The position numbers were made by a program, and so were the translations under genes. The notes beneath the pieces were generated by a model. It was not told where the DNA came from, searched no databases, and saw only the letters and a list, made by a program, of their open reading frames with translations. From positions 62,001-126,000 of the forward strand of contig CP059070.1 in NCBI GenBank assembly GCA_017798125.1: 64,000 nucleotides of DNA. Reading direction: 5' to 3'. Shown here piece by piece: positions 1 through 64,000 of the stretch; position 1 is the stretch's first letter; every line of letters begins with the position of its first letter. This DNA comes from Cryomorphaceae bacterium (GTDB lineage: Bacteria; Bacteroidota; Bacteroidia; Flavobacteriales; ECT2AJA-044).

Positions 1-1036
1 GCTTGTAGATAAAAGGCTCCTTTTGATCGAGGAAGGTAAAACCATATCTAGAGGCACGACGCAAAATTCGGCGAATGACATATCCTGCCCCCGTATTGCT
101 TGGAAGTTGACCGTCCACAATAGAGAAAGCAATGGCGCGGACATGATCCGCGACCACACGCATAGCAATGTCGGCCTTCTCATCTTTCCCGTATTCGTGA
201 CCCGATAATTCCGCGATTCGGGCAATTATGGGCTTAAAGACGTCCGTGTCATAGTTGGATTGAACTCCTTGAAGTGCCATACACAGGCGCTCAAATCCCA
301 TTCCGGTATCGACGTGTTTCTTGGGTAAATGCACCAAGGAGCCATCGGCGAGGCGATTGTACTCCATGAACACGAGGTTCCAAATCTCCACCACCAGCGG
401 GTGGTCTTGATTTACCAATACAGCCCCAGAGGAGGCGCGGCGATCCTCATCGGACCGCAGGTCTATATGGATTTCCGAAGAAGGACCACAAGGCCCTTGG
501 TCGCCCATCTCCCAGAAATTATCTTTTTTGTTTCCCATCAGAATTCGATCCTCTGGGACAATGTTTTTCCACTCGTGGTAGGCTTCGCGATCCATGCCCA
601 AGCCATCCGAGTCGTCTCCTTCAAATACCGTTACGTAAAGACGATCCTTGTCCAAACCGTACACTTCCGTTAACAACTCCCACGCCCAAGCGATGGCTTC
701 GGGCTTGAAGTAGTCTCCAAAGGACCAGTTGCCGAGCATTTCGAACATGGTGTGGTGGTAGGTATCGTGCCCGACTTCTTCCAAATCGTTGTGCTTTCCT
801 GAAACGCGCAGACATTTTTGAGTATCGGACACTCGCGCGTGTTGGATTTCCGCGTTCCCAAGGATCAAGTCCTTGAACTGATTCATCCCTGCGTTGGTGA
901 ACATCAAGGTTGGATCATCCTTAATGACCATGGGTGCCGAAGGAACAATTTGATGTCCTTTTTCGGAAAAGAAGAGCAAGAATTTGCGGCGGATTTCTTG
1001 TGAAGAGATCATAATTGGGCTGAACTTTGCCGACAT
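1..1036 (-). CDS. alaS: Alanyl-tRNA synthetase, N-terminal part (cut by the window edge)
   Basis: Charges tRNA-Ala with alanine in the cytoplasm. The reverse strand translates without a stop for about 345 codons from the ATG at 1036 to the window edge. It shows the class II aminoacylation core: [11 protein letters not shown], the [16 protein letters not shown] stretch, [17 protein letters not shown] and, near the edge, [15 protein letters not shown] second ATG at 1012 gives [11 protein letters not shown], which aligns better with known AlaS N-termini, so the true start may be eight codons inside. The editing and C-terminal domains lie outside the window. It is divergent from the M23 peptidase gene. 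Confidence 0.96.
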
Positions 1037-1090
1037 GTAGTTGTTGATAACTGACAGTCAGGCACTTACAAAACAAACTGTATTAATGCG

Positions 1091-1098
1091 TATTTTTG
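1091..1098 (+). promoter_or_regulatory. Bacteroidota -7 promoter element
   Basis: TATTTTTG matches TAnnTTTG exactly and lies 75 nt before the ATG at 1174. It covers the TTG codon (1096) that would otherwise extend the peptidase upstream, so it argues for the 1174 start. No clear -33 TTG was seen. Confidence 0.55.
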
Positions 1099-1173
1099 CA
1101 GCGCAATAAGTACTTAAACGGTACCGTTTTGCTTCGGCAAAAGTGGTCCAAATTTAAGGAATCCGCAATCATT

Positions 1174-2145
1174 ATGGCTAAAGTCAGGTATTACTACGAC
1201 AGCGAAACGCTGAGTTACAAGAAGATCGAAAAGAGCGCGAAAGATCGTGTTCGTTCGGTATTGTTGTTTCTGTCGGCCAGTGCCCTGTTTGCCGTATTGA
1301 TGCTCTTCGTCCTATTTACCTTCTTTGACTCTCCAAAGGAAAAGCAGCTCAAGCGTGAATTGGAGCAAATGACATTTCAATACGAGTTGTTGGATGACCG
1401 AATGGATCAACTCCAAGTGGTCATGGACGATATTCAGGAGCGTGACGATCACATTTATCGTGTGATCTTCGAGACTGATCCAATTCCAGCCAGTATTCGC
1501 AAATCCGGATTTGGAGGGGTGAATCGCTACAAGAAATTAGAAGGTTATCAGAACTCCAAGCTCGTGGTTGAAACGACTAAAAAGCTGGATCAACTGAGCA
1601 AACAGGTCGTTATTCAGAGCAAGTCTTTTGACGAAGTGATTGATAAGGCCAAGCGTAAAGAAGACATGCTGGCTTCTATTCCAGCGATCCAGCCAGTGGC
1701 CAACAAAGACCTAAAGCGAATGGCTAGTGGTTACGGTTATCGAATTGACCCTATTTACAAGACTCGAAAGTTCCACGCCGGAATGGACTTTAGCGCGAAT
1801 ACAGGTACTCCTATTTATGCTACAGGAGATGGCAAAGTAACGCGGGCCGATCGTCGAAGCAGCGGATATGGAAACCACGTGCGCATTGATCACGGCTATG
1901 GTTATTTGACACTATACGCTCACATGAGCAAAATGGCCGTTCGTCCAGGTCAAACCGTTCAACGCGGGGACATTATTGGTTATGTAGGAAATACCGGTAA
2001 ATCTGTTGGGCCGCACTTGCATTACGAAGTGCACAAAGACGGTAAGCCTGTGAATCCTGTGAACTTCTATTTCAATGACCTCACTCCAGAGGAATATGAG
2101 ATCATGATTGAACTCTCACAGCAACCGACACAGTCACTCGACTAA
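1174..2145 (+). CDS. Membrane-anchored M23 (LytM-type) metallopeptidase
   Basis: Predicted cell-wall endopeptidase, or an activator of wall hydrolases, anchored in the inner membrane with its catalytic domain in the periplasm. The 323-residue protein starts MAKVRYYYDSETLSYKK, a typical opening for this Bacteroidota group. One membrane segment lies at about residues 27-51, followed by a Gln/Glu-rich coiled coil (about 52-95). The M23 domain covers about 185-300, with zinc ligands His201 and Asp205 (FHAGMD) and the HLHYEV motif at 281-286. All ligands are present, so it should be active. The start at 1174 is preferred because upstream codons overlap the promoter element. The MerR regulator follows 36 nt downstream. 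Confidence 0.93.
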   Translation: MAKVRYYYDSETLSYKKIEKSAKDRVRSVLLFLSASALFAVLMLFVLFTFFDSPKEKQLKRELEQMTFQYELLDDRMDQLQVVMDDIQERDDHIYRVIFETDPIPASIRKSGFGGVNRYKKLEGYQNSKLVVETTKKLDQLSKQVVIQSKSFDEVIDKAKRKEDMLASIPAIQPVANKDLKRMASGYGYRIDPIYKTRKFHAGMDFSANTGTPIYATGDGKVTRADRRSSGYGNHVRIDHGYGYLTLYAHMSKMAVRPGQTVQRGDIIGYVGNTGKSVGPHLHYEVHKDGKPVNPVNFYFNDLTPEEYEIMIELSQQPTQSLD

Positions 2146-2153
2146 GTTTTTGC

Positions 2154-2161
2154 TATCTTCG
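2154..2161 (+). promoter_or_regulatory. Near-consensus -7 element before the MerR gene
   Basis: TATCTTCG matches seven of eight positions of TAnnTTTG, 20 nt before the MerR start codon. It suggests a start point for the MerR-lemA-TPM unit independent of the peptidase gene. Confidence 0.35.
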
Positions 2162-2181
2162 GAAGTCCTATCGAAGACAGC

Positions 2182-2514
2182 ATGTCCACAACATCTACAT
2201 CACAAAAGCTATACTACAGCATCGGCGAGGTCGCCAAGATGTTTGATGTGAATACGTCTATGATTCGCTATTGGGAAAAGGAATTCGACATTCTGAAGCC
2301 CAAAAAGAATAAAAAAGGGAATCGCCTATTCACTCCAAAGGACCTTGAAAACCTAAAGGTCATTTACCACTTACTCAAGGAGCGCGGCTTCACCATTGAA
2401 GGGGCCAAGAAGAAACTCAAAGACAACAAAACAGACACTGTGAATACTGCTGACGTCGTCGCCCGACTAAAGGAGATTCGCAAAACACTAATGGAAATCA
2501 AGAAACACTTATGA
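2182..2514 (+). CDS. MerR-family transcriptional regulator
   Basis: DNA-binding regulator of 110 residues. The N-terminal winged helix-turn-helix is clear (YSIGEVAKMFDVNTSMIRYWEKEF at about residues 12-35, then GNRLFTPKDLENL). A basic helix follows, and the C-terminal part is short, probably only a dimerisation helix. No effector-binding domain or cysteine cluster is present, so neither metal nor drug sensing can be claimed. Its stop overlaps the lemA start (ATGA), so it is translationally coupled to lemA and the TPM genes. It may regulate this unit or simply travel with it. Confidence 0.92.
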   Translation: MSTTSTSQKLYYSIGEVAKMFDVNTSMIRYWEKEFDILKPKKNKKGNRLFTPKDLENLKVIYHLLKERGFTIEGAKKKLKDNKTDTVNTADVVARLKEIRKTLMEIKKHL

Positions 2515-3092
2515 AAAGAGGAACGCTCATTTTATTGATCGTTATCGGAGCCATTGTGCTCATCGGATTCAGCATGTTTAGTCGTGCCACGGGCACGTAT
2601 GACCGCGCTGTCGCCCTTCAAGAACAGGTAAATAATGCGTGGGGTGATGTGCAAAGCAGCTATCAGCGCCGTGCTGACCTTATCCCGAACCTCGTCGCTA
2701 CCGTTCAAGGAGCCGCAGATAACGAGAAAGAAATCCTCGTTCAAGTGACTCAGGCTCGTGCTGGGATTACTGAGGCAACCACACCAGAAGAAATGGAATT
2801 GATGGGGCGCAAAATCAACACGGCCATCAACTTGGCCTTTGAGCGCTATCCCGAAATTCGCAGTACGCAGAACTTTGCAGAACTGCAATCACAGCTGGAA
2901 GGCACCGAGAATCGAATTAATGTAGCGCGCGATCGCTACAATGATTCCGTTGCCGCTTACAACACCTTCATACGCGGATTCTGGAAGCGTTTCTACTTAG
3001 GCTTCATAGGAGGTGATGATGAGTTCCCAAGGAAGGACTCTTTCACCGCCAAAGCGGGTAGCGAAGATGCACCAGAAGTGAGCTTCGAATAA
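2511..3092 (+). CDS. lemA: LemA family protein
   Basis: Inner-membrane protein of 193 residues and unknown biochemical role. A single N-terminal membrane segment (about 6-24) is followed by the LemA helical bundle with the family signature QEQVNNAWGDVQSSYQRRADLIPNLV at about residues 37-62. The C-terminal tail is acidic and polar. LemA genes often sit beside TPM-domain genes, and here two follow within 2 nt and then with a 1-nt overlap, which supports a shared membrane complex or process. Confidence 0.94.
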   Translation: MKRGTLILLIVIGAIVLIGFSMFSRATGTYDRAVALQEQVNNAWGDVQSSYQRRADLIPNLVATVQGAADNEKEILVQVTQARAGITEATTPEEMELMGRKINTAINLAFERYPEIRSTQNFAELQSQLEGTENRINVARDRYNDSVAAYNTFIRGFWKRFYLGFIGGDDEFPRKDSFTAKAGSEDAPEVSFE

Positions 3093-3093
3093 T

Positions 3094-3534
3094 ATGGCCA
3101 AACACGTAGACGAATTCCTCTCTTCTGAGGAACAGGAACAAGTTATCTCAGCCATCAAGGAAGCGGAGCTGAAGACTTCAGGCGAAATTCGAGTACATAT
3201 CGAAGAGCACCATGATGACGAGCCTCTTGAAAGAGCTACCCAGCTCTTTGGTGAGCTCGCCATGCACGAGACTGCGCAACGAAATGGCGTTTTGATTTAC
3301 GTCGCTACAGTGGATCACCAGTTCGCCATTGTTGGAGACGAAGGAATTGACGCCGTCACTCCAGAAGATTTTTGGGAATCGACCAAAGACATTATGCAAG
3401 AACTATTTCGCTCCGGAAGGTTTGCGGACGGGCTGGTTGCAGGAATCATGAATGTGGGCACAGAATTACTCCACCACTTCCCCTATGAAGACGGGGATGA
3501 AAATGAATTGTCTGACGAAATAAGTACCTCGTGA
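3094..3534 (+). CDS. TPM-domain protein (TLP18.3/Psb32/MOLO-1 family), soluble form
   Basis: A 146-residue protein made almost entirely of a TPM domain: opening helix LSSEEQEQVISAIKEAE, then TSGEIRVHIE and the NGVLIYVATVDHQFAIVGDEGID strand region. It has no signal peptide or membrane segment, so it probably acts at the cytoplasmic face or by binding its membrane partner. It starts 1 nt after the lemA stop. Biochemical function is unknown in bacteria, although plant relatives are phosphatase-like or photosystem-II maintenance proteins. Confidence 0.88.
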   Translation: MAKHVDEFLSSEEQEQVISAIKEAELKTSGEIRVHIEEHHDDEPLERATQLFGELAMHETAQRNGVLIYVATVDHQFAIVGDEGIDAVTPEDFWESTKDIMQELFRSGRFADGLVAGIMNVGTELLHHFPYEDGDENELSDEISTS

Positions 3535-4334
3535 TGAAAGCCAAGCTCTTAATCTTGATCTTGGCCCTGGGGGTCATGCATCTGGCCGTAGGCCAAGAAT
3601 TTCCGCAACCTAAAAAAGGGCGGATCGTTCATGATTTTGCTGAAATCTTGAGTGATCAAGAAGAGCGCGCTTTAGAGAGCAAGCTCGTGGCCATGAACGA
3701 CAGTACGGGAGTGCAAATCGCCATCGTCACTCTAAAAAGTACGGGCGGTTATGACATTGCCGAATACAACATCAAGCTCTCACATCTCTGGGGTATTGGC
3801 CAAGCGAATGAGGATAACGGAATATCTGTGATGGTCGCTTCGGAAGATCGTCGAGTGAACATCTCTACCGGGTACGGAGTAGAGGAGTTCGTCACGGACG
3901 CTTTGAGTCGGAGGATTATCGATCGGTATATGATTCCGGAATTCAAAAGCAATGATTACTACGCGGGCTTGGATGCCGGAACTGATGTGCTTATAGGTCT
4001 GGTCAGTGGTCAATTTGACGCCGACAATCTTGATGGAAATCAGGGCCCGCCAGCCTCAGTACCGGCAGGTGTGGTCTTTGTGATTTTCATGATCATCTTG
4101 TTCATCGTCATCTCCATCCTAAGAGGCGGAGGACGCGGAGGACGAGGTGGCGGTCGACGCAGAAGTACAGCATCTGATGCCCTTTGGACGGCATTTCTCC
4201 TCAGTCATTCTGGTCGCTCCAATTGGGGCGGCGGCGGTGGCTTTGGAGGTGGAGGTGGCTTTGGAGGTGGAGGCGGCTTCGGCGGTTTTGGCGGAGGCGG
4301 CTTCGGCGGAGGTGGTGCCAGCGGAAGCTGGTAA
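3534..4334 (+). CDS. TPM-domain protein, exported and membrane-anchored, glycine-rich tail
   Basis: A 266-residue protein with a signal peptide (about 1-20, ending in AVGQ), a periplasmic TPM domain (about 25-155, with NGISVMVASEDRRVNISTGYGVEE), a membrane segment (about 178-198) and a tail of GGGGFGG repeats ending in GGASGSW. This is the YgcG-like architecture usually found with LemA. The ATG at 3534 overlaps the previous stop as TGATG; a GTG one codon earlier is possible. The glycine repeats make the DNA at about 4205-4330 repetitive. Convergent with hldD, 1 nt apart. Confidence 0.92.
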   Translation: MKAKLLILILALGVMHLAVGQEFPQPKKGRIVHDFAEILSDQEERALESKLVAMNDSTGVQIAIVTLKSTGGYDIAEYNIKLSHLWGIGQANEDNGISVMVASEDRRVNISTGYGVEEFVTDALSRRIIDRYMIPEFKSNDYYAGLDAGTDVLIGLVSGQFDADNLDGNQGPPASVPAGVVFVIFMIILFIVISILRGGGRGGRGGGRRRSTASDALWTAFLLSHSGRSNWGGGGGFGGGGGFGGGGGFGGFGGGGFGGGGASGSW

Positions 4335-4335
4335 T

Positions 4336-5307
4336 TTAGGCGTAGTTCCCTTCGAGCAAATATCTTTTTACATACTGCTCTACTCCTGCTTCTAAAGAAG
4401 TAAACGGCTTATCGTACCCTATACTTCGAAGCTTGGACATATCGGCTTCCGTGAAGTACTGATACTTATCTCGGATATCCTCAGGTGTATCGATGAATGA
4501 AATATTGGGTTCTAAGCCCATGGCCTTGAATGTTGCCGAGGCAAGATCTACAAAAGCACGCGCCTGACCAGTTCCCAAGTTGTACAGTCCGCTACTCTCC
4601 TTCTTCCGATGATGCATGAGCCAATAGAGGACTTCAACAGCATCTTCAACGTAAATGAAATCACGAAGCTGCTCCCCGTCCTTAAAGTCCGGATTATGGC
4701 TTCGAAAGAGCTTCATGGCTCCTGTTTCCCGAACTTGCTTGAAGGTGTGAAAAACCACACTCGCCATACGGCCTTTATGGTATTCATTCGGACCATAGAC
4801 ATTGAAGAACTTGATGCCCGCCCAGAAATAGGGTGCGCGGTCTTGAGATAAAGCCCATTTATCAAAATCGTTCTTAGAGTCCCCATATGGGTTGAGGGGA
4901 ACAAGCTCGGAAACCACATCGTGCCGATCTTCATAACCGTGCTCTCCAAGACCATAAGTGGCCGCAGAGGAAGCATAGATCAGAGGCAAGCCAAACTCCA
5001 CGCAGATCTTCCAGACCTCCTTGGTATAATCAAGGTTGAGTCGGTTGAAAAGTTCGACATCAAATTCCGTTGTATCCGTCCGAGCCCCGAGGTGAAAAAC
5101 AAACTCTACGAGGCGATGCTTGTCTCGAAGCCAGTGGTGAAAGTCATCTCGATGAACGCGCTCCAAAACATCCTTGCTGGCGAGATTTCCTGCCTTATCG
5201 GCTCGACTAAAATCGTCGACCACCACGATGTTCTTATATCCTTCGCGGTTGAGTTTTCCGACCAATACACTGGGAATGAATCCGGCGGCTCCAGTAACGA
5301 CAATCAT
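4336..5307 (-). CDS. hldD: ADP-L-glycero-D-manno-heptose 6-epimerase (SDR family)
   Basis: Predicted to epimerise ADP-D-glycero-D-manno-heptose to the L,D form for the LPS inner core. The 323-residue extended SDR starts with MIVVTGAAGFIPS and carries the catalytic Tyr141 and Lys145 (YGDSK) after YASSAATYG. KFFNVYGPNEYHKGRMASVV and QLRDFIYVEDAV match HldD. Odd point: the nucleotide-binding TGxxGxxG ends in Pro12 (codon CCC) instead of the third Gly. The start overlaps the mqnD stop by 4 nt, placing it in an mqnB-mqnD-hldD transcript. Other epimerases of the family are possible; HldD is the best fit. Confidence 0.85.
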   Translation of the reverse strand: MIVVTGAAGFIPSVLVGKLNREGYKNIVVVDDFSRADKAGNLASKDVLERVHRDDFHHWLRDKHRLVEFVFHLGARTDTTEFDVELFNRLNLDYTKEVWKICVEFGLPLIYASSAATYGLGEHGYEDRHDVVSELVPLNPYGDSKNDFDKWALSQDRAPYFWAGIKFFNVYGPNEYHKGRMASVVFHTFKQVRETGAMKLFRSHNPDFKDGEQLRDFIYVEDAVEVLYWLMHHRKKESSGLYNLGTGQARAFVDLASATFKAMGLEPNISFIDTPEDIRDKYQYFTEADMSKLRSIGYDKPFTSLEAGVEQYVKRYLLEGNYA

Positions 5308-6137
5308 GGGCTGACGTATAGCGGCGAATCAGTCTTGGATAGAAGCCCTTGCCGAACCATCTCTGCCCGCATGAACTCTACGGCTGAACGCCCGTTCGAG
5401 CCCAAAGTTACTGTATAATCATTGACGTACAAGTCGATGTGTTGGTACATGACCTCCCGATCCATTTCCTGCGCATGACAGCGCACATACTCCTCCGTTT
5501 GCTCGGGATTCGCCCGTGCGTACTCGACCGAGCGTCTCAAAAGTCGTTCAATTTCTTTCTGAGCCTGCGGCTCGATGCGACTGTGCACCGCTATTCCACC
5601 CAAGGGGATGGCATGGCCGGTCTGTCCTTCCCAATACTCCCCCAGATCACGCACCTTGACGAGACCTTTCTCGGCATAGGTAAACCGATTCTCGTGGATG
5701 ATCACGCCTTGATCCACCTCCCCCTCCAACACAGCCCGCTCAATTTCACTGAACAGCATAGCCTTTTTGTTGAGGGCTTCCGGATAGGCAAAACCCATCA
5801 GGAAATTGGCCGTAGTTCGTTCACCGGGAATAGCAATGGTTGCTTGTTCCGGTCGCAGATCCGCCGTCTCGGGACGAGCGATGAGTAAAGGCCCACAATT
5901 GCGGCCTAGTGCCGCACCACTATCCAACAAGCGATAGCGATCGGTCAAATGCATCAGTGCATTAAAGCTCAACTTCGTAATGTCCAATGCCCCTTCCGCT
6001 GCACGTTGATTCAATTCCTCAACATCCAGAAGCACCGGTTCAAATTTCAAATCGCCCGTTTCGATTTTCCCGTGAATTAAGGCATCGAAAATAAAGGTGT
6101 CGTTGGGACAGGGCGAAAAGCCTAGCGTATAGGTCAT
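5304..6137 (-). CDS. mqnD: 1,4-dihydroxy-6-naphthoate synthase, menaquinone futalosine pathway
   Basis: Converts cyclic de-hypoxanthine futalosine to 1,4-dihydroxy-6-naphthoate. The 277-residue protein has a periplasmic-binding-protein fold and the diagnostic start TLGFSPCPNDTFIFDALIHG, then DITKLSFNALMHL and GRNCGPLLIAR. It lies directly downstream of the futalosine hydrolase with an ATGA overlap, so two pathway steps are translationally coupled. The other mqn genes are not in the window. Confidence 0.95.
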   Translation of the reverse strand: MTYTLGFSPCPNDTFIFDALIHGKIETGDLKFEPVLLDVEELNQRAAEGALDITKLSFNALMHLTDRYRLLDSGAALGRNCGPLLIARPETADLRPEQATIAIPGERTTANFLMGFAYPEALNKKAMLFSEIERAVLEGEVDQGVIIHENRFTYAEKGLVKVRDLGEYWEGQTGHAIPLGGIAVHSRIEPQAQKEIERLLRRSVEYARANPEQTEEYVRCHAQEMDREVMYQHIDLYVNDYTVTLGSNGRSAVEFMRAEMVRQGLLSKTDSPLYVSP

Positions 6138-6817
6138 CCGAGTTGATTCAAGTAGTTCAGCAGGGTTTCGTTCAAGGTACGGACCGCACCCTGAAGCTCC
6201 CAGTTATCTCGATTGCGACGTTCAACGTAATTGCTAACCGAGCGAATTTGGGCAAAGTTCAATCGACCAACACGGCAGGCATACATGAAGGCCGCCCCCT
6301 CCATACTCTCTACCTGTGGTTGCACTCTTTGCTGCGTGGCTTCTATCGTTACCTCGTTCCCATGTACCTTGTTGACTGTCACGGCCCTTACTTGAGCTAA
6401 TTCAGCCAAGGGACCATCGGTCATGGGTTCCGGATGCTCAATGACTCCTCGACTAAAGGGAAAGTCGTCATCCTCGAGCAGGTCAAGGTCAATCAGGCTC
6501 AAAAAATTCTCCCCGTCCTCAGCTCCCATTTCCGGGAACTCGTCTTGAATAATTTGAACGACCTGAGTAATTTCCAAATCCCGATCGAAAGCGCCGCAGA
6601 CCCCTGCGTTAATGGCCAAGTCGTAGTGTGCTCTGGCAAAGGCGTCACCCAGCCAAAAAGAAGTAGCCACCATGCCCACTCCTGTGGTGAGCACATCGAT
6701 TTTGTTTCCCCTAAAATGATAGCGGACGGCCTTTGAATTTAATCGTTCGCCTTCGCCCAGCATTTGGATCAAGGGTTTGATCTCTAGGGAAGTTGCACTG
6801 GTCAAGAGAATCTTCAT
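6134..6817 (-). CDS. mqnB: Futalosine hydrolase
   Basis: Cleaves futalosine to hypoxanthine and dehypoxanthine futalosine in menaquinone synthesis. The 227-residue protein is a nucleoside-phosphorylase/MTAN-fold enzyme: KILLTSATSLEIKPL at the start, then TGVGMVATSFWLG, NAGVCGAFD and the substrate-binding VESMEGAAFMYAC near residue 172. SNYVERRN near the end matches the family. First gene of the leftward mqnB-mqnD-hldD unit, with a perfect -7 element 22 nt upstream. Confidence 0.95.
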   Translation of the reverse strand: MKILLTSATSLEIKPLIQMLGEGERLNSKAVRYHFRGNKIDVLTTGVGMVATSFWLGDAFARAHYDLAINAGVCGAFDRDLEITQVVQIIQDEFPEMGAEDGENFLSLIDLDLLEDDDFPFSRGVIEHPEPMTDGPLAELAQVRAVTVNKVHGNEVTIEATQQRVQPQVESMEGAAFMYACRVGRLNFAQIRSVSNYVERRNRDNWELQGAVRTLNETLLNYLNQLG

Positions 6818-6839
6818 AATGTCCTATCTTAACGACATC

Positions 6840-6847
6840 CAAAGTTA
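6840..6847 (-). promoter_or_regulatory. -7 promoter element for mqnB-mqnD-hldD
   Basis: On the reverse strand this reads TAACTTTG, an exact TAnnTTTG match, 22 nt before the mqnB ATG. It lies just upstream of the divergent binding-protein gene (start 6856). Confidence 0.6.
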
Positions 6848-6855
6848 AGCATCAC

Positions 6856-7839
6856 ATGCGCACCTTTTCCATCCTTTTTCTGGCCATCTGTTCCGTCCTT
6901 TCTACTCGAGCTCAAGACACCTCCTTGAACCTCGCCGCAGACTATTGGCCTCCCTTTACCAATCGTCCCAATGAAGTTGCTTTTGCTCAAAGCTTGGTGA
7001 ACGAAGCACTGAGCAGAAGCGATGTTCAAGCACAAACAGTGATTCTCCCCTTTGAGGATGTACTCTCTAGCATGAGACAGGGTGATGTCCAAGGAAGTCC
7101 AGCTTTGTGGTTTACGGCGGAGCGGGCCAGTTTCCTTCTGTACTCAGACCCCTACTTGGAAAATCAAGTACTACTCATCGGCCGCAAGGGAGCTGATGTC
7201 AGTGCTTCTTCCTTTGCGGATCTTCAAGGACAGAAGGTGGCAGTCGTTAAAGGATACGCTTATGGCGACATGACAGGCATTGAACTCGTGGAACGTATGG
7301 ATCAACAAGGCTGTCTGACCGCCTTATTGAAAGGCGAGGCAGATTATATGTTGGTTGATGCACTTTTGTTGAACTATGCCTTGCAGCGCCAGGGAGAGGA
7401 GATCAAAGCGAATCTTGCCGTAGGCAAAAATATTCTGGCGCATCGCTCGCTACATTTTGTGGTCCGAAAGGATATGGAAGGCGCAGAGGCTCTTATGGAG
7501 GCCTTCAATGCCAAAATCTCCGAAATGCAGGACGACGGAACCTACAATAGAATTCTTCAGCTCAACTCCATTCAGAAGGATGTTGATGGTGATGGGCGAC
7601 TGGATTACGTGATGTCCAGTGAAAGCGTGAATTCGGCACCTATGTTGAGTTCCGACGCGTACCGTTTATACCACGGACAAACTCAGGAAGCACAAGGCTC
7701 CTTCTATGTGGACGGTCAGCGGTACGCCACTTTAGACGAAGTCACTTCAGCTCATGGTCATAATCCCGAAGCCCTTCGCGTGGAGCAAGAAGTTCGCGGG
7801 GATAAAACCGGCGTATACCTCTGGAATTTTGATTTCTAG
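6856..7839 (+). CDS. Periplasmic solute-binding protein (ABC SBP family 3 type), orphan
   Basis: Exported binding protein of 327 residues: signal peptide about 1-19 (ends in STRAQ) and a family 3 binding core to about residue 235, including LAADYWPPFTN, FLLYSDPYLENQVLLIG and the LQGQKVAVVKGYAYGD hinge. No ABC permease or ATPase gene is adjacent, so it could feed a distant transporter or act as a sensor. The last 90 residues are unusual: they contain DVDGDGRLDYV, a DxDxDG calcium-loop motif as in FG-GAP or thrombospondin-3 repeats. The ligand cannot be predicted. It overlaps the convergent sulfotransferase gene by 4 nt. Confidence 0.82.
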   Translation: MRTFSILFLAICSVLSTRAQDTSLNLAADYWPPFTNRPNEVAFAQSLVNEALSRSDVQAQTVILPFEDVLSSMRQGDVQGSPALWFTAERASFLLYSDPYLENQVLLIGRKGADVSASSFADLQGQKVAVVKGYAYGDMTGIELVERMDQQGCLTALLKGEADYMLVDALLLNYALQRQGEEIKANLAVGKNILAHRSLHFVVRKDMEGAEALMEAFNAKISEMQDDGTYNRILQLNSIQKDVDGDGRLDYVMSSESVNSAPMLSSDAYRLYHGQTQEAQGSFYVDGQRYATLDEVTSAHGHNPEALRVEQEVRGDKTGVYLWNFDF

Positions 7840-8564
7840 AAGGTGTATTTGAAAAGGTCAATGTCCTGTTCAAAACGCTTGGCGATCCACCCCTTGGTTT
7901 CGTCGGTATAGAGATCCTGATAATTGCGCGATTGGGACTCTGGGTTGCGATTTCGATCCTTGACCTTTATTCGTACACGGCCCTCGGTTCGCTCAGCAAT
8001 TTCCACGACTGCACCTTCAAAGTCCTCGACTCGATAGACATAGTCCATCAAATTCTTTCCGTTGCTGTCCAAGTGCCAGTCTGATTGATTCTGATGTAGG
8101 GTCGGTTGTCTGCACGTGTCACTCGCGTACAGATGATCTTTCAAGAATTCCTCAAACGAATGTCGATCGCGGGTTTGAACCCCCTCTCGTCGAGCATATA
8201 ATGACGCGGCCCGAGCCCATGGGTTTCGAACGGCGGAAAACTTAAAATAACGTTGGAACTTTTCCTCAGCCCGTCGGCGAACCTCAGCATCATCCGGATG
8301 ATCCTTTGTGGGGTAGCTCAAGTTGGTCGCTAGGGCACTCTTGAGCTCAAAGGCATACATCAAGTCACGTACTTGTGCGATATTGAGATGAGGATTGGGG
8401 ATCATTGGATGACCTGCCGGCCTGATCTGCGTTCGGATGCTGGTGGTCCCTGTTTTGGGAACTGCTATAAAAATGGCCTCGAGTTTCGCATTCACCGCTT
8501 CATTAATGATGGTGATTTCATCGGCCAAATGACCCTTCTTCTTTTTGAATAATCCCATTTGCAT
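7836..8564 (-). CDS. Sulfotransferase family protein
   Basis: Predicted PAPS-dependent sulfotransferase of 242 residues. The 5'-phosphosulfate loop is seen as VPKTGTTSIRTQI (about residues 35-47), and the 3'-phosphate-binding region as FSAVRNPWARAASLYARRE (about 114-132). It starts at 8564, or at a second ATG two codons later (MGLFKKKKG). The acceptor is unknown, but the window also encodes enzymes for surface sugars, which are plausible targets. It lies 7 nt after the YrdB-like gene on the same strand. Confidence 0.82.
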   Translation of the reverse strand: MQMGLFKKKKGHLADEITIINEAVNAKLEAIFIAVPKTGTTSIRTQIRPAGHPMIPNPHLNIAQVRDLMYAFELKSALATNLSYPTKDHPDDAEVRRRAEEKFQRYFKFSAVRNPWARAASLYARREGVQTRDRHSFEEFLKDHLYASDTCRQPTLHQNQSDWHLDSNGKNLMDYVYRVEDFEGAVVEIAERTEGRVRIKVKDRNRNPESQSRNYQDLYTDETKGWIAKRFEQDIDLFKYTF

Positions 8565-8571
8565 TACGAAT

Positions 8572-8940
8572 TTATCGTTGCTTAAAAAGCCAGCTCAATC
8601 GGTCCAGCGAAAATAGATAATGTAGGACTACCACGAGCGTCAAAACCAGTCCTTGCATGGAATTTCCGACAGCATAGCAGGCCGCAACGGCGACAGCGAA
8701 AAGTGCCAGTTCGAGGAGAAGGCGCAGGGGCCCTGGCGTGGAAATTACAGTTTTACCGGACCTTGAAGGGTCGTCGCGTGTAGCGAACACGACCCACAGG
8801 GCCATCGCAAAAACAGGCAATAGGACCGCCCATACCACACTGAAGACCAGGTAACCCCATCGGCCAATGGCCACGAGCATCAATACTTCAAGAACAAATC
8901 GAAGGGCTAAATTCAGCGGATGACTTCCCCATTGAAACAT
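8572..8940 (-). CDS. YrdB-like (DUF2568) small membrane protein
   Basis: A 122-residue integral membrane protein with about four hydrophobic segments. The NLALRFVLEVLMLVAIGRWGY opening and the WVVFATRDDPSRSG stretch are characteristic of the YrdB/DUF2568 family. Function is unknown. Reverse-strand TACATTTTG (8964-8972) resembles a -7 element with one extra base and could drive this gene and the sulfotransferase. Confidence 0.8.
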   Translation of the reverse strand: MFQWGSHPLNLALRFVLEVLMLVAIGRWGYLVFSVVWAVLLPVFAMALWVVFATRDDPSRSGKTVISTPGPLRLLLELALFAVAVAACYAVGNSMQGLVLTLVVVLHYLFSLDRLSWLFKQR

Positions 8941-9017
8941 ATTGGAGATTTTATTAATCCTTCAAAATGTACGCATTCGGCGGCTTAGCGTCACTATTTT
9001 CTATGACCCCTGTGTCG

Positions 9018-9025
9018 TATCTTTG
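9018..9025 (+). promoter_or_regulatory. -7 promoter element before queD
   Basis: TATCTTTG is an exact TAnnTTTG match 17 nt before the queD ATG at 9043. No obvious -33 TTG was found at normal spacing. Confidence 0.6.
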
Positions 9026-9042
9026 CCGAAATAATTGAGCAG

Positions 9043-9462
9043 ATGGCTGTAGTGTACATTCAGCGACGAGAGCGTTTTAGCTCTGCCCATCAACTTTTCA
9101 ATCCGAATTGGTCGGTCGAAAAGAACGAAGAGGTCTTTGGTAAATGCGCCAATGAAAACTTCCACGGGCATAATTTCAATTTGATTGCCACCGTAAAAGG
9201 AGAGCCCAATCCCGAAACGGGCTTCGTGATCAACTTGGTAGATCTCAGTCGAATCATGAAAGATGACATCATCGAAAAGGTGGATCACAAAAATCTCAAC
9301 CGCGATGTGGACTTCATGAAGCACAAGATGGCCTCGACAGAAATCCTTATCATTGAATTCTGGAAAATCCTAGCTCCCAAGATCGAAGAACTCGGTGCCA
9401 CTTTGCATAAACTTCGGCTTGAAGAAACAGAAAACAACTTCGTAGAATACTATGGGGAATAA
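9043..9462 (+). CDS. queD: 6-pyruvoyl-tetrahydropterin synthase family protein (QueD type)
   Basis: Likely makes 6-carboxy-tetrahydropterin from dihydroneopterin triphosphate for queuosine. The 139-residue protein has the family zinc ligands His16 (SSAHQL) and His41/His43 (HGHNF), and the catalytic Cys35 in FGKCANENFHGHNF. VINLVDLSRIMKDDIIEKVDHKNLN is a family hallmark. A pyruvoyl-type role in another pterin route cannot be excluded. A YhhQ-type queuosine-precursor transporter is encoded 20 kb away. The 3' end overlaps the next gene by 11 nt. Confidence 0.9.
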   Translation: MAVVYIQRRERFSSAHQLFNPNWSVEKNEEVFGKCANENFHGHNFNLIATVKGEPNPETGFVINLVDLSRIMKDDIIEKVDHKNLNRDVDFMKHKMASTEILIIEFWKILAPKIEELGATLHKLRLEETENNFVEYYGE

Positions 9463-10312
9463 AATAATCGCCCTCGCCCTATTCACTGCATTCGCCTTGA
9501 GCAGTTATGCGCAACCAAAAGCCTCTGCTTGGTTTACGGCCGAAGGCAAAGAAGTCAAGTACGACAAACTGAAAAAAGACGTATTGAATGCGGATGTCAT
9601 TCTCTTTGGGGAGCTTCATGACAACCCCATTTGTCATTGGAATCAGTGGGAACTTACCGACTTCCTTTACCGTCAAATTGGATCTCAGTTGGTTTTGGGC
9701 ATGGAAATGTTTGAGACCGATCAACAACTCGTTCTCGATGAATACATGAGTGGAATGATGTCCGAAAGAAGCTTTAAAGGACAAACTCATTTCTGGCCCA
9801 ATTATGGGACTGACTACAGACCTGTAGTGGAATATGCGAAGGAGAACGGCATACGCCTTATTGCGTCGAATGTACCTCGGCGATATGCCAACATCGTGTA
9901 CCTAAAAGGAATGGACGCTTTGGATTCGCTTCCAGAGGCTGCTCGGCAGTACTTTCCACCAGGAGATATGCCTTTGGACACCAACTTGACCAGCTATCGC
10001 GAAATGCTTGAAATGGGAATGGGTCATGGCGGATGGGACATGATTAAAGCACAGGCCATGAAGGATTGGACCATGGCCTGGAGCATTCATGAAAACTTGA
10101 AGCCCGGTCAAAAATTCGTCCACTTTCACGGAACATTTCACAGCAAATACCGCGAGGGGATTACATGGTACTTGCAGCAAATGAATCCAGATCTCAAGAT
10201 ACTAGTCATCGCTTCCGTCGAACAACCAGAGGTGAATGAATTGAACGAAGAATTTATTGGTGAGGGTGATTACATTATTGCCATTCCCGAAACAATGACG
10301 AAAACTCATTAA
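9452..10312 (+). CDS. ChaN-like exported protein (DUF399), possible haem-binding factor
   Basis: Exported protein of 286 residues with a signal peptide of about 20 residues ending in SSYAQ; no lipobox Cys is seen. The core matches the ChaN/DUF399 family: VILFGELHDNPICHWNQWEL, LGMEMFETDQQ, RLIASNVPRRYAN and KFVHFHGTFHSKY. Characterised ChaN members bind haem and may aid iron uptake, but the role here is inferred from family only. The start codon lies inside queD, and fabD begins 1 nt after the stop. Confidence 0.85.
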   Translation: MGNKIIALALFTAFALSSYAQPKASAWFTAEGKEVKYDKLKKDVLNADVILFGELHDNPICHWNQWELTDFLYRQIGSQLVLGMEMFETDQQLVLDEYMSGMMSERSFKGQTHFWPNYGTDYRPVVEYAKENGIRLIASNVPRRYANIVYLKGMDALDSLPEAARQYFPPGDMPLDTNLTSYREMLEMGMGHGGWDMIKAQAMKDWTMAWSIHENLKPGQKFVHFHGTFHSKYREGITWYLQQMNPDLKILVIASVEQPEVNELNEEFIGEGDYIIAIPETMTKTH

Positions 10313-10313
10313 C

Positions 10314-11198
10314 ATGAAAGCATTTGTATTTCCAGGGCAAGGGGCCCAATTTGTTGGAATGGGTCAAGACCTATACGATCGAGGCGGAACGCTAAGAGAT
10401 CGCTTTGAGCAAGCCAATGATATCCTCGGGTTTCGTATTACGGACATCATGTTCTCGGGCACGGACGAGGAGCTCAAACAAACCAAGGTCACTCAACCTG
10501 CCATTTTCCTGCACAGTGTCATTGCCGCAGAAGCCATGGGAGTCGCTTTTGACCCAGACATGACGGCTGGTCACTCTCTAGGGGAGTTCAGCGCTTTGGT
10601 TGCCTCAAAGGCCATGAACTTTGAAGACGGATTGAAACTCGTTTCTCAACGAGCGATGGCCATGCAAGCCGCATGTGAAGCGCAGCCTTCTACGATGGCC
10701 GCCATTCTCGGACTGGACGATCAAGTCGTTGAAGACCTCTGTGACAAAACCGATGGGGTTGTTGTGCCAGCCAATTACAATTGCCCCGGTCAGCTCGTGA
10801 TTTCTGGCGCCTATCCAGCCGTTGAAGCGGCCTGTGAAAAAATGAAGGAGGCAGGAGCTCGACGAGCACTAATTTTACCTGTAGGCGGTGCATTCCACTC
10901 ACCACTAATGGAGCCAGCACGAGAACAACTCGCTGCGGCGATAGAGGCCACCGATTTCAGTGATCCTATTTGTCCTGTATATCAAAACGTCCCTGCAGCT
11001 GCTGTGAGCGATGCTCAAACCATTCAAGAAAACCTTGTGGCCCAATTAACTGCCCCGGTTAAATGGACACAAAGCGTACAAGCTATGGTAGCTGATGGTG
11101 CCACTGATTTTGTCGAGGTTGGACCAGGAAAAGTCCTCCAAGGCTTGGTGAAAAAGATTCACCGAGAAGCCAACGTATCCTCTTTTAGCCTCGATTAA
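10314..11198 (+). CDS. fabD: Malonyl-CoA:acyl carrier protein transacylase
   Basis: Loads malonyl groups on ACP for fatty acid synthesis. The 294-residue protein has the normal length, with FPGQGAQFVGMG at the start, nucleophile Ser88 in GHSLGEFSAL, catalytic His195 in GGAFHSPLM and the VEVGPGKVLQGLV motif near the C-terminus. Sits in a tight queD-chaN-fabD-bestrophin run (1-nt gap before, 1-nt overlap after), which is probably one transcript. Confidence 0.97.
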   Translation: MKAFVFPGQGAQFVGMGQDLYDRGGTLRDRFEQANDILGFRITDIMFSGTDEELKQTKVTQPAIFLHSVIAAEAMGVAFDPDMTAGHSLGEFSALVASKAMNFEDGLKLVSQRAMAMQAACEAQPSTMAAILGLDDQVVEDLCDKTDGVVVPANYNCPGQLVISGAYPAVEAACEKMKEAGARRALILPVGGAFHSPLMEPAREQLAAAIEATDFSDPICPVYQNVPAAAVSDAQTIQENLVAQLTAPVKWTQSVQAMVADGATDFVEVGPGKVLQGLVKKIHREANVSSFSLD

Positions 11199-12214
11199 TG
11201 CTCATCCAGAGGAGTATAGATTTTAAGCGACTGATTCGCTACACCAGCAAAGGTATTTTCGGCATGGCCGCCTATGCCTCAGCAGTGGTCATCATCTATG
11301 CCATCCTCGGATTGAAGTTCGTTTCCATTCCATGGGCCATCATTCCAGTGGTGGGTGTTGCAGTCTCCTTTTATCTAGGTTTCAAGAACAACTCTGCATA
11401 CGACCGTACTTGGGAGGCCCGAAAGATCTGGGGCGGAATAGTTAACTCGAGCAGAAGCTGGGGTATCATGGCACGCGATTTTGCACAAGATATTGATGGA
11501 ATTGCGGGTTGGTCAGCTGAAGAGCTCAAAGGCCATCAACAAACGCTGCTGTACCGACATATCGCATGGCTCTATCAGCATCGACGACAACTCTTAGTTC
11601 ATCGTACTTGGGAGCATTATGAGCCGCACAATAAGCCGTATCGAGATCATTTGGCCAAGAACTTTTTCAGTAAAACGAGTGAAGAAGAAATTGAAGAATT
11701 CCTGAGCGCAGAAGAACTTGAGAAGGTGATGAAGTCCAAAAATCCGGCTACCCAGCTGATTGCCAACCAAAGCGCCCATATATTAGAGCTTCGCAAGAAA
11801 GGCGTCATCAGTGATTTTCAGTTCATCAAACTAGAAGGGCTTTTAGAGGAGTTCTATACCCTTCAAGGAAAAAACGAACGCATAAAGAACTTTCCACTAC
11901 CTCGTCAATACGCCACCTCTTCCCTCTTCTTCACCTTCTTATTCATCTTCCTCTTGCCATTAGGGATGGTGAAGCCATTTGATGACTTGGGTCCTTGGAT
12001 GGTCTGGATGACCATCCCATTCACCAGCATCGTGGGATGGTTGTTTCTCGTAATGGAAATCGTGGGTGACTACGCAGAAAACCCCTTTGAAGGGCTGGCT
12101 TTTGACATCCCAATGACCAGCCTGTGTCGGACCATTGAGATCGATATGCGCGAAATGCTCGGAGAGACTGATCTACCTGATCCTATTCAGCCGGTAGATA
12201 ACGTCTTGCTTTAA
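11198..12214 (+). CDS. Bestrophin family anion channel
   Basis: A 338-residue membrane protein of the bacterial bestrophin (UPF0187) family. Hydrophobic segments lie at about 20-65 and 225-285, with family motifs FYLGFKNNSAYDRTWEARKIWGGIVNSSR (about 67-95) and a late GDYAENPFEG. Bacterial homologues form pentameric ion channels; selectivity cannot be told from sequence. Its start overlaps the fabD stop (TAATG), and its 3' end overlaps the convergent rfbB by 4 nt. Confidence 0.92.
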   Translation: MLIQRSIDFKRLIRYTSKGIFGMAAYASAVVIIYAILGLKFVSIPWAIIPVVGVAVSFYLGFKNNSAYDRTWEARKIWGGIVNSSRSWGIMARDFAQDIDGIAGWSAEELKGHQQTLLYRHIAWLYQHRRQLLVHRTWEHYEPHNKPYRDHLAKNFFSKTSEEEIEEFLSAEELEKVMKSKNPATQLIANQSAHILELRKKGVISDFQFIKLEGLLEEFYTLQGKNERIKNFPLPRQYATSSLFFTFLFIFLLPLGMVKPFDDLGPWMVWMTIPFTSIVGWLFLVMEIVGDYAENPFEGLAFDIPMTSLCRTIEIDMREMLGETDLPDPIQPVDNVLL

Positions 12215-13275
12215 CGGCCCTCGTACATTGTATCGTAGTACTTCTGATAGTCCCCTGAAGTCACTCGATTCATCCACTCTTCATTCGCCAGATACCAATC
12301 TATGGTCTCAGACAACCCTTCCTCAAAAGTTACGGACGGTTCCCAACCAAGCTCATTCTTGATTTTATTGGCATCAATCGCATAGCGGCGATCATGGCCA
12401 GGTCTGTCCGTGACATAGGTTATCAAGGCTTCGGAAGTCCCGGGATCACGCCCAAGTTTCTCATCCATTTGCTTGATGAGCACCTTGATCAGGTTGATGT
12501 TTTGCCACTCGTTAAACCCGCCAATATTGTACGTTTCACCATTCAGCCCTTCGTGATAGACCAAGTCAATTGCACGAGCATGATCTATGACATAAAGCCA
12601 ATCCCGGGTGTACTTACCATCTCCGTAGACCGGTAGGGTTTTATTGTTGCGAATGTTGTTGATGAACAGCGGAATCAGTTTCTCCGGAAACTGGTTAGGC
12701 CCGTAATTATTGGAGCAATTGGTTACCACGTAGGGCAAGCCGTATGTCTCGCCATAGGCTCGAACGAAATGATCGCTGCTGGCCTTACTCGCAGAATACG
12801 GAGAGTTAGGATCATAGGGAGTTGTTTCCATGAAGAGACCTGTATCTCCTAAGGTACCGTATACCTCATCCGTGGAAATATGATAAAAACGCTTGCCTTC
12901 ATAGTTTCCTTTCCAAGCGTCAACGGCTTCATTCAAAAGGTTGACCGTCCCAATGACGTTGGTACGAACAAAAGCAAGAGGGTCGCTAATACTTCGGTCC
13001 ACATGACTTTCTGCCGCCAAATGAACTACTCCGTCAAAATTGTATCGTCCAAACAAGTCCTTTAAGGCAGCACTGTCGTTGATGTCAATGCGTTCAAAGG
13101 CATAGTTCTCGGCTTGATCAATATCACTGAGGTTCTCGAGATTCCCTGCATACGTAAGGGCATCGAGGTTGACAATAAGGGTATCGGGGTACTTGTTGAC
13201 CATTAACCGAACAACGTGTGAGCCGATGAAACCAGCTCCTCCGGTCACGAGTAAAGTTCTTTTAAAATCTGACAT
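12211..13275 (-). CDS. rfbB: dTDP-glucose 4,6-dehydratase
   Basis: Converts dTDP-glucose to dTDP-4-keto-6-deoxyglucose, the branch point for deoxy and amino-deoxy surface sugars. The 354-residue extended SDR has TGGAGFIGSHVV at the N-terminus, ISTDEVYG, the YSASKASSDHFV Tyr/Lys pair and VTNCSNNYGPNQFPEKLIPL, all diagnostic for RfbB/RmlB. Last gene of the leftward five-gene sugar operon, 1 nt after galE. RmlA, RmlC and RmlD are absent here. Confidence 0.95.
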   Translation of the reverse strand: MSDFKRTLLVTGGAGFIGSHVVRLMVNKYPDTLIVNLDALTYAGNLENLSDIDQAENYAFERIDINDSAALKDLFGRYNFDGVVHLAAESHVDRSISDPLAFVRTNVIGTVNLLNEAVDAWKGNYEGKRFYHISTDEVYGTLGDTGLFMETTPYDPNSPYSASKASSDHFVRAYGETYGLPYVVTNCSNNYGPNQFPEKLIPLFINNIRNNKTLPVYGDGKYTRDWLYVIDHARAIDLVYHEGLNGETYNIGGFNEWQNINLIKVLIKQMDEKLGRDPGTSEALITYVTDRPGHDRRYAIDANKIKNELGWEPSVTFEEGLSETIDWYLANEEWMNRVTSGDYQKYYDTMYEGR

Positions 13276-13276
13276 T

Positions 13277-14302
13277 CTATCCTTGTTTTTTCAGTGATTC
13301 TTCAAAGTTCCAAGCCGAGGCCAGCATCTCTTCTAAGGAACGCTTTGGTTCCCATCCGAGTATTTCTCGGGCTTTGGAGATATCTGCATAAACTGCTTCA
13401 ACATCACCGGCTCTACGATCCGCAATCTCATAGGCAATCGAGATTCCCGTTGCCGACTCAAATGCGTTGATCATCTCCAATACCGTTGATCCATCGCCCG
13501 ATCCAAGATTAAATACCTCGAAGTCACCCTCGTTCTTTTTATCGATGAGTCGCTGCACAGCCAGAATATGTGCATCCGCGATGTCCATAACATGGATATA
13601 ATCACGTACACAGGATCCGTCACGCGTATCGTAGTCTCCACCAAACACCCGGAGGAACTCTCTCTTACCCACAGCTGTCTCCGTAATGTAAGGTACTAAG
13701 TGATGGGGTTCTCCGTCTTGAAACTCTCCGATGATCGAGGTCTCATGTGCTCCAATCGGATTGAAATACCTCAAGGAAATCACGTCTACATCGCACGTTC
13801 GGCTGAAGTCTTTCAAGATGTCCTCACCTATTTTCTTGGTGTTCCCGTAAGGTGATTCCGCTTCTTTGACCGCAGCGTTTTCACTTACCGGTAATTCGTC
13901 GGGATTCCCATAAACCGTACAACTAGAACTGAAGACGATTGGACAAACGGAATTGCGATCCATGCACTTTAAGAGATTCATGGTCGAAATCAAATTGTTC
14001 TCGTAGTACTTAATCGGATTGTCTACCGATTCATTGACCAATAGGAAAGCAGCAAAGTGGATAACCCCTTGAATGTCGGGATGACGCTCAAACAATTCTT
14101 CGAGCTCCACAATATTGCACATCTCTACTTGCTCAAATTGAATCTCACGACCCACAATTTTCTCTATCCGCCCTTTAACCTCGTAGTCGGATTCACTCAA
14201 GTTGTCGATAACAAGTGGCTCGTAGCCCCGCTCGATCAAGGATACGCAGGTATGTGAACCAATGTATCCCAAACCTCCTGTAACCAAGATCTTCGCACCC
14301 AT
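13277..14302 (-). CDS. galE: UDP-glucose 4-epimerase
   Basis: Interconverts UDP-glucose and UDP-galactose. The 341-residue SDR has TGGLGYIGSHTCVSLIERGY, FSSSCTVYGNPDELPV, SPYGNTKKIGED with the catalytic Tyr/Lys, RYFNPIGAHETS and CVRDYIHVMDIADAHI, all GalE hallmarks. Placed between uxs (2 nt away) and rfbB (1 nt away). A UDP-xylose or other epimerase specificity cannot be excluded given its neighbours. Confidence 0.92.
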   Translation of the reverse strand: MGAKILVTGGLGYIGSHTCVSLIERGYEPLVIDNLSESDYEVKGRIEKIVGREIQFEQVEMCNIVELEELFERHPDIQGVIHFAAFLLVNESVDNPIKYYENNLISTMNLLKCMDRNSVCPIVFSSSCTVYGNPDELPVSENAAVKEAESPYGNTKKIGEDILKDFSRTCDVDVISLRYFNPIGAHETSIIGEFQDGEPHHLVPYITETAVGKREFLRVFGGDYDTRDGSCVRDYIHVMDIADAHILAVQRLIDKKNEGDFEVFNLGSGDGSTVLEMINAFESATGISIAYEIADRRAGDVEAVYADISKAREILGWEPKRSLEEMLASAWNFEESLKKQG

Positions 14303-14304
14303 AT

Positions 14305-15291
14305 CTATCGTTTAATGTATTTGTCAAAGTTGTAGTGTGCGGTCTCGTTCAAGCGCTCTTTCGGCAAGCTTTTAAAGTACTCGTAGGTTATTTTCAAACC
14401 TTCCGCTCTACTCACCTTGGGCTCCCATCCCAGAATTTCTCTCGCTTTGGTGATGTCCGGCTGCCGGACTTTTGGATCATCCGTTGGGAGACCTTTGAAC
14501 ACAATTTTCTGAGACGTACCTGTTAACTTGATGATTTCCTCCGCGAAATCTAGGATGGTGATCTCGTCAGGGTTACCGATGTTTACGGGATCAGCACAAT
14601 CGCTGAGCAATAATCGGTAAATCCCTTCCACTAAATCATCGACATAACAGAAGCTTCGGGTTTGAGAACCATCACCGAAAACCGTTAGATCTTCACCGCG
14701 CAATGCTTGACCAATGAAGGCGGGTAAAACCCGACCATCATTGAGACGCATTCGAGGACCATAGGTATTAAAGATGCGAACGATGCGCGTCTCTAATCCA
14801 TGAAAAGTGTGATAAGCCATTGTAATGGCTTCTTGAAAACGCTTTGCCTCATCGTATACACCGCGGGGCCCTACTGGATTTACATTCCCCCAGTAGTCCT
14901 CTCGTTGCGGATGAACCAAAGGATCACCATATACCTCAGAGGTCGAAGCAATGAGCAATCGAGCATCCTTTTCTTTTGCCAATCCGAGCAAATGGTAAAT
15001 CCCCAAGGAACCCACTTTTAGGGTTTGAATAGGAATCTTCAAATAGTCAATCGGGCTGGCTGGAGAAGCAAAGTGAAGAATGTAATCTAAATCTCCACTG
15101 ACGTGGACGAACTTACTGACGTCGTGATGATAAAACTCAAAATCATCTCGATGCATCAAGTGCTCGATGTTCCTTAAGTCTCCAGTAATAAGGTTATCCA
15201 TTGCTACCACCTCATGGCCTTCGGCCAAAAAACGATCGCACAAATGACTGCCCAAGAAGCCCGCGGCCCCGGTAATTAGTACTCTAGCCAT
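14305..15291 (-). CDS. uxs: UDP-glucuronate decarboxylase (UDP-xylose synthase)
   Basis: Predicted to decarboxylate UDP-glucuronate to UDP-xylose. The 328-residue extended SDR has [39 protein letters not shown] (a signature separating Uxs from other SDRs), [10 protein letters not shown], the YDEAKR Tyr/Lys motif and [10 protein letters not shown]. It directly follows ugd (9 nt), whose product is its substrate, which strengthens the assignment. Confidence 0.92.
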
Positions 15292-15300
15292 AGTATGTGT

Positions 15301-16611
15301 TTAGCGTACAACTTCTCGTCCGATGCTGCTGTAGAAGTATCCACGCTCACGCATCTCATCGAGATCGTACAGGTTTCGTCCGTCAAAAATGACTTTGGCA
15401 CCCAGCTTTTCACCTAATTCATCGAAGTCGGGGTTTCGGAAAACACCCCACTCTGTACAAATGACCAATGCATCTGCTCCTTCTATGGCTGAATACTGAT
15501 CATCGGCATAATTAATCTTATCGCCGATAACTCCTTTTACGTTGTCCATTGCTTCCGGGTCAAAGGCTGTAATCTCCGCACCCGCAGCAACCAATTTGTC
15601 AATAATGTAAAGAGCCGGCGCCTCACGAATATCATCGGTATCCGGCTTGAACGCCAATCCCCACATTCCAATTTTCTTTCCGGCTAGATTACCTCCAAAG
15701 AAGTCCATGACTTTGGGCACAATGACGACTTTTTGGTCCTCGTTGACGCTCATAACACTGTCGAGGATGTTGAAATCATAGCCGTATTCCTTTCCGGATT
15801 TAGCTAGGGCTTGAACGTCTTTTGGAAAACAAGATCCCCCATATCCAATACCAGGGAATAAGAATCGCTTTCCAATACGCGAGTCCGTACCGATACCAAT
15901 CCGAACTTTGTCAACGTCAGCACCCACTCGCTCGCAGAAGTTTGCGATCTCATTCATGAAGGTGATCTTGGTCGCCAAGAAGCTGTTTGCCGCGTACTTG
16001 GTCAATTCCGCCGACTTTTCATCCATAAAGATGATCGGATTTCCTTGACGCACATACGGCTTGTACAGGCTACGCATCAGCTCTTGTGCACGCTCCGTAC
16101 TGGCTCCGACAACGATGCGGTCGGGCTTTAAAAAATCATCTACAGCAAATCCCTCACGTAAAAACTCCGGGTTTGAAACCACGTCAAAATCGACCTTAGC
16201 GTTGGCCGCCACAGCCGCAGTAACTTTCTCAGCCGTACCCACGGGAACGGTACTCTTATCTACGATGACCTTATAGTCTTTGATCATTTTACCCAAATCA
16301 TCGGCCACTCCCAAGACGTAGCTCAGATCCGCTGATCCGTCTTCTCCAGGAGGCGTAGGCAAGGCTAAAAAGATAATTTCAGCAGGATGCACCGCCTCAG
16401 CCAAGTCCGTTGTAAACTTCAGTCTACCTGCCTTGATGTTTCGTTCAAAAAGGACATCCAAATGCGGCTCGTATATAGGCACTTCTCCATTCCGCATTTT
16501 ATTCACTTTCGCTTCGTCGATGTCGACACAAATAACCTTGTTCCCCGTTTCGGCCAAACAAGTTCCGGTCACCAATCCAACGTAACCGGTTCCAACGACT
16601 GCAATATTCAT
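15301..16611 (-). CDS. ugd: UDP-glucose 6-dehydrogenase
   Basis: Oxidises UDP-glucose twice to UDP-glucuronate with NAD. The 436-residue protein has the usual three-part layout: N-terminal Rossmann fold (VVGTGYVGLVTGTCLAE), central VSNPEFLREG and the catalytic Cys in YGGSCFPKD (near residue 260), and a C-terminal half with GLAFKPDTDDIREAP. The start overlaps the aminotransferase stop by 4 nt. With uxs downstream, the operon makes UDP-GlcA and UDP-xylose. Confidence 0.96.
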   Translation of the reverse strand: MNIAVVGTGYVGLVTGTCLAETGNKVICVDIDEAKVNKMRNGEVPIYEPHLDVLFERNIKAGRLKFTTDLAEAVHPAEIIFLALPTPPGEDGSADLSYVLGVADDLGKMIKDYKVIVDKSTVPVGTAEKVTAAVAANAKVDFDVVSNPEFLREGFAVDDFLKPDRIVVGASTERAQELMRSLYKPYVRQGNPIIFMDEKSAELTKYAANSFLATKITFMNEIANFCERVGADVDKVRIGIGTDSRIGKRFLFPGIGYGGSCFPKDVQALAKSGKEYGYDFNILDSVMSVNEDQKVVIVPKVMDFFGGNLAGKKIGMWGLAFKPDTDDIREAPALYIIDKLVAAGAEITAFDPEAMDNVKGVIGDKINYADDQYSAIEGADALVICTEWGVFRNPDFDELGEKLGAKVIFDGRNLYDLDEMRERGYFYSSIGREVVR

Positions 16612-17735
16612 TTGATAGCTGTTTTTACTGCGTTAATGATTAGGTCTTGTTGTTCTTTTGTCAATTCGCTGTGCATCGGAAGACTAAACACACGAGCGCA
16701 CAAACGCTCCGTTACGGGAAAGCTTCCTTCGTTGTAGCGATCATCAAGATAGGCTTTTTGCATATGCAATGGTACCGGATAATAGATCATTGCCGGAATC
16801 TCATTCTTCTGTAACTCAGCAACCAAGGCATCCCGATCTCCCTCCAACAACTGCAAGGTGTATTGATGAAAAACGTGAGAGGATCCATTTGCCCGTGCTG
16901 GAGTCTTCAACTGAGGTAAATCTGCAAATGCCTGATCGTAGTAGTCTGCCGCCTCACGGCGCGATGTATTGTATCGATCCAAATGGCGCAGTTTTATACG
17001 CAAAATGGCCGCTTGAATGCTGTCCAACCGAGAGTTCACTCCTACTTGATCATGATAGTAGCGAACGCTCTGCCCGTGGTTCGCAATCTGACGCAAATTG
17101 TTGGCCAGCTCATCATCATTGGTGAAAATACAACCTCCATCGCCATAGCAACCTAGGTTTTTGGACGGGAAGAAGGATGTTCCTGAAACATGCCCGATGG
17201 TGCCCGTTTTTTGGGTGCGGCCATCACTGAAAGTGTAATCCGCACCAATGGCTTGTGCATTGTCTTCGACGACATATAAATTATGCTCTTCGGCGATGGC
17301 CATGATTTCTTCCATCGGAGCAGACTGCCCGAATAAATGTACGGGCACAATAGCCTTTGTCTTGGGCGTAATAGCGGCACGCACAGCTTCGGGATTAATC
17401 TGGAAGGTATCTTCGTCGACATCTACCAACACGGGAGTATAACCAAGAAGTGCAATCACTTCAGCAGTTGCCACATAGGTAAAAGTAGCCGTGATCACCT
17501 CATCTCCGGGTTGAAGGCCCAATCCCATCATGGCAATTTGCAACGCATCCGTTCCGTTTGCACAAGGAATGGCGTGTTTAACACCCAAGTATTGTTCAAT
17601 TTCGGCTTGAAAGGATTTGACCTCTGGGCCATTGATGTAGGCGGAAGATTGGACTACGTCAAGGACGGCTTTATCGACCTCCTCCTTAATGTGGTCGTAC
17701 TGCGCCAGCAGGTCCACCATCTGAAGTTTTCTCAT
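16608..17735 (-). CDS. DegT/DnrJ/EryC1 family sugar aminotransferase
   Basis: PLP-dependent aminotransferase of 375 residues acting on keto-sugar nucleotides. Visible features are ANGTDALQIAMMGLGLQPGDEVI, the VVEDNAQAIGADY stretch and the PLP lysine in TSFFPSKNLGCYGDGG (near residue 190). The natural substrate could be the 4-keto sugar made by RfbB in the same operon, or a 3-keto derivative; sequence alone does not decide. First gene of the operon, 25 nt after a perfect -7 element. Confidence 0.9.
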   Translation of the reverse strand: MRKLQMVDLLAQYDHIKEEVDKAVLDVVQSSAYINGPEVKSFQAEIEQYLGVKHAIPCANGTDALQIAMMGLGLQPGDEVITATFTYVATAEVIALLGYTPVLVDVDEDTFQINPEAVRAAITPKTKAIVPVHLFGQSAPMEEIMAIAEEHNLYVVEDNAQAIGADYTFSDGRTQKTGTIGHVSGTSFFPSKNLGCYGDGGCIFTNDDELANNLRQIANHGQSVRYYHDQVGVNSRLDSIQAAILRIKLRHLDRYNTSRREAADYYDQAFADLPQLKTPARANGSSHVFHQYTLQLLEGDRDALVAELQKNEIPAMIYYPVPLHMQKAYLDDRYNEGSFPVTERLCARVFSLPMHSELTKEQQDLIINAVKTAIK

Positions 17736-17760
17736 AGCTTGTAATTAGTACCTTTACGAA

Positions 17761-17768
17761 CAAATGTA
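17761..17768 (-). promoter_or_regulatory. -7 promoter element for the nucleotide-sugar operon
   Basis: Reverse-strand TACATTTG is an exact TAnnTTTG match, 25 nt before the aminotransferase ATG. It likely drives the whole run down to rfbB, because the internal gaps are at most 9 nt. Confidence 0.6.
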
Positions 17769-17790
17769 GTAATTAATAGAAGGGAAGAGA

Positions 17791-18582
17791 GTGATTATTC
17801 ACAGGTTTTCGAAGGGATTGAAAGGACTCGTTTTGGGGCTCCTTTTGGGTGGACTTTTATCACCAATTCAGAGCACAGCTCAGGTAACTGCGAGAGACAC
17901 CAATGCAGTCATTCCCATGCTGCGTTTTTCCTATGCCTATCAAATCCCAGGCGGAGATCTAGAGGAGCGATTCAACGACCACAGCGCGATAACTTTTGAC
18001 TTTACAACCAAGTTTGGCAACCGACTTCTTCTAGGAGTTGGAGCGGATTTTCAATTCGGAGGTGGGGTGAATGAAGTGAACCTCTTGGACAGCATCTCTA
18101 CTTCTGAAGGCCAGATCATTGACGGAACGGGTCGCTTTGCCGATATCCGCATCTTCCAACGTGGTTTCCGCGTATATGGTAACGTCGGCTATTTACTCGG
18201 TGGTCCAGGACCTAATCCGAACTCTGGATTCTACGCCATGGGGCGTGTCGGGTTCTGGCAACATCAAATTCGCATCGAAAATCCGGGAGACCTAGCTCCT
18301 CAGCTCAATGCCACCTACGCTCAATACTACGACCGCTTAACCAATGGACTCTTCTTTTCCGAATCTCTCGGGTATCAATATCTGGCCAACAACGGTTATT
18401 TCAACGCCTTTGCCGCGGTCGAATTCACCCAAGGACTCACCAGTGGAAGACGTGAATGGCAGATGGACCTTCGTGCGCCTTACGACGAATCGCGCCTAGA
18501 CATGACCCTCGGATTTCGCATAGGGTTTGCCCTAGCTCTGTACCCGAAGGTGAACCGCAACGCCAAGTATTACTATTACTAA
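17791..18582 (+). CDS. Predicted outer-membrane beta-barrel protein, unknown role
   Basis: A 263-residue exported protein. It starts at GTG 17791 with a signal peptide (GLKGLVLGLLLGGLLSPIQSTAQ, cut near residue 31), followed by alternating aromatic and hydrophobic strands typical of a barrel (FRVYGNVGYLLGG, FYAMGRVGFWQHQIRI) and a terminal FRIGFALALYPKV. No named family was recognised. Its stop overlaps the waaA start (TAATG), so it is coupled to a lipid A core gene and could have a role in envelope assembly, an inference from position only. Confidence 0.75.
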   Translation: MIIHRFSKGLKGLVLGLLLGGLLSPIQSTAQVTARDTNAVIPMLRFSYAYQIPGGDLEERFNDHSAITFDFTTKFGNRLLLGVGADFQFGGGVNEVNLLDSISTSEGQIIDGTGRFADIRIFQRGFRVYGNVGYLLGGPGPNPNSGFYAMGRVGFWQHQIRIENPGDLAPQLNATYAQYYDRLTNGLFFSESLGYQYLANNGYFNAFAAVEFTQGLTSGRREWQMDLRAPYDESRLDMTLGFRIGFALALYPKVNRNAKYYYY

Positions 18583-19778
18583 TGAGCTTGAAGATCCCCC
18601 ACTGGTATCGTTGGGGCGTTCAGGCCTACGGACTTGGAGTGCGCCTTACGGCGCGATGGAACACCAAAGCAAGGCAGTGGACCTCGGGACGCAAAAATTG
18701 GCGTTCCCATCTCCGCGAAAAATGCTCGGCTCTCGACAACCCATATTGGATCCACTGTGCCTCCCTTGGAGAATTTGAACAGGGAAGACCACTCATAGAA
18801 GCGCTAAGAGAAAAACACCCTTCAAGACCCATCGTTCTGACCTTCTTCAGCCCCTCGGGATTTGAGGTCAGAAAAAATTACACCGGCGCTGATGTGGTGT
18901 CCTACCTTCCTCTAGACACGCCGGCGAATGCCCGTGACTTCGTTCAAATCGTCAGTCCACGGGCCGCCATTTTTGTTAAATACGAAAACTGGCTTTGCTT
19001 TCATTCGGAACTCGATCGGCAGAGCGTACCGCGATTTCTCATCAGCGCACGCTTCCGAGCAGGTCAAATCTTCTTCAAGTCTCATGGCAAAATTTTCCGC
19101 GAGGCGCTCAAAGGTTTTCGTCACATCTTCGTCCAAGATCAAGCGAGCCTGGACCTTGCTCTCAGCATTGAATTGGGCAATGTCACCGTAACCGGGGATA
19201 CCCGTTTTGATCGGGTCATGGCCATCAAGAACGGAGCACAAAAAGACCCCAAGTTTGAATCCTGGAATACGGATGGCCCAGTTTTAATCTTAGGAAGCTC
19301 CTGGGACCCAGAAGAAGCACTAGCCGCGAAGCATTGGGACGGGCCAACGATCATCGCTCCCCACGAAGTCCATGAGGAGCATTTGAAGGCTATTGAAGGG
19401 CAATTTCCCGAAGCGCAGAGGTATACACAGACCGAAAATCTAACGAGCAGAGTGATCCTCATCGACACGATTGGACTCTTGAGCAATCTCTATCAGTACG
19501 CGGATGGCGCCTTCATTGGGGGTGCCTTTGGAAAAGGCCTTCACAATACCCTTGAAGCCGCCGTATGGGGAATACCCGTTTTCTTCGGCCCCAGATACGA
19601 AGCCTTTATTGAAGCCAAAGGCCTAATCGAAGCCGGAGGGGCTGTAAGCCTGAGTTCTGGCCAAGATTGGTCAAAAATTCCAGAACCCTCTACTTGGCCT
19701 GAAATGGGTATAAAGGCATCGAGTTTCGTGGCACAAAATACGGGCGCCAAGAGTAAAATCTTGGAGAAATTAGACTGA
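18582..19778 (+). CDS. waaA: 3-deoxy-D-manno-octulosonic acid transferase
   Basis: Adds Kdo to lipid A at the inner membrane. The 398-residue GT30-family protein shows IHCASLGEFEQGRPL (the acidic catalytic region), VLTFFSPSGFEV, the VKYENW motif and a C-terminal half with GGAFGKGLHNTLEAAVWGIPVFFGP. The ATG at 18582 overlaps the previous stop; a longer reading frame back to 18456 runs inside the barrel gene and is not needed. Slightly short for the family but complete. Confidence 0.95.
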   Translation: MSLKIPHWYRWGVQAYGLGVRLTARWNTKARQWTSGRKNWRSHLREKCSALDNPYWIHCASLGEFEQGRPLIEALREKHPSRPIVLTFFSPSGFEVRKNYTGADVVSYLPLDTPANARDFVQIVSPRAAIFVKYENWLCFHSELDRQSVPRFLISARFRAGQIFFKSHGKIFREALKGFRHIFVQDQASLDLALSIELGNVTVTGDTRFDRVMAIKNGAQKDPKFESWNTDGPVLILGSSWDPEEALAAKHWDGPTIIAPHEVHEEHLKAIEGQFPEAQRYTQTENLTSRVILIDTIGLLSNLYQYADGAFIGGAFGKGLHNTLEAAVWGIPVFFGPRYEAFIEAKGLIEAGGAVSLSSGQDWSKIPEPSTWPEMGIKASSFVAQNTGAKSKILEKLD

Positions 19779-19781
19779 CTC

Positions 19782-20990
19782 TTACCGGTGCGTTCCTTGA
19801 CGGTAATGGCGAACGAGTCTATATCCTACCCCCCATTCGATCCAATCAGCTGCGGCACCGTTCTGGGTTTTTAAAGAAACTTGGGCAAAGAATCGGTCGT
19901 TGAACTTATAGTTAGCCCCAACACGCATCCACATGTTTCCTCGAGCGTCGATGGTCTTGTAGATATACGTACCCACCTGTGTCACGAGACCTACATTCCA
20001 GATGTTGTATTCGTGGCCAATATGCGCTCCTAAATTGACGTAGTCGCCTCGAACGGGATCCATACCGTTTTTAATCTCATTGGACTTCTCGTAGAGGGAT
20101 CCATCGTAAAAGACATCCGCTCCAATATACCAGGCGCCTTTGTGCGCGTAAACACGACGAAAGTCAATCACAAAACTGCTGGTCCCGTAGCGAGCACCTT
20201 CTTCCTCTCCATCGGGTTCTGCCTGCACGGTTCCCACAGCCAAATAGGCGGAAATATCGTATCCCTTGGGTTTGGGAGGTGCGGTCTTGTATTCGTAGGT
20301 CGGACGAACAGCCAAGATCAATTCAGGATCTTGAGCTTGGACAAACTTCTGCATCGGGTTGAAGTGATAGCGCATTCCAACATTCACCCCAAACATGTTG
20401 AGCCCATAGTTCGGAGTAAATGAGCGACCGTTTGAGAAGTGCGTCAGGTCAATCCCATAGGTCAGATCCATCTCTCTGTTAAGCTGACTCTTTCCGCCGA
20501 TGTTGGCGTTGAAGTACACGGTTGCACTCGATCCAATCGCATCGTTGTAGGGATTGTCCTCTGGGTCCCAAGCCTTGAGGTCATAGGTCAATCCGACGGC
20601 CAATTCCCAAATCAACACGTGACGAAGATTGGGATTGGTCAAGGGTTGCGAGAACCAGAGGTACAAGGCATTCGGATTGCCCATAATCTCGGGATCTCCA
20701 ATCACCCCACTGTAGTACCCAATCCCGTAGCTCGGAAACTTGGCATTGGCTTGCCACCATTCCTTTCCGGTAGACTGCCATCCCAAGCGAACCTCCACAC
20801 CGGCATAACCATTGTCGAGAAAGCCTTCAAGCCCTTGGCCCGTATATAAGTGTGACCCTGTGTGGCCCGAAATCTGGAAGGTGTTGAACTTTCCGTAATT
20901 CTTGTTGCCCTCCACTTCAGATCGCCAATTCTGGGCACTTGCCCATCCTGCCGTGAGGCAGAAAACCAAAATCAAAATATTTCTTTTCAT
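19782..20990 (-). CDS. PagL-like lipid A 3-O-deacylase family outer-membrane protein
   Basis: Exported barrel of 402 residues (signal peptide about 1-19, ending in WASAQ). The GIDLTHFSNGRSFTPNYGLN segment near residue 190 resembles the PagL active site, where His and Ser two residues apart (HFS) form the catalytic pair. It is much longer than classical PagL (about 170 residues), as in other Bacteroidota members, and the catalytic Glu was not placed with confidence. Lipid A remodelling fits the neighbouring waaA. It overlaps the upstream lipoprotein gene by 4 nt. Confidence 0.75.
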   Translation of the reverse strand: MKRNILILVFCLTAGWASAQNWRSEVEGNKNYGKFNTFQISGHTGSHLYTGQGLEGFLDNGYAGVEVRLGWQSTGKEWWQANAKFPSYGIGYYSGVIGDPEIMGNPNALYLWFSQPLTNPNLRHVLIWELAVGLTYDLKAWDPEDNPYNDAIGSSATVYFNANIGGKSQLNREMDLTYGIDLTHFSNGRSFTPNYGLNMFGVNVGMRYHFNPMQKFVQAQDPELILAVRPTYEYKTAPPKPKGYDISAYLAVGTVQAEPDGEEEGARYGTSSFVIDFRRVYAHKGAWYIGADVFYDGSLYEKSNEIKNGMDPVRGDYVNLGAHIGHEYNIWNVGLVTQVGTYIYKTIDARGNMWMRVGANYKFNDRFFAQVSLKTQNGAAADWIEWGVGYRLVRHYRQGTHR

Positions 20991-21358
20991 GGCGCTGTAC
21001 TGAAGTTACGTGGGTGAGGGCGGAAGATGTTTCCGGACATGAAGTCGACGGAGTGGCTTACTGCGGGTGCGGCGAAGTCGAGAATAAAAAAGACTGGATC
21101 CACTTTCCGGTAGAGCGTATCGCTGACCAAGACCTCACCCGTTGGGCTGATGATCTGAATATTGCTGTGGTCTTGAACTACGGTTGCTGGAATCTTGAGT
21201 TTTCCCTCTTCTGGAGAGCCAAAATCAGCTCCGTCAATCATGACCGTGCTTTGTGGTGGAATGGTTTCGTCGAACTTTAGTGTATTGGTTCGACTTCCAA
21301 ATACTGTGGCGCACGAGGTCAAAAGACTCCCCGCCAGCAGAAGTACTAGTATCCGCAT
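20987..21358 (-). CDS. Small lipoprotein, unknown
   Basis: A 123-residue predicted lipoprotein: signal peptide with lipobox LLTSC (Cys16), then a short beta-rich domain with IPPQSTVMIDGADFG, reminiscent of PEGA-like modules. The tail is polar. It is encoded just ahead of the PagL-like gene with a 4-nt overlap, so the two are probably co-expressed. No specific family was recognised. Confidence 0.75.
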   Translation of the reverse strand: MRILVLLLAGSLLTSCATVFGSRTNTLKFDETIPPQSTVMIDGADFGSPEEGKLKIPATVVQDHSNIQIISPTGEVLVSDTLYRKVDPVFFILDFAAPAVSHSVDFMSGNIFRPHPRNFSTAP

Positions 21359-21406
21359 AATCCTGGGTTTGGTCTGGGAAATTTACAACAATTTTAAAGG
21401 AGGTCT

Positions 21407-21422
21407 GCGCCTACGGCGCGAT
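21407..21422 (+). repeat. Dispersed 16-18 nt palindrome (intergenic copy of a family with at least 11 members)
   Basis: GCGCC-TAC-GGCGC followed by GAT. Related copies on the + strand: 16949-16965, 18641-18657, 24762-24777, 38158-38173, 47424-47441, 50525-50540. On the - strand: 24842-24859, 30405-30420, 48391-48406, 58477-58492. Stems vary in a compensated way (GTGCC/GGCAC, GGCCC/GGGCC, GGACC/GGTCC), loops are 3-5 nt and usually end in AC, and GAT, GAC or GAA follows. All other copies lie inside genes, in both orientations and different frames. Confidence 0.6.
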
Positions 21423-21444
21423 ACCTTCCTCACCCTTTTTCTAA

Positions 21445-21473
21445 CAAAAAAGCCGACCTCTAAAAGGTCGGCT
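21445..21473 (-). terminator. Intrinsic terminator after tRNA-Leu
   Basis: Nine-base stem AGCCGACCT/AGGTCGGCT (21451-21459 with 21465-21473). In the reverse direction it is followed by a run of T, as expected for termination of the leftward tRNA transcripts. Confidence 0.8.
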
Positions 21474-21484
21474 CTTTCGCGTTG

Positions 21485-21569
21485 TACCCGGGACGGGACT
21501 TGAACCCGTACGGACATTCTGTCCATTGGATTTTAAGTCCAACGTGTCTACCAATTCCACCACCCGGGC
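21485..21569 (-). tRNA. tRNA-Leu (anticodon TAA)
   Basis: An 85-nt class II tRNA on the reverse strand. Acceptor arms GCCCGGG and CCCGGGT pair, the anticodon loop is CTTAAAA (anticodon TAA, reads UUA), there is an extended variable arm, and the T arm contains GGTTCAAGTCC. CCA is not encoded (the 3' sequence is A-CAA). It has its own -7 element upstream and a terminator downstream. Confidence 0.96.
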
Positions 21570-21578
21570 AGTGGACGG

Positions 21579-21586
21579 CAAAGATA
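21579..21586 (-). promoter_or_regulatory. -7 promoter element for tRNA-Leu
   Basis: Reverse-strand TATCTTTG, an exact TAnnTTTG match, lies 9 nt before the mature tRNA-Leu 5' end, so the two tRNAs can be transcribed separately. Confidence 0.55.
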
Positions 21587-21703
21587 TCAAAATTTTAGGC
21601 TGGACAATGGGCTCTGAGGGAATCTCAGGCTGTGTGCCTAGCGACCCATCCGCGACCAAAGAAAAAGCCCCGAAGACGTTCATCTCCAAGGCTTTGCTTG
21701 TTG

Positions 21704-21776
<73 letters not shown>

Positions 21777-21791
21777 GTTGTTAAGAGGTCG

Positions 21792-21799
21792 CAAATTTA
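21792..21799 (-). promoter_or_regulatory. -7 promoter element for tRNA-Gly
   Basis: Reverse-strand TAAATTTG, an exact TAnnTTTG match, lies 15 nt upstream of the tRNA-Gly 5' end, in the short gap after the mutS stop. Confidence 0.55.
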
Positions 21800-21829
21800 A
21801 CACAAATTTGCTTTAGGGCAAGTATTCTT

Positions 21830-24445
21830 TTAGCCTCCGACCATTTTTTTGATCTCATTCAGTTTCATCAACGCTTCTACCGGTGTGAGGTTATTGATGT
21901 CCGTCTTGATCAACTCTTCTTTGATGTTTTGCAGCACGGGATCGTCGAGTTGAAAAAAGCTCAACTGCATTTCACTCGAAAGGTCCGACAACACTTCGCG
22001 GGCTGTAGACTGTCCACCGGCCAGATCCTCAGCGTGGGTCTGCTCCAGTTGACGCAAAATTTCTTTGCTCCTCCCCACTACCTCAGCGGGCATCCCCGCC
22101 ATCTGAGCCACGTGAATACCAAAGCTATGGTTACTGCCGCCGGGAACCAGCTTGCGCAAGAAGATGATCTTTTTGTCGACCTCCTTGACGCTGACATTGT
22201 AGTTGGCAATCCGCGAAAAACGCTCGGTCATCTCATTGAGCTCGTGATAGTGAGTCGCAAATAAGGTCTTGGCCTGAGTTGGGTGCTCATGAATGAATTC
22301 GGCAATGCTCCAGGCAATGGAAATCCCGTCGTAGGTGCTGGTCCCCCGTCCAATTTCATCGAGAAGAATAAGGCTGCGCTCACTTAAGTTGTTGAGGATG
22401 CTCGCAGTTTCATTCATCTCCACCATGAAGGTCGATTCCCCCAGGGAAATATTATCACTGGCCCCGACTCGAGTGAACACCTTGTCGACAATGCCGAGTT
22501 TGGCTGAGCTCGCCGGCACAAAGCTTCCCATTTGGGCCATCAAGCTGATGAGGGCGGTCTGACGGAGCAATGCACTTTTACCCGACATATTAGGTCCGGT
22601 AATCATGATGATCTGTTGTGATTCGCGATCGAGATGAACATCATTGCTCACGTATTGCTCCCCCAAAGGCAATTGCTTTTCAATGACCGGATGTCTGCCT
22701 TCCCGAATATCCAAGGCAAACTCCTCGTCCATTTCTGGAGCAACGTAATTTGCTTCATCGGCCAGCAAGGCCAGACCGTTGAGCACATCCAACTGCGCCA
22801 AGTATTGTGCATTGACCTGAATGGGGTCAATGTACTCCGCGATTCCGGCAATGAGCTCCTGATAGAGCTTCGTCTCCAAGGTCAGAATGCGGTCCTGAGC
22901 CCCGAGGATTTTCGTTTCAAGCTCCTTGAGTTCTTCGGTAATATAGCGCTCGGCACTGACCAGGGTCTGCTTTCGAATCCACTCCTCGGGCACCTTGTCT
23001 TTGAAGGTATTTCGAACCTCCAAGTAGTAGCCGAATACATTGTTGTACGCGACCTTGAGGGACGTGATCCCGGTTCGTGCACTCTCGCGTTCTTGCAGCT
23101 CTATGAGAAACTGCTTTCCATTGGCCGCAATGCCCCGTAGCTCATCGAGCTCCTCCGACACACCTTCTGCAATCACCCCACCCTTGCTCACTTGAACGGG
23201 TGGATCTTCCATCATGCATTCCGCAATCAACTCCTGAAGCGCTGCACAGGGGTCTAGGTGCTCGGAAATGCGCTTTAAGGAAGCTTGGCCGCTCGTTTGC
23301 GCAAAGCTCTTGATGGGCTCGAGGGCCACCAGGGAACGATGAAGTTGATTCACTTCTCGTGGATTGATGCGTCCCGTGCTCACCTTGGACACCAAACGCT
23401 CCAAATCCCCAATTTCTTTTAGCCCATCTACCAGCAGATTTCGATGAGCCGCTTCAGCTTTTAAGAATCCGACAACCTCGTGGCGTTCTCGTATCCGATC
23501 GATGTCTTTTAAGGGCAGGGCAATCCAACGCTTCATCAATCGCGCTCCCATGGGACTCACCGTCTGGTCCATGATATCCAATAGGGTGACTCCACCCTCA
23601 TGCGGGGTAAAGAGAAGCTCCAAATTGCGGATGGTGAAACGATCCATCCAAACGTAGTCATCCTCTTCTACTCGGCGAATCTGCCGAATGTGATTGACAC
23701 GGTCGTGCTGGGTATCGGCCAAGTAATGAAGAGCGGCTCCAGCGGCAATAATACCGGCTTCGAAGTGGTCCACTCCATAGCCCTTAAGGTTCTTGACCTT
23801 AAAATGTTTGAGCAAGGTGTCGTGAGCGAAATCCCGTTGAAACACCCAATCCTCGAGGCCGTAGGCATAGAGTCGAGTTCCAAATTGCTCAACGAAGTCT
23901 TTCTTGTACTTCTTTTCATAAAGCACCTCCTTCGGCCCGAAACTCTGAATCAACTTGTCGATGTAGTCCGGTCGACCTTCCGCCAATAAAAACTCTCCCG
24001 TACTGAGGTCCAAGAAAGACACACCCATGCGCACGCCTCCCATATGCACGGCAGCCAGCCAATGATTGGCCTTGTTGTCCAAAACTTGATCGCTGTAGCT
24101 GACTCCGGGCGTCACGAGCTCCGTCACTCCGCGATCCACAATTTTCTTGCCTTTGGTGGGCTCTTCCAGTTGGTCGCAAATGGCTACCCGCTCACCGGCA
24201 CGAACCAGCTTGGGCAAATACGTATCCATGGCGTGATGAGGAAAACCGGCCAGAGCGACTTCGTTGGCCGAGCCATTTCCGCGCTTGGTCAAGGTGATGC
24301 CCAAAATCTTAGAGGCCTTCACGGCATCATCTCCAAAGGTCTCGTAGAAATCCCCGACCCGAAACAAAAGCACGGCATCCGGGTACTTGCCCTTGATGCC
24401 GTAATACTGTTTCATTAAAGGAGTCTCACTCTTCTTCTTGGCCAC
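21830..24445 (-). CDS. mutS: DNA mismatch repair ATPase MutS
   Basis: Recognises mismatches and small loops and recruits MutL. At 871 residues it has the usual MutS1 length. Domain I carries the mismatch-reading Phe-x-Glu (GDFYETFG near residue 33). The ATPase has Walker A GPNMSGKS (near residue 620), then [16 protein letters not shown] and ATHYHEL. It starts with GTG at 24445, giving [19 protein letters not shown]; the first ATG would cut ten residues. Divergent from the TrmH-family gene, 44 nt apart. Confidence 0.97.
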
Positions 24446-24463
24446 GATTCCTGCCGCTTTGGT

Positions 24464-24471
24464 TACCTTTG
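24464..24471 (+). promoter_or_regulatory. Promoter -7 element of the TrmH-family gene
   Basis: TACCTTTG matches TAnnTTTG exactly, and a TTG at 24438-24440 sits 23 nt upstream as a possible -33 element. It overlaps the GTG at 24469, so that codon cannot be the start; ATG 24490 is preferred. Confidence 0.65.
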
Positions 24472-24489
24472 TGCGCAGTCCACGAATAT

Positions 24490-25032
24490 ATGAGAAAACT
24501 AAGGATCCACGAGCTCGATCGCCTATCCAACGGCGAGTTTAAATCGGCCCCAAAAGTGCCGGTCATTGTGGTGCTTGACAACATCCGAAGCCTACACAAT
24601 GTCGGCTCCGTTTTCCGGACCGCTGACGCCTTTCGTTTGGAGGCCGTTTACCTTTGTGGCATTACCGCACAACCTCCTCACCGCGAAATCGAAAAAACGG
24701 CACTAGGTGCCACGGATACCGTCGAATGGAAGTACTTCGATGACACTTTGAAAGCGGTTGAGGCCCTACGGGCCGATGGATACCGCCTCACGGCAGTAGA
24801 ACAAGCCGAGGGAAGTGTTGACTTGCGCGACTGGGAACCTCATCGCGCCGTTAAGGCGGCTTTAATTCTCGGAAACGAAGTCAAAGGCGTGCAGCAAAAA
24901 GTCATTGACGCGTGTGACAACTGCCTCGAAATCCCGCAATTCGGAACCAAGCACTCCCTCAATGTGAGCGTCTCCAGCGGCATCGTTCTTTGGGAGGCCG
25001 TCAAGCCCTTGCTTGCTCAACTCGAGTCCTAA
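24490..25032 (+). CDS. TrmH/SpoU family RNA 2'-O-methyltransferase
   Basis: SAM-dependent RNA ribose methyltransferase with the SPOUT knot fold, 180 residues. Motif 1 is [20 protein letters not shown] (about 26-45); motif 2 is [11 protein letters not shown]; motif 3 is the [24 protein letters not shown] region near the end. There is no extra N-terminal RNA-binding domain, so it resembles TrmH or TrmL-like enzymes acting on tRNA; the target nucleotide is not determined. Confidence 0.92.
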
Positions 25033-25042
25033 CTCAAGCCAT

Positions 25043-25081
25043 AAAAAAAGCCCCTCCAAAAGGAGAGGCTCTTTTATTTTT
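25043..25081. terminator. Bidirectional intrinsic terminator between the TrmH-family gene and ompA
   Basis: Hairpin AGCCCCTCC/GGAGAGGCT (25049-25057 with 25062-25070, one mismatch) with an A-run on the left and a T-run on the right. It can stop both the rightward methyltransferase transcript and the leftward ompA transcript. Confidence 0.8.
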
Positions 25082-25092
25082 CCCTGATCGTC

Positions 25093-26451
25093 TTACTTCA
25101 CTTCGAAGTCTACACGACGATTGATTTTGTTTTGTCCATCAGCCAATGGATCGTTGAATCCTTTTCCAACAACTTCCATTCGGCCCATTTCGATACCGTA
25201 GTACTTGTTCAAGTGGTCCGCCACAGCTTGCGCACGAGCAGTCGCCAACTTGTCGTTGTACTCAGCACTTCCTGTTTTGTCTGCGTGACCTACGATGCGG
25301 ATTTCAGCATCTGGATTCATTTTGAGTGCACGCGCTACAGAAGCCAAACGCTCGTAGTTCGCATACGTTACTTGGCTGCTCTCCAAAGAGAAGTAAATGC
25401 TTGGCATGTAAGCCCCGTTCAGCTCTCCTGATGGAATAGTCACCCCTTGGAAGTTCACCAACTCGCCAGCTTCAGTGTTTGGCTCGCGATCACGGCTATC
25501 GGGCACTCCGTCACCGTCGCTGTCTGCCTCACGTCCGTCTGGAGTTACCGTTGCTCCTTTTGGCGTAAATGGATCCTCATCAACGTGATCAGGAACTCCA
25601 TCACCGTCTACGTCAAAGGCACGTCCGCGACCATCCACAGCTACTCCAGCGGGAGTGTTGTTCTCCGCATCGTACATATCGGCAACTCCGTCGCCATCTG
25701 TATCCGTTGAAATCTCATCTACAGTCGTCTGCATGTTGGTCAGATCCATGTACATCTGATCCATTGGGTTGACCCAGTCGGCAGACTGCTCTTTTTTACC
25801 GAAAATGTAGTTCACGCCAAGAGCGGTATACAAGACTGCATCACGGCCATCGGCGTTAGGAGTAAATCCGTCAAAACCATCGGTTCCGATGAAGTGTGAG
25901 GTAGTACTCAAATCCAAGTTTAGGTTATCCGTCAGCTTAAAAGTGACTCCGAGACCCAGCGCATACAAACCAGCACTTTCTCCGGAAACACTCGCATTTA
26001 GGGATCCATCTGGATTGTAATTATCTGTTCCGTAGAAGGCCAATCCACCTCCACCAGTCGCATAGAAAAATGCCTTACGACTCTCTTTTCGGCTCAATGT
26101 CCAATTGGTAATGTTAATCTTCAAAGCAACGTTAAGATTAGTCATTGAGGTTTCGGTATACGCTCCAGAAGTGATACCACTGGTCACGTTTCCAAACAAA
26201 CCTTGTAAGCGCAACGCAAAAACGTGATTGAAGCTTTTGGTTACATGAACGCCGTAACCCAAATCAAATCCGACTTCGTCGTTCAATCCATCCGTAAGAA
26301 ATCCTTTTCCTTCATCAATGGAAAGAAGGTTTCCAAAATGTACACCTGCAGACCAGGTATTGTACTTATCCTTAGTTTTTTCAGATTCCTGAGCGCTTAC
26401 TGCAGAAGAAAGAAGAACTGCAGAAGCCAGTAAAAAGGCTATCTTTTTCAT
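25093..26451 (-). CDS. OmpA family outer-membrane protein with thrombospondin type-3 repeats
   Basis: Links the outer membrane to peptidoglycan. The 452-residue protein has a signal peptide (about 1-20, MKKIAFLLASAVLLSSAVSAQ), an N-terminal eight-strand-type barrel (to about 220), three calcium-binding DxDGDGV repeats (about 245-335) and a C-terminal OmpA domain with ADKTGSAEYNDKLATARA, where Asp and Arg contact peptidoglycan. The ATG at 26451 is chosen over an upstream start at 26478 because only 8 nt would separate the latter from the -7 box. Likely an abundant porin. Confidence 0.93.
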   Translation of the reverse strand: MKKIAFLLASAVLLSSAVSAQESEKTKDKYNTWSAGVHFGNLLSIDEGKGFLTDGLNDEVGFDLGYGVHVTKSFNHVFALRLQGLFGNVTSGITSGAYTETSMTNLNVALKINITNWTLSRKESRKAFFYATGGGGLAFYGTDNYNPDGSLNASVSGESAGLYALGLGVTFKLTDNLNLDLSTTSHFIGTDGFDGFTPNADGRDAVLYTALGVNYIFGKKEQSADWVNPMDQMYMDLTNMQTTVDEISTDTDGDGVADMYDAENNTPAGVAVDGRGRAFDVDGDGVPDHVDEDPFTPKGATVTPDGREADSDGDGVPDSRDREPNTEAGELVNFQGVTIPSGELNGAYMPSIYFSLESSQVTYANYERLASVARALKMNPDAEIRIVGHADKTGSAEYNDKLATARAQAVADHLNKYYGIEMGRMEVVGKGFNDPLADGQNKINRRVDFEVK

Positions 26452-26486
26452 GATAGTTGGGTTGTAGATTTTCAACATATTTCAAA

Positions 26487-26494
26487 CAAAGTTA
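26487..26494 (-). promoter_or_regulatory. -7 promoter element of the ompA-family gene
   Basis: Reverse-strand TAACTTTG, an exact TAnnTTTG match, 35 nt before the ATG at 26451. The remaining AT-rich gap to 26552 holds no gene. Confidence 0.55.
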
Positions 26495-26552
26495 AGGTTT
26501 CTAGGCCTTTTCATATTGTTTTGAAAATAAATTGTCAACGATGAATTGTGAA

Positions 26553-27191
26553 TTAACCTAGACATTGGATCGTCATGCCAGGGTTGCGCGGCTCTACTAT
26601 AGTGGAACAAATTTCTTCATAAGCTTCGACCTGATTCACAAAATCCAGCTTACCCAACTCTAGCACCAGGATTCGAAGGTCTTTTTGTTGCTTTAAGAAG
26701 GCGAAGTAACTCCGCTGAACGTCTTCTAGGTAATCGTTGGGGATGTCCTGTTCATACGAGCGTCCTCTGAGCTTGATTTGCCGCTGTAAATCATCCACAT
26801 CGCGATGAAGATAGACGAGCAAATCAGGTTTTGGAATTTGCTTGTACATGAGATTGAAGATTCTGCGGTACAATTCAAATTCATCGCGTGGTAGGTTGAC
26901 CTCGGCAAAAATGAGGGACTTGAGCACAAAGTAGTCGGATACGGTAAAGGAAGAAAATAGATCTCCTGAGGGTATCTGTTCCGATAACTGCTGAAAGCGC
27001 TCGGCAAGGAAGCTCATTTCAAGGGGAAAGGCATACTTGTCACGATCTTCGTAAAACTTAGGCAGGAACGGATTGTCCGAGAATTGTTCGAGGACGAGCT
27101 TTGCTCCATGATCCCTGGCCAATAATTCGGAAAGCGTTGTCTTTCCGGCTCCAATGTTGCCTTCTATGGCTATGTAGTTATAAGGACCCAA
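26553..27191 (-). CDS. Deoxynucleoside kinase family protein (FolK-linked type)
   Basis: Predicted to phosphorylate deoxynucleosides. The 212-residue protein has P-loop IEGNIGAGKTTLSELLA (about 8-24), EQFSDNPFLPKFYED, and a lid with QIKLRGRSYEQDI. Odd: at the place where dNKs carry the substrate-contacting (D/E)R(S/T), this protein reads SDYFVLKSLIFA, so the Arg is missing. It starts with TTG at 27191, inside the end of folK in another frame; no ATG is available before the P-loop. Coupled to folK, so it may belong with folate or thymidylate metabolism (inference). Confidence 0.85.
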   Translation of the reverse strand: MGPYNYIAIEGNIGAGKTTLSELLARDHGAKLVLEQFSDNPFLPKFYEDRDKYAFPLEMSFLAERFQQLSEQIPSGDLFSSFTVSDYFVLKSLIFAEVNLPRDEFELYRRIFNLMYKQIPKPDLLVYLHRDVDDLQRQIKLRGRSYEQDIPNDYLEDVQRSYFAFLKQQKDLRILVLELGKLDFVNQVEAYEEICSTIVEPRNPGMTIQCLG

Positions 27192-27651
27192 GATCTATGA
27201 GTTCATCTGTATTTAACTCTTCAGGTATAACGGATTGGTCTCCCAGAACATCGGCCAGTGGAACAAGGACAAATGCTCGTTCGTTCATCCGAGGATGGGG
27301 CAAAGATAATGAGTCGCTTTCCCAGTTCTTACCCGACCAAGTGAGCAAATCAATGTCGATGGGTCGATCCTCGTAGGGAGCACCATCGGCCCGTCTAGGG
27401 CGACCCCTCATTCGCTCTCCTTCCAACACATAGCTTAGCGCTTCTTCAGGTGCTAAGGATGTTCTCCACACTACTACGGCATTTTCAAAGGCTTCCGAAC
27501 TATCAAAACCCATGGGCGGGTTTCCATAGCGATGAGAACGAGCGGTAACCGTTCCGGACTGGTTCAGATAATTTACCGCCCAGCGCAGGTGCTCTTCTCG
27601 GTCTCCCATGTTGGATCCCAATGCGACGTAGTATTCGTGTGTTGCGGTCAC
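27178..27651 (-). CDS. folK: 6-hydroxymethyl-7,8-dihydropterin pyrophosphokinase
   Basis: Pyrophosphorylates hydroxymethyl-dihydropterin for folate synthesis. The 157-residue protein has VALGSNMGDREEHLRWAV at the start and the HPPK signature EDRPIDIDLLTW at about residues 91-102, with normal length. The only start compatible with the N-terminal strand is GTG at 27651, just 4 nt after a perfect -7 box, so the message may be leaderless. It overlaps the kinase gene downstream by 14 nt. Confidence 0.93.
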   Translation of the reverse strand: MTATHEYYVALGSNMGDREEHLRWAVNYLNQSGTVTARSHRYGNPPMGFDSSEAFENAVVVWRTSLAPEEALSYVLEGERMRGRPRRADGAPYEDRPIDIDLLTWSGKNWESDSLSLPHPRMNERAFVLVPLADVLGDQSVIPEELNTDELIDLGSL

Positions 27652-27655
27652 AGCG

Positions 27656-27663
27656 CAAAGATA
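27656..27663 (-). promoter_or_regulatory. -7 promoter element of folK-dNK
   Basis: Reverse-strand TATCTTTG, an exact match, ending 4 nt before the folK GTG. At the usual spacing, transcription would begin at or next to the start codon. Confidence 0.6.
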
Positions 27664-27720
27664 GACTTCTCAGAGCGCTAGGGAATTCATAACTTGCCTT
27701 TGCATTCTAAATCATTCGCC

Positions 27721-29469
27721 ATGCGTCAGTTCCTGAAATTCTCCCTGGCCACTGTCGTCGGGATTTTTCTTTTTTCTCTACTCTCGTTTCTCATTTTATT
27801 GGCCATCGCCAGTACTGGAAGTGAGGAGGTTAAATTGAAAGATGATCACGTACTCAAGCTAAATCTCAACGGTCTTATTTACGACCGAACGACGGAAAGC
27901 CCTTTTGAAAACTTTGACCCCTTCAGCGGGGAAATTACCGAAGCCATTGGCCTACACGATCTCGTAGATCAAATCGAGAAGGCCAAGGACCACGATAAGA
28001 TTAAGGGAATACTCCTTGAAATCACCTTTCCTCAAACCGGTTATGCCAGTCTTCGAGAAATCCGCCGAGCATTGGAAGACTTTCGTTCCAGCGGTAAGTT
28101 TGTGTACGCCTACAGCGAAGGCTACACCCAAAGAGCTTATTACTTGGCCTCTGTAGCGGATAGCGTATTGTTGAATCCCGAAGGGGCAATGGAATTTAAA
28201 GGTCTTCAAGCGCAGGTTGGATTCCCCTTGGATTTCTTAGCCAAAATTGGCGTAGAGCCCCAGGTCATCCGCCATGGAAAATTCAAGAGTGCCGTTGAAC
28301 CGTATCTGCGCAACGATATGTCTCCGGCGAACAAAGAACAAACGGAGGCTTTTATCGGATCTATTTGGGATGCGACCATTGACCAAATTGCGGAAAGTCG
28401 TGAAATGAGTGCGGACGAACTCAACGCTGCCGCGGATAGTTTTGCCGTTTTCTTAGGGGAAGATGCCCTAGATGCTGGTTTGGTTGACGCTTTGACCTAT
28501 AGGGATGAAGTGTACTCTATGGTGCGCGGCCAACTCGAGCAAGAAGAAGATGAAGAAGCGCGATTTCTCAGTTTAAGTGAATTGAAAAATGTGAAAGCCT
28601 CAAGCCCGGTCACCACCGATTACATTGCTGTGATCTATGCGCAAGGGGATATCATTTCGGGAGAAGGATCTGAATATCAAATTGGATCGGGCCGAATTTC
28701 CAGAGCTATTCGAAAGGCTCGTCGAGATGATAAAGTTAAAGCCATTGTTCTTCGGGTAAACTCTCCAGGTGGAGATGCCCTGGCATCTGACGTTATTCTT
28801 CGCGAAATGGAAAAAGCGAAGGCCGAAAAACCGGTCATTGTTTCCATGGGTGACTTGGCGGCTTCAGGCGGCTATTACATTAGCTGTAAAGCAGACCACA
28901 TTTTCGCGGAACCAACAACGATCACAGGGTCCATCGGAGTGTTTGGAGTTTTGTTCAACCCGGAAGAATTACTCAACAATAAAATGGGCATCCACTTCGA
29001 TCAAGTTGTCACCAATGCCCACGCTGATTTTGGTGATCCTACCCGTGGATTGAACGATTTCGAATATGCGCGAATCCAGCACATCATTGAAGATATTTAT
29101 GCAGACTTCATTGGCCATGTGGCCGAAGGCCGAGCTATGGATGTTGCCGATGTAGACAGCATTGGTCAAGGACGTGTTTGGAGCGGTGCGGACGCCCTGG
29201 AAATCGGTCTCGTGGACGAACTTGGGGGAATCAACGAAGCACTCGCCTTAGCAGCAGAACGCGGAGAAGTTGAGAAGTACCGAATTATGTCCCTACCGGA
29301 ACGTAAGGATCCCATCCAAGAGCTCATCGAAGAGTTGACCGGGAGCATGGAGGTTCGTGCGATGAAAAACAAACTAGGACCGCTCTATCCGTACTTCGAG
29401 CAGATGGAACATATTCAACACATGCATGGGTACCAGGCCCGCATGCCATTTACACTAGAGCTGCGATAA
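27721..29469 (+). CDS. sppA: Signal peptide peptidase SppA, 67K type
   Basis: Inner-membrane serine protease that degrades cleaved signal peptides. The 582-residue protein has one N-terminal membrane segment (about 6-27) and two S49 domains. The N-terminal domain carries the Lys base region (RHGKFKSAVEPYLRNDMSP, near residue 185) and the C-terminal domain the nucleophile (MGDLAASGGYYISCKAD, Ser near residue 381), the split Lys/Ser dyad of the long form. ATG 27721 begins MRQFLKFSLA; the TTG nine codons upstream overlaps TGCCTTTG (27695-27702), a near-consensus -7 box. Confidence 0.95.
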   Translation: MRQFLKFSLATVVGIFLFSLLSFLILLAIASTGSEEVKLKDDHVLKLNLNGLIYDRTTESPFENFDPFSGEITEAIGLHDLVDQIEKAKDHDKIKGILLEITFPQTGYASLREIRRALEDFRSSGKFVYAYSEGYTQRAYYLASVADSVLLNPEGAMEFKGLQAQVGFPLDFLAKIGVEPQVIRHGKFKSAVEPYLRNDMSPANKEQTEAFIGSIWDATIDQIAESREMSADELNAAADSFAVFLGEDALDAGLVDALTYRDEVYSMVRGQLEQEEDEEARFLSLSELKNVKASSPVTTDYIAVIYAQGDIISGEGSEYQIGSGRISRAIRKARRDDKVKAIVLRVNSPGGDALASDVILREMEKAKAEKPVIVSMGDLAASGGYYISCKADHIFAEPTTITGSIGVFGVLFNPEELLNNKMGIHFDQVVTNAHADFGDPTRGLNDFEYARIQHIIEDIYADFIGHVAEGRAMDVADVDSIGQGRVWSGADALEIGLVDELGGINEALALAAERGEVEKYRIMSLPERKDPIQELIEELTGSMEVRAMKNKLGPLYPYFEQMEHIQHMHGYQARMPFTLELR

Positions 29470-29473
29470 TCGG

Positions 29474-30154
29474 ATGTCGGATTCTGACAAGCGCCGCGCG
29501 CAACAGATTTACCTCTTTTTAGCCGCACTGTTCGTTACAGCCTTAGTGGCGTGCAACCTCATTGCCAATAAGTTTATCTCGATCGACTTGGGCTTCAAGA
29601 CTTTCGTGATTTCAGCAGGGGTCTTGCCCTACCCCATAACCTTTTTGATCACAGATATTCTTAGCGAAATCTACGGTAGAAAGCGAACCAACGAAGTCGT
29701 TTATGCCGGTTTTGCCGCGAGCCTTTTTGTGCTGTTTATTCTTTGGCTGGGCCATCAATTCCCCGCGATTGAAGGCTCGCCAGTGAACGATGATCAGTAC
29801 GGAACTGTCTTTCAAAATTCGTGGCGGGTGATTTCAGCATCCATGTTGGCCTACCTGGCTGCCCAGCTCGTCGATATCCGCATCTTTCACTTCTGGAAGA
29901 ACCTAACCAAGGGAAAACACCTCTGGTTGCGGAATAACTTCAGCACCGTATTCTCCCAGCTCGTAGACACAACACTGGTGGTGAGCGTGATCTTCATTGG
30001 GATTGCTCCGGTTGCCGACATCGGGCAGATGATTTGGGACGGTTGGACCTTCAAAATCCTGTGCGCTGTTCTGGACACGATCTTGATTTATGCCGCGGTA
30101 GGGTGGTTTAAAAAGCGGTTTGCTTTAGCTCATGGTCAAGAATTAAACTGGTAA
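29474..30154 (+). CDS. yhhQ: Queuosine precursor transporter (YhhQ/VUT family)
   Basis: Predicted importer of queuine-pathway precursors such as preQ0/preQ1. The 226-residue protein has about six membrane segments and family motifs ALVACNLIANKFISID, LPYPITFLITDILSEIYGRKRTNEVVY and LRNNFSTVFSQLVDTTLVV. It begins 4 nt after sppA. QueD at 9 kb suggests that both synthesis and salvage routes to queuosine may be present. Confidence 0.92.
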   Translation: MSDSDKRRAQQIYLFLAALFVTALVACNLIANKFISIDLGFKTFVISAGVLPYPITFLITDILSEIYGRKRTNEVVYAGFAASLFVLFILWLGHQFPAIEGSPVNDDQYGTVFQNSWRVISASMLAYLAAQLVDIRIFHFWKNLTKGKHLWLRNNFSTVFSQLVDTTLVVSVIFIGIAPVADIGQMIWDGWTFKILCAVLDTILIYAAVGWFKKRFALAHGQELNW

Positions 30155-30155
30155 A

Positions 30156-30956
30156 TCAGTCCACGGTCAGCTCCACAATCAGCCCCTCGTTGTTCCGAAC
30201 ATTAAAAACCGCGTTGTCCCCAAAGATTAAGTACTGACCCTTGATCCCGGTCAATGCTCCTTCGAAGCGCTCCACTTTCTGAAGATTCAAGCTTTTGGTT
30301 TTCGACGGATAGGCTTCAACGGGATATTCAATATCCGTAATACTATCGTCATCAATCACGTACTGTCGGAGTTCTTCGTCAAGGAGCTTTGAGACGCGGT
30401 GCTTTTCGGACCGTAGGTCCAGATCAGGAACGTCATTCTTGAGCATTCTTTGCCAAGCCGTCTTATCGTTCAAGTACTCCTTGAGCGCTACTTCAATAGC
30501 ACCCGCCAAGTACCTATTCGGCGTTTCCGCCAGTTGTATGGCGTAACTCGCGCCTTGGTCAATCCAACGGGTCGGCACTTGCTGCTTTCTGGTCACGCCC
30601 ACTTTAAGGCCGCTGGAAACCGCCAAATAAACGATGTGCGGCTGAAGCTGATTGGCCTTCTCCCATTCTAGATCTCGATCTTCAATCCCGAGGTGAGCCT
30701 GAGACCTTTCGGGATGGAAGATGGGATCTCCAGCTTGAGGCTTTTCCCAAAAACAGTTGTAGCAAAAATTCTGACGATAGGTCTTGGTCTTCATCTCGCC
30801 GCAAAAGCAGCGTATTTGGCCCGTATAGTGAAGACCCAAAGTCCGACCTATAAAATCGTTCATGTACAACTCGTGTTCACCGAGCCTGAGCGTGTATTTG
30901 GTGGGAGTATCGAGTTCCGTTTTCATCTTGGCCAAAGGCCCCGTATAGCTTTCCAT
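30156..30956 (-). CDS. DUF2797 family protein
   Basis: A 266-residue cytoplasmic protein matching the DUF2797 family: four cysteines in two CxC/CxxC-type pairs (IRCFCGEMK and FCYNCFWEKP, about residues 49-70) look like a zinc site, followed by YLAVSSGLKVGVTRKQQVPTRWIDQGA, which recalls the GIY-YIG-like opening seen in this family. No enzymatic role is established. Convergent with the queuosine transporter, and divergent from the GH3 gene by 57 nt. Confidence 0.85.
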   Translation of the reverse strand: MESYTGPLAKMKTELDTPTKYTLRLGEHELYMNDFIGRTLGLHYTGQIRCFCGEMKTKTYRQNFCYNCFWEKPQAGDPIFHPERSQAHLGIEDRDLEWEKANQLQPHIVYLAVSSGLKVGVTRKQQVPTRWIDQGASYAIQLAETPNRYLAGAIEVALKEYLNDKTAWQRMLKNDVPDLDLRSEKHRVSKLLDEELRQYVIDDDSITDIEYPVEAYPSKTKSLNLQKVERFEGALTGIKGQYLIFGDNAVFNVRNNEGLIVELTVD

Positions 30957-31013
30957 TCGCCTGAAATAGGATTTACAACAATGACTATCTTAGACGTCCA
31001 AGTTACGCATTCG

Positions 31014-32537
31014 ATGCCGGTAAAATTTCCTTTGATTAACAACGTCATGGCTTGGGTCATGAAGAAGCGCTTCCACGAGATTGAGCTCTTCATGAAGTAC
31101 CCGCTTGAGGTCCAGCGGGAATGGCAGATGAAGCTGGTCCGAAGTGCGCGGGAGACCGAATACGGACTGCACCACGGATTTGAGGATATCCGCAACTACG
31201 AGGATTACCGCAACCGCGTCCCCATTGTCAGCTATGAAGATTTAGTCCCACTCATCGACCGTCAGCGTAAAGGAGAACAGAACATTCTTTGGCCGACAGA
31301 GATCAAGTGGTTCGCTAAATCCAGCGGGACCACGGCACAGCGGGAGTAAATTTTACCCGTTTCACAAGAGAGCTTGGAGGAATGTCACTTGAATACGGGA
31401 AAGGACATGCTTTCAATTTATTGCAATCTCAACCCCAATACGCAGATGTTCTCGGGGAAGAGCTTGATGATGGCTGGGAGCGCTACGAGCATCGACCCTT
31501 CGAACAACAGCTACTACGGGGATTTGAGTGCTATCCTCGTGAACAACCTTCCCTTCTGGGCGGACTTCTTGAGCACCCCGGACAACAAAACGGCGCTTAT
31601 CGAAAATTTCGAGGAGAAGCTCGACAAAACCGTCGAAATCACCATCAAGGAGAATGTGACCTCCCTTACTGGGGTTCCCTCCTGGATGCTGGTCACCTGC
31701 CACAAGGTCCTTGAGGCAACGGGTAAAGACAATCTATTGGAAGTCTGGCCTGATTTGGAATTGTTTATTCACGGGGGTGTTGCGTTTACGCCCTACAGGG
31801 AGCAATTCAAACAGCTGATCCCTCGGGACGATATGCACTACATCGAAACCTACAACGCCTCCGAGGGTTTCTTTGCCATCAAGGATCAACTCGATTCAGA
31901 TGACATGCTCCTGATGCTGGACTACGGAATATTTTATGAGTTCTTGCCCGAAGGGGAATGGCTTTCTGATTCGCCAAAGGCCATCGGCTTGGATGAAGTG
32001 GTCATTGGACAGCAATACGCCGTGATAATCAGCACCAATGCGGGACTGTGGCGCTACAAAATTGGAGACACCATCGAATTCACGTCGCTCTACCCCTTCC
32101 GCATCCGGATTACAGGCCGCACAAAGTACTTCATCAACGCCTTTGGGGAGGAGCTCATACAAGACAATGCGGAGCGCGCCTTAGCCATCGCCTGCGAAAA
32201 AACCGGTGCGCAAGTGCGCGAATATACCGGTGGACCCGTTTATATGAAGGATGGCGCAAGCGGAGCTCACGAATGGGTCATAGAATTTGAGCGAGAGCCC
32301 AAAGACTTGAGTTTCTTTGTTGATGCCTTTGATTCCACCCTCAAAGTACTGAATACGGACTACGAAGCTAAACGACACAAAAACATGGCCCTGCAACCGC
32401 CTGTTGTGCACATTGCCCGTCCGGGACTCTTTTTTGAATGGATGAAGCAGCGTGGCAAATTGGGTGGCCAAAACAAAGTTCCGCGCCTAGCCAACCATCG
32501 GGACTACCTCAGTGAGCTGATTGAAATGAATCAATGA
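31014..32537 (+). pseudogene. GH3 family acyl-adenylating enzyme, interrupted by an in-frame stop
   Basis: Homologue of plant GH3 acyl-acid amido synthetases (ANL superfamily), common in Bacteroidota with unknown substrate. It starts MPVKFPLINNVM at 31014. Frame and similarity continue to 32537 (507 residues if read through, the normal length), but a TAA at 31347-31349 follows KWFAKSSGTTAQRE. The family has SKFIPVSQ-like residues here; the DNA gives that SKF in the +1 frame between an extra G (31341-31343) and a missing T (31351-31354), so two compensating one-base indels explain the stop. The downstream part shows ETYNASEGFFA and YKIGDTIEFTSLYPFRI. It could be real decay or a homopolymer sequencing error. 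Confidence 0.8.
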
Positions 32538-33349
32538 CGAAGTCTATTTACTTCTTAGTCTTCCTTTTGGCCCTCACGGGCCGATATACCCTTGCACAGG
32601 ACCTACAACTCCGCTGGGAGAAGTCTCTTGATATTGACCCCGCTCAGGATTTCGGAGTTGATCGCTTCGGTAACGCATACTTACTCCAGGGTGAGGAAAT
32701 CGTAAAAATTGACAGCAAGGCGGAAGTCCTGTACCGCTTTTCCGATCCCTCGTTTGACTCCATTACCTATGTGGACCCTTTCCTCAGCATGGACCTGCTG
32801 TTGTACTACCGCGACTTCTTCACGGTTCAGGTTCTAGATAACCGTTTGAACCCCATCATCAGCCCCATAAGACTAGACGATTACGGATTCTACGATGTCC
32901 AATGGGTGAAGACCACAGACCAACGCTCTTTGTGGTTCTACGATCAAAGTACAGACAAGCTGATCAAATGGAGTGTCCCCGACCAAAAGCCAGCTTTAGA
33001 AAGCCTCAACTTGAGTCAGGCCATTGGTCGTGAAGTCACGCCTTCTTACTTGCTGCAAACCATCAACCATGTCTACATCAACAACAGTGGTGAAGAGCTT
33101 TTGCAGTTTGACCTTTTCGGAAATTTCATCCGCGCCCTACCCATCTCAACGCCAGATGAATTTCAAGTAATGAACTATAAGGTGTATTACTTGACCGAAC
33201 AAGAACTCGTGATTTTCGACCCAAAGCTTCGCCAAGAAAAACGAGTTGCTCTACCCAACTTGGGTTCATGGAGCAAATATCAAATCACTGAAGAGTATGT
33301 GTATTTGCTAGGACAGAACCAGCTACACTACCTTAAAATAGGCCGTTGA
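32534..33349 (+). CDS. Exported protein of unknown function, possible beta-propeller
   Basis: A 271-residue protein with a signal peptide (about 1-21, ending in YTLAQ). The rest is rich in short strands with repeated patterns such as FGVDRFGNAYLLQGEEIVKID, DDYGFYDVQWVK and LQFDLFGNFIRALPI, which look like blades of a small propeller; this is inferred, not matched to a family. It overlaps the GH3 stop (ATGA), so it is coupled to that gene, and it overlaps the convergent kinase by 17 nt. Confidence 0.7.
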   Translation: MTKSIYFLVFLLALTGRYTLAQDLQLRWEKSLDIDPAQDFGVDRFGNAYLLQGEEIVKIDSKAEVLYRFSDPSFDSITYVDPFLSMDLLLYYRDFFTVQVLDNRLNPIISPIRLDDYGFYDVQWVKTTDQRSLWFYDQSTDKLIKWSVPDQKPALESLNLSQAIGREVTPSYLLQTINHVYINNSGEELLQFDLFGNFIRALPISTPDEFQVMNYKVYYLTEQELVIFDPKLRQEKRVALPNLGSWSKYQITEEYVYLLGQNQLHYLKIGR

Positions 33350-33947
33350 TTTCACCTTCAACGCGGTTAATCACACTACCTAGATCTTCTTGATTGTCGA
33401 TGAAATTCAAATCATCAACGTCAATGACCAAGAGCTTTCCCTTGTCATACTCGCTGATCCATGCTTCATAGCGCTCATTCAGGCGGTTCAAGTAATCAAT
33501 TCGAATACTCGATTCATATTCCCTACCCCTTTTCTGAATCTGATCCACCAGGGTCGGAACAGATGCTCTCAAATAGATCAGCATATCCGGTGAAGGGACA
33601 AAACTGTCCATGAGCTCGAAGAGGTTCATGTAGTTCTCAAAATCGCGACTGGTCATGAGCCCCATCGCGTGGAGGTTCGGCGCAAAAATATGGGCGTCCT
33701 CATAAATGGTACGGTCCTGGATCACATCCTTTCCGCTATCCCGTATCTCCTTTATCTGCGCAAATCTGCTGCGCAAAAAGTAAATCTGAAGATTGAAGGA
33801 CCACCGCTGCATCTCGTTGTAGAAATCATCCAAATACGGATTGTCATCCACATCTTCGAAATGAGGTGTCCAGTTGTAATGCTTGGAGAGTAATTTGGTC
33901 AGCGTGGTCTTTCCGGCGCCGATATTGCCGGCAATGGCGATGTGCAT
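33333..33947 (-). CDS. Deoxynucleoside kinase (canonical DRT motif)
   Basis: Phosphorylates deoxynucleosides, probably purines by similarity to bacterial deoxyadenosine/deoxyguanosine kinases. The 204-residue protein has P-loop AGNIGAGKTTLTKLL (about 5-19), the substrate motif QDRTIYEDAHIFA (about 77-89) and lid IQKRGREYESSIRIDYL. Unlike the paralogue at 26553-27191, the DRT Arg is intact. The hppA terminator lies just upstream, so it should have its own promoter, which I did not identify. Confidence 0.93.
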   Translation of the reverse strand: MHIAIAGNIGAGKTTLTKLLSKHYNWTPHFEDVDDNPYLDDFYNEMQRWSFNLQIYFLRSRFAQIKEIRDSGKDVIQDRTIYEDAHIFAPNLHAMGLMTSRDFENYMNLFELMDSFVPSPDMLIYLRASVPTLVDQIQKRGREYESSIRIDYLNRLNERYEAWISEYDKGKLLVIDVDDLNFIDNQEDLGSVINRVEGEINGLF

Positions 33948-33975
33948 ATCCCTTGGTTTGGTCCACGCTAAAATA

Positions 33976-34002
33976 TAAAAAAAGCCCCGCCAAAGCGGGG
34001 CC
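33976..34002 (-). terminator. Intrinsic terminator of hppA
   Basis: Perfect GC stem GCCCCGC/GCGGGGC with CAAA loop (33984-33990 with 33995-34001). In the leftward direction it is followed by seven T residues. It lies 26 nt after the hppA stop. Confidence 0.85.
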
Positions 34003-34027
34003 TTTCTATTCTATTTCGAGTGGTTGA

Positions 34028-36160
34028 TTAAGCCAATCCAGAAGCGATAACCAAGGCCACAACAGACATCAACTTAAGAAGGATGTTCAATGATGGACCA
34101 GAAGTATCCTTAAATGGATCTCCAACGGTATCTCCAGTTACCGCAGCTTTGTGCGCTTCGGTACCTTTCTTTCCTTGCTCCTCGAGCATTTTCTTGGCGT
34201 TATCCCAAGCTCCACCAGCATTCGACTGGAAGATCGCCATCAATACCCCTGCAGAAGTCACCCCTGCCAAAAGACCTCCTAGGGTCTCAGCACCAAAGGT
34301 ATATCCTACAATTACAGGAGCGGCAATCGCCAACAATCCCGGCATAATCATCTCGCGCAAAGAAGCACGGGTAGAAATATCAACACATTTGTCGTATTCC
34401 GCTTTTCCGTCCGCAGCGTCAAAGATGGCGCGATCCTCTGGAGTTGCTTTGCTGATGTCCGCATCGTATTTACGCATAACATCCAAAGCAGCCTTCAATT
34501 CAGGAATATTGTTGAACTGACGGCGTACCTCTTGAATCATTGCCATGGCCGCACGACCTACAGCACCCATAGAAAGGGCTGAGAATACAAATGGCAACAT
34601 CGCTCCAACGAGGAGACCCGCCATTACCTTAGGATTAGAAATGTCAATGGATTCAATACCTGCGGTCTGCATGAAGGCTGCGAACAAGGCCAAAGCCGTC
34701 AATGCAGCAGAGGCGATAGCAAATCCTTTTCCGATGGCAGCAGTAGTATTACCTACAGCATCCAATTTATCTGTACGCTCACGTACTTCAGGTGGCAATT
34801 CGCTCATTTCGGCGATACCTCCAGCGTTATCTGAAATAGGACCGTAAGCATCTACAGCCAACTGAATTCCCGTATTCGCCAACATACCTACAGCAGCGAT
34901 GGCAATACCGTACAATCCTGCGAAGTGGTGAGATACCATGATCGCAGCAGCGATGATCAAAATTGGAATAGCGGTACTCATCATACCTACTCCCAAACCG
35001 GCAATAATATTCGTCGCTGAACCCGTCTCAGACTGCTCTACGATATTGATTACTGGTTTCTTTCCGGTTCCAGTGTAGAACTCAGTGATGGAACCAACAC
35101 CAAGACCAGCTACCAAACCTGCAATCGTTGCCCAGAAAACGCCCATTGCAGAGTACTCAACACCTTTGAAGGTCCAAGCCTCTGGAAGCATCCAGGTAAT
35201 AATGAAGTAAGATGCAACGAGCATCATACCTGCAGAAATAAATTCACCGCGGTTCAATGCTGATTGGGGGTTACCACCTTCCTTCACACGAACGAAGAAT
35301 GTTCCCAAGATCGAAACAACGATTCCAACACCGGCCAAAGTCAATGGAAGCAATACAGCTCCAAGACCGTCAAACTGACCCGCAAAACCTGGAAGGGCTA
35401 CAAAGGCAGCTCCTAATACCATGGTTCCAATAATGGATCCAACGAATGACTCGAAAAGGTCAGCTCCCATTCCGGCAACATCACCTACGTTGTCTCCTAC
35501 GTTATCCGCAATCGTTGCAGGGTTCAATGGGTGATCCTCAGGAATACCCGCTTCAACTTTACCGACCAAGTCAGCACCTACATCAGCCGCTTTGGTGTAG
35601 ATACCTCCACCAACACGTGCAAACAAGGCAATAGATGAGGCTCCCAAAGAGAAGCCAGAGATGACATTCAATACTTTAGCAATTGACCATCCTTGTCCGC
35701 TGTAAAGCAAGAACAAGATGCTCAATCCAAGAACTCCGAGTCCAACAACACCAAGGCCCATTACAGATCCTCCGCCGAAGGCTACTTCCAAACCACGACC
35801 CAAAGAGGTACGAGCGGCTTGTGTCGTTCGAACGTTGGCTTTCGTTGCAATGCGCATTCCGATGAATCCGGCCAATCCAGAACAGATGGCACCGATGATA
35901 AAGGAAACGGCAACCATTGGGCTCGAATCCGCTTCGGTAGATCCTTTAAACGCCAATAGAGCGGCTACAGCCACTACGAAGATGGCCAAGATTCGGTATT
36001 CTGCCTTCAAAAACGCCATTGCCCCGTCGGCAATGTGCTTGGCAATTGTGGCCATTTTTTCGTCTCCTTCGTCTTGCTTAGAGACCCAAGCGCTGCGAAT
36101 AAATACGAACGCCAGTGCGATGATACCGAAGACCGGTAATACGTACACCAGATTTTCCAT
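34028..36160 (-). CDS. hppA: Membrane-bound ion-pumping pyrophosphatase, K+-dependent type
   Basis: Couples pyrophosphate hydrolysis to H+ or Na+ export across the inner membrane. The 710-residue protein has about 16 membrane segments. The substrate loop [35 protein letters not shown] is intact. [10 protein letters not shown] carries Ala where K+-independent enzymes have Lys, so the enzyme should need potassium. H+ against Na+ specificity was not resolved. It lies 21 nt after pdhB, so it may be co-transcribed with it. Confidence 0.96.
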
Positions 36161-36181
36161 GAAACTTTAGATTTGGGTTTA

Positions 36182-37162
36182 TTAAGAAATATATAATGCG
36201 CTCTTCACTGCTTTAACCACATCGTCCACCTGAGGAAGGAATTCTTCCACGAGTGTCGGGGCATAAGCCATAGGCGTGTCGAGCGTGTTGATTTTCTTGA
36301 CGGGAGCGTCAAGAAAGTCGAAAGCATATTTTTGAACCATGTAGGTCAATTCCGTAGAGATATTGGCTAGTGGCCAAGCCTCTTCGAGAACGATCATACG
36401 ATTGGTCTTTTTCACTGACTGAATAACTGTATCGTAGTCAATAGGACGAACTGAGCGCAAATCAATCACTTCGCACTCTATCCCTTCCTTAGCCAATTGC
36501 TCGGCTGCTGTAAAGGCGTGCTTAATGATCTTACCAAAAGAAACGATTGTCACGTGATTACCGGCTCGCTTGACTTCGGCTTTCCCAATTGGAATCAGGT
36601 ATTCACCTTCAGGTACCAAGCCTTTGTCTCCGTACATCTGCTCCGATTCCATCACCAAGACAGGATCATCATCGCGAATAGCACTCTTCAAAAGACCTTT
36701 AGCATCTTTTGGATCAGAAGGAACAACAACCTTCAAACCCGGGGTATTCGCATACCAGTTTTCGAAACTCTGGCTGTGGGTTGCTCCCAACTGCCCAGCA
36801 GATCCACTGGGCCCGCGAAATACGATTGGAATATTGAACTGACCACCAGACATCTGGTACATCTTCGCTGCGTTGCTGATGATCTGATCGATCCCAACAA
36901 GTGCAAAGTTGAAGGTCATGAATTCGATAATTGGTCGGAGTCCGTTCATGGCTGATCCTACACCGATACCGGCAAATCCAAGCTCCGCAATTGGGGTGTC
37001 GATCACACGCTTGGGCCCGAACTCATCGAGCATGCCCTTGGAAGCCTTGTAGGCCCCGTTGTATTCGGCAACTTCTTCACCCATGAGATAAACGCGCTCG
37101 TCGCGACGCATCTCTTCACTCATGGCTTCACAAACAGCTTCTCGGAATTGAATTTCCCTCAT
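36182..37162 (-). CDS. pdhB: Pyruvate dehydrogenase E1 component, beta subunit
   Basis: Beta half of the thiamine-dependent E1 enzyme in the pyruvate (or a branched 2-oxo acid) dehydrogenase complex. The 326-residue protein has YNGAYKASKGMLDEFGPKRVIDTPIAELGFAGIGVGSA, RGPSGSAGQLGATHSQ, and LEEAWPLANISTEL. The alpha subunit and E2 gene are not adjacent. A perfect -7 box lies 21 nt upstream of the start. Confidence 0.94.
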   Translation of the reverse strand: MREIQFREAVCEAMSEEMRRDERVYLMGEEVAEYNGAYKASKGMLDEFGPKRVIDTPIAELGFAGIGVGSAMNGLRPIIEFMTFNFALVGIDQIISNAAKMYQMSGGQFNIPIVFRGPSGSAGQLGATHSQSFENWYANTPGLKVVVPSDPKDAKGLLKSAIRDDDPVLVMESEQMYGDKGLVPEGEYLIPIGKAEVKRAGNHVTIVSFGKIIKHAFTAAEQLAKEGIECEVIDLRSVRPIDYDTVIQSVKKTNRMIVLEEAWPLANISTELTYMVQKYAFDFLDAPVKKINTLDTPMAYAPTLVEEFLPQVDDVVKAVKSALYIS

Positions 37163-37183
37163 TGTCCTCAGCGTTTAGGACGG

Positions 37184-37191
37184 CAAAAATA
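37184..37191 (-). promoter_or_regulatory. -7 promoter element of pdhB(-hppA)
   Basis: Reverse-strand TATTTTTG, an exact match. It lies back to back with the etfB element at 37205-37212, so the two divergent promoters share the 78-nt gap and their polymerase footprints would overlap. Confidence 0.6.
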
Positions 37192-37204
37192 AGAATTAAA
37201 TGAC

Positions 37205-37212
37205 TAAATTTG
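37205..37212 (+). promoter_or_regulatory. -7 promoter element of the etfBA operon
   Basis: TAAATTTG, an exact TAnnTTTG match, 28 nt before the etfB ATG at 37241. Confidence 0.6.
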
Positions 37213-37240
37213 CTCTCCATTTCGAAATACGAGAAGAAGG

Positions 37241-37987
37241 ATGAATATACTGGTTTGCATTTCGCATGTTCCCGACACCACCTCAAAAATCAACTTCACC
37301 AATAACGATACAGAATTCGTCAAAGATGGCGTGCAATACATCATCGGACCAAACGACGAATTTGGCTTGACCAAAGCCCTTTTCTTAAAGGAAAAACACG
37401 GCGGTCACATCACCGTTCTGAATGTAGGAGGAGCTGAAACTGAGCCAACGCTGCGCAAGGCATTGGCCATCGGAGCAGACGAAGCCATTCGCGTAGACGC
37501 CGCGGCAGACGACAGCTACTACATTGCCGAGCAGATTTCCGCTGTTGCCAAAGAAAAGAGCTTTGACCTCATCATCTGTGGTGTAGAAGCCATCGATTAC
37601 AACGGCGGACAAGTTCCTGGAATGGTCGCTGCCCTTTTGAATATGCCTTTTATCCAAACCTGTATTGGAATGGACGTCGAAGGAGAGAACTTCACTGCGG
37701 TTCGTGAAATCGACGGTGGTAAAGAAACATTGAGCGGTTCGCTTCCGTTGGTAATTGCCGGAAAGAAAGGACTTGTAGAGGAAAAAGATTTGCGCATCCC
37801 CAACATGCGCGGAATTATGATGGCTCGTCAAAAGCCATTAAACGTGGTTGCCGCTGCAGACGCTGATCGAGCAACGACTACTTCGAAGTACGAACGTCCT
37901 GCAGAGAAAGGAGATTGTAAAATGATTGATGCCGATAACGTCGACGAGCTCGTTCGTTTATTGCACGAAGAAGCGAAGGTGATTTAA
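37241..37987 (+). CDS. etfB: Electron transfer flavoprotein, beta subunit
   Basis: Pairs with EtfA to carry electrons from acyl-CoA dehydrogenases towards the quinone pool. The 248-residue protein has MNILVCISHVPDTTSKI, GPNDEFGLTKAL, the VGGAETEPTLRKALAIGADEAIRV segment and the LIICGVEAIDYNGGQVPGMVAALL nucleotide-binding loop. etfA follows 19 nt later. It heads a rightward run through the nuclease, nucleoside transporter and protease genes. Confidence 0.96.
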   Translation: MNILVCISHVPDTTSKINFTNNDTEFVKDGVQYIIGPNDEFGLTKALFLKEKHGGHITVLNVGGAETEPTLRKALAIGADEAIRVDAAADDSYYIAEQISAVAKEKSFDLIICGVEAIDYNGGQVPGMVAALLNMPFIQTCIGMDVEGENFTAVREIDGGKETLSGSLPLVIAGKKGLVEEKDLRIPNMRGIMMARQKPLNVVAAADADRATTTSKYERPAEKGDCKMIDADNVDELVRLLHEEAKVI

Positions 37988-38006
37988 TCCAAAAGAAAGA
38001 ATTGAC

Positions 38007-38963
38007 ATGTCCGTACTAGTATTTGCAGAAACCTGGGAAGGTAACTTTAAGAAGGCCACATTCGAGGCCGTGAGTTACGCCAAGCGCGTAGCTGATATGA
38101 CCGGAGGATCTACCATTGCCGTAACCTTTGGCGAGGTAAGTGATTCTACTGATTTGGGCGCCTACGGCGCGACGAAGACCGTCAACGTATCGAACTTAAC
38201 CAGCTTCGGAAACGACACCTTCGCCTCTGCCCTAGCCGAAATTGCGGAAGCTGAAGGAGCTTCAAGTTTTGTTATTAGCAACACGAATAACGGAGGATCA
38301 GTCGCCCCACTCTTGGCTGTAAAAGCCGGAGCAGCGTTGATTTCAAATGCTGTAGCACTGCCAGAAAGTGCCAATCCTATGGTGGTAAAGCGCAAGAGCT
38401 TCTCGAGCAAAGGATTTGCATTCTATCAGAGCAATCGCGACAAAAACATCATCACGATCATTCCAAATGCCATTGGTGTTGAGGAGTTTGGCGGATCTTC
38501 TGAATCAGCGAGTCACAGCGCATCTCTAGCTTCAAGTAATTTGAACTCTGTTTCTGTGGACCGTGCAAAAGGGAAAATTCCACTCCCAGAAGCGGAACTG
38601 GTGGTATCCGCAGGCCGAGGCCTTAAGGGACCTGAGAACTGGGATATGATTGAAGAATTAGCCGGAGTACTGGATGCGGGTACGGCCTGTTCCAAGCCCG
38701 TTTCTGATATCGGATGGAGACCTCACAGCGAGCACGTTGGACAAACGGGAATAGCCATCAACCCACAACTTTATATTGCTGTCGGCATCTCTGGAGCCAT
38801 TCAACATTTGGCTGGTGTCAACGCTAGCAAGAACATCGTGGTCATCAACAAAGATCCCGAAGCACCTTTCTTCAAGGCGGCTGATTACGGGATCGTTGGA
38901 GATGCCTTTGACGTAGTCCCAAAATTGACTGCGGCGATTAAATCCTTCAAAGGCAACGCCTAA
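38007..38963 (+). CDS. etfA: Electron transfer flavoprotein, alpha subunit
   Basis: FAD-binding subunit of the ETF heterodimer, 318 residues. The C-terminal FAD site is clear: VSAGRGLKGPENWDMIEELAGVLDA, the SKPVSDIGWRPHSEHVGQTG region, and IAVGISGAIQHLAGVNASKNIVVINKDPEAPFFKAADYGIVGD. Codons around 38158-38173 contain a copy of the dispersed palindrome (reads GAYGAT in protein). Confidence 0.97.
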   Translation: MSVLVFAETWEGNFKKATFEAVSYAKRVADMTGGSTIAVTFGEVSDSTDLGAYGATKTVNVSNLTSFGNDTFASALAEIAEAEGASSFVISNTNNGGSVAPLLAVKAGAALISNAVALPESANPMVVKRKSFSSKGFAFYQSNRDKNIITIIPNAIGVEEFGGSSESASHSASLASSNLNSVSVDRAKGKIPLPEAELVVSAGRGLKGPENWDMIEELAGVLDAGTACSKPVSDIGWRPHSEHVGQTGIAINPQLYIAVGISGAIQHLAGVNASKNIVVINKDPEAPFFKAADYGIVGDAFDVVPKLTAAIKSFKGNA

Positions 38964-38969
38964 ACTGGG

Positions 38970-39578
38970 ATGAAAAAAGTTCGCCTGAACATTGTGGGAC
39001 TGTCTTACAGTCAAACCCAGAGTGGTGCATATGCCCTAGTTCTTTCTGAAGAACAAGGGCATCGTCGCTTACCCATTATTATCGGTGGTTTTGAAGCGCA
39101 AAGCATCGCCATTGCCTTGGAGAAAGACGTGGTCCCCCCCCGTCCACTAACCCACGATTTGTTCAAGCAGTTTGCCGATGAATTTCAGATTGGCTTGCAA
39201 GAAGTTCTCATTCACAAACTCCAGGATGGCGTATTCTTCGCCAGCCTTGTGTGCCTTCAAGACGGAGACGAAGTAACTCTCGATGCTCGAACCTCAGACG
39301 CTGTAGCGCTTGCGGTGCGCTTTGGGTGCCCGATCTTCACCTACGAAGAAATCCTGAAGGCTGCGGGTATCATACTTGAAGAAGAAAACCCAGGAGATTC
39401 GGAAGTAGAAACAGAAATTGAAGAGGCCCTTGAAAGCGCACCTGAGCAAAGCAAAGAACACTTTTCAGGTCTCAATGAGGAACAGCTCCAAACGTTGATG
39501 CAAGACGCCATCGATAAGGAAGACTACGAAAAAGCTGCTGCCATCCGAGATGAGATCGAGAAGCGGAAAAAAAATTAA
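38970..39578 (+). CDS. Bifunctional nuclease (DUF151) with C-terminal UVR motif
   Basis: A 202-residue protein: BFN/DUF151 domain (about 1-135; RRLPIIIGGFEAQSIAIALE and LDARTSDAVALAVRFGCPIF), an acidic linker, and a UVR-type helical hairpin (about 165-200; DAIDKEDYEKAAAIRDEIE) as in UvrB/UvrC partners and McsA. Members have reported nuclease activity and stress roles, but the substrate is not fixed. It lies 6 nt after etfA and 9 nt before the transporter. Confidence 0.9.
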   Translation: MKKVRLNIVGLSYSQTQSGAYALVLSEEQGHRRLPIIIGGFEAQSIAIALEKDVVPPRPLTHDLFKQFADEFQIGLQEVLIHKLQDGVFFASLVCLQDGDEVTLDARTSDAVALAVRFGCPIFTYEEILKAAGIILEEENPGDSEVETEIEEALESAPEQSKEHFSGLNEEQLQTLMQDAIDKEDYEKAAAIRDEIEKRKKN

Positions 39579-39587
39579 CTTGGCGCT

Positions 39588-41294
39588 ATGAAGCGCATCT
39601 GGGCTGTCCTACTTCTTCTTACTCCATTTATTCTGTCGGCCCAGGACCCCGTTGGTCATTGGCAATTTAAATCCATTCTTTCCGAAAGCGGAGACACCCT
39701 TCGCTCCGTAAGCAAAACGGACTCGATGCACGTCTCATCCGATGGAACCTTTTCCTACGGCTTAACCTCCATTAATTTAGTTGCGGCGGGTCAATGGGAA
39801 TACAACGGTGACCGCTTGCGTTTTGCGTACGACCGGCCAAATGACACGGTCCGGTTCTACCATCTGATAATTTCTGGCGACAGCCTATTGACCCTTCAAG
39901 AAAATGGGGTCAACTACACCTTTCAGCGCCCGTCTATCTCTTCGTCGAATGAACCGAAGGTTGTCGAAGAAGAATTCGACACCGGCAGTTTCGACAACAT
40001 CACCTTTACTGGAATCCTTCGAGGGCTGCTGGGCCTAGCCGTACTCGTCTTGTTGGGGTGGTTGTTTTCCAGCAACCGAAAAGCGATCAACTGGTCATTG
40101 GTGATGAAGGGCATTGGCATTCAGCTAATCTTTGCCTTTGCCATCCTCAAGGTTGAGTTTATAAAAAACATCTTCGATTGGCTGAGTGAAGCCTTCGTAA
40201 TCCTATTGAGCTTTACCACGGCTGGGTCCGAATTCATCTTTGGTTCACTGGTTACGGACCTCGACGGCTTCGGTTACATCTTCGCCTTCCAAGTCCTACC
40301 TACTATTCTCTTTTTCTCTGCCCTCACAAGCCTCCTCTTTTACTACGGCATACTTCAGAAAGTCGTTTATGGGTTCGCCTGGCTCATGAAACGAACGCTT
40401 AAACTAAGTGGTGCAGAGAGCTTAGCTGCCGCAGGTAATATCTTCCTTGGGCAAACCGAATCTCCACTTTTGATCAAACCCTACATCGAGAAGATGACTC
40501 GATCGGAATTGATGTGCTTAATGTCAGGTGGAATGGCCACCATAGCTGGAGGCGTACTCGCAGCCTATATTGGCTTCTTGGGCGGAGATAGCGACGCCGA
40601 AAAGATCTTCTTTGCCAAGCACCTTCTTGCCGCCTCAGTGATGTCAGCACCGGCGGCCATCGTAGGGGCCAAACTACTGGTTCCAGAAACAGAGAAGTTC
40701 AACGAAGAGATGTCCATCTCCAAAGAACGTATTGGAAAGAACGCACTCGAAGCCATAACGAATGGTACGCTACAGGGTATACGCTTAGCTGTTAATGTAG
40801 GGGCCATGCTATTGGTGTTCATTGCCCTCATTGCCATGCTCAATTATTTATTGGGAGACTTCATCGGTGCGCAAACCGGATTGAATACTTGGGTGAACAA
40901 CTTCACCGAAGGTCAATACGAGAGCTTTTCACTGCAGTTCATCTTGGGATACGCCTTGGCACCGATTACCTGGCTTATGGGTGTGGCTAAAGAAGACATG
41001 GTCCTCGTAGGACAACTCTTAGGCGAGAAGACCATCTTGAACGAATTTGTGGCCTATGTAAGCATGGGCGAGCTCAAAGAAACCGGCAAATTTGCTGAGC
41101 AAAAATCAGTCATCATTGCTACGTACATTTTGTGTGGCTTTGCGAACTTTTCGAGCATCGGTATTCAAATCGGCGGAATCGGAGCCTTGGCGCCAGGCCG
41201 GAAAACTACCTTAAGCGAACTGGGGATTCAGGCCTTGATCGGCGGAACCTTGGCCTCTCTGTTTACAGCCGTTATTGTCGGAATGCTCATCTAA
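39588..41294 (+). CDS. Concentrative nucleoside transporter (NupC/CNT) with exported N-terminal domain
   Basis: Na+- or H+-coupled nucleoside importer. Residues 1-19 form a signal peptide and about 20-120 a lipocalin-like beta domain (VGHWQFKSILSESGDT, AGQWEYNGDRLRFAYDR), ahead of the membrane part (about 145-568). CNT hallmarks are LAAAGNIFLGQTESPLLIKPYI, MATIAGGVLAAYIG, and the late LCGFANFSSIGIQIGGIGALAP. Enterobacterial NupC is about 400 residues and lacks the extra domain, which would face the periplasm. The window also encodes two deoxynucleoside kinases for imported substrates. Confidence 0.92.
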   Translation: MKRIWAVLLLLTPFILSAQDPVGHWQFKSILSESGDTLRSVSKTDSMHVSSDGTFSYGLTSINLVAAGQWEYNGDRLRFAYDRPNDTVRFYHLIISGDSLLTLQENGVNYTFQRPSISSSNEPKVVEEEFDTGSFDNITFTGILRGLLGLAVLVLLGWLFSSNRKAINWSLVMKGIGIQLIFAFAILKVEFIKNIFDWLSEAFVILLSFTTAGSEFIFGSLVTDLDGFGYIFAFQVLPTILFFSALTSLLFYYGILQKVVYGFAWLMKRTLKLSGAESLAAAGNIFLGQTESPLLIKPYIEKMTRSELMCLMSGGMATIAGGVLAAYIGFLGGDSDAEKIFFAKHLLAASVMSAPAAIVGAKLLVPETEKFNEEMSISKERIGKNALEAITNGTLQGIRLAVNVGAMLLVFIALIAMLNYLLGDFIGAQTGLNTWVNNFTEGQYESFSLQFILGYALAPITWLMGVAKEDMVLVGQLLGEKTILNEFVAYVSMGELKETGKFAEQKSVIIATYILCGFANFSSIGIQIGGIGALAPGRKTTLSELGIQALIGGTLASLFTAVIVGMLI

Positions 41295-41304
41295 ATCCTT
41301 GTCT

Positions 41305-42045
41305 ATGTTCAAGAAGGTTTTGATTGGTGCCCTCATTTTTATCGTGATCCTCATGGGAGCCATCTTGGTTGTACAATACACCCTTTCTGATGAAATGCCT
41401 GAGGGCATCGAAGGCCCCGAAGCGGAAGAGCTGACTGATCTAATGTTTGACGCCGTGGGCAAATCAGCATGGGATTCAACGGCCTTTGCCATGTGGAGCT
41501 TTCGCGGAGCACATCATTACCTCTGGAACAAGGAAGCACACCTCGTTCGCGTAAAATGGGATGAATTCACCGTCTATTTACACCCAGACACCAAAGACGG
41601 CAAAGCCTTTGTCTTTGAATCGGAACTATCGGGTGAGGACAAAACTGAAAAGATCAACACCGCTTGGGACTACTTTAATAATGATAGCTTCTGGCTCATT
41701 GCCCCCCTCAAGGCCCGTGACCCAGGGACGAGTCGTGAGTATGTCGAAACGGATCGAGGGCCCGCGCTTAAGGTGAGCTACAGTTCTGGGGGAACAACAC
41801 CCGGAGACACTTACTTATGGCATCTTTCCGAAAGTGGAATTCCCGAGAGTTGGCAAATGTGGGTTCAGATTATTCCCATCGGCGGGATGGAATTCACGTG
41901 GGAGAATTGGGTCGCAACCCGAACCGGAGTAATGGTCGCTTTAGACCACAAAGCCGAAGGAGGAATAGAAGTCCCCATTTCTGGGGTTGACTTCGCCATG
42001 ACCTTGGAGGACCTGAATGTTCGGGACTCCCTGATTGTCAAATAA
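41305..42045 (+). CDS. Membrane-anchored protein of unknown function
   Basis: A 246-residue protein with one N-terminal membrane segment (about 4-27) and a periplasmic domain rich in Trp and Tyr (SFRGAHHYLWNKEAHLVRVKWDEFTVYL, FTWENWVATRTGVMV). The start is ATG 41305, 10 nt after the transporter stop; a longer frame would run back into that gene. The fold resembles lipoprotein-type beta domains, but no family was recognised. Probably in the etfBA transcript. Confidence 0.75.
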   Translation: MFKKVLIGALIFIVILMGAILVVQYTLSDEMPEGIEGPEAEELTDLMFDAVGKSAWDSTAFAMWSFRGAHHYLWNKEAHLVRVKWDEFTVYLHPDTKDGKAFVFESELSGEDKTEKINTAWDYFNNDSFWLIAPLKARDPGTSREYVETDRGPALKVSYSSGGTTPGDTYLWHLSESGIPESWQMWVQIIPIGGMEFTWENWVATRTGVMVALDHKAEGGIEVPISGVDFAMTLEDLNVRDSLIVK

Positions 42046-42085
42046 TTTCCTAACTTCTCGGTCCTTTAACAAGAATCACTTAAAC

Positions 42086-45000
42086 ATGAAAAGACTAATT
42101 CTACTATTCGTGGGGCTGGCTACTGCATTTGCCTCAAGCGCGCAGAATCCTTCATGGATGCGCTATCCGGCGATTTCCCCGGACGGAACACAAATCGTTT
42201 TCAGCTACCAAGGCGACCTCTATTTGGTCTCCAGAGATGGTGGCGAAGCTCGTCCATTGACCACACATCCCGCCTACGATTACGAACCGGTTTGGTCCCG
42301 CGACGGATCCAAAATTGCCTTTGCCAGTGATCGCTACGGAAACTATGACGTATTCGTGATTGATGCGAACGGCGGCACCCCAACTCGGTTGACTTACGCC
42401 AGCAGCGGCGATCACCCCAGTGACTTTACCCCTGACGGATCTGCGGTCTTGTTTTCTGCCTCACGGCAGGATGCTGCGAGCAACCGACAGTTCCCCTCTG
42501 GAGGTTTAAGAGAGTTGTACCAAGTCCCCGTGAACGGCGGACGTCCCGTACAGCTCTTGACCACTGCTGCGGAAAACGCACGTTACAATGCAGACGGAAG
42601 CTCCATCATTTTCCACGACTGGAAAGGCTATGAAGACTTCTGGCGGAAGCATCACACCTCCGCAGTTACCCGTGATATCTGGCAGTACAACTTTGCCGAT
42701 GGCAGCTATACCAAACTTTCCACCTACGAAGGCGAGGACCTCTATCCTGTTTGGGATCCATCTTCTGACGGCATTTACTACACCAGCGAAATGTATGGCA
42801 ACAGCTTCAATGTGGTTAAGCGCGGTGCAGATGGCAGCATGTCCCAGGTAAGCTCTCTCGAGAATCACCCTGTACGGATGTTGTCTGTGAGCAACGATGG
42901 GCTCTTGTGCTACAGCTATCATGGTGAGCTCTACACACAACGCGAAGGAAGCGATCCGCTCAAGGTGACCGTTACCTTGCGCGATGACGCAAAAGAGAAT
43001 GACTACGAAATCTTGCGCGCATCGGGATCTTCTGATTTTTCAGTAAGCCCGAACGGAAAGGAAATTGCCTTTATCTACCGCGGAGAAGTTTTCGTGACTT
43101 CCGTAGACGGATCGTGGACCAAGAGAGTAACCAACACTCCAGAACAAGAGCGCTCGGTGGACTTCCACCCAGATGGACGAAAAATCCTCTACGCCGGAGA
43201 GCGGGATGGATCTTGGAACATCTATGAGTCGGAAATCGCTCGTGAAGACGAGAAGTATTTTTACAGTTCAACTTTACTCAATGAAAAGGCCCTACTGGAC
43301 AACCCAGAGGAAGAGTTTCAAGCACAGTATTCTCCAGATGGAAAAGAAGTGGCCTACTTGGAAGAGCGCGTAGTGTTGAAGGTCCTCAACATTGAGAGTG
43401 GAGACACGAGAACCGTTCTCCCTGCGCAGTACAACTATAGTTATGCCGACGGCGACCAGTACTACGAGTGGTCTCCTGATGGTAAATGGTTCTTCGTTGA
43501 ATACCTGCCTGGGAAGCAGTGGATCGGGGATATCGGCCTTGTCGCCGCCAGTGGCGAAGAAGAGCCCATTGACATGACCCGTTCCGGATTCAATGATTGG
43601 GGAGCCAGCTTTGAGGCAGGTGGTGAAATCATGCTGTGGGGAAGCAACCGTCACGGGAACACCAATCTCCAAGGCCGCGGAGGTTCTTGGGATCTTTATG
43701 CTCTATTCCTCACGCAGGCTGCTTGGGATAAGTATCGTTTGAATGAGCAAGAGTATGAGCTCTGGAAAGAGATGAAAGAGGATGAAGGAAAGGACGATGA
43801 CGGAGATGAAGACGACGATAAAAAGTCCAAGAAGAAAAAGAAAGATGATGATGAGGACGCTGATGAAAAGGCGATGGTCTACGACATGGATGGCGTCCAC
43901 GAAAGAAAGGCCCGTCTAACTCCAATGAGTGGATCTTATGGAGGAGGATTCCTCAACAAGGACGGAGATAAACTCTACCTCTTCTCATACGTCAATCGCA
44001 AGTGGGGCCTATATGAATGGGACCTTTACAAACGCGAAATGGAATCCGTTGCCAGCTTGGGCCGAAGCTTCGGTAACTGGGAGTTGGACAAGGATCGCAA
44101 GCACGTCTACGTATCTACGGGAGGCGGTTTCAGTAAAATTGCTTTGGCCGGTGGAAAGACCGAACGTGTTTCCGTCGATGCTGAAGTACGTTTAGACCCT
44201 CAGGGAGAGCGTGAATACCTCTTCGAGCACGTATGGCGTCAAACCCTGAAGAAGTTCTATGTAGAGGACATGCAGGGTGTTGATTGGGCTTTCTACAAGG
44301 AAGCCTATGAGCCCAAAGTAAAGGAGATGACCAACAACGACGATTTCGCCGAATTGATGAGCGAGCTCCTTGGAGAATTAAACGCTTCTCATACGGGATC
44401 CGGCGCTTTTGGCGGCAGCTATGGAGATGACCAAACGGGCGTCTTCGGAATGCTCTTCGACTGGACTCAAGATGCTGATGGATTGACCATTACGGAAGTA
44501 TTGAAAAATGGACCCGGAGATTACAAAGACTCACCATTTAAAGCCGGTACTGTTGTGAAGGCCGTTGATGGTCGCGAGATTAAGGCCGGAGAAAACCCTT
44601 GGGGCTGGTTCAACCGCAAAGCGGGTGAAACAGTGCTCCTAACCGTGAGCAATGACGGCAAGGAGGAAGATGTGCGCATTCGCGCCATCAGCCGAGGTTA
44701 TGAGAACCAGTTGTTGTATGAACGATGGGTGGAAACCAACCGCAAGGAAGTGGAAGAACTCTCCGGTGGAAAAGTTGGATATGTTCACGTTCGCGGAATG
44801 AACGACGCCAGTATGCGTACGGTCTATGAAGAAGCCCTGGGGCGCTACTACGACTGTGACGCATTGATCGTGGACACGCGTTTTAACGGTGGCGGATGGT
44901 TGCACGATGAGTTGGCGACCTTCTTAAGCGGTAAGGCCTACGTGAACTTGGTTCCACGTGGTCAAGACCTAGGACATGAGCCCATGGGCAAATGGAAAGG

Positions 45001-45322
45001 CAAATCCTGCGTATTGATGAGTGAGTCCAATTATTCGGACGCGCACTTCTTCCCATGGACCTACAAGACCTTAGACATCGGTCCGCTGATTGGAACTCCT
45101 GTGGCGGGAACAGCCACTGCCGTATGGTGGGAGACCTTGATGAACAACTCCATGTACTTTGGAATACCGATGGTGGGTACGATAGACTGGGACGGAAACT
45201 ACTTGGAAAACCAGGAGCTTCAGCCCGACTACGAAGTGGTATTGACTCCTGCTGACGCAGCGGTTGGGAAAGACCCTCAGCTTGAAAAAGCAGTAGAGGT
45301 CATGCTCGAAGGCCTTGAATAA
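42086..45322 (+). CDS. Tricorn-like S41 family peptidase
   Basis: A large exported protease homologous to tricorn (1078 residues). Signal peptide about 1-20; WD40-like beta-propeller repeats (RYPAISPDGTQIVFSYQG, and several SPDG or SxDG repeats) to about 650; a PDZ domain near 820-890; and a C-terminal S41 domain with the probable nucleophile Ser in SNYSDAHFFPW and a Glu in ENQELQPDYEV. A run of Asp, Glu and Lys (about residues 565-595) interrupts the second propeller region. Start ATG 42086 begins the signal peptide; earlier codons overlap the upstream gene. Confidence 0.92.
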   Translation: MKRLILLFVGLATAFASSAQNPSWMRYPAISPDGTQIVFSYQGDLYLVSRDGGEARPLTTHPAYDYEPVWSRDGSKIAFASDRYGNYDVFVIDANGGTPTRLTYASSGDHPSDFTPDGSAVLFSASRQDAASNRQFPSGGLRELYQVPVNGGRPVQLLTTAAENARYNADGSSIIFHDWKGYEDFWRKHHTSAVTRDIWQYNFADGSYTKLSTYEGEDLYPVWDPSSDGIYYTSEMYGNSFNVVKRGADGSMSQVSSLENHPVRMLSVSNDGLLCYSYHGELYTQREGSDPLKVTVTLRDDAKENDYEILRASGSSDFSVSPNGKEIAFIYRGEVFVTSVDGSWTKRVTNTPEQERSVDFHPDGRKILYAGERDGSWNIYESEIAREDEKYFYSSTLLNEKALLDNPEEEFQAQYSPDGKEVAYLEERVVLKVLNIESGDTRTVLPAQYNYSYADGDQYYEWSPDGKWFFVEYLPGKQWIGDIGLVAASGEEEPIDMTRSGFNDWGASFEAGGEIMLWGSNRHGNTNLQGRGGSWDLYALFLTQAAWDKYRLNEQEYELWKEMKEDEGKDDDGDEDDDKKSKKKKKDDDEDADEKAMVYDMDGVHERKARLTPMSGSYGGGFLNKDGDKLYLFSYVNRKWGLYEWDLYKREMESVASLGRSFGNWELDKDRKHVYVSTGGGFSKIALAGGKTERVSVDAEVRLDPQGEREYLFEHVWRQTLKKFYVEDMQGVDWAFYKEAYEPKVKEMTNNDDFAELMSELLGELNASHTGSGAFGGSYGDDQTGVFGMLFDWTQDADGLTITEVLKNGPGDYKDSPFKAGTVVKAVDGREIKAGENPWGWFNRKAGETVLLTVSNDGKEEDVRIRAISRGYENQLLYERWVETNRKEVEELSGGKVGYVHVRGMNDASMRTVYEEALGRYYDCDALIVDTRFNGGGWLHDELATFLSGKAYVNLVPRGQDLGHEPMGKWKGKSCVLMSESNYSDAHFFPWTYKTLDIGPLIGTPVAGTATAVWWETLMNNSMYFGIPMVGTIDWDGNYLENQELQPDYEVVLTPADAAVGKDPQLEKAVEVMLEGLE

Positions 45323-45353
45323 AAAAACGCCGCTGCTTCAAAGAGCAGCGACG
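45321..45353 (-). terminator. Intrinsic terminator after the amidohydrolase genes
   Basis: Hairpin CGCCGCTGCT/AGCAGCGACG (45328-45337 with 45344-45353, one mismatch) followed leftward by seven T. It overlaps the stop of the rightward protease gene and would serve mainly the leftward transcript. Confidence 0.75.
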
Positions 45354-45369
45354 CTTAAGTAATCAACAG

Positions 45370-45399
45370 CAAGCCGTAGGCCGAAAGGTTTACGGCTTG
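45370..45399. other. Perfect 9-bp hairpin extended by wobble pairs to a GAAA tetraloop, over a stop codon
   Basis: CAAGCCGTA (45370-45378) pairs exactly with TACGGCTTG (45391-45399); inside, GGCC and GGTT can pair with two wobbles and close a GAAA loop. It contains the stop of the leftward amidohydrolase (45390-45392). No T-run follows, so it may protect the mRNA 3' end rather than terminate. Confidence 0.5.
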
Positions 45400-46673
45400 T
45401 TTTGGTATTTCTCGTAGAGTTTCTGCTGAGGACCGGATAGATCCAATTTACGCCCTTGAATGAGGGCCACCCGAACATCGTTCGTTCGCATATCCAATAA
45501 GTCTCCAGAAGAGATGATCAAGTTGGCATCTTTTCCAACTTCAAGGGTACCGGTGCGGTCTGAAATCCCGAGGATTTTTGCCGGGTTTGCCGTAATCATG
45601 CTCAAAGCAACCTCATAGTCAAGTCCCCCCGCTACGGCTGTACCAGCAAAGAAGGGCAAATTCCGGGCCTCTTGAAGATCGTCGTAGCTCAAAGCCACCA
45701 AGACACCTGCTTTGTGCAAACGAAGGGGTAGATCAAAACGTTCGTCCAGAGAGGCATCGGCTCGATTCGGCAAGGCGTGTACTTGAGGCAGGATGACCGG
45801 GATCTCGTTTTCTGCGAGGAAGTCGATACACAAGCCTGCATCACGCGGCTCTACGATCACCACTTTTGGGATTTCCATCTTTTGGGCCCATTGCACCGCC
45901 TCGATAATCTGCTGCCGACGGGCTGCCTGAATGAAGAGAATCTTCTCCCCGCCAAATACGGGAAGGATGGCCTCCAACTTCAAATTAGAAGCTTGATCTT
46001 CTTCAAATGCAGCATAGGCTTGGGCATCCTTGAAGATCTGATCGATCATGGCTACTTGCTCACCATAATCTCGGTTTTCGCGACGCTCGGTTTCCCCAAG
46101 CCACCAGCGTGCTCCGTAGGTTGGTGAAGGCCAAGAAAGGTGAAGTCCATTGTCTAGAGCGTATGCTGCATCTTCCCAATTCCAGGCGTCCAACTGGACC
46201 ACCGAGGAGGTTCCGGGTAAGTATCCCCCGCGAGGGGTTGGCTGCGCCAGGAGAACGCCTAAATGGCGCTGTGCCGGAATATGCCAACTGTCCGTATTGT
46301 ACGCGATCAAACTGCGCACATTCGGGGTCAATGCCCCCACCTCGCGGTCATCACGAGAAGCACGTACGGCTGATATATCCTCTAGTCCAAGGGTGGTATT
46401 CAGTTGAATGAGCCCCGGATAAATATGACCTCCCTCTGCGTCAATGATATCATAGGCAGAAGCGTCAATCCGAATGGCCGAACCATCTCCAACAGCCTTA
46501 ATTTTACCCTCTTCAATAAAGATGTAGGCATTCTCGATCACCTCGCCGTTTCCGACGTGGACCGTACCATTAATAATCGCAATAGGTCCCTCCTGAGGGG
46601 CCCCTGGACTTGGAATTTGAGCGACCGCCACAACACTCCACAGTAAAGCTAAAATGAGATTCAATCTTTTCAT
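45390..46673 (-). CDS. Amidohydrolase-family protein lacking the HxH metal motif
   Basis: A 427-residue exported protein (signal peptide about 1-18, ending in AVAQ) with the amidohydrolase N-terminal beta domain (IINGTVHVGNGEVIENAYIFIEEGKIKAVG) and C-terminal return (NPAKILGISDRTGTLEVGKDANLIIS). At the place of the usual PGLIDxHxH it reads PGLIQLNTT (residues 86-94), so the first metal ligands are missing and it may be inactive or structural. It is encoded 10 nt after the larger paralogue, and the pair probably forms a complex (inference). Confidence 0.85.
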   Translation of the reverse strand: MKRLNLILALLWSVVAVAQIPSPGAPQEGPIAIINGTVHVGNGEVIENAYIFIEEGKIKAVGDGSAIRIDASAYDIIDAEGGHIYPGLIQLNTTLGLEDISAVRASRDDREVGALTPNVRSLIAYNTDSWHIPAQRHLGVLLAQPTPRGGYLPGTSSVVQLDAWNWEDAAYALDNGLHLSWPSPTYGARWWLGETERRENRDYGEQVAMIDQIFKDAQAYAAFEEDQASNLKLEAILPVFGGEKILFIQAARRQQIIEAVQWAQKMEIPKVVIVEPRDAGLCIDFLAENEIPVILPQVHALPNRADASLDERFDLPLRLHKAGVLVALSYDDLQEARNLPFFAGTAVAGGLDYEVALSMITANPAKILGISDRTGTLEVGKDANLIISSGDLLDMRTNDVRVALIQGRKLDLSGPQQKLYEKYQNKP

Positions 46674-46683
46674 GGTGCTGGTA

Positions 46684-49683
46684 TTAGTAGGCTACGCCTT
46701 GGTTCAACAAATCGTCACAGTGCCAATGATGCCGCTGCTTTTCCTTCGGCTTCTGCGTTTTGGCTCCTTTTTCTTTTTCTCCCCGCATCAGGGCAATCAA
46801 CCGCTGACGTTCGCTTTGTATCCAAGCCAATCGCTCAGCGTCGGCCGCTCGATCGAAATAGATACGTCCGTCAATCAAGGTGGTTTGGGCCTCGCTGTAC
46901 ACGCTGAGCGGATGTCCTGTCCAAAGCACGAGATCGGCGCTTTTTCCAGGCTCAAGCGTTCCCATTTCATCATCCAGATGAAGCAGTTTTGCGGGGTTCA
47001 AGGTCACCATCTTCAAAGCCTCAACCTCCGAAACGCCTCCATACTTGACCGCCTTAGCCGCCTCTTGATTCAAGCGACGGCCCATCTCCGCATCATCGGA
47101 ATTGATGGCCACCGTGACTCCAGCCTCGTGCATGAGTGCTGCGTTGTAAGGAATGGCCTCTTTTACTTCATATTTATAGGCCCACCAATCGGCAAAAGTA
47201 GAACCACCGGCGCCGTGTTCCGCCATAATATCTGCGACTTTATAGCCCTCCAAAATGTGGGTAAAGGTATTGATGCGGAAACCGAATTGCTCAGCTACCT
47301 TCATGAGCATATTGATCTCACTTTGCACATAGCTATGGCACGTAATGAAGCGCTGACTTTCCACGATCTCGGCAAGCGCCTCGAGCTCTAGATCGCGATG
47401 GAATGCTTCTTTCTTGCCGGTTTGCGCCTCCACGGCGCGATAATCCATCGCCCGAGTAAAAGCGTTCACATAGACTTGCTCTACTCCCATCCGAGTTTGC
47501 GGAAAGCGTATTCGATTATCATCACCCCAGTTGCTCTGCTTTACATTCTCTCCCAAGGCAAACTTGATGAAGCCATCCGCTCCTTCAATACGCATCTCCT
47601 GAGGGCTCGCCCCCCAGCGGAATTTGACCAAAGCGCTTTGACCACCAATGGGGTTTGCCGAACCGTGCAGTAATTGCGCGGCCACTACTCCACCGGCGAG
47701 TTGTCGATAGATGTCAATATCGTCGGAATCAACAGCGTCGTACATCCGTACTTCTGCCGAACTGTTCATGGTTCCTTCGTTGACTCCGCTTAAGGCGATG
47801 TGCGAATGCTCATCGACAATACCGGGTGTGAGGTGCATTCCTGAAGCGTCTACTTCGGTAGCCCCAGAAGCGTCAAGATCGACACCCACAGCCTCAATTC
47901 GTCCGTTGCGCACCCAAAGATCTGCTTCTTGAAGAACTTCTTGATCGCCCGCCAGCGTCCAGATGGTCGCCTTTCGGAAAACGATGTTCGTGTCTTCAGG
48001 AGCATCGAAATACCCGTATCCGTTAAACGGCCTAGGCAGCTCGGCCATCATCTCTTCGGAGGAAGATTCTTCCTTTTTCTTTTTCTTCTTCGTGGTATCC
48101 ACGGGCAAAGCACTGGTGTAGGTTGCCGTCCAATCGACCCAACGACCATCGCTCCACTGACCACTTCCACGGTATCCGTCATCGGTCCGGAATCCATTCA
48201 ATCGAATGGAGGCCGGGAGGCCATCTGGTTGGAAGCTCATCACAAGGTTAGGGCCCTTGAATTTTGAAGTCACCTCGAGTGTCGTGGAATCGGTCAAGGC
48301 GATTTCGGCACGATGCTTTCCTGCGTCTCCCAGGACCTTGAAGGTCCAAGTGCTGTCCTCGATGGTTAGGTCGTAGACGCCGGCATAATCATCGGCCCGT
48401 AGGGCCTTATACTCATGGGCCTGGCCGCCTGTCCACACTTGGTAAACGGTGCAGCCTTTAGCAAATAGCGTGGTGTCCGTGATGAGCAAATCGGCGCGAT
48501 ATCCCGCATCGACTTGACCTACGCGGTCCGAAACACCTAACCAGCGCGCGGGGGTCGTGGTCATGGCGGCTAGAGCAACCTCTTCGGGCAGGCCTTTCTC
48601 AATAGCTCCGCGCAAATTCTTCCAGAAATCCCGTTGGTTGTCTAGGCCATCCAGGGTAAAGGTAAACTCGATTCCCGCCGCGTGAAGTCGCGCCGCGTTC
48701 TCGGCCGCGTGCTCCCAATGCCACATCTCTTCCAGGTCTATGTCCACCGCTCCATATGGATCCTCAACATCGTAGGCGTCAGGGAAATCCAAGGGAAGGA
48801 TGAAGCGCAAACCGGCATCCGCCAATTCTTGCGTCCGTTGGTATTCATCTCCGTTTCCGCGAACGATGAAGTCGTATCCCATCTCTTCGCCAATTTCATC
48901 GGCCAGTAGGGCGCGGAGTCGATTGCGGACTTCGAATACTGCCGGAAGAGCCCGCTGGGCGTTAAAGGCCTCTAATGTTGCGTCATAGGATTCGGGCTGG
49001 TCCACTGCGGCGTAGTACGACGCATCGTAATGCGTCTGACGCAAGAGGGCCACAGAACCCATGATACTGCTCGGATAGCTCTGCGTGCTGGTCCCTTTTT
49101 GAAAACTGAAATGCGTCGAGGCCGCTGGAACAATTACCGCCGTTCCGGCATCGGTCTTGGCCGTACTTACGAGGGAGCCGGAGCCGCGATGGATTCCGTC
49201 GTGACGATGCGTCAATACCGCCGTAAACCCGAGCTTTCGGAGCGCAGCGGCGTCCTTTTCCGATGGCTCAAAGACTTTATCCGCTTCAAATTCAGATCGA
49301 ATGGCCTGATTCCAACCGTAGGGCCCTTTGGTTTTACTATCGAATTGGGGGCCACGGCTCCGATCTCGAGATCGTTCCGCTTGGGGCGTTCCGTATGTAC
49401 TGTATAGGTCAATGAGCCCAGGATATATGTGCTTGCCTTCCAAATCCACGACGCGATACCCTTTTGGCGCTTCTCCAGAGGTCATGACCTGGATGATCAT
49501 AGAGCCTTCTATAAGAACCGTAGCTTCTTCTTGGGTCGTCGTTTCATTGATGTGAACAGTTGCGTTGGTCAGGGCATAGCGTTCCGGGCGCTCATCGGCC
49601 AAATCATTGGTCTTCCCGGTTTGCCCTAAAGCCGTAAAAGCGAACAACATAAACAGTCCGCTCAGGAATGGTGTTTTCTTCAA
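46684..49683 (-). CDS. Double-domain amidohydrolase-family protein
   Basis: A 999-residue exported protein (signal peptide about 1-20) made of two amidohydrolase units. The first (about 35-430) has PGLIDLYSTYG instead of PGLIDxHxH and looks degenerate. A linker with six Lys in a row (about 531-536) follows. The second (about 565-980) is intact: PGIVDEHSHIA (near 625), ITCHSYVQ, NTFTHILEGYK and AINSDDAEM supply His and Asp metal ligands, and NPAKLLHLDDEMGTLEPGKSADLVLW ends the barrel. Substrate unknown; imidazolonepropionase or Xaa-Pro-type relatives are possible. Reverse-strand TATACTTG (49712-49719) is a near-consensus -7 box. Confidence 0.88.
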   Translation of the reverse strand: MKKTPFLSGLFMLFAFTALGQTGKTNDLADERPERYALTNATVHINETTTQEEATVLIEGSMIIQVMTSGEAPKGYRVVDLEGKHIYPGLIDLYSTYGTPQAERSRDRSRGPQFDSKTKGPYGWNQAIRSEFEADKVFEPSEKDAAALRKLGFTAVLTHRHDGIHRGSGSLVSTAKTDAGTAVIVPAASTHFSFQKGTSTQSYPSSIMGSVALLRQTHYDASYYAAVDQPESYDATLEAFNAQRALPAVFEVRNRLRALLADEIGEEMGYDFIVRGNGDEYQRTQELADAGLRFILPLDFPDAYDVEDPYGAVDIDLEEMWHWEHAAENAARLHAAGIEFTFTLDGLDNQRDFWKNLRGAIEKGLPEEVALAAMTTTPARWLGVSDRVGQVDAGYRADLLITDTTLFAKGCTVYQVWTGGQAHEYKALRADDYAGVYDLTIEDSTWTFKVLGDAGKHRAEIALTDSTTLEVTSKFKGPNLVMSFQPDGLPASIRLNGFRTDDGYRGSGQWSDGRWVDWTATYTSALPVDTTKKKKKKEESSSEEMMAELPRPFNGYGYFDAPEDTNIVFRKATIWTLAGDQEVLQEADLWVRNGRIEAVGVDLDASGATEVDASGMHLTPGIVDEHSHIALSGVNEGTMNSSAEVRMYDAVDSDDIDIYRQLAGGVVAAQLLHGSANPIGGQSALVKFRWGASPQEMRIEGADGFIKFALGENVKQSNWGDDNRIRFPQTRMGVEQVYVNAFTRAMDYRAVEAQTGKKEAFHRDLELEALAEIVESQRFITCHSYVQSEINMLMKVAEQFGFRINTFTHILEGYKVADIMAEHGAGGSTFADWWAYKYEVKEAIPYNAALMHEAGVTVAINSDDAEMGRRLNQEAAKAVKYGGVSEVEALKMVTLNPAKLLHLDDEMGTLEPGKSADLVLWTGHPLSVYSEAQTTLIDGRIYFDRAADAERLAWIQSERQRLIALMRGEKEKGAKTQKPKEKQRHHWHCDDLLNQGVAY

Positions 49684-49753
49684 AGTCGTCTTGTTTGGGG
49701 TAATAGAATGGCAAGTATAACCAAAAACGAGGCGTTTTGATTAATTTGCGCCC

Positions 49754-50542
49754 GTGCTACACTACACCACGTACGAACACGATGACAGCAACGAGTGGGT
49801 GACCTTCATCCACGGGGCCGGAGGCTCATCGAGCATTTGGTTCCGACAACTCCGAGCTTTTCGGAAGCGATTCAATGTCTTGCTCATTGACCTTCGCGGT
49901 CACGGTCAGAGCAAAGGATTGGAGCCACTCAAAATGCCGCGCTACACCTTCGAAGAAATTACCGAAGAGGTACGCGAGGTCATTGATCATCTGCGCATTC
50001 AAAAAAGCCACTTCATCGGGATCTCCCTCGGAACCATTATCGTTCGGGAATTGGCCGAACGCCATCGCGAGCGCGTTCAGAGCATGATCATGGCGGGTGC
50101 CGTGATGAAAATGAACCTGCGAGGTAAAATTTTGATGCGCTTAGGCGTTTGGTTCAAAAGCGTTGTTCCCTATCTCCTGCTTTACCGGTTCTTCGCCTTT
50201 ATCATCATGCCCCGGAAGGCACACCGCACTTCACGCCTACTCTTTATTGAAGAGGCCAAGAAACTCGCGCAGAAAGAATTCATTCGCTGGTTCAAGTTAG
50301 CAGCGGACGTGAATGCCAAGCTCAAGTGGTTCCGAACGGTAGAAGTTCCCATTCCGACCCTGTACCTCATGGGCGATGAAGACCATATGTTCTTGCCCTC
50401 GATCAAGCACTTGGCCGCTCGCCACAAAAGTGCAGAGCTGGTCGTCGTTCCCAACTCAGGCCATGTCGTAAACATCGATCAACCGGAATTCTTCAATGAT
50501 CACAGCATACGATTTATTGAGCAAGTGCCTACGGCACGATAA
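49754..50542 (+). CDS. Alpha/beta hydrolase
   Basis: A 262-residue alpha/beta-fold hydrolase. The oxyanion loop is FIHGAGGSSSIWFRQL, the nucleophile elbow GISLGT (Ser near residue 95), the acid sits in LMGDEDHMFLPS and the His in VPNSGHVVNID. Starts with GTG 49754, 5 nt after TTAATTTG (49741-49748), a seven-of-eight -7 box, so the leader is minimal. Substrate not predictable. A copy of the dispersed palindrome covers its last codons and stop (50525-50540). Confidence 0.88.
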   Translation: MLHYTTYEHDDSNEWVTFIHGAGGSSSIWFRQLRAFRKRFNVLLIDLRGHGQSKGLEPLKMPRYTFEEITEEVREVIDHLRIQKSHFIGISLGTIIVRELAERHRERVQSMIMAGAVMKMNLRGKILMRLGVWFKSVVPYLLLYRFFAFIIMPRKAHRTSRLLFIEEAKKLAQKEFIRWFKLAADVNAKLKWFRTVEVPIPTLYLMGDEDHMFLPSIKHLAARHKSAELVVVPNSGHVVNIDQPEFFNDHSIRFIEQVPTAR

Positions 50543-50554
50543 CCCCTCTTCCCC

Positions 50555-51319
50555 ATGAAATTCATCTCCTTCAACGTGAACGGCATCCGTGCCAGTGTCA
50601 AAAAAGGACTCTTGGACAGCCTTGTCGAAATGGATGCGGACGCCGTCTGCTTTCAAGAAACTAAGGCAACTCCTGAACAAGTGGCTGAGGCGCTCACAGG
50701 CTTACAAGGGTATCACTTGCACGCTTATTCCGCGGAGAAAAAAGGGTATTCGGGTACCGCCATCATTTCAAAAGAAGCACCACAATCGGTGACCTACGGA
50801 ATTGGAATCGAAGAGCACGATCAAGAAGGGCGTGTCATCACTGCAGAGTTTGACGAGTACTACCTCGTCACCGCCTATGTGCCCAATTCTGGAAACGGGT
50901 TAAAAAGGCTCGACTATCGCAGCCAATGGGATGCAGATATGGCCGCGTATTTGGAACGACTTCAAGAGCAAAAGCCCGTAATGTTTTGCGGTGACCTGAA
51001 CGTGGCGCACCAGGAGATCGACATTGCGAGACCAAAATCCAACTACAACAAAACGGCTGGGTACACCCAAAAGGAAATCGATGGAATGGATCGCTTTCTA
51101 AACCAAACCGGCCTAGTCGACACCTTTCGGGAACAACATCCCGAAGAGGTCAAATACAGCTGGTGGAGCTATCGAGCTGGAGCTCGTGAAAAGAATATTG
51201 GCTGGCGCTTAGACTACTTTCTCGTGAGTAAAGCGCTCATGCCCCGGATCTCATCGAGTTTTATCCTCAACGAGGTACTCGGGTCCGATCACTGCCCGGT
51301 GGGTATTGAGATGTCTTAA
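50555..51319 (+). CDS. xth: Exodeoxyribonuclease III
   Basis: AP endonuclease and 3'-5' exonuclease in base-excision repair. The 254-residue protein has ISFNVNGIRASVKKG, the metal-binding Glu in CFQETKATPEQ, GDLNVAHQEIDIARPKSN and the catalytic GSDHCPVGIEM at the C-terminus. Length and motifs match ExoA/XthA proteins. It begins 12 nt after the hydrolase gene. Confidence 0.95.
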   Translation: MKFISFNVNGIRASVKKGLLDSLVEMDADAVCFQETKATPEQVAEALTGLQGYHLHAYSAEKKGYSGTAIISKEAPQSVTYGIGIEEHDQEGRVITAEFDEYYLVTAYVPNSGNGLKRLDYRSQWDADMAAYLERLQEQKPVMFCGDLNVAHQEIDIARPKSNYNKTAGYTQKEIDGMDRFLNQTGLVDTFREQHPEEVKYSWWSYRAGAREKNIGWRLDYFLVSKALMPRISSSFILNEVLGSDHCPVGIEMS

Positions 51320-51321
51320 GA

Positions 51322-51660
51322 CTATTCGAGATCTACCAATCCCTTTTCTTCGGCTAGCCCTTTGGTCAGTTCTAGGCACAAGTCAACGACCCAAATGCCA
51401 CCACCATCATCTCCTAAAGGCTCATCCTCTTCAAATGCGGTAACTGCGTCCTGAAGGTCCATGGCATGAATACCCGCGTAGAAGAAATACTCGCCGGGAT
51501 CGATGCCCTCTGCATCAATTCGGTGATCCAAAAAGACCCCCCAATACGTGGCGAAAAAATCCTCCAGTGAGGTATCCTCGGCAATTTCAATTTCGATGTA
51601 ATCTCCCTCGTCCAGAAGGTATTCGTCGAGGAAGGTGTTGAGTTCGCGCAACTTGCTCAT
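51322..51660 (-). CDS. Acidic protein of unknown function
   Basis: A 112-residue cytoplasmic protein with a strong negative charge (repeated Asp/Glu: DEGDYIEIEIAEDTSLEDFF, EEDEPLGDDGGG). No signal peptide, membrane segment or known motif was found. Reverse-strand TACCTTCG (51678-51685) is a seven-of-eight -7 box 17 nt upstream, which supports it being a real gene with its own transcription. It is convergent with xth. Confidence 0.7.
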   Translation of the reverse strand: MSKLRELNTFLDEYLLDEGDYIEIEIAEDTSLEDFFATYWGVFLDHRIDAEGIDPGEYFFYAGIHAMDLQDAVTAFEEDEPLGDDGGGIWVVDLCLELTKGLAEEKGLVDLE

Positions 51661-51782
51661 GATGCATGGATTTTTAACGAAGGTACCTCAAAATGCCACG
51701 CCACTGGGGCCAAAGGGGTTAAATAATAGTTACGGCATCTTTTTCATTGGTTACGAGACACTTAGAAACCGTTAATTTGGCG

Positions 51783-51790
51783 TACCTTTG
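51783..51790 (+). promoter_or_regulatory. -7 promoter element of typA
   Basis: TACCTTTG, an exact TAnnTTTG match, 25 nt before ATG 51816. It lies inside a possible upstream extension of the typA frame and so supports the 51816 start. Confidence 0.65.
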
Positions 51791-51815
51791 CAGCCATTTT
51801 TACAAAGAAGCCCCT

Positions 51816-53609
51816 ATGAACTTGCGTAACATCGCCATCATTGCTCACGTTGACCACGGTAAAACCACCTTGGTAGACAAAATGCTCCACGCCGGAAATC
51901 TTTTCGACGACCACGAAAAGCCAGGGGAGCTCATCATGGATTCCAACGATTTGGAGCGCGAGCGCGGCATTACCATTTTGGCCAAGAACGTAAGTGTACG
52001 TTACGGTGATCACAAGATCAACGTAATCGACACACCAGGCCACAGTGATTTTGGAGGTGAAGTAGAGCGCGTTCTAAACATGGCAGATGGTGTACTTCTT
52101 TTGGTCGACGCTTTTGAAGGCCCAATGCCACAGACTCGTTTTGTGTTGAGCAAGGCCATTGAGCTCGGGCTTAAACCTATCGTGGTCATCAACAAGGTCG
52201 ACAAGCCGAACTGTACTCCAGAAGAAGTACACGAGATGGTCTTCGATCTCATGTTCCATTTGGAAGCTACCGAAGAGCAATTGGATTTCCCTACAGCGTA
52301 CGGATCCGCCAAACAAGGCTGGATGGCCGAGGACTGGAACGCACCCACGGACAACATTAACTATCTGCTCGACATGATCATCGAGCACATCCCTGCTCCT
52401 GAAAAACGTGAAGGTACACCTCAGTTGCTGATCACCTCATTGGATTACTCCTCATTCGTTGGCCGTATTGCGATTGGCCGCTTGCATCGCGGAACGCTTA
52501 AAGCGAATCAGCAAGTCAATCTCGTGAAACGGGACGGTACAGTTGTCAAGTCCAAAATCAAGGAACTTTTCGTCTTTGAAGGGTTTGAAAAAGTTAAAGT
52601 AGACGAAGTACACAGCGGGGAGATTTGTGCCATCACCGGAATTGAGGGTTTTGACATCGGCGATACCGTCGCGGATTTTGAGGCACCAGAGGGCTTGCCG
52701 ACCATCAAAATCGACGAGCCTACCATGAGCATGACCTTCACCATCAATGACTCTCCATTCTTTGGAAAAGAAGGAAAATTTGTGACTTCACGTCACATTA
52801 AGGAGCGTCTTGAAAAAGAGATGGAGAAGAACTTGGCTCTTCGCGTCGAAGAGACGGACTCCGCGGATACCTTCAAAGTATTTGGGCGAGGAGTACTTCA
52901 CTTGAGCGTATTGATTGAAACCATGCGCCGCGAAGGCTATGAGGTGCAAATTGGTCAGCCTCAGGTAATTCTCAAAGAAATTGATGGTCAAAAAATGGAG
53001 CCTGTTGAGCACCTGACCATTAACCTGCCAGAGAACGTAAGTGGAAAAGCCATTGAAGCGGTCACCCTGCGCAAAGGTGAAATGCTGACCATGGAGCCCA
53101 AGGGAGATCGCATCCACTTGGAATTTCAAATTCCTTCACGTGGGCTTATCGGTCTTCGAAACTACCTGTTGACGGCAACAGCTGGGGAGGCCATCATGAG
53201 TCACCGATTCTTAGAATTCCAACCCTATAAAGGTGAGATCCCAGGTCGCCAGAACGGATCGTTGATCGCTTTGGAAACTGGAACGGCGATTCCTTACTCC
53301 ATCAACAACCTTCAAGATCGCGGTACCTTTTTTATTGCTCCAGGGGTAAATATTTACGAAGGACAAGTCATTGGCGAGAACAACCGCCCAGGTGATTTGA
53401 CCATCAATGTGACCAAGACCAAGAAGCTTAGTAATATGCGTTCTTCAGGGGCAGACGATAAAATGCGTATTGCACCACCTGTTGAGTTTACTTTGGAAGA
53501 GGCCTTAGAATACATCCAATCGGACGAGTACGTAGAGGTAACTCCAGAGAGTATACGATTGAGAAAGATCTATTTGAAAGAACACGAGCGCAAGCGTTCT
53601 GGAAAGTAA
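51816..53609 (+). CDS. typA: Ribosome-associated GTPase TypA/BipA
   Basis: Translation-factor GTPase that aids 50S assembly and stress or cold adaptation. The 597-residue protein has the P-loop AHVDHGKTTLVDKML, switch I ERERGITILAK, switch II DTPGHSDFGGEV, NKVDKP, then EF-G-like domains and the TypA-specific C-terminus (QIPSRGLIGLRNYLLTATAGEAIM and AVNEMMK-like ending IRLRKIYLKEHERKRSGK). ATG 51816 matches the family N-terminus MNLRNIAIIAHVDHG. Confidence 0.97.
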   Translation: MNLRNIAIIAHVDHGKTTLVDKMLHAGNLFDDHEKPGELIMDSNDLERERGITILAKNVSVRYGDHKINVIDTPGHSDFGGEVERVLNMADGVLLLVDAFEGPMPQTRFVLSKAIELGLKPIVVINKVDKPNCTPEEVHEMVFDLMFHLEATEEQLDFPTAYGSAKQGWMAEDWNAPTDNINYLLDMIIEHIPAPEKREGTPQLLITSLDYSSFVGRIAIGRLHRGTLKANQQVNLVKRDGTVVKSKIKELFVFEGFEKVKVDEVHSGEICAITGIEGFDIGDTVADFEAPEGLPTIKIDEPTMSMTFTINDSPFFGKEGKFVTSRHIKERLEKEMEKNLALRVEETDSADTFKVFGRGVLHLSVLIETMRREGYEVQIGQPQVILKEIDGQKMEPVEHLTINLPENVSGKAIEAVTLRKGEMLTMEPKGDRIHLEFQIPSRGLIGLRNYLLTATAGEAIMSHRFLEFQPYKGEIPGRQNGSLIALETGTAIPYSINNLQDRGTFFIAPGVNIYEGQVIGENNRPGDLTINVTKTKKLSNMRSSGADDKMRIAPPVEFTLEEALEYIQSDEYVEVTPESIRLRKIYLKEHERKRSGK

Positions 53610-53640
53610 CCAGGGCTCTTCGTTCTAAAGACTGCAGGCC

Positions 53641-54234
53641 ATGGATTTAAACTTCATTCTTTCAACGGCCATATTGATATTCTTTGTACTCGACCCCTTC
53701 GGGAACGTTCCTTTGGTATTGACCATCCTTAAAGACGTTCCGGCGGAGCGCAGGCGAAAGATTATCATCCGCGAAGTACTCATTGGGCTGGTAATCCTAT
53801 TGCTGTTCCTCTTCTTCGGGAACGAGTTCTTGAGTATTTTCCATTTGGAAACCGAAGCGGTACAGATTTCGGGAGGAGTGATTTTCTTCATCATTGGAAT
53901 GCGGATGATCTTCCCTGCGGATCCAAACCAATCGCTTTTTGCCGCTCAAGGCGAACCCTTCATTGTTCCGATCGCAATGCCCATGATAGCGGGACCATCA
54001 GCCTTAGCGACGCTGTTGGTATTGTCGAAAAATCATGCAGACGCGCCTGTTAGCGTCACTTTAGCCCTTCTTGCGGCCTGGGGAGCATCTTTTTTAATTC
54101 TCCTGGCAGCACCCTTCATGTATCGCTGGCTTCGCCGCCGAGGCCTTACTGCGCTTGAGCGTTTGATGGGAATGCTCCTGCTTTTCTTAAGCGTCCAGAT
54201 GTTCATTGACGGCATCCGCGGACTGCTTGTGTAA
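53641..54234 (+). CDS. MarC family membrane protein
   Basis: A 197-residue integral membrane protein with about six membrane segments and family motifs FFVLDPFGNVPLVLTIL, EAVQISGGVIFFIIGMRMIFP and PIAMPMIAGPSALATLLVLS. The family was once linked to antibiotic resistance, but its substrate is not known. It is encoded 31 nt after typA. A strong hairpin terminator lies at 54348-54394. Confidence 0.92.
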   Translation: MDLNFILSTAILIFFVLDPFGNVPLVLTILKDVPAERRRKIIIREVLIGLVILLLFLFFGNEFLSIFHLETEAVQISGGVIFFIIGMRMIFPADPNQSLFAAQGEPFIVPIAMPMIAGPSALATLLVLSKNHADAPVSVTLALLAAWGASFLILLAAPFMYRWLRRRGLTALERLMGMLLLFLSVQMFIDGIRGLLV

Positions 54235-54347
54235 CAATAGTATAATTTATCGCAACGAGACTTGTTCTCTTATATAGAATTTCTCCAGATCTTAGCTGTG
54301 AGGTTAGAGGTTTTCATGTTGCAGCGTCCCCAACTAACCTGGGGACA

Positions 54348-54394
54348 AGCGCCCACCCCGAGGGAGGACACATAAAGGGGTGGGCGCTCTTTTT
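54348..54394 (+). terminator. Strong intrinsic terminator with a 17-nt GGGAGGACA-containing loop
   Basis: Twelve-pair stem AGCGCCCACCCC/GGGGTGGGCGCT (54348-54359 with 54377-54388) followed by CTTTTTAT. The loop GAGGGAGGACACATAAA is unusually long and purine-rich for a simple terminator. Confidence 0.85.
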
Positions 54395-54532
54395 ATATCC
54401 CCTTGTTAATAAAATTGTTTAATCTTTTGTCCCTGAACCACTTAGGATTAGGAAAAAATTACGAGCTTGAGCATCAAGACACAATCCATGCGTCTTATTT
54501 GTCCTCCCGGACAGATGTTTAGGTTAATGAGG

Positions 54533-54561
54533 AAAAGTCCCGCGGTGCCGACGGGACTTTT
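54533..54561 (+). terminator. Intrinsic terminator 49 nt ahead of the helicase start
   Basis: Ten-pair stem AAAAGTCCCG/CGGGACTTTT (54533-54542 with 54552-54561), loop CGGTGCCGA, with the T-run inside the stem's 3' arm. Readthrough or a promoter downstream of it is needed for helicase expression. Confidence 0.75.
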
Positions 54562-54609
54562 CTGCTTTAATTTCACGACCTTTGTGGCTCATTTCTAACA
54601 CGTTCCCAT

Positions 54610-56088
54610 TTGACTTCATTTAAATCCCTTGGGCTTTCTAGCGAAATGCTAAAAGGCCTGGAAGATCTTGGCTTTCAACAGCCTTCGGAAATTCAAGCAC
54701 AAGCCATCCCCCTTCTTCTTGATGGAGACAACGACCTTATTGGCTTGGCACAGACGGGAACGGGAAAGACCGCTGCCTTTGGAATTCCCCTACTCGAGCG
54801 AGTAGACCCCGAAGAGCCTCGAACGCAAGCGCTTATTCTGGCTCCAACTCGTGAGCTCGGGCAACAGATTGCTGAACAGCTAGCCCTCTTCAGCAAATAC
54901 CAGGATCAGGTAAATGTATTGGCTGTATATGGCGGAGCAGCCATCATCAACCAAATCAAAGCCCTCAAAAAGCCACAACAAGTAATCATTGCGACTCCCG
55001 GTCGACTTATAGACCTGATCGAGCGAAAAGCGGTGGACTTGAGTGCACTAGGTATTTTGGTACTTGATGAAGCGGATGAAATGCTCAACATGGGCTTCAA
55101 AGACGAGCTCGATAAGATTTTGAGCTACACTCCGGTAGAAAAACTCACTTGGCTCTTTTCCGCGACTATGCCGGCTGAAATCCAAAAGCTCGTTCAAAAC
55201 TATATGAATGCGCCACTGGAAGTACGCGTCGCCACCAAGAACGAGGTCAACAAGAATATTGATCATCGCTTCGTCATCACACAAGGAGCCAAAAAATCAG
55301 AAGCACTCATGCGCTTCTTGGACCACGAAACAGCGCTTCGCGGGGTGGTTTTCTGCCGAACAAAGCGGGATACTCAAAACCTCGCTGAGTATTTGCTCAA
55401 AAGTGACTACAAGGCAGATGCTCTTCATGGTGATCTAAGTCAAGCACAGCGAGATCGCGTTATGAAGCGATTTAAGAACCATGAGCTTCAAGTGCTCATT
55501 GCCACGGATGTAGCTGCTCGCGGAATTGACGTGAATGACCTTACTCACGTCTTCCACATGGCATTGCCAGATGACCCAGCGTACTACACACACCGCAGCG
55601 GGCGTACTGCACGTGCTGGAAAAAAAGGAATCTCTCTTGTCTTCGCGACCGGGCGGGATCGGGGGCGACTGGAGCGTTTAGCTGATAAGTTGGACATCTC
55701 CTTCTCTCAAGCTGATGTCCCAACCCCTGAAGACATCAAGGCGGCCAAAATTGAGAAGTGGGTTCAACAAATTCTCGACACTCGTCCCAAAGGGAAAATT
55801 GACGGCCAACTTTTTTTCGAAGTCGCCAATACACTTGCTGGGCTCAGCAAGGAGGAGCTTTTGGCAAAGTTGCTTGTCCTTGAGCTAGAGCGAAGCAATT
55901 CCTCCGGTGAAGGAGACGATTTAAATCAACGCTTCTCGAGTGGAAAACCCAAAGGCGGCCGCTCCAGAGGCGGTGGCGGTGGCGGGTACCATAAGAAGGG
56001 ATCCTACCACAAAAGGAAAGGTGGTGGCAAAAAGAAAAAAGGCGGCTTTAAAGCCAAAGATCGCCACCACGGCCGAAGAGGGAGGTAA
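54610..56088 (+). CDS. DEAD-box RNA helicase
   Basis: ATP-dependent RNA helicase of 492 residues, probably for ribosome assembly or cold adaptation. All core motifs are present: Q-motif QPSEIQAQAIP, AQTGTGKTAAFGIP, APTRELGQQ, TPGRLIDLIE, DEADEM, SAT, and HRSGRTARAGKKG. The C-terminal tail is rich in Gly, Lys, Arg and His (about 440-492), a likely RNA-binding tail. It starts with TTG at 54610, which gives the expected MTSFKSLGLSSEML; no in-frame ATG exists before the Q-motif except Met13. Preceded by the terminator-rich leader. Confidence 0.94.
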   Translation: MTSFKSLGLSSEMLKGLEDLGFQQPSEIQAQAIPLLLDGDNDLIGLAQTGTGKTAAFGIPLLERVDPEEPRTQALILAPTRELGQQIAEQLALFSKYQDQVNVLAVYGGAAIINQIKALKKPQQVIIATPGRLIDLIERKAVDLSALGILVLDEADEMLNMGFKDELDKILSYTPVEKLTWLFSATMPAEIQKLVQNYMNAPLEVRVATKNEVNKNIDHRFVITQGAKKSEALMRFLDHETALRGVVFCRTKRDTQNLAEYLLKSDYKADALHGDLSQAQRDRVMKRFKNHELQVLIATDVAARGIDVNDLTHVFHMALPDDPAYYTHRSGRTARAGKKGISLVFATGRDRGRLERLADKLDISFSQADVPTPEDIKAAKIEKWVQQILDTRPKGKIDGQLFFEVANTLAGLSKEELLAKLLVLELERSNSSGEGDDLNQRFSSGKPKGGRSRGGGGGGYHKKGSYHKRKGGGKKKKGGFKAKDRHHGRRGR

Positions 56089-56236
56089 TTCGAACACCTC
56101 CTGAATCCAGACTTGTGATTTATTAGCCTAAAAATCTTTTCCGAGGCAGAATACCTGCAGTACTTTGCAAGCGGTTTCAAGAACAGTGCCTTCGGTTTCT
56201 CCAGAACCAATCAATCCGAAGACACAACGTTCATAA

Positions 56237-56268
56237 AGCGCACAGATCTCCAGCTGTGCGCTTTTTTT
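56237..56268 (+). terminator. Intrinsic terminator downstream of the helicase gene
   Basis: Nine-pair stem AGCGCACAG/CTGTGCGCT (56237-56245 with 56254-56262) followed by seven T. It sits 148 nt past the helicase stop, so the intervening 56089-56236 is either a long 3' UTR or a small RNA; no gene was seen there. Confidence 0.85.
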
Positions 56269-56304
56269 CTTTTGTGCTATCTTGATAAGATATATCTCGA
56301 ACAC

Positions 56305-56754
56305 ATGAAAACTCGCTTTACTCGATTGGGGCTGGCCTTTGCCTTGTCTTTAGTTCTTCAAGCTTGCCAAGTACAATTTGTTGCTGACTACGATGGGCAA
56401 TTGGCGACACAAATTGAAAATGCAGCAGAAGCCATTGACTATTTCTATTTGAGCATGGGTGAAAACACCACAGGAGATTTTGGAGCGCGAAGCTATCAGT
56501 ACTTCAAAGAGGATTATTTAAAGATTGAAGTGCAACTGAATTCCATAGTGCGAAAGAATCGCATTCAACCCCTAAATGAAAACAGCACTCGTATTGCTGT
56601 CATGACTTTGGACAAGTGGATTGAATACAAAGAGATACACAAGAAAAAAGATGGCATTTCGGATGCTGATATCAAGTTAAATCGCCTGACCATGAGCGAT
56701 TTTTTCTACGCCATGCTGGTTGCCGAAGAAGGAAAAAAGATGGCACAACCCTAA
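56305..56754 (+). CDS. Predicted lipoprotein, unknown
   Basis: A 149-residue protein with a lipobox at LVLQAC (Cys near residue 20) and a largely helical mature part (QLATQIENAAEAIDYFYLSM, NRLTMSDFFYAMLVAEEGKKM). ATG 56305 begins the signal peptide; an earlier start (56272) would add an unlikely extension. The next gene, 13 nt downstream, encodes another helical protein, so they may act together. No family was recognised. Confidence 0.72.
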   Translation: MKTRFTRLGLAFALSLVLQACQVQFVADYDGQLATQIENAAEAIDYFYLSMGENTTGDFGARSYQYFKEDYLKIEVQLNSIVRKNRIQPLNENSTRIAVMTLDKWIEYKEIHKKKDGISDADIKLNRLTMSDFFYAMLVAEEGKKMAQP

Positions 56755-56767
56755 AAGCAATAATCGC

Positions 56768-57082
56768 ATGAGAATCGATATTGACCAAACCCTACAAGAG
56801 ATGATTGCGGCGGCCGAAGAGGCTTTCGGAAAAGGCTGGAAGAAGATCAAGGACCCCGCTCAAGATATAATTCATCGACAAAGAGAGCGTTTCGAAATGC
56901 TGAGTCAAATGAAGACTGAAGGGCTCTTATCCGAAGAAGAATTCACCTATCGACTCCAAGAGCAAAAAGAAATTCTACAGGCAAATCTGGAAGCCCTTGA
57001 GGTGAGAGGAAAGGTGCTGGCTCAAAACGCGGCAAATGCAGCCATAAAAGTCTTCGAAAAAGCCGTCAGCGCTCTTTTGTAA
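56768..57082 (+). CDS. Small helical protein, unknown
   Basis: A 104-residue protein without signal peptide or membrane segment, mostly helical with coiled-coil character (ERFEMLSQMKTEGLLSEEEF, YRLQEQKEILQANLEALEV). ATG 56768 is chosen because upstream codons overlap the lipoprotein gene. Paired with the preceding lipoprotein gene; role unknown. Confidence 0.65.
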   Translation: MRIDIDQTLQEMIAAAEEAFGKGWKKIKDPAQDIIHRQRERFEMLSQMKTEGLLSEEEFTYRLQEQKEILQANLEALEVRGKVLAQNAANAAIKVFEKAVSALL

Positions 57083-57155
57083 GGATACTCTTTAGAGAAA
57101 GGACTTACAATTCGTATTTTCACCTCGCTATGTTAACCCTCTTACCCTCAACTAA

Positions 57156-57701
57156 ATGATCCGCTTTTTAAAATGGTTGGTGATTGCCTTGGTCGCCTTA
57201 ATTGTATTGCTCTTTGGAGCTTACAAATACATGCAATCGCAAACGAAAAAACACAGTCCCGAAGAAATTATAACCATGACTGTCGGAGACGGAGAAGTCG
57301 AAGTCTTTTACAACCGCCCCTATAAAAAAGATCGAGAAATATTCGGCGCCCTTGTCCCTTACGGAGAGGTATGGCGTACGGGGGCCAATGAGGCCAGCAC
57401 CTTTTCCACGACCACCGACATTAAGATTGAAGGGCAGTCACTTCCGGCAGGGAAATATACCCTATGGACCATTCCTGATGAAAACGAGTGGACCGTTATT
57501 TGGAACAGTAAAATGTACTCTTGGGGCGTGGACTGGGAAGCTAATGCTCAACGAAAAGCAGAGTTCGATGTACTGCAAGTCAAGGTACCCGTTCTTGCCC
57601 TTGAAGAAGAGGTGGAGCAATTCACGATTCGCTTTTCCAGTGAACAGGCATTGATTCTGGAATGGGATCAGGTTCAAGTGAGCGCACAAATTACGCCGTA
57701 A
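57156..57701 (+). CDS. DUF2911 family membrane-anchored protein
   Basis: A 181-residue protein with an N-terminal membrane segment (about 5-24) and a DUF2911 domain: VEVFYNRPYKKDREIFGALVPYGEVWRTGANEASTFSTTTDI and LPAGKYTLWTIPDENEWTVIWN are typical of the family, which is frequent in Bacteroidota and of unknown function. Probably periplasmic. Confidence 0.85.
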   Translation: MIRFLKWLVIALVALIVLLFGAYKYMQSQTKKHSPEEIITMTVGDGEVEVFYNRPYKKDREIFGALVPYGEVWRTGANEASTFSTTTDIKIEGQSLPAGKYTLWTIPDENEWTVIWNSKMYSWGVDWEANAQRKAEFDVLQVKVPVLALEEEVEQFTIRFSSEQALILEWDQVQVSAQITP

Positions 57702-57734
57702 GAAGCACAGGGCATTTCGTATTTTAGAAGGGTC

Positions 57735-58190
57735 GTGAAACTGTTTTACTCCCTTATCTTCACCCTACTGGCCGTGGCCAGTTTTGGGCAATCTGCCAAG
57801 TTCCGTCAGACCTTGGAATTTCAGATTAATATACGTTCTGCCCTTGACGTTTCAGGGGGAGGCGAAGTACATTACACTTATCGATTGAATGAAGCCATCC
57901 ATTTGTGGAATTGGGAAGTCTACGGGGGTGGTGGCTTTTGGAGCCGGGATGAACAGGGAGGCCCACATTTAGTTGGCGGCGGACGCTCCGTTTTTGGACG
58001 AAGAAGACATCAAGTCTTGGGCGATTTAGGAGCTGCTTACCTCTTTGATGTTCGAAACGGAGGAACGGGCTATGTACACCCGGTATTGAATTTGGGATAT
58101 CGCTTTAATCCCAAAAAAGACGATTGGCACCTTCAGGTCTCTGCGGGGACTTGGGGTTTGGTCAGTTTGAACTTTGGCTTGAAATGGTAG
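57735..58190 (+). CDS. Exported barrel-like protein, unknown
   Basis: A 151-residue exported protein (GTG start at 57735, signal peptide about 1-18 ending in ASFGQ) with alternating strands (AIHLWNWEVYGGGGFWSRDE, VLNLGYRFNPKKDDWHLQVS) and a C-terminal Trp after SLNFGLK, suggesting a small outer-membrane barrel. TATTTTAG (57720-57727) is a seven-of-eight -7 box 7 nt before the start. Its 3' end overlaps the convergent pnuC by 29 nt. Confidence 0.7.
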   Translation: MKLFYSLIFTLLAVASFGQSAKFRQTLEFQINIRSALDVSGGGEVHYTYRLNEAIHLWNWEVYGGGGFWSRDEQGGPHLVGGGRSVFGRRRHQVLGDLGAAYLFDVRNGGTGYVHPVLNLGYRFNPKKDDWHLQVSAGTWGLVSLNFGLKW

Positions 58191-58785
58191 CCTTCCATTC
58201 TTTGAGGCCCATTATGGCGAGATATAGGAAAACAAGATATTGGAAAGCTGTAAGCCCCAGTCCCTTGTAGACGTACAAGGGAATAGAGATCGCGTCTCCA
58301 ATGATCCAAAGCCACCAGTGCTCCAGGTTCTTTCGGGCCATGAAGTACATCCCCACAAAGAATAATGAGGTGGTGGTGGCATCGATGTACGGCACATCGC
58401 TGTCGGTGAATCGCACCAAGACGAAGGCGAGGATGGCCCACGCAATCAGGAGGGCTGCGAATAGTTTGGGGTACTCATCGCGCCGTAGGCGGCAGAATAG
58501 CCGCTCCGCGGCTTCATCCGGCTTCTCTTGAAGCCAAACGTACCAGCCGTAAAAGCTCATGACCATAAAGTAAGCGTTGATGCCCATATCGGCATAGAGC
58601 TTGGCGTTGAGGCAAATGTAGATGTAGAGTGAAGTGGAGATAATGCCGGTAGGATAGACCGCAATCTTGGCCAGTCGCGCATAGTAAACCGAGAGCAGAC
58701 CAAACACAACGGCGACCACCTCAATTCCAATGTCCAAATTGGAGTATCCTCGATACGGGTCCAAGAAGTAGTCGATCCATTCCAC
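58162..58785 (-). CDS. pnuC: Nicotinamide riboside transporter PnuC
   Basis: Predicted facilitator for nicotinamide riboside uptake in NAD salvage. The 207-residue protein has about seven membrane segments and the PnuC features LLSVYYARLAKIAVYPTGIISTSLYIY, NAYFMVMSFYGWYVWL and NLEHWWLWIIGDAISIPLYVYKGL, where the Trp residues line the substrate path. The partner kinase NadR is not in the window. Other vitamin PnuC relatives (thiamine) cannot be excluded. Confidence 0.9.
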   Translation of the reverse strand: MEWIDYFLDPYRGYSNLDIGIEVVAVVFGLLSVYYARLAKIAVYPTGIISTSLYIYICLNAKLYADMGINAYFMVMSFYGWYVWLQEKPDEAAERLFCRLRRDEYPKLFAALLIAWAILAFVLVRFTDSDVPYIDATTTSLFFVGMYFMARKNLEHWWLWIIGDAISIPLYVYKGLGLTAFQYLVFLYLAIMGLKEWKATISSQSSN

Positions 58786-58803
58786 AGGGCAAAGATAATC
58801 GGG

Positions 58804-61800
58804 CTAGCGAATCAACCTCAGGGTTCCGCGTTCTTCTTCGATTTGGCCATCATCGTACCAAACGCGGACGCGATAGACAAAAACGGTGGTAGTGGTGACT
58901 TCTTCGCCATTAACGCGACCGTCCCATCCCAGGTCTTCATGCGTCCCGGCATAAATCAACTCACCCCATCGATTAAACAACTGCATCTCAAATCGCTGAA
59001 AGCGATCGCCTTGGGGCTGGAAATAGTCGTTGACGTTATCTCCGTTCGGAGTAAATGCAGTGGGAATGTACAGCACCCCGCGCGGGAAACAGCCAGGGTC
59101 ATACGTGACAAAGGCCGAGTCTGTACCGCAGTAATTGATGAGCCATGCGGCCAGCTCCAATGGCTCATAGCCTTGAATTACGGTGTCTAGGGATGTCCCT
59201 GGAATGGAGTCCCCGTTGATGGACCATCCACTTTGGCCGGAAGGGTCATTGATGGTGTAAGAGAATGTGGTGGTCGGGCAATTCTCTTGAACTTGAAGCT
59301 GGACTTCTGGGCTAATTCCGATCCATAAAATCATGGTATCCCGCACCGTACATCCGTTAATGTCTGTGCCGGAGAGGTAGTAGGTGTCGCTCTGGTCTAA
59401 GATGATGTAGCTCCCTGAGAGACCGCCAGGCTCCACATTCATACTGGTCCATGGCAGAATACTCAAATCCAGAGCGTAGGGACTGCATTCCGCAGTACTG
59501 TCTGGAACAATATCGTCGTAGGCCTGGAACCACTCGTGCCATACACTATCCTGGATAGCGCAGCTGCCAGAAGTAATGCTCACTTGGTACCACCCTTCCG
59601 CCAAAAAGGTCGTGTAGGAGGTCGTGTCTCCGGTACTCCACAAATAGGAATCAGCGCCTTGGGGAGCTGAATACAAGAGCGGATCATTGGGGCACCAAAT
59701 GGTAGTGTCATCGAGCAGTTCAAAGTCGGCGCCGAAAATGTAGAGGGTATCCGTACAGGTGAGTTGCGCATTGGAAATGGAGACCCAAATGGTATCCGAA
59801 CTGCCCGCAATACCCGTGTACTGATTTGCATTTGAGCCATTCATCCAAAGAATCGAATACTCCGGCCCGTATACGGTGTCCAAGGCGATGGTTACCGGAT
59901 CACCTAAGCAGAGGGTCGTGTCCGTTCTGAGAAGGGGCTCGGGGGTCCGCTCAACCCAAATCGTATCTCTTCCCAAACAGGCGAAAGCGTCATAGGCCTC
60001 AACCCAATACAGCCCTCCCATTGAAGTAACAATGGTCTGTGATGTATCCCCAGTACTCCAAAGGTAGCTTACATAGCCAGCTCCCGCATTCAATGTAAGC
60101 TGTTGATCCCAACAAATGAAAACCGAGTCTTGGAATGGATCAAAGGGTGTGCCCAATCGATTCACAGTGATGGAGTCCGTACAAATCACAGACCCGAAGT
60201 CAGCCGTGTATACAAAGGTGGTCGTGTCCAGGATTGAAGTAGTGAATGACGTCGATGTTGCCCCGCTGGACCAGTTAAAAGCGGGTGGACAGAGAGACGT
60301 TAAGGTGGTACTGTTGGTCCGAACAACAATATTGTCAAGCGCCCAACTTTCATCACACAAAGGGTTACCGCTGGCATCTACTAAATTACCAAACCAGTCC
60401 ATGTTTACATCGCAGGAACTATGCGGAATAGTCATTTGAATTTGATAAACCGAGGTGGTGCTGTTGGCCGCACATCGAGGTGGAAATTGAGTATGTGACG
60501 CTCCGGTAAAGGCCGGGAAGTCAATTTGGTAGGAACCAGGATAACTCTGTTGATTCCCTAGAATGTTTGAGAACGTGGTATTGATTTGAGTGGCCCCGTC
60601 GACATGGAAGTACCATAAGTCTGGACCCGACAGCAAATCATTTCCATCCCAGTTGTCGAAAATATAAAGGGTGAATTCCACTTCGAGCTGGTCGTGCTCG
60701 GGAAGCCCAGTAAGGTTCCAGTTGACGGTATCGTTCCGAAAGGGTCCGGCAACCGTATTGAACACGTAAGTAAAACTGTCCGCAGATGACCAGCCCGATG
60801 GAAAGCCCGACTCAAAATCCGACCAATAAACAGCATAAGGAGCGTTGGCGGCTAAAGTCGTGGTGTCCCCATAACAGACGTCTTGATTTGAGGCTTGCAG
60901 ATCCAAATCAGCGACAAAGAGCTTTACACTGTCTTGAACGGAACAATTCGATTGCGGATCTTGAACGGTGACATAATAGGTGCCGGCCTGAGTGAAAGTG
61001 CGGTTCCAAGCCGTGGAGCCATCAGACCAAACAAGATCGGTATAGGGACTCAAATCAACTTGAAAAGAATCTCCAGCGCAAATCATCTCTGCGGGTGGAA
61101 GCAAGTTAAATCCATTGAAAGCCTCGACGGTGAGGGTGTCATATCGCAATGTTCCACAACTATCCGTTGAGGTCAGGGTATATGTCGTTGTTTGAAACGG
61201 CGCCAATACGGGGTTGGGAGACGACGGATCCGAGACTCCCGCCGTGGGGGACCATTGATAGGTCTGTATATAGGGCGCACTATAATCCACTTGAACACCT
61301 CCCTGACACGTTTGAAGGGTGTCGTGATCAAATTGCCCAACGAACTCTCGACAAATCCTTTGTGTAGCTGTGGCTCCACCGGTGCCCGCCGTGGCGCCCC
61401 ATTGAACTTGACTTACGCCCAAGATGGTCATCAAATCCACCGTTCGACTCAATCGAAGACTACAATCCATATAGAAGTCCAACTGCATGGTGCTCGGATA
61501 CCAATACAACTGCGCCCGATGGAAGGCGTTGTCCTCAATGTTCCCATTGCCCGGAAGAGCACTTACAGGTGCCGTTATTGACGGAGGGGGAAGGTGTATT
61601 ACGGAACCTCCTGTATGATAAGCAACGTGATCATAAGGTGGATCACTCGCACCGGTACCGTTCTGATAAATATCAATCTCAACGGCAAAGGCATTGGTTA
61701 GCCCTCCGTAACCCAACTGCTGCCCTCCTATTCCCAAGGAAGAACCAGGATTCGCCATTAAGGATATGGTCATCCCATCTGCTCCTCCATTCGTACTCCC

Positions 61801-62001
61801 AAGAACAACGCGGGTGTCAATGACAAAGGGCTTGGTAAGATCCAAAGTATCTTCGAACCAAACAGCTCCGGATTGACCAGGAGCATTCGTGGTCAAGGTA
61901 TAGCAGCCTTGAGGATCAAGAAAAGCAGTTCCAACAGTCGTGGGCTGAGCCTTCAGAAGAAGACCAAGGGTTAATAACAAAAAAAGAAGCCCGGAACGCA
62001 T
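58804..62001 (-). CDS. Secreted L-type lectin protein with type B T9SS sorting domain
   Basis: A 1065-residue surface or secreted protein: signal peptide (about 1-19), an N-terminal legume-type lectin domain (about 22-235; VWFEDTLDLTKPFVID, GGADGMTISLMANPGSSLGIGG, AFAVEIDIYQNG), a long middle of Ig-like beta modules with repeated SWSTGDTSxxxxT-type motifs, and a C-terminal gliding-motility-associated domain (IPTAFTPNGDNVNDYFQP ... GWDGRVNGEEV). The C-terminus directs export by the type IX system, whose genes are not in the window. ATG 62001 starts 3 nt after a perfect -7 box; a TTG two codons earlier overlaps the box. Confidence 0.92.
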   Translation of the reverse strand: MRSGLLFLLLTLGLLLKAQPTTVGTAFLDPQGCYTLTTNAPGQSGAVWFEDTLDLTKPFVIDTRVVLGSTNGGADGMTISLMANPGSSLGIGGQQLGYGGLTNAFAVEIDIYQNGTGASDPPYDHVAYHTGGSVIHLPPPSITAPVSALPGNGNIEDNAFHRAQLYWYPSTMQLDFYMDCSLRLSRTVDLMTILGVSQVQWGATAGTGGATATQRICREFVGQFDHDTLQTCQGGVQVDYSAPYIQTYQWSPTAGVSDPSSPNPVLAPFQTTTYTLTSTDSCGTLRYDTLTVEAFNGFNLLPPAEMICAGDSFQVDLSPYTDLVWSDGSTAWNRTFTQAGTYYVTVQDPQSNCSVQDSVKLFVADLDLQASNQDVCYGDTTTLAANAPYAVYWSDFESGFPSGWSSADSFTYVFNTVAGPFRNDTVNWNLTGLPEHDQLEVEFTLYIFDNWDGNDLLSGPDLWYFHVDGATQINTTFSNILGNQQSYPGSYQIDFPAFTGASHTQFPPRCAANSTTSVYQIQMTIPHSSCDVNMDWFGNLVDASGNPLCDESWALDNIVVRTNSTTLTSLCPPAFNWSSGATSTSFTTSILDTTTFVYTADFGSVICTDSITVNRLGTPFDPFQDSVFICWDQQLTLNAGAGYVSYLWSTGDTSQTIVTSMGGLYWVEAYDAFACLGRDTIWVERTPEPLLRTDTTLCLGDPVTIALDTVYGPEYSILWMNGSNANQYTGIAGSSDTIWVSISNAQLTCTDTLYIFGADFELLDDTTIWCPNDPLLYSAPQGADSYLWSTGDTTSYTTFLAEGWYQVSITSGSCAIQDSVWHEWFQAYDDIVPDSTAECSPYALDLSILPWTSMNVEPGGLSGSYIILDQSDTYYLSGTDINGCTVRDTMILWIGISPEVQLQVQENCPTTTFSYTINDPSGQSGWSINGDSIPGTSLDTVIQGYEPLELAAWLINYCGTDSAFVTYDPGCFPRGVLYIPTAFTPNGDNVNDYFQPQGDRFQRFEMQLFNRWGELIYAGTHEDLGWDGRVNGEEVTTTTVFVYRVRVWYDDGQIEEERGTLRLIR

Positions 62002-62004
62002 AGT

Positions 62005-62012
62005 CAAAGATA
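62005..62012 (-). promoter_or_regulatory. -7 promoter element of the lectin adhesin gene
   Basis: Reverse-strand TATCTTTG, an exact match, ending 3 nt before ATG 62001, so the transcript should be leaderless or nearly so. The divergent WYL gene has TAGATTCG at 62018-62025, a seven-of-eight box, so both promoters lie within 30 nt. Confidence 0.6.
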
Positions 62013-62031
62013 GTGCTTAGATTCGTGAGCA

Positions 62032-63063
62032 ATGCCGGTAACCAAAAACCAATTACTGCGAATTCGAGTCATCGACCGAGTACTACGGAACAAATTCCGT
62101 ACCGCTCCAGCAACGAAGGAATACCTGCGAGCACAATGCATTGAAGAGCTCTTTGGAATTGAATCTGCTCGTGCGGGTAATGAGGTTTCGTTGTTTACCA
62201 TAGACAAAGACCTTCGGCTAATGAGGGACGAGTATGACGCTCCGATCTCCTACGATCGCGGCACCAAAGAGTATTATTATGAAAACGCAGAATACTCGCT
62301 TGATGGTTTGGGCATAGGCTCTAGAGAATTGGTGGCTCTTGAATCCGCTGCTCAGCTCCTGAGCGGCTTTGCGGAAAACCCTCTTCTTCGGCAATTTACA
62401 CCGGCAATTTCTCGACTCAAAAGCCGGCTATCTCTTCAGAAAAAGGTCGAAGATGAGGATGATCACCTGATTGAATTCGAAGTCCTCTCAGACTATGCAG
62501 GGTGGTCGTATATTGATCAAATATTCAATGCCATTAAAGAAGGGTGGGTGATCACCTTTGATTACTTCTACTTCGATCGTGAATCGACTCGGAAAATCAC
62601 ACTCCACCCCTACTTATTGAAAGAATCTCAGCAGCGATGGTATGTCGTAGGATGGTCACCTGAGCGCAATGCGCTCCGATTGTACGGACTCGAGAGAATT
62701 AGATCATTGGAAACCGGACATGAACGGTTCCCGCTCCAAGAGCGACGCAAGTTTGATGCGGGGGCTTATTTCAAACACACTTATGGCATTTATACACTTC
62801 CCGATGAAGCCCCGTCACGCGTCGTTGTTGAAATGAATCGTCGAGAACTGCTCTACGCCCAATCAAAGCCATGGCACCCGTCTCAAATAGTGCTAAAGGA
62901 GGGAGAGGATGGAGGACAATTGGCCTGGACGGTCCACATCACGCCGGATTTCAAAATGCAGTTACTCGCCCTTGGAGATCATGTTAAAGTTATTGAACCT
63001 CAGAATCTTAGATCAGAAATTCAACGCACCCTCCAGTCCGCTGCGAATCGGTACAAAGACTGA
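62032..63063 (+). CDS. WYL-domain transcriptional regulator
   Basis: A 343-residue regulator with an N-terminal helix-turn-helix region (LLRIRVIDRVLRNKF, then YLRAQCIEELFG and a DLRLMRDEYDAPISYD segment) and a WYL domain at about 165-250 (IDQIFNAIKEGWVITFDYFYFD, LHPYLLKESQQRWYVVGW), followed by the C-terminal extension. WYL domains bind nucleic acid or nucleotide ligands. Divergent from the lectin adhesin. WYL proteins often accompany defence genes, but none is seen nearby. Confidence 0.92.
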   Translation: MPVTKNQLLRIRVIDRVLRNKFRTAPATKEYLRAQCIEELFGIESARAGNEVSLFTIDKDLRLMRDEYDAPISYDRGTKEYYYENAEYSLDGLGIGSRELVALESAAQLLSGFAENPLLRQFTPAISRLKSRLSLQKKVEDEDDHLIEFEVLSDYAGWSYIDQIFNAIKEGWVITFDYFYFDRESTRKITLHPYLLKESQQRWYVVGWSPERNALRLYGLERIRSLETGHERFPLQERRKFDAGAYFKHTYGIYTLPDEAPSRVVVEMNRRELLYAQSKPWHPSQIVLKEGEDGGQLAWTVHITPDFKMQLLALGDHVKVIEPQNLRSEIQRTLQSAANRYKD

Positions 63064-63100
63064 TCAATTCACTTTGTAAATAGACGCCAAAGTGACCTTC

Positions 63101-63108
63101 TAGCTTTG
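63101..63108 (+). promoter_or_regulatory. -7 promoter element of the small unknown gene
   Basis: TAGCTTTG, an exact TAnnTTTG match, 24 nt before ATG 63133. It overlaps the TTG at 63106, ruling out that codon as the start. Confidence 0.6.
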
Positions 63109-63132
63109 AAGTATCAAATCAAAGTAAAGATC

Positions 63133-63561
63133 ATGGCCGTTTCGCTAACCTCCTTTAATATCCTGATTCCCGTAGAACGTCTCGAAGCACTATGGGGGAA
63201 AGAAAAAACACACGTTTTCCTCCGCGAGCAGGCCCGACGCCGTGACCTTCACGTCAGCTGTGATGGCTCCTTATATCAAGAAGCGGTGAACACGATTCCT
63301 ACGCGTCGGGCGCGCTTGCACTTCTGGAGAAAGCAAGGACTGCAGTTCACAGAACAAACCGGTACGGGTCCCAAATGGAAGGATCTCTGTACCGTGTCAG
63401 AGCTCATGGGAACTTCCTACCCCTGCCCATGGCTTCGACTTAATATGTTTCGAGGTGAAGCAGAACTAAAAGAGGCCAAAAGTCTTGAACACAAGACTCT
63501 TGACCTCTTTGGTCAGCAATTACGTTTGGATGGTGGTGAATTCTTTTACCGCGCGGGTTAA
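63133..63561 (+). CDS. Unknown protein of 142 residues
   Basis: A basic, soluble protein starting MAVSLTSFNILIPVERLEALWG. No signal peptide, membrane segment or known motif was recognised; CPWLRLNMFRGEAEL and HFWRKQGLQF are the most distinctive stretches, with three cysteines (positions about 50, 95 and 104). It follows the WYL regulator by 69 nt on the same strand and has its own promoter element. The stop overlaps the convergent barrel gene by 4 nt. Confidence 0.65.
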   Translation: MAVSLTSFNILIPVERLEALWGKEKTHVFLREQARRRDLHVSCDGSLYQEAVNTIPTRRARLHFWRKQGLQFTEQTGTGPKWKDLCTVSELMGTSYPCPWLRLNMFRGEAELKEAKSLEHKTLDLFGQQLRLDGGEFFYRAG

Positions 63562-64000
63562 AAACTAATACCAGCTCCAACTTGGAAATACTGATTGCGC
63601 AACCCAGTATCCGTTATATCATTCAGTCCCCAGTGGTACCGCGCGTCAACAGTGACTGGTCCGAGTTTAACCCCCAATCCTGTATGCCAGGGGAAGTCAT
63701 ACCACTCGGCCTTATTGTCATCCGTTTTGGTCTCTTCACCTAAAACAGTAATACTCTCCCCCACCTTAAAATTGATGGCAATCCCAACTTGAGCAAATAC
63801 GGGCCCGAGCTTTAATCGCGCCGCTTGAGGAAGGCTTAAGTAATGCAGCTTGCGATAATTATCATCATCCAAGCGAGCACCCATCTGCTGATACTCTAAG
63901 CCCTTATACCAGTGAAGTAGTGGAACGATTTTATCTGTGCGGAATGTTCCAATATAAAAGCCCTGTTGAGGATCCAATTGCTCATCTCCGTCAACGAATA
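63558..64000 (-). CDS. Outer-membrane beta-barrel protein, N-terminus outside the window
   Basis: The reverse frame stays open from the stop at 63558 to the window edge (about 147 codons), so the start lies beyond it; the TTG at 63977 is just an internal Leu codon. Alternating strands (FYIGTFRTDKIVPLLHWYKGLEY, VFAQVGIAINFKVG, VTVDARYHWGLND) and the terminal QYFQVGAGISF, ending in Phe, indicate a porin-family eight- to ten-strand barrel. Confidence 0.85.
   Translation of the reverse strand, partial: FVDGDEQLDPQQGFYIGTFRTDKIVPLLHWYKGLEYQQMGARLDDDNYRKLHYLSLPQAARLKLGPVFAQVGIAINFKVGESITVLGEETKTDDNKAEWYDFPWHTGLGVKLGPVTVDARYHWGLNDITDTGLRNQYFQVGAGISF

Follow-up and report, generated by a model that had tools for sequence, protein, structure and literature searches.

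The window analysed here is a 64-kb stretch of genome G000, which is a single contig of 2.84 Mb, and it was compared with G001, the one further genome in the collection that shares its genus and family. On the forward strand, marC (53641-54234) encodes a NAAT/MarC-family membrane protein (Pfam MarC, 3.2e-57; NCBIfam TIGR00427) whose copy in G001 is 88% identical. Behind it, on the same strand, lies a DEAD-box RNA helicase gene of the CshA/DbpA/RhlE-like kind (54610-56088, TTG start; Pfam DEAD and Helicase_C), with orthologues that are 84% identical in G001 and at most 75% identical elsewhere. Moving 3' from marC, the gap between the two genes holds a hairpin (H1), a terminator (T1), an AT-rich stretch, a folded region, and a second terminator (T2), after which the helicase follows. 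The gap is 77% identical between the window and G001, where it likewise lies behind marC. The neutral level of identity is low, with 38.6% at marC third codon positions, and the gap between typA and marC gave no alignment to G001 at all.

The marC protein resembles the YhgN-type proteins found in Proteobacteria, Campylobacterota, and Saprospiraceae more closely than it does the copies usual in Flavobacteriales; its best Flavobacteriales match outside the genus is 54% identical, and most others are ~ 30%. This pattern of similarity suggests horizontal transfer of marC. As a route to further gaps, marC yielded no additional one that could be aligned, its nearest relatives outside the genus being at most 65% identical and mostly from other classes or phyla.

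Two structured elements in the gap

The gap contains two structured elements on the + strand that are kept in G001 and that we treat as candidate small RNAs (sRNAs): E1 (~ 54299-54395) and E2 (~ 54436-54563), both with predicted 5' ends. Their folding energies lie well below those of shuffled sequences (z -4.3 for E1 and -4.6 for E2). Intrinsic terminators stand at the 3' ends of both elements, T1 for E1 and T2 for E2, and both are also present in G001. The promoter-like boxes of the two elements are conserved yet non-canonical.

E1 is preceded by a putative -7 box, GATCTTAGC (54288-54296, +), which is identical in G001. Against a promoter matrix built from the promoters of helicase orthologues, this box scores 7.5 in G001 (top 0.06%) and 2.8 in the window (top 0.5%). 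Conservation between the two genomes climbs just 3' of it, and a transcript initiated there would begin right before the stretch AGGTTAGAGGTTTTCATGTTGCAGCG (54301-54326, +), which is identical at 26/26 positions in G001, is mostly unpaired, and could possibly serve as a seed. H1 follows at 54326-54346 (+). A first-pass annotation of this DNA had begun its pair of terminator hairpins at 54326; that position belongs to H1, an additional hairpin that precedes T1. About 50% of the H1 sequence has changed in G001 while the stem has been kept, with one compensatory pair (CG to UA). T1 itself (54348-54394, +) has a 12-bp stem formed by AGCGCCCACCCC (54348-54359) and GGGGTGGGCGCT (54377-54388), a 17-nt loop, and the sequence CTTTTT, giving a U5 tail; it probably also terminates marC. 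In G001, the T1 stem shows one compensatory pair, two pairs altered on one side, and one broken pair. Within its loop, GAGGGAGGACACATAAA (54360-54376, +), the segment GAGGGAGGACACA is invariant, with 13/13 positions identical.

Taken together, the H1 and T1 stems differ from G001 at 7/36 bases, and 17/18 pairs are kept (p = 0.023 under random placement of the changes). In all, 97% of the cells are paired, and sliding the partner strand lowers this to 34-56%. Covariation in E1 is weak with two genomes (112/500 in the shuffle control), and the retention of pairing is suggestive rather than proof.

Several candidate targets of the 26-nt stretch were considered. One search for its complements found no conserved long target and no excess over the control, and an exact search of viral contigs with the stretch gave no match. 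Anti-start-codon targeting by GGUUUUCAUGUUGC was discarded, as only one other near-match was seen per genome, at or below the level of the reversed control. Pairing with the marC start region was also set aside, as it did not go beyond shuffled sequences in the window (17%; 5% in G001).

Upstream of E2 lies an AT-rich, promoter-like stretch, TTG...TAATCTTTTG (54403-54429, +), which is non-canonical, ~ 89% identical in G001, and may serve as the promoter of E2. The body of E2 includes a local hairpin, TGTCC-TCCC-GGACA (54500-54513, +), whose stem is kept in G001 as TGTCC-TTTC-GGACG. The small hairpins of E2 are kept in G001, and an outer stem seen in the window is lost there. The element ends in T2 (54533-54563, +), a 10-bp stem of AAAAGTCCCG (54533-54542) and CGGGACTTTT (54552-54561) with a T tail, behind which G001 carries an insertion. 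A change in the T2 stem in G001 was considered as covariation and then dropped: two other copies of the inserted repeat in that genome carry nearly the same hairpin, and the change may have come from the repeat.

Covariance models of E1 and E2 were run on 292 and 60 Flavobacteriales genomes, and in these searches convincing matches were found in G000 and G001 alone, with true members scoring 126-166 bits. With filters off, no relative of either element was found at 14 other helicase orthologue loci, where the best scores were 16.5 and 13.9 bits. Weak model matches in two further genomes, G002 and G004 (26 and 23 bits), were located within coding genes or on the strand opposite to them, and we regarded them as chance. 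BLAST matches in many genomes fell mostly on the AT-rich sequence at 54403-54431 and were disregarded; one BLAST match on the E1 stretch (L024) had a model score of only 10 bits. In Rfam, nothing in the gap rose above a gathering cut-off, and neither E1 nor E2 matched any family. The gap gave no match to 6S-Flavo (RF01685) at E up to 10, and that family was also absent from the searches of G000 and G001. On this negative result, a 6S RNA identity for E1 and E2 was set aside.

The helicase promoter box and the hairpins

Bacteroidetes promoters carry a -7 box of the form TAnnTTTG (PMC6847099). The best match to the promoter matrix in the gap (top 0.06% of the window) is GACCTTTG (54577-54584, +), which lies behind T2 and 33 nt before the helicase start codon. 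In G000, in G001, and in most other helicase orthologues, which span several families, a box of this type is found 26-41 nt upstream of the start codon; examples from other genera and families are GACCTTTGCA and TACCTTTGCA. In the window, typA also has TACCTTTGCA at a similar distance from its start. Since the helicase box is 3' of T2 and is shared with the orthologues, both hairpins lie upstream of the likely helicase transcript. More generally, a TAnnTTTG box near a start codon tells whether hairpins are inside or outside the transcript, which offers a route to excluding leaders in Bacteroidetes.

The arrangement in G001 separates the elements from the helicase physically. There, the match to the window runs to 54543 on the marC-side contig and resumes at 54557 on the helicase-side contig, with multicopy sequence in between. 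Both flanks match the window, and on this basis we infer that the two contigs adjoin. E1 and E2 stay with marC and are cut off from the helicase by the insertion at T2. The two elements thus neither sit between the predicted helicase start site and the start codon nor travel with the helicase in relatives, having been found at none of the 14 other loci and being split off in G001. They adjoin the helicase and probably do not control it.

In another genome (G089, L199:1164-1382), a cold-shock-protein-like gene (FNETKGFGFI) was observed immediately 5' of the helicase orthologue; this is consistent with a link of the helicase to cold in some relatives.

Complementarity between the T1 loop and E2

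The first-pass annotation had drawn attention to the 17-nt loop of T1 and its complementarity to a segment further downstream, and both the sequences and their coordinates proved correct. The loop segment GGGAGGACACATAA (54362-54375) forms 13/14 Watson-Crick pairs with TTATTTGTCCTCCC (54495-54508, +), a segment of E2 that we call site B. Complementarity of at least 13/14 at a spacing of 60-300 nt occurs nine times in the 64-kb window, at six distinct places, and therefore the bare match is not rare. When the loop was scanned against the window, the E2 site ranked second on the + strand at -20.3 kcal/mol, and 31641, 18741, and 18881 gave similar values; across the sequence examined, the loop finds an equally strong partner roughly every 20 kb. 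Compared to dinucleotide shuffles of E2, the duplex is stronger than expected in both genomes: its energy of -20.3 kcal/mol in the window and -19.0 kcal/mol in G001 was reached by 0.0005 (1 in 2,000) and 0.001 of the shuffles, respectively.

The best partner of the loop within E2 is nevertheless a different site in G001 (TTGTGTCTTCACC). Pairing with site B falls from -18.9 kcal/mol in the window to -11.7 in G001, while pairing with a neighbouring site A rises from -7.7 to -16.4. In the gap alignment, a check that the first-pass annotation had proposed, the loop is conserved, and site B is identical at 10/14 positions and does not covary. Two C-to-U changes in site B weaken pairs to G-U, and no compensatory change in the loop was found between the window and G001. 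Nor is the partner the single-stranded stretch it had been taken for. Most of site B is contained in the local hairpin of E2, where TGTCC (54500-54504) pairs with GGACA (54509-54513), and TT (54495-54496) belongs to another stem; opening the site would cost ~ 10-10.9 kcal/mol, versus 0.6-0.8 for the T1 loop. A Shine-Dalgarno-like cause of the match, suggested earlier as a cautious alternative, is unlikely, given that Bacteroidetes mRNAs naturally lack Shine-Dalgarno sequences (PMC6847099). The match as a real interaction is weakly supported. A real but loose interaction between the loop and E2 is possible, and a conserved 14-nt contact is not the pattern seen in the two genomes.

Candidate small RNAs and alternative explanations

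With moderate confidence, we favour the explanation that the gap holds two tandem, genus-restricted candidate genes for intergenic sRNAs, with the helicase transcribed separately. E1 would start near 54299, after the conserved promoter-like box, and would consist, in order, of the invariant and mostly single-stranded AGGUUAGAGGUUUUCAUGUUGCAGCG, a hairpin of drifting sequence, and a terminator with the invariant, purine-rich loop GAGGGAGGACACA. E2 would be preceded by a promoter-like sequence of its own, fold along its body, end in T2, and act as a second, independent sRNA. We infer an sRNA function for both elements, in which the 5' stretch of E1, its terminator loop, or both would pair with target RNAs as in an ordinary base-pairing sRNA. 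The helicase would be transcribed from its own promoter behind T2, outside the control of the hairpins. The two genomes show conservation at the RNA level and no sign of protein coding, and narrowly distributed intergenic sRNAs that have a promoter and end in an intrinsic terminator have been documented as a class in Bacteroidetes (PMC7366714).

Rather unlikely, in our estimate, is that E1 is the 3' UTR of a typA-marC or marC transcript, perhaps cut into a 3'-UTR-derived sRNA, with E2 as the only free-standing RNA. No strong terminator lies between marC and T1, the E1 box scores low in the window (2.8), and UTR-derived sRNAs are known in Bacteroidetes (PMC7366714), yet the same box is identical in both genomes, reaches 7.5 in G001, and has conservation rising behind it. 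The simpler form of this explanation given earlier, in which the first hairpin merely ends marC, does not account for the conservation of the 26-nt stretch and of the loop in E1. The first-pass annotation had also put forward two antagonistic sRNAs. Two sRNAs agree with the conservation, structure, terminators, and promoter-like boxes, and the antagonism has weaker backing, with an invariant loop on one side and a partner that is 10/14 conserved and a site that moves on the other. That the E1 terminator loop pairs with E2 at sites A and B, one RNA titrating the other, seems unlikely to us. It would account for a duplex that beats shuffles in both genomes (p ~ 0.001) and for a loop that is both invariant and open, but the best site differs between the genomes, the loop does not compensate for changes in the partner, the core of the partner is explained by a conserved local hairpin that must be opened, and matches of equal strength recur elsewhere. 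Mutual pairing is thus neither conserved nor covarying across the two genomes. A version in which the pair is self-contained, with the large invariant T1 loop capturing E2 through a contact that slides between two neighbouring E2 sites, we hold to be quite improbable.

The other possibility raised in the first-pass annotation, a leader or attenuator in which both hairpins share one 5' UTR and long-range pairing controls T2 and the helicase, does not agree with the data and is very improbable. In its favour, the hairpins share the strand of the helicase and lie upstream of it, and the gap as a whole folds well. Against this, the conserved promoter box of the helicase lies behind T2, an insertion separates T2 from the helicase in G001, and no relative of E1 or E2 was found at the 14 other helicase loci. 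We give hardly any credence to a small leader peptide in E1, MLQRPQLTWGQAPTPREDT, running from an ATG at 54316 to a TAA inside the T1 loop, where a ribosome at the stop would open T1. This frame spans 19 codons, ends in the loop, and is uninterrupted in both the window and G001; the indel in H1 amounts to 3 nt. Nonetheless, the codon changes are not biased toward third positions (4 first, 2 second, and 3 third, by inspection), so short a frame could be open by chance, and the conserved residues coincide with conserved RNA positions. The AGAGG before the ATG lends no support in a phylum whose mRNAs are free of Shine-Dalgarno sequences (PMC6847099).

Among known systems, the proposed pair of sRNA genes resembles GibS and other high-confidence sRNA candidates of Bacteroides thetaiotaomicron (PMC7366714), which are also short intergenic RNAs with a promoter-like box, a Rho-independent terminator, a narrow range, and a conserved unpaired stretch. 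E1 and E2 differ from them in showing no sequence relation via Rfam and in lying in tandem. CJnc190 and CJnc180 of Campylobacter jejuni (PMC8687705) likewise come from a single locus and, as a pair of RNAs, have the potential to bind and antagonise one another; however, they are cis-encoded antisense partners, whereas E1 and E2 follow one another on the same strand and match over ~ 14 nt only. 6S-Flavo RNA, likewise small, structured, and from Flavobacteria, has about the same length but does not match. Leaders and attenuators of helicase mRNAs also have terminator-like hairpins upstream, but here the helicase box is downstream of the hairpins. If expressed, E1 and E2 would be two Flavobacteriales small RNAs that match no curated RNA family, and E1 would offer two invariant contact surfaces, its 5' stretch and its 17-nt terminator loop.

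The sequence inserted at T2 in G001 was observed more widely in that genome. The repeat, TATATTTATAGAGGATTAGAAAGAGGTCAT..., occurs at ~ 13 places in G001 (L003:1824-1883 and L178-L190; contigs C17, C4, C41, C40, C92, C1, C59, C24, C94, C86, C91, and C58) and is absent from G000. It stands nearly always directly after the GGGCTTT of differing intrinsic terminators, mostly at contig ends, and resembles a mobile element with insertion sites behind terminators. Such sites are known from group IIC introns, and group II introns start with GUGYG; the start of the repeat differs from this. At the flank of the insertion on the helicase side (end of L175, C16, ~ 36280-36353), GTATTAAATCGCA...TGCGATTTAATAC form a perfect 13-bp inverted repeat, and CTTTT is found on both sides of the insertion, resembling a target-site duplication. 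In one copy (L178, last 130 bases, - strand of C4), the repeat is followed by TGTAAC... and then by a frame with the start MSGKRRKFSADFKARVALAA; this frame is similar to an IS3-family OrfA and is possibly a second insertion within the repeat.
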